The notes beneath the pieces are model-generated. The model saw only the letters and a list, made by a program, of their open reading frames with translations, was not told the DNA's origin and searched no databases. DNA of 7,087 nucleotides from a bacterium (GTDB lineage Bacteria; BMS3Abin14). Every line of letters starts with the position of its first letter. Position 1 is the stretch's first letter. The DNA lies in NCBI GenBank assembly GCA_029210545.1, contig JARGFV010000121.1, positions 1 through 7,087 on the forward strand. The letters are read 5' to 3'. The position numbers were made by a program, and so were the translations under genes. Positions 1-7,087 of the stretch are shown here, piece after piece.

Positions 1-196
1 TGTAGCCGAGTGGCTGGTTAAACCAGGCGACGAGGTGGTCGAGGGCCAGCCCCTGGTGACCCTTGAGGATCGGGCCGGGACCATCTACACTGTCGTCGCT
101 CCCCGTGACGGTATCGTGTCCACCTTCATGGCCGAGGAACGGGACAGAGTCTATTACGGCGACACTTTAGGATATGTATTAGAGGTAGCCGAATAG
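1..196 (+). CDS. C-terminal fragment of a protein ending in a lipoyl/biotinyl-like domain
   Basis: The 5' end lies outside the window. Reading from base 2 gives 64 codons ending in TAG at 194-196. The fragment has the pattern of a barrel-sandwich hybrid (lipoyl/biotinyl-like) domain: WLVKPGDEVVEGQPL, then a hairpin turn, then APRDGIV, then a GDTLGYVLE strand. In true lipoyl domains the turn carries a modified Lys in a DKA motif. Here the turn reads LEDRAG, so Arg stands where Lys is expected and lipoylation or biotinylation there is unlikely. Similar unmodified domains occur in HlyD-type secretion adaptors and at the C-terminus of succinylglutamate desuccinylase/aspartoacylase-like (M14) proteins. 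The turn here is slightly longer than in E2 lipoyl domains, which fits those families better. Which enzyme it belongs to cannot be decided from this tail. It ends just before the 51-bp tandem repeats. Confidence 0.72.
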   Translation, partial: VAEWLVKPGDEVVEGQPLVTLEDRAGTIYTVVAPRDGIVSTFMAEERDRVYYGDTLGYVLEVAE

Positions 197-200
197 GACG

Positions 201-353
201 CGGAGACCCGCCTTCGCTAACGCCCACCGACCAGCTTCGGCGTGGCAAGCACGGAGACCCGCCTTCGCTAACGCCCACCGACCAGCTTCGGCGTGGCAAG
301 CACGGGGACCCGCCTTCGCTAACGCCCACCGACCAGCTTCGGCGTGGCAAGCA
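201..353. repeat. Three tandem 51-bp repeats
   Basis: Units lie at 201-251, 252-302 and 303-353, each beginning CGGAGACCCGCC and ending GGCGTGGCAAGCA. They are essentially identical; the third has GGGGACC instead of GGAGACC, and a partial fourth start (CGGAGACG) follows at 354. Because 51 is a multiple of 3, no frame is broken by copy number, which explains the long leftward open frame across the block. The array starts only 4 bp after the stop of the upstream gene. There is no spacer, so it is not a CRISPR array. Confidence 0.9.
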
Positions 354-377
354 CGGAGACGCGGGTAAAAAAGGTAT

Positions 378-406
378 GGGAGTAAGGGCGTAAGGGGGTA
401 GGGGGG
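378..406 (+). other. G-quadruplex-like G-tract cluster
   Basis: Four G-runs lie on the + strand at 378-380, 386-388, 394-398 and 401-406, separated by loops of 5, 5 and 2 bases. This satisfies the usual G3+N1-7 pattern. It lies between the tandem repeats and the small peptide gene. Whether it folds is not shown by sequence alone. Confidence 0.45.
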
Positions 407-455
407 AGAACGCGGCCGCAAGGGACGGGCTCACGTATCGGGGAAATGTAGCGAT

Positions 456-537
456 TGTCATTGCGAACCGTAACTGGGTGAAGCAATCTCGGTAAACATG
501 AGATCGCGTCGGCACAGGTAACAGCCTCGCGATGACA
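456..537. repeat. 82-bp inverted-repeat (MITE-like) element
   Basis: The left end TGTCATTGCGA (456-466) and right end TCGCGATGACA (527-537) are complementary at 10 of 11 positions. The left portion continues into GAAGCAATCTC. This arrangement, TCATTGCGA...GAAGCAATCTC with a GATGACA end, resembles a widespread non-coding palindromic repeat seen in many bacterial genomes. There is no coding potential in it. It sits about 70 bp upstream of the peptide gene start. Confidence 0.55.
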
Positions 538-608
538 TTTACAGTAACCTTGGACTTTGGATTTTGGATTAATTTTACCGTAGGAAAAATTATTACTGGA
601 GGAAAATT

Positions 609-668
609 ATGAAACGTCGCTATATCGCACCGAAAGTCGTTGGTTCCTCTTCCGTTCACCCCTGCTAA
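609..668 (+). CDS. 19-residue peptide with YxxP motif and Cys terminus (RiPP-precursor-like)
   Basis: The predicted product is MKRRYIAPKVVGSSSVHPC. The start is supported by a strong ribosome binding site, GGAGGA at 598-603, five to six bases before ATG 609. The TAA is followed by two hairpins, the second a likely terminator, so it looks like a self-contained short transcription unit. The peptide is basic at the N-terminus (KRR), has Tyr5-x-x-Pro8 and Gly12, and ends Ser-Ser-Ser-Val-His-Pro-Cys. In lasso peptides and some other RiPPs a YxxP...G leader motif is what the PqqD-like recognition element binds, so residues 1-12 could be a leader and SSSVHPC a core. This is inference: no maturase, transporter or recognition protein is in the window. 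Alternatives are a regulatory leader peptide or a stand-alone small protein. Most annotation pipelines would miss it because of its length. Confidence 0.5.
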   Translation: MKRRYIAPKVVGSSSVHPC

Positions 669-696
669 GGGTGTGAGACTAAAAAACTCAAAATAA

Positions 697-715
697 CAGC
701 GGCTTAACGCCGCTG
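697..715 (+). other. Hairpin downstream of the peptide gene
   Basis: Arms CAGCGGC (697-703) and GCCGCTG (709-715) are perfectly complementary, with a 5-base loop TTAAC. It lies 28 bp after the peptide stop and just before the stronger terminator hairpin. It has no T-tract, so it may protect the 3' end of the transcript or help termination. Confidence 0.6.
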
Positions 716-728
716 TACCCGCTTGTGG

Positions 729-750
729 AAAGGGCCCTTCGGGGCCCTTT
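729..750 (+). terminator. UUCG-capped terminator hairpin
   Basis: Perfect arms AAAGGGCCC (729-737) and GGGCCCTTT (742-750) enclose a TTCG tetraloop (738-741), which in RNA is an exceptionally stable UUCG cap. The stem starts with A's and ends with T's, as in bidirectional intrinsic terminators, but the T-run is only three long. It most likely ends the transcript of the small peptide gene at 609-668. Confidence 0.65.
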
Positions 751-754
751 GCTA

Positions 755-777
755 TGCCGTATGGCCCAAGAGCCCGG
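755..777 (+). repeat. 23-bp direct repeat, copy 1 (second copy 908-930)
   Basis: The 23 bases from 755 (TGCCGTATGGCCCAAGAGCC...) recur exactly at 908-930. Diverged versions of the same phrase occur at 5033-5053 (TCGTATGGCCACAAGGCCAT...) and 5645-5664 (GGCCGTACGGCGCAAATGCC). It is the left end of the longer dispersed repeat described at 908-1020. Confidence 0.8.
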
Positions 778-907
778 GTTTAACCGCCAAGCACGCCCTT
801 CGACAGGCTCAGGGCAGGCCAAGAACGCCAAGGGGAGACTAGGATCCAGACACAGAGAACCTCACAAAAACAGCAGCTAAAACATGTTGATAGAGAAGGG
901 TTTTTCT

Positions 908-1020
908 TGCCGTATGGCCCAAGAGCCCGGAAGTAACCTTGGAGATGCAGGGTCATATGACGGAGTTTGTACCCTGAATTCAGTTTATGGTTTTTCTTGG
1001 CGTTCCTGGCGGCTTAAGCG
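908..1020 (+). repeat. Dispersed repeat of about 112 bp, copy 1
   Basis: This block runs from TGCCGTATGGCCCAAGAGCC through CCTGAATTCAGTTTATGG to CTTGGCGTTCCTGGCGGCTT. It aligns end to end with 5645-5757, with many substitutions and small indels but the same order of landmarks. Landmarks are the CGTAyGGC start, a GGGTCA core, CCTGAATyC, a T-rich GTTT stretch and a final TGGCGG. The two copies have diverged, so the duplication is old or the family is large. Confidence 0.6.
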
Positions 1021-1163
1021 ACTGACCTGTCCGCCGTAGCTTCAGCGAAGGGGGAAAGGAGCGGGCGTGAGATATGGCGTTGTAGCGCTGGAACGCTGAA
1101 GGGAAGGTTTTCGGGAAAGGTGCCCTGACACCAGTTATTGACTAAATTAATAGCGCATGCAAC

Positions 1164-1191
1164 TTGATGCTGGATTAATACGTAATATGTT
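1164..1191 (+). promoter_or_regulatory. Possible promoter for the M6 protease
   Basis: TTGATG (1164-1169) and TATGTT (1186-1191) are separated by 16 bases and give a fair sigma-70-like match. Transcription would start near 1198, almost at the first ATG, which would make the message nearly leaderless. That agrees with the absence of a clear ribosome binding site before 1198/1204. The call is weak. Confidence 0.3.
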
Positions 1192-1197
1192 ATTGTC

Positions 1198-1338
1198 ATG
1201 ACCATGAAAATCGTTCAGAAGACAGGAAATGCAGGGAAATTATTCAGACAATTGTCGGTAATAATAGCCGCAGGTGTTTTTCTGGCTGCTTTTCACCTGC
1301 CGATAACCGTCCAGGCTGCTCCTCCGGCTCGTCCTTAA
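1198..1338 (+). pseudogene. Detached signal-peptide region of the M6 protease, cut by in-frame TAA
   Basis: From ATG 1198 (or ATG 1204, two codons on) the frame encodes a classical Sec signal peptide. It has a basic n-region (MKIVQKTGNAGKLFRQ), a hydrophobic core (LSVIIAAGVFLAAFHLPI) and an Ala-x-Ala-like cleavage site (VQAAPP). It ends at TAA 1336-1338 after PPARP. The same frame stays open immediately after the stop, through a Pro/Lys/Gly-rich linker into the protease ORF that contains ATG 1456. One base change (TAA to CAA) would fuse signal peptide and protease into a normal secreted M6 enzyme. The fragment is therefore best read as exon-like 5' sequence of the same gene, not an independent peptide. 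No clear ribosome binding site precedes either ATG. Confidence 0.75.
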
Positions 1339-1455
1339 CTTGGCGACCCCCTGGCAGGAAAGCGCCCTCCAAGCCTTGACAAGCCCGTCCGGAAACCCAA
1401 CCGGGGTAAGGGAAAGATCAAACCAGTCAGCCCTGGTCGGGGAGGTGTCGGGATC

Positions 1456-3810
1456 ATGCCCTTGAGCGCGGTCCCGATCCCCGGCTACGGATCCAGTACC
1501 CGGATAAAACCCCTTTTCCTTCTCCTGTCCTTTTCCGATAACGCCTTTTCATCCACCAATATCTCAAACTATCCCGCCTTTATCTTTTCAGACACTCCCG
1601 GGGTGATCGACAATACACTGGCCGATTATTACCGTGAGGTTTCTGGTGGAAAGCTTGTCATCGCCGGCGACAGCAGCAGCATCTTTACTATCGATATGGC
1701 CGCTGGTGCCAGGTCCTACGAGTATTACATCAACAACAATGCCGGTCTCGGGCGATACAAGGAGATGGTAACAGACGCCCTGGACCTGGCAGACACCGTC
1801 ATAGACTATTCCCTCTTCGATAACGACGGTCCGGATGGGATTCCGGGCGGCATCGACGATGACGGTGTCGTAGATGCCCTGGTCGTCGTCCACGCAGGGC
1901 CTGCCGCTGAATACTTTGGTACACCTGAATATTACGATCACATGATCAGTCACTACGATTCCTTCGGGACCGATTGGGTGAGCGTGGAGGGGACCGCGGT
2001 CAGGGACTGGGCCATGGTGCCGGAAAGGGATCCTGTCGACAGGAGTGCCGGGGCCGAAGCCCATGTCGGCAGCCTCCAATGGTCCCTGGGTACGGTGGCC
2101 CACGAGTTCGGGCACATACTGGGGTTGCCGGATTTCTATGACAGCACCCTGACCAACTTCGGGCTGGGCCATTACGACCTTATGTCATACGGCCTTTACG
2201 GGATGGATACCTTTGATCGGACCTATTACGACACGGCCTACTCCACCCCGTCCTGGGACCGTCCGGGCCACCTCTCCGCCTGGTCACGTGCGTATCTCGG
2301 ATGGGTCCAGCCTATTGCTGTCCACGCCGACACTGCGGTTGCACTCTGGCGTGCTGAAGACCCTGCTCCTGCTCTGACACCACAGGTATTAAAATTATGG
2401 AAATCAGGTTCGTGGAGCGGCGTGCCGGAGCCCATGGAGTATTTTCTGGTGGAACACCGGCAGAGCGCTCCGGGCAGTTACGATGAGGGGTTCAACGGCG
2501 CGGGAAAGGGCGGGCTGCTCATCTACCACGTGGACGAGACCCGGATGCGGGATATTTATGGCGACCTGATCCCTTACCCAAACGACTACGATGCCGGTGA
2601 CCCCGTCAAGGGGCTTGACCTTGAACAGGCTGATGGTAATGTGGATCTTGCCGGAGAGTTCGGAAAAACTATTGGTGGAGGGAACTTCGGAGATTTTCCC
2701 GAGTATCCGACGGTAACTAGCACTGGGGATTTCTTTTACAAGGGGTTCGGGTATTTCTGGGATTTCGTCACACCCGGAACCAATCCAAGTAGTTTTGACA
2801 ATGCAGGCTACACCAGCGATATCAAAGTCTGGGCAACATGGGGAGGCCTGAGCAGCGATTCCCTTTCGTCCTACACCATCACAGTGGATATGATCTCTGG
2901 CAACAGCACCATTGGTTACTCCGGGACCGACCTGACAGGCCCCTTCGTGGTCACCGGTGGGACCTTCGACGACGGAGACGACGACCCGTGGGTGACTGCC
3001 GGGCTTGGAGTGAGCCTCAGGCTTGAGATCCGGCACTCGGGCATCCCCAACACCGCCAGAGGCGTCACAGCGGTCCTGGACGTCGATGCTCCCGGGATCG
3101 CCTCCGTGTCGAGCAGCACCGTGTACTATGGAGACCTTCCAGCCCTGACGAGTTCGACAGGTGACGCGGAGTTCCTGTTCACCATGGCCCGGCCGGCTGC
3201 TGCCTTCACCTGGGTCCCCCTGGATTTCCACATCACGGACACAAAGGGGAACCTGAGCAGCGAAACGGTTTTCCTCCCGGTCATGGCACCGCCCAACACG
3301 CCGCCCGCTGTGGTCATTATCGAAGGTCCCCCACCGGTGAGCAGGGGAGATGCCGCATCGTTCTCATGGTCCGGGAGCGACCAGGAGGGCATCGTGGAGG
3401 GCTATTACATCGGCCTTGACAGCGCCGGGGATCCATCGGTGTGGACGACGGCCACCTCTGTGACTTATAGCGGCCTGGCCTATGGGGAGCACGCCTTTGC
3501 AGTGAAAGCTCTGGACGACGACGGCGCCGAGTCGGGTGTCTTGACCTGGTCCTTCACCCTGAGGAAGCCCTCCGGTGGACGAGGGCCCTGCTTCGTGGCC
3601 ACGGCCCTGTGGGGCGACCAACACTGGAAGACCAACCGTTTGAGGGCGTTCCGGGACGGTTATCTGGAAAGATCCGATGTCGGCAGCCGTCTGGTCCGGC
3701 TTTATTACCGCGCCTCTCCCGGCCCGGCACAATGGGTTGCCCGACGGCCCCGGCTCAGGAAGACCCTTTCCATCCTGCTTTCCACGCTGCTCTGGCCGTT
3801 TTTCCTGTGA
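1456..3810 (+). CDS. M6-family (immune inhibitor A-like) zinc metalloprotease with CFI-box-like C-terminus
   Basis: This is a 784-residue secreted-type metalloprotease. The zinc site HEFGH (residues 216-220, Glu217 catalytic) is followed by GLPDFYD and a Met-turn-like DLMSYG (241-246), the M6 signature. Upstream, YYREVSGGKL and the acidic loop DNDGPDGIPGGIDDDG with a DALVVVHAG strand match the M6 fold and likely calcium binding. After the catalytic domain come beta-sandwich regions and an Ig/Fn3-like domain (about 614-704). The tail PCFVATALWG (Cys712), then LRAFRDGYL, LVRLYYRASPGPAQWV, an Arg patch and a hydrophobic end, resembles the CFI-box-type C-terminal sorting region. ATG 1456 has GGAGG at 1441-1445, but initiation there would give no signal peptide. 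The real gene probably began at 1198, with the TAA at 1336 now interrupting it. The enzyme may be non-secreted, made by readthrough, or inactive as a gene. Confidence 0.85.
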   Translation: MPLSAVPIPGYGSSTRIKPLFLLLSFSDNAFSSTNISNYPAFIFSDTPGVIDNTLADYYREVSGGKLVIAGDSSSIFTIDMAAGARSYEYYINNNAGLGRYKEMVTDALDLADTVIDYSLFDNDGPDGIPGGIDDDGVVDALVVVHAGPAAEYFGTPEYYDHMISHYDSFGTDWVSVEGTAVRDWAMVPERDPVDRSAGAEAHVGSLQWSLGTVAHEFGHILGLPDFYDSTLTNFGLGHYDLMSYGLYGMDTFDRTYYDTAYSTPSWDRPGHLSAWSRAYLGWVQPIAVHADTAVALWRAEDPAPALTPQVLKLWKSGSWSGVPEPMEYFLVEHRQSAPGSYDEGFNGAGKGGLLIYHVDETRMRDIYGDLIPYPNDYDAGDPVKGLDLEQADGNVDLAGEFGKTIGGGNFGDFPEYPTVTSTGDFFYKGFGYFWDFVTPGTNPSSFDNAGYTSDIKVWATWGGLSSDSLSSYTITVDMISGNSTIGYSGTDLTGPFVVTGGTFDDGDDDPWVTAGLGVSLRLEIRHSGIPNTARGVTAVLDVDAPGIASVSSSTVYYGDLPALTSSTGDAEFLFTMARPAAAFTWVPLDFHITDTKGNLSSETVFLPVMAPPNTPPAVVIIEGPPPVSRGDAASFSWSGSDQEGIVEGYYIGLDSAGDPSVWTTATSVTYSGLAYGEHAFAVKALDDDGAESGVLTWSFTLRKPSGGRGPCFVATALWGDQHWKTNRLRAFRDGYLERSDVGSRLVRLYYRASPGPAQWVARRPRLRKTLSILLSTLLWPFFL

Positions 3811-3842
3811 CGTACGTTAAAAGCGAATAACCGCAAAGTTAA

Positions 3843-3893
3843 CAACTTGTCACGCCATAGCTCATGGAGCGACGGCGGAAGCCGCGAAGCCGC
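3843..3893. repeat. 51-bp dispersed repeat, copy 1
   Basis: This 51-bp stretch (CAACTTGTCACGCCATAGCT... to GCCGCGAAGCCGC) recurs at 5060-5110 with two mismatches (ATG versus AAA context at the middle). Both copies are followed by an A/G-rich step. It is non-coding here and lies just after the protease stop. Confidence 0.85.
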
Positions 3894-4008
3894 AAAGGAT
3901 ATCAACAAGGAAAATGGTTTCAGAGGCTGAAAAAGTGTGGATTATCTCACGTTAGACTTTGGACCTTGGACGTTAGGATTTTTCCCCACATCCCTTTCAT
4001 CCCCTTCA

Positions 4009-4031
4009 CCTGCCGCGGAGTAGTCCGCAGG
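4009..4031. other. Imperfect hairpin in the 3811-4081 intergenic stretch
   Basis: Arms CCTG...CGGA (4009-4019) and TCCGCAGG (4024-4031) pair around a GTAG loop with a three-base bulge. It lies between two convergent genes, the protease and the leftward RelE gene. No T-tract follows closely, so terminator function is uncertain. The rest of 3811-4081 holds the 51-bp repeat at 3843-3893 and no gene. Confidence 0.35.
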
Positions 4032-4081
4032 ACGAAGACGGGTCCCTGTAAAATATAGTTTTCAGATAAAAAAGATCCCCT

Positions 4082-4354
4082 TCATTCCCTTTCGTAAATC
4101 CCGCTCCTGTGGCCAACCATAAGCACCAATACCTGGATCTTGTCGTCCTGGATCTCACAAATAATACGGTAATCCCCGACCCGGTATTTCCATCGCCCGG
4201 CCAGCTCTTTTCTTAAAGGAGCTCCGTACCGGCGTGGATCCTCATCGGTCTGGATCCTTTCCTTCAGGTACTGAACGATCCGCTGCCGAACCGGGTGATC
4301 GAGTTTGGCCAGCTGTTTTTTTGCTGTTTCGGTGATCTCAATCCGCCAGGCCAA
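4082..4354 (-). CDS. relE: RelE/ParE-superfamily toxin (mRNA interferase-like)
   Basis: Starting at TTG 4354 the product is 90 residues: a beta strand (AWRIEIT), a helical hairpin (AKKQLAKLDHPVRQRIVQYL), then the conserved block GRWKYRVGDYRIICEIQ and the end VLMVGHRSGIYERE. Arg63, Arg83 and Tyr87 fall where E. coli RelE has its catalytic Arg61, Arg81 and Tyr87, so ribosome-dependent mRNA cleavage is likely. The start overlaps the antitoxin stop by 17 bases, which suggests translational coupling. TTG gives the usual 'MAWRIE' N-terminus of the family; ATG 4372 would add six residues (MNWNKS) and is possible. An open frame reaching back to 4567 exists only because it overlaps the antitoxin. The toxin looks intact. 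Confidence 0.9.
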   Translation of the reverse strand: MAWRIEITETAKKQLAKLDHPVRQRIVQYLKERIQTDEDPRRYGAPLRKELAGRWKYRVGDYRIICEIQDDKIQVLVLMVGHRSGIYERE

Positions 4355-4562
4355 GCTCTTGTTCCAGTTCATCCAGGGTGTAAGTCTTTTCCTGGCCGAC
4401 CTCCACCCTCTTAAGGATCTCATCCGAGATGTATGCCGCCTCGAGATCGTCCAGGTGCTCCAGGATCGCCTCCCGTGCGTAGAAAGATTTAGAGCGTCCT
4501 GTGCGTTTTGCCAGCGCTTCCAGGCGCTGTTCGATATCTTTCGGTAGACGCAATGCCAACAT
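4338..4562 (-). CDS. relB: Ribbon-helix-helix antitoxin (RelB/CopG-type)
   Basis: This is a 74-residue acidic protein. The N-terminal strand LALRLPKDIEQRLEALAKRTGRSKSFYAREAILEHL fits a ribbon-helix-helix DNA-binding domain (strand 2-6, helices about 8-19 and 24-37). The C-terminal half (DDLEAAYISDEILKRVE...LDELEQELGLAD) is the kind of acidic segment that wraps the toxin. Translation starts at ATG 4562 with AGGAGG five bases upstream. The gene is first in the pair, with the toxin overlapping its 3' end. The promoter TTGATA-17-TAGTAT and the palindrome TATACATGTATA lie just upstream, which suits autoregulation by the antitoxin alone or with its toxin. Confidence 0.9.
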   Translation of the reverse strand: MLALRLPKDIEQRLEALAKRTGRSKSFYAREAILEHLDDLEAAYISDEILKRVEVGQEKTYTLDELEQELGLAD

Positions 4563-4577
4563 GGCATCCTCCTTTGC

Positions 4578-4589
4578 TATACATGTATA
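4578..4589. promoter_or_regulatory. Palindromic operator of the relBE-type module
   Basis: TATACATGTATA is a perfect 12-bp palindrome 16 bp upstream of the antitoxin ATG. It overlaps the inner edge of the -10 box (4587-4592). Ribbon-helix-helix antitoxins usually bind such short palindromes to repress their own promoter. Confidence 0.6.
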
Positions 4590-4615
4590 CTACATGAGCG
4601 CATGTTGACTATCAA
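4587..4615 (-). promoter_or_regulatory. Sigma-70 promoter of the relBE-type module
   Basis: On the minus strand TTGATA (4615-4610) and TAGTAT (4592-4587) are spaced by exactly 17 bases. Transcription would start near 4580, inside the palindromic operator and about 18 bases before the antitoxin ATG, leaving room for its AGGAGG site. Confidence 0.6.
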
Positions 4616-4671
4616 ATCAATTTGTTCTGTTTTCATAGGCAGGATCTCCCCGTGTCCCCGCAGGTGTCCAG

Positions 4672-4727
4672 GTATCTACGTATCTACGTTGTTACGTCGT
4701 TACATAGGCACGTGGTTACGTAAGTAC
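4672..4727 (+). repeat. Degenerate 8-bp tandem array, consensus GTNNNTAC
   Basis: Seven consecutive octamers fill this stretch: GTATCTAC, GTATCTAC, GTTGTTAC, GTCGTTAC, ATAGGCAC, GTGGTTAC, GTAAGTAC. The outer GT and TAC are kept in most units while the middle three bases vary. Periodicity of 8 cannot come from coding sequence. No known binding protein can be assigned. Confidence 0.7.
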
Positions 4728-4853
4728 ATGGTCCCTCTCGCCCACGCGCCCATGCACTGGCTCCCGGATAATCCCGCACCGGGCGCCGATTTCCGGGATG
4801 ACGGGTGGATGGTGCGCCGGTCGGCCGGAAACCCTGATTTGATTTTCGTATTT

Positions 4854-4878
4854 CTCCGTGAACTCCGTGGCTCCGTGG
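4854..4878 (+). repeat. Three short CTCCGTG repeats
   Basis: CTCCGTG recurs at 4854-4860, 4863-4869 and 4871-4877, with spacing of 8-9 bases. It resembles phrases common in repeat-rich intergenic DNA. No function can be assigned. Confidence 0.5.
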
Positions 4879-4932
4879 TGAAATCCGGGCTTTTGCGCCA
4901 TGCGGCTGGAAACCATGGATTTATGGTTTGGT

Positions 4933-5117
4933 CTTCTTGGCGGCTTTGCCGTTCGGCAGGCTCACGGTCCTGAGCTTTGTCGAAGGACGGCTTAAGCGAA
5001 CGGAGTGAGCGAGCGTGAGACCGCCTTTCAGGTCGTATGGCCACAAGGCCATGGGTTCTCAACTTGTCACGCCATAGCTCAAAGAGCGACGGCGGAAGCC
5101 GCGAAGCCGCCAAGAAG
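4933..5117. repeat. 185-bp MITE-like element with 14-bp terminal inverted repeats
   Basis: The ends CTTCTTGGCGGCTT (4933-4946) and AAGCCGCCAAGAAG (5104-5117) are perfect inverted repeats. Inside are the hairpin at 4948-4991, a CGGAGTGAGCGAGCGTGAGA segment, a perfect hairpin ATGGCC-ACAA-GGCCAT (5037-5052), and a copy of the 51-bp repeat also found at 3843-3893. No transposase is present. It could be a non-autonomous mobile element or a composite of older repeats; no convincing target-site duplication is visible. Confidence 0.5.
4948..4991. other. 44-bp imperfect hairpin inside the 185-bp element
   Basis: Paired segments are GCCGT/ACGGC (4948-4952 with 4987-4991), TTCG/CGAA and GCTCA/TGAGC (4960-4964 with 4971-4975), around a CGGTCC loop. 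The CCTTCGACA...GCTCAGG strand of it also occurs alone at 797-813, so this is a mobile or recombining repeat unit. Confidence 0.6.
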
Positions 5118-5190
5118 GTCCAGACCTGGAAAGGTTTATTCTAAACAGATTTCCCCCTTTGTGTACTTCGTGGTTAGCTGCTCTGAACGA

Positions 5191-5490
5191 TCAACCGGTC
5201 CCGGCCCTGGTCCGAACTTCGCGAACAAGCCTTTCGCCGAGTTCGTCCTCCGCGACATCCAGGTCGTAGTCGGTCTGGATGCCCAGCCAGAACTGGGGAG
5301 AAGTGCCGAAGTACCGGCTCAGGCGGAGGGCCGTGTCAGCCGTGATCCGCCTCTTCCCCAGAACGATCTCGTTGATACGCCGTGCCGGAACGCCGAGGTC
5401 CAGGGCCAGCCGGTTCTGGCTCAGCCCCAGGGGTGCGAGGAATTCCTCCAGGAGGATCTCTCCCGGGTGGATCGGCTTCAGCTTGGTCAT
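5191..5490 (-). CDS. higA: HigA-type antitoxin, helix-turn-helix (toxin partner degraded)
   Basis: This is a 99-residue XRE-type helix-turn-helix protein. HPGEILLEEFLAPLGLSQNRLA (8-29), then the recognition helix region VPARRINEIVLGKRRIT (34-50) and TALRLSRYFGTSPQFWLGIQTDYDL (about 52-76) are hallmark HigA sequences. The C-terminus is Arg/Glu-rich. ATG 5490 is chosen because AGGAG lies eight bases upstream and MTKLKPIHPGEIL is the usual family start; an upstream in-frame ATG at 5589 would add 33 non-homologous residues. In intact loci higB precedes higA. Here only a 17-codon higB relic remains, ending 11 bases before this ATG. The antitoxin is complete, so it probably still binds its operator, and it could neutralise HigB from another locus or have been kept as a regulator. 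Confidence 0.92.
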   Translation of the reverse strand: MTKLKPIHPGEILLEEFLAPLGLSQNRLALDLGVPARRINEIVLGKRRITADTALRLSRYFGTSPQFWLGIQTDYDLDVAEDELGERLVREVRTRAGTG

Positions 5491-5501
5491 GGCATTGACT
5501 C

Positions 5502-5555
5502 CTAATGGTAATCGATGATCTTTTCTGTTTCCCTGTCCCTGAAGGATTTGATCAT
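5502..5555 (-). pseudogene. higB: higB toxin relic: in-frame internal deletion to 17 codons
   Basis: ATG 5555 to TAG 5502 encodes MIKSFRDRETEKIIDYH. The first 13 residues (MIKSFRDRETEKI) match the standard N-terminus of HigB toxins. The last residues (I-I-D-Y-H-stop) match the standard HigB C-terminus (typically ...VEIxDYH). HigB is normally about 90 residues, so roughly 75 central codons, including the RNase core, are missing with the frame intact. The relic therefore cannot be a toxin. Keeping start, stop and the 11-base gap to higA would preserve translation leading into higA. The family match is from memory of HigB sequences, not from a search. Confidence 0.8.
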
Positions 5556-5560
5556 GGATA

Positions 5561-5589
5561 AGTTTATAACCCCTTGCGTTTAACGTCAA
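5561..5589 (-). promoter_or_regulatory. Likely promoter of the higBA locus
   Basis: On the minus strand TTGACG (5589-5584) is followed after 17 bases by TAAACT (5566-5561), with a TATAAA overlapping at 5568-5563. A start point near 5554-5556 would make the higB relic nearly leaderless, while higA has its own AGGAG. A second TTGACG lies further up at 5616-5611 without a good -10. Confidence 0.45.
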
Positions 5590-5595
5590 GCGTTA
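5581..5595. promoter_or_regulatory. Possible HigA operator
   Basis: TAACG-TCAAG-CGTTA is a perfect inverted repeat with 5-bp arms overlapping the -35 hexamer of the higBA promoter. HigA proteins bind such short inverted repeats at their own promoters. Inferred from position and symmetry only. Confidence 0.45.
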
Positions 5596-5937
5596 TGAAG
5601 AATGGTATCGCGTCAAAATAACTAACCTCAGAGTCCACCTTTCTGGCCGTACGGCGCAAATGCCTGTGGTTAAATCCCGAGGAGTTGGGTCACGCGACAA
5701 CGCCTGTAACCTGAATCCCGTTTGTTGTTTCTCCTTGCGTGCTTGGCGGTTAAATCCCTGGCTTTGAGGCCACCTGGCTAAGCTCTTGGCTAACAGCAAA
5801 TGGAAAAAGCTTGGTTTGATTGCTCCAGAGCTTTTGGTCTCACTGCCTACCAGGCGGAGAACACGGAGGGGATCAATACTCGTTAACGAAGTGACGTGAA
5901 GTTAAAAACTGAAAGGCTAGGGTTTAGTTTTTTGGGG
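5596..5937. other. Intergenic region between higBA and vapC
   Basis: The left two thirds hold the second copy of the 112-bp repeat. The remainder (5758-5937) is A/T-richer and shows no ORF with a ribosome binding site and no clear hairpin terminator for vapC. Transcription from vapC runs into this stretch. Confidence 0.55.
5645..5757 (+). repeat. Dispersed repeat of about 112 bp, copy 2
   Basis: It starts with the palindrome GCCGTACGGC (5646-5655) and runs through GGGTCACGCGA, CCTGAATCCCGTTTG and GTGCTTGGCGGTTAAATCC. It aligns over its length with 908-1020, with diverged sequence but the same order. It is non-coding. Confidence 0.6.
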
Positions 5938-6339
5938 TTATCCCAGGATTGTGGTAAGGACCTGCGGTACATTCTGGAAGTGCCTGTCAGCAGTGAGAAC
6001 TGTCAGGCCGTGCTGCATGGCGGAGGCTGCGATCCACAGATCGTTTGTCGGGATTGGCGTTCCTTGGCTTCGCAGATGAGACCAGATGGCAGCGTATCGT
6101 TCCGATGTATCCAAGTCCACTGGATATACACGGACACGGGGAGTCAGCATGAAATCATCTAAAAAACGACGATTTTTCGCCTCAAAACGTCCGCCAGAAA
6201 AACCGGACAGGAGTTCACCGATGATCACGGGATTCAAGGCTACTTCCGCAACCTCCTGAAGTATTCCTTTAGCCTGATCGCTTCCCCTGAAGAGGGCAGA
6301 GTACGCGGAAGTGTCGAGGAGGACCTTTTTCAATCCCAC
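5938..6339 (-). CDS. vapC: VapC-type PIN-domain RNase toxin
   Basis: This is a 133-residue PIN-domain protein if read from GTG 6339. The acidic active site is visible and complete: Asp9 in VLLDTSAYS, Glu42 in IIGELLSGF, Asp100 in PTNDLWIAA and Asp118 in LTADRHF. It is therefore expected to be a Mg-dependent RNase; VapC targets are often tRNA or rRNA, but the target here cannot be told. The gene overlaps vapB by 10 bases. GTG 6339 has GGAG only two bases away, whereas TTG 6333, giving MKKVLLDTSAYS, has the same GGAG eight bases upstream and matches the usual family start, so the protein is probably two residues shorter. The toxin looks intact. Confidence 0.92.
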   Translation of the reverse strand: MGLKKVLLDTSAYSALFRGSDQAKGILQEVAEVALNPVIIGELLSGFSGGRFEAKNRRFLDDFMLTPRVRVYPVDLDTSERYAAIWSHLRSQGTPIPTNDLWIAASAMQHGLTVLTADRHFQNVPQVLTTILG

Positions 6340-6599
6340 AGCTCCATGTCAATTTTCCGGTTGTCCCTGAACCTGTTTTCCAGTTCCGAGGCTTCCTCAT
6401 CTGTCCATGCCCCACAGAACCGGTCCAGGTCGTGGCTTATGGTGATCTGTTCACGCGGCCCAGGCTTGCCAAGGGCTTTTTCCAGCAAACCGATGACAGC
6501 TTTGTTCAAACTGGTCCTCTCTTTTCTGGCCTCGCTGCGCACGGCATCTTCCATCTCCGGGGGCAACCCTCTAATAGTCAGCTGCAAAGTTCCTGCCAC
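6330..6599 (-). CDS. vapB: VapB-type ribbon-helix-helix antitoxin
   Basis: This is an 89-residue protein from GTG 6599. The strand LQLTIRGLP and helices PEMEDAVRSEARKERTS and LNKAVIGLLEKALG form a ribbon-helix-helix DNA-binding domain (about 4-45). The C-terminal HDLDRFCGAWTDEEASELENRF is the acidic/aromatic segment that typically occupies the toxin's active site. The start is ambiguous: GTG 6599 abuts AAGGAG with no spacing, while TTG 6587 (MQLTIRGLPP) has GGAGG 11 bases and AGGA 5 bases upstream and matches the family better. It precedes vapC and overlaps it by 10 bases. A strong promoter and symmetric operator lie upstream. Confidence 0.9.
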   Translation of the reverse strand: MAGTLQLTIRGLPPEMEDAVRSEARKERTSLNKAVIGLLEKALGKPGPREQITISHDLDRFCGAWTDEEASELENRFRDNRKIDMELWD

Positions 6600-6606
6600 C
6601 TCCTTA

Positions 6607-6633
6607 ACTCATTGAATGACTCATTGTGAGTCA
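6607..6633. promoter_or_regulatory. VapBC operator
   Basis: A perfect inverted repeat TGACTCA-TTG-TGAGTCA (6617-6633) is joined to a second ACTCATTG copy (6607-6614) 12 bp from the ACTCATTG inside it (6619-6626). It lies between the promoter -10 and the vapB start and covers the likely transcription start. Such symmetric sites are the usual target of the VapB/VapBC repressor. Confidence 0.65.
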
Positions 6634-6641
6634 CTAGACGA

Positions 6642-6670
6642 ATTATATGTTTTAACGGCGCTGATTGCAA
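6642..6670 (-). promoter_or_regulatory. Sigma-70 promoter of vapBC
   Basis: On the minus strand TTGCAA (6670-6665) and a perfect TATAAT (6647-6642) are 17 bases apart. The start point would be near 6635, immediately before the operator palindrome. This is the best promoter match in the window. Confidence 0.7.
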
Positions 6671-6686
6671 CTATGAAGCTATGAAG
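6671..6686 (+). repeat. Tandem CTATGAAG pair
   Basis: CTATGAAG occurs twice in tandem (6671-6678 and 6679-6686) and inverted once as CTTCATAG at 6811-6818. It lies just upstream of the vapBC promoter and outside the 97-bp element at 6739-6835. Confidence 0.5.
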
Positions 6687-6705
6687 CTGGCAGCGTGTCG
6701 GGAAA

Positions 6706-6734
6706 CCAGTACATCCCGCCGATGGCGGGACTGG
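6706..6734. other. Hairpin CCAG/TCCCGCC-GAT-GGCGGGA/CTGG
   Basis: The perfect arms TCCCGCC (6714-6720) and GGCGGGA (6724-6730) enclose a GAT loop. Outer CCAG (6706-6709) and CTGG (6731-6734) extend the stem with an asymmetric bulge. It has no T-tract and is not followed by a gene. Confidence 0.6.
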
Positions 6735-6738
6735 AAAG

Positions 6739-6835
6739 TTTGTCGGCCGTGGTCTTTTTCAGGACCTGAATCTGGATTATAACCTTTGAATTTCGTTCGC
6801 TTTTTCATGACTTCATAGTAACATAGGCCGACAAA
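6739..6835. repeat. 97-bp element with 10-bp terminal inverted repeats
   Basis: TTTGTCGGCC (6739-6748) and GGCCGACAAA (6826-6835) are perfect inverted repeats. The interior is A/T-rich, with no ORF. It may be a small non-autonomous element; no transposase or clear target duplication is visible. Confidence 0.45.
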
Positions 6836-6888
6836 TTATATCCAGGAGTCTGTCTTGCCCCGTCGTAGCCGAAAGCGCAGGCGGGTGC

Positions 6889-6914
6889 CCTGTCTGTCTG
6901 ATCAGACAGACAGG
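6889..6914. other. Perfect 26-bp palindrome centred on TGATCA
   Basis: The arms are CCTGTCTGTCTGA (6889-6901) and its exact complement (6902-6914), with no loop. The arm itself is a short GTCT-type repeat. A loopless palindrome of this length fits a dimeric regulator site or a repeat-derived cruciform rather than an RNA hairpin. Confidence 0.7.
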
Positions 6915-6955
6915 TTCTCCGATAGGCTCCTGGTTTTGCCGGAGGAACGTATAAA

Positions 6956-6983
6956 GTTGATGACTTCGCGAAAAGTCATCAAC
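6956..6983. other. 11-bp hairpin
   Basis: GTTGATGACTT (6956-6966) and AAGTCATCAAC (6973-6983) are perfect arms around a CGCGAA loop. It directly abuts the next hairpin at 6984. Confidence 0.7.
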
Positions 6984-7001
6984 GCGCCCCGAGGGGGGCG
7001 C
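6984..7001. other. GC-rich hairpin
   Basis: GCGCCCC (6984-6990) and GGGGCGC (6995-7001) pair around a GAGG loop. It starts on the base after the preceding hairpin, so the two would stack as tandem stem-loops in RNA from either strand. Confidence 0.65.
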
Positions 7002-7029
7002 CCGGATCAATGACTGTCGATATAAGGCA

Positions 7030-7077
7030 TTGCTCCTCGGGAAGGAAAAACCGCGCTTTTTCCTTCCCGAGGAGCAA
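7030..7077. other. Perfect 21-bp stem-loop at the right edge
   Basis: The arm 7030-7050 (TTGCTCCTCGGGAAGG then AAAAA) is exactly complementary to 7057-7077, with loop CCGCGC. On the + strand the stem is followed by A's, and on the minus strand by ATGCC, so it lacks the T-tract of an ordinary intrinsic terminator. It may be part of a repeat or a structured RNA continuing beyond the window. Confidence 0.75.
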
Positions 7078-7087
7078 AAAGCCGATA

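Follow-up and report, generated by a model that had tools for sequence, protein, structure and literature searches.

What is left of a toxin-antitoxin operon when a frame of only 17 codons stands in front of an intact antitoxin gene? We met this arrangement in a 7,087-nucleotide stretch of DNA, here called the window, which is contig C121 of a draft genome (2.72 Mb, 241 contigs, 97% complete). The initial annotation had taken the short frame for a fossil of toxin loss, a higB gene shrunk by a precise in-frame deletion, and had added that its translation may be needed for proper expression of higA and had named binding of the remaining peptide to HigA as a further possibility. The reading we regard as very probable is that a GraT/GraA (HigB/HigA)-type higBA operon lost about 76 internal toxin codons in one in-frame deletion, leaving behind an orphan, self-repressing HigA. 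Two features frame the question:

5502 to 5555, minus strand: relic of higB (GraT-type toxin), codons 1-13 plus the last four (IDYH) and the stop codon, recognized from its translation and from comparison of its ends with intact HigBs.
5191 to 5490, minus strand: higA, an intact gene for a HigA/GraA-type antitoxin of 99 amino acids (MTKLKPIHPGEILL...), recognized by TIGR02607, profile score and homology to GraA.

Read from 5555 to 5502, the relic translates to MIKSFRDRETEKIIDYH followed by a stop, 17 codons in all, and ends 11 bp before the higA start at 5490; coordinates, sequence and spacing had all been reported exactly. Close higA homologues drawn from genome collections provide the comparison. 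The HigBs in front of them mostly have about 93 residues, begin M-I-[KR]-S-F-...-E-[TA]-E-[KR]-[IVL] and end [VITA]-D-Y-H, and the gap between the two genes in these intact relatives is typically 8-15 bp, with 11 bp common. At one such locus (L032), whose HigA is 79% identical and whose spacer is also 11 bp, the 93-residue HigB (MIKTFRDTETEKVFRR...NVEITDYH) resembles the relic at both ends; at another (L058), the right end agrees well at the DNA level (GAAATCATCGATTATCATTAGGAG vs AAGATCATCGATTACCATTAGGAG in the window). An alignment of both ends with full-length HigBs of close higA loci had been proposed as a check, and both ends are indeed shared. All 13 N-terminal residues lie within the residue sets of the intact relatives, a match with a random chance of about 4e-11 that excludes the DYH end and rules out a chance ORF; the chance of the DYH end, counted apart, is 1.25e-4.

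The locus has no match to the toxin family PF05015, the frame holding 17 codons against about 93. The order of a HigBA/GraTA module is nevertheless kept, with the toxin end first, then 11 bp, then the antitoxin, and the toxin-gene remains lie at the expected place with both ends matching intact HigBs. Sequence comparison thus lends good support to the relic as a fossil of HigB left by an internal in-frame deletion. The earlier description of the first 13 HigB residues joined to the last ones is exact, and the picture of toxin loss with promoter, start, stop and spacing preserved beside an intact higA stands.

The extent of the deletion is estimated from a usual 93-codon ancestor, in which case about 76 codons (about 228 bp) are missing in frame, and the junction would fall as follows:

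5513 to 5521, minus strand: putative deletion junction, around codons 12-14 (...GAAAAGATC joined to ATCGAT...), about 228 bp gone, placed by comparison with intact relatives.

We infer both the deleted length and the exact breakpoint, as the ancestor of the lineage was not found and there was no intact, closely related allele from this lineage among the higA homologues of the genome collections. At the join the triplet ATC is doubled, and both ends may have shared AGATC; a short shared sequence of this kind would explain the join, and the deletion perhaps arose at such a microhomology. Identity of 4-6 bp at the equivalent positions occurs in 12 of 68 intact relatives. Of the phrase "precise in-frame deletion", "in frame" holds; "precise" suits the frame, not a known enzymatic mechanism.

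The same junction bears on whether the relic was made by the assembler, through collapse or a chimeric contig, in an organism that still has full-length higB. That the genome is a draft of 241 contigs speaks for this explanation, but repeats roughly as long as a k-mer are needed for collapse, and the join offers only a few common bases; the junction is, moreover, in frame and in register, and a search of the assembly, at 97% completeness, found no second copy of the toxin gene. We consider an artefact highly improbable.

Nor did the 97% complete draft yield a GraT-type HigB elsewhere, so that the cognate toxin is absent from it, and higA in the window has no adjacent functional toxin. The only other HigB of the genome (on contig C143) is 34% identical to a GraT-type query over 60 residues and is adjoined by its own HigA, which shares 37% identity with that of the window. 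The gutted higBA is the middle one of three toxin-antitoxin loci in a row (4082-6599, minus strand); its neighbours are a ParE/RelE-like toxin with a RelB-like antitoxin and a PIN/VapC toxin with a FitA-like antitoxin.

The remainder of the window has features of its own. A 19-residue ORF at 609-668 on the plus strand (MKRRYIAPKVVGSSSVHPC), with a good ribosome site before its start, is possibly a lineage-specific precursor of a modified peptide; peptides ending in VG[ST]SSVHPC and a stop occur in 7 of 12 searched genomes of the window's family, in up to four copies (e.g. L231, MRKVRYIRPRLVGTSSVHPC), and in 0 of 19 genomes outside it. An M6-family metalloprotease of 784 amino acids whose C terminus carries a CFI-box domain (TIGR03296, NF041770) occupies 1456-3810 on the plus strand; before it, in another frame, lies a separate short ORF resembling a signal peptide (1198-1338). 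A 51-bp direct repeat in about three copies (201-360, 98% matches) directly follows the end of a biotin/lipoyl-domain gene.

The appropriate reference for the orphan is the GraTA system of Pseudomonas putida (PMC6393540), because the HigB of L032 matches GraT (PDB 6f8s_B, E 9.4e-26), far better than it matches P. vulgaris HigB, and because the HigA of the window aligns without gaps to GraA over 90 residues (6f8s, E 7.5e-20). By profile it is a TIGR02607 antidote_HigA (113.8 bits, cut-off 47.7), and a profile built from toxin-paired HigAs gives it 159.9 bits, against a mean of 154.7 (sd 8.1) for those HigAs. It keeps 49 of 50 conserved positions; this and the profile score give no sign of decay. 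Only I71 departs from the 70% consensus; its counterpart in GraA is the toxin-contact residue L73, and the other positions equivalent to GraA toxin contacts carry family-typical residues. We set aside relaxed toxin binding, since the change is conservative and too little for such a claim. Neutralisation of a GraT-type toxin by this HigA is still plausible. An intact HigA is no proof of selection, as the deletion may be recent.

Upstream of the relic, the control region appears to have survived as well:

5581 to 5595, minus strand: predicted GraA/HigA-type operator TAACGCTTGACGTTA (TAACG-N5-CGTTA), no mismatches, 25 bp upstream of the relic start.
5567 to 5581, minus strand: candidate second operator site, imperfect (AAACGCAAGGGGTTA, 2 mismatches), shifted by 14 bp relative to the first.
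5561 to 5589, minus strand: sigma-70-like promoter TTGACG-17-TAAACT, a match to consensus only, overlapping both operator sites.

A perfect operator overlapped by a promoter is what a HigBA/GraTA module has, and the P. putida graTA operator (AAATTAACGAATAACGTTAAG...) shows the same 15-mer architecture (PMC6393540). In our comparison the motif TAACG-N5-CGTTA, with at most one mismatch and at most 100 bp upstream of the higB start, occurs at 57 of 76 loci vs 0 of 70 control windows. The copy in the window is identical to that of many intact loci, and its 25-bp position is that of paired loci; it lies 90 bp from higA, a distance that is mostly 299-338 bp at loci with an intact higB. Of 57 intact relatives, 27 have a second site (at most 3 mismatches, offset 14-16); that of the window is imperfect, which counts against the preferred explanation. 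The promoter matches consensus at 9 of 12 positions, and two such sites were found in 651 bp where 0.2 are expected. A separate orphan higA with no detectable toxin (L062) has three operator-like sites about 220 bp upstream, one exact and two with one mismatch.

It could be asked whether the orphan has taken on a new role in regulating other genes. Its DNA-binding domain is intact, and such roles have been proposed for orphan antitoxins (PMC7192599, PMC10790755), but a search of the 2.72-Mb genome for exact matches found the operator nowhere else, and we think repurposing most improbable. On the preferred reading, an ordinary higBA operon would have lost about 76 internal toxin codons at once, with slippage or recombination between a few common bases as the probable cause; HigA would still be transcribed from the old promoter and would repress it through the operator at 5581-5595. 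With no GraT-like toxin to relieve repression, higA would become an antitoxin gene under simple negative autoregulation; its retention would be due to the recency of the loss, to weak selection or to an anti-addiction benefit.

Parallel losses help to judge whether the short frame itself matters. We surveyed 203 distinct higA-homologue loci for which the upstream sequence was long enough, sorting HigB automatically by profile: 139 are intact, 11 have a frameshift, a stop or a divergent end, 29 are partial and 24 undetected. About 26% thus lack a detectable part or all of the adjacent HigB, although some of those scored "partial" or "none" may carry a divergent toxin or one of another type. Several are internal deletions with the operator kept: at L052 (97 bp), the start codon is fused to NDQWR codons and the leader is out of frame; at L003 (55 bp), the deletion is out of frame and lies beside an integrase-like gene; at L091 (42 bp), the start is removed and the leader absent; and at L125 the higB deletion is in frame. 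L048 combines an out-of-frame higB deletion with no recognisable operator. A parallel case in which the states before and after the loss can be compared directly is L175, which lost 198 bp of higB in frame, between ...GAAGATCTTCCG and CGGCGACGCCTA..., compared with its near relative L042. Like the window, it has an internal deletion with an N-terminal breakpoint just after the EKIF codons, a perfect operator and an intact higA; unlike the window, it lost 198 rather than about 228 bp and its start codon too, and it has a relative that retains higB.

These loci speak to the proposal that the relic is a selected leader ORF, whose translation, ending at a stop 11 bp short of higA, is required for proper higA expression by translational coupling. 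A further feature enters here:

5499 to 5503, minus strand: Shine-Dalgarno sequence of higA, AGGAG, overlapping the TAG stop of the relic, as in intact operons.

The frame, start, stop and family spacing are all preserved, and three of six within-gene deletions are in frame (L002, L125, L175), as coupling might lead one to expect. Three of six, however, is no different from the one-in-three chance expectation, and with three deletions in frame and three out of it we dropped the idea of selection on the frame, there being no signal. Since AGGAG is kept over the stop of the relic, higA has its own ribosome site; at the 76 intact loci, a Shine-Dalgarno match of at least 4 bases precedes 63 higA starts and 10 higB starts, so that higB usually lacks one. 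In addition, higA is kept where the leader is out of frame (L003, L048, L052), without a start codon (L175, one of the in-frame cases) or absent (L091). The suggestion that upstream translation is needed for higA therefore lacks support, and a selected leader is in our view very unlikely. A more elaborate version would make the relic a selected regulatory minigene, a leader expressed from the promoter under operator control and without a Shine-Dalgarno sequence, from which ribosomes run off onto the overlapping one, setting the level of orphan, self-repressing HigA, which would serve as standing immunity against incoming GraT-type toxins. We hold this to be very unlikely.

Binding of the 17-residue peptide to HigA, tuning repression or antitoxin stability, fares no better. 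Its attraction lies in GraT, where it is the N-terminal segment that prevents the toxin-antitoxin complex from sitting on the operator (PMC6393540). That effect, however, requires docking on GraA via residues 27-50, the listed toxin-side contacts of the solved GraT-GraA complex, whereas residues 1-22 are disordered and not among them (PMC6393540). The relic retains about residues 1-13 and the last four of HigB, and no equivalents of the GraA contacts, all of which were deleted. The operator effect needs a docked toxin, and a free 17-mer should therefore have none.

Pattern searches point the same way. An in-frame mini-HigB with an ATG after it was found in 386 genomes at the window locus alone, beside one out-of-frame chance match (G338); viral contigs gave one out-of-frame match and none in frame. 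We rejected L115 as a mini-HigB because it is an out-of-frame chance match, and a conserved mini-HigB because the window locus was the sole in-frame case. In the same 386 genomes an operator followed by a DYH-stop pattern likewise occurred at the window locus alone. Plasmid records held no similar relic, the best DNA match being half of the query, the operator/start region, in a Marinobacter plasmid. Peptide binding is thus scarcely credible and the least likely of the readings weighed here. Most likely, to judge from the loss of toxin core and antitoxin contacts, the 17-residue frame is a passive leftover.

Decayed modules are a well-documented source of orphan antitoxins (PMC7192599, PMC10790755, PMC7354431). 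Such antitoxins are common in surveys, and their origin and persistence are rarely visible; here a short scar lies beside an intact operator and antitoxin, the operator being unique in the genome. The operator-to-higA distance is also an easy criterion for large-scale searches for gutted higBA loci. The locus is an unusually clean case of common module decay, not a new system. As in degraded type II loci of Klebsiella (PMC7192599) and E. coli (PMC10790755), the antitoxin was kept; what differs here is that one internal deletion left a 17-codon relic and spared the operator, start, stop, spacing and frame. With GraTA of P. putida (PDB 6f8s, 6f8h) it shares a homologous antitoxin, the TAACG-N5-CGTTA operator and the toxin-first order, but it has no toxin, and with codons 1-13 and the last four surviving, de-repression by the toxin N-terminus is impossible. 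The window may thus serve as a natural knock-out for a prediction derived from GraTA, namely that once the disordered N-terminus of the toxin is gone, HigA is left in plain negative autoregulation.
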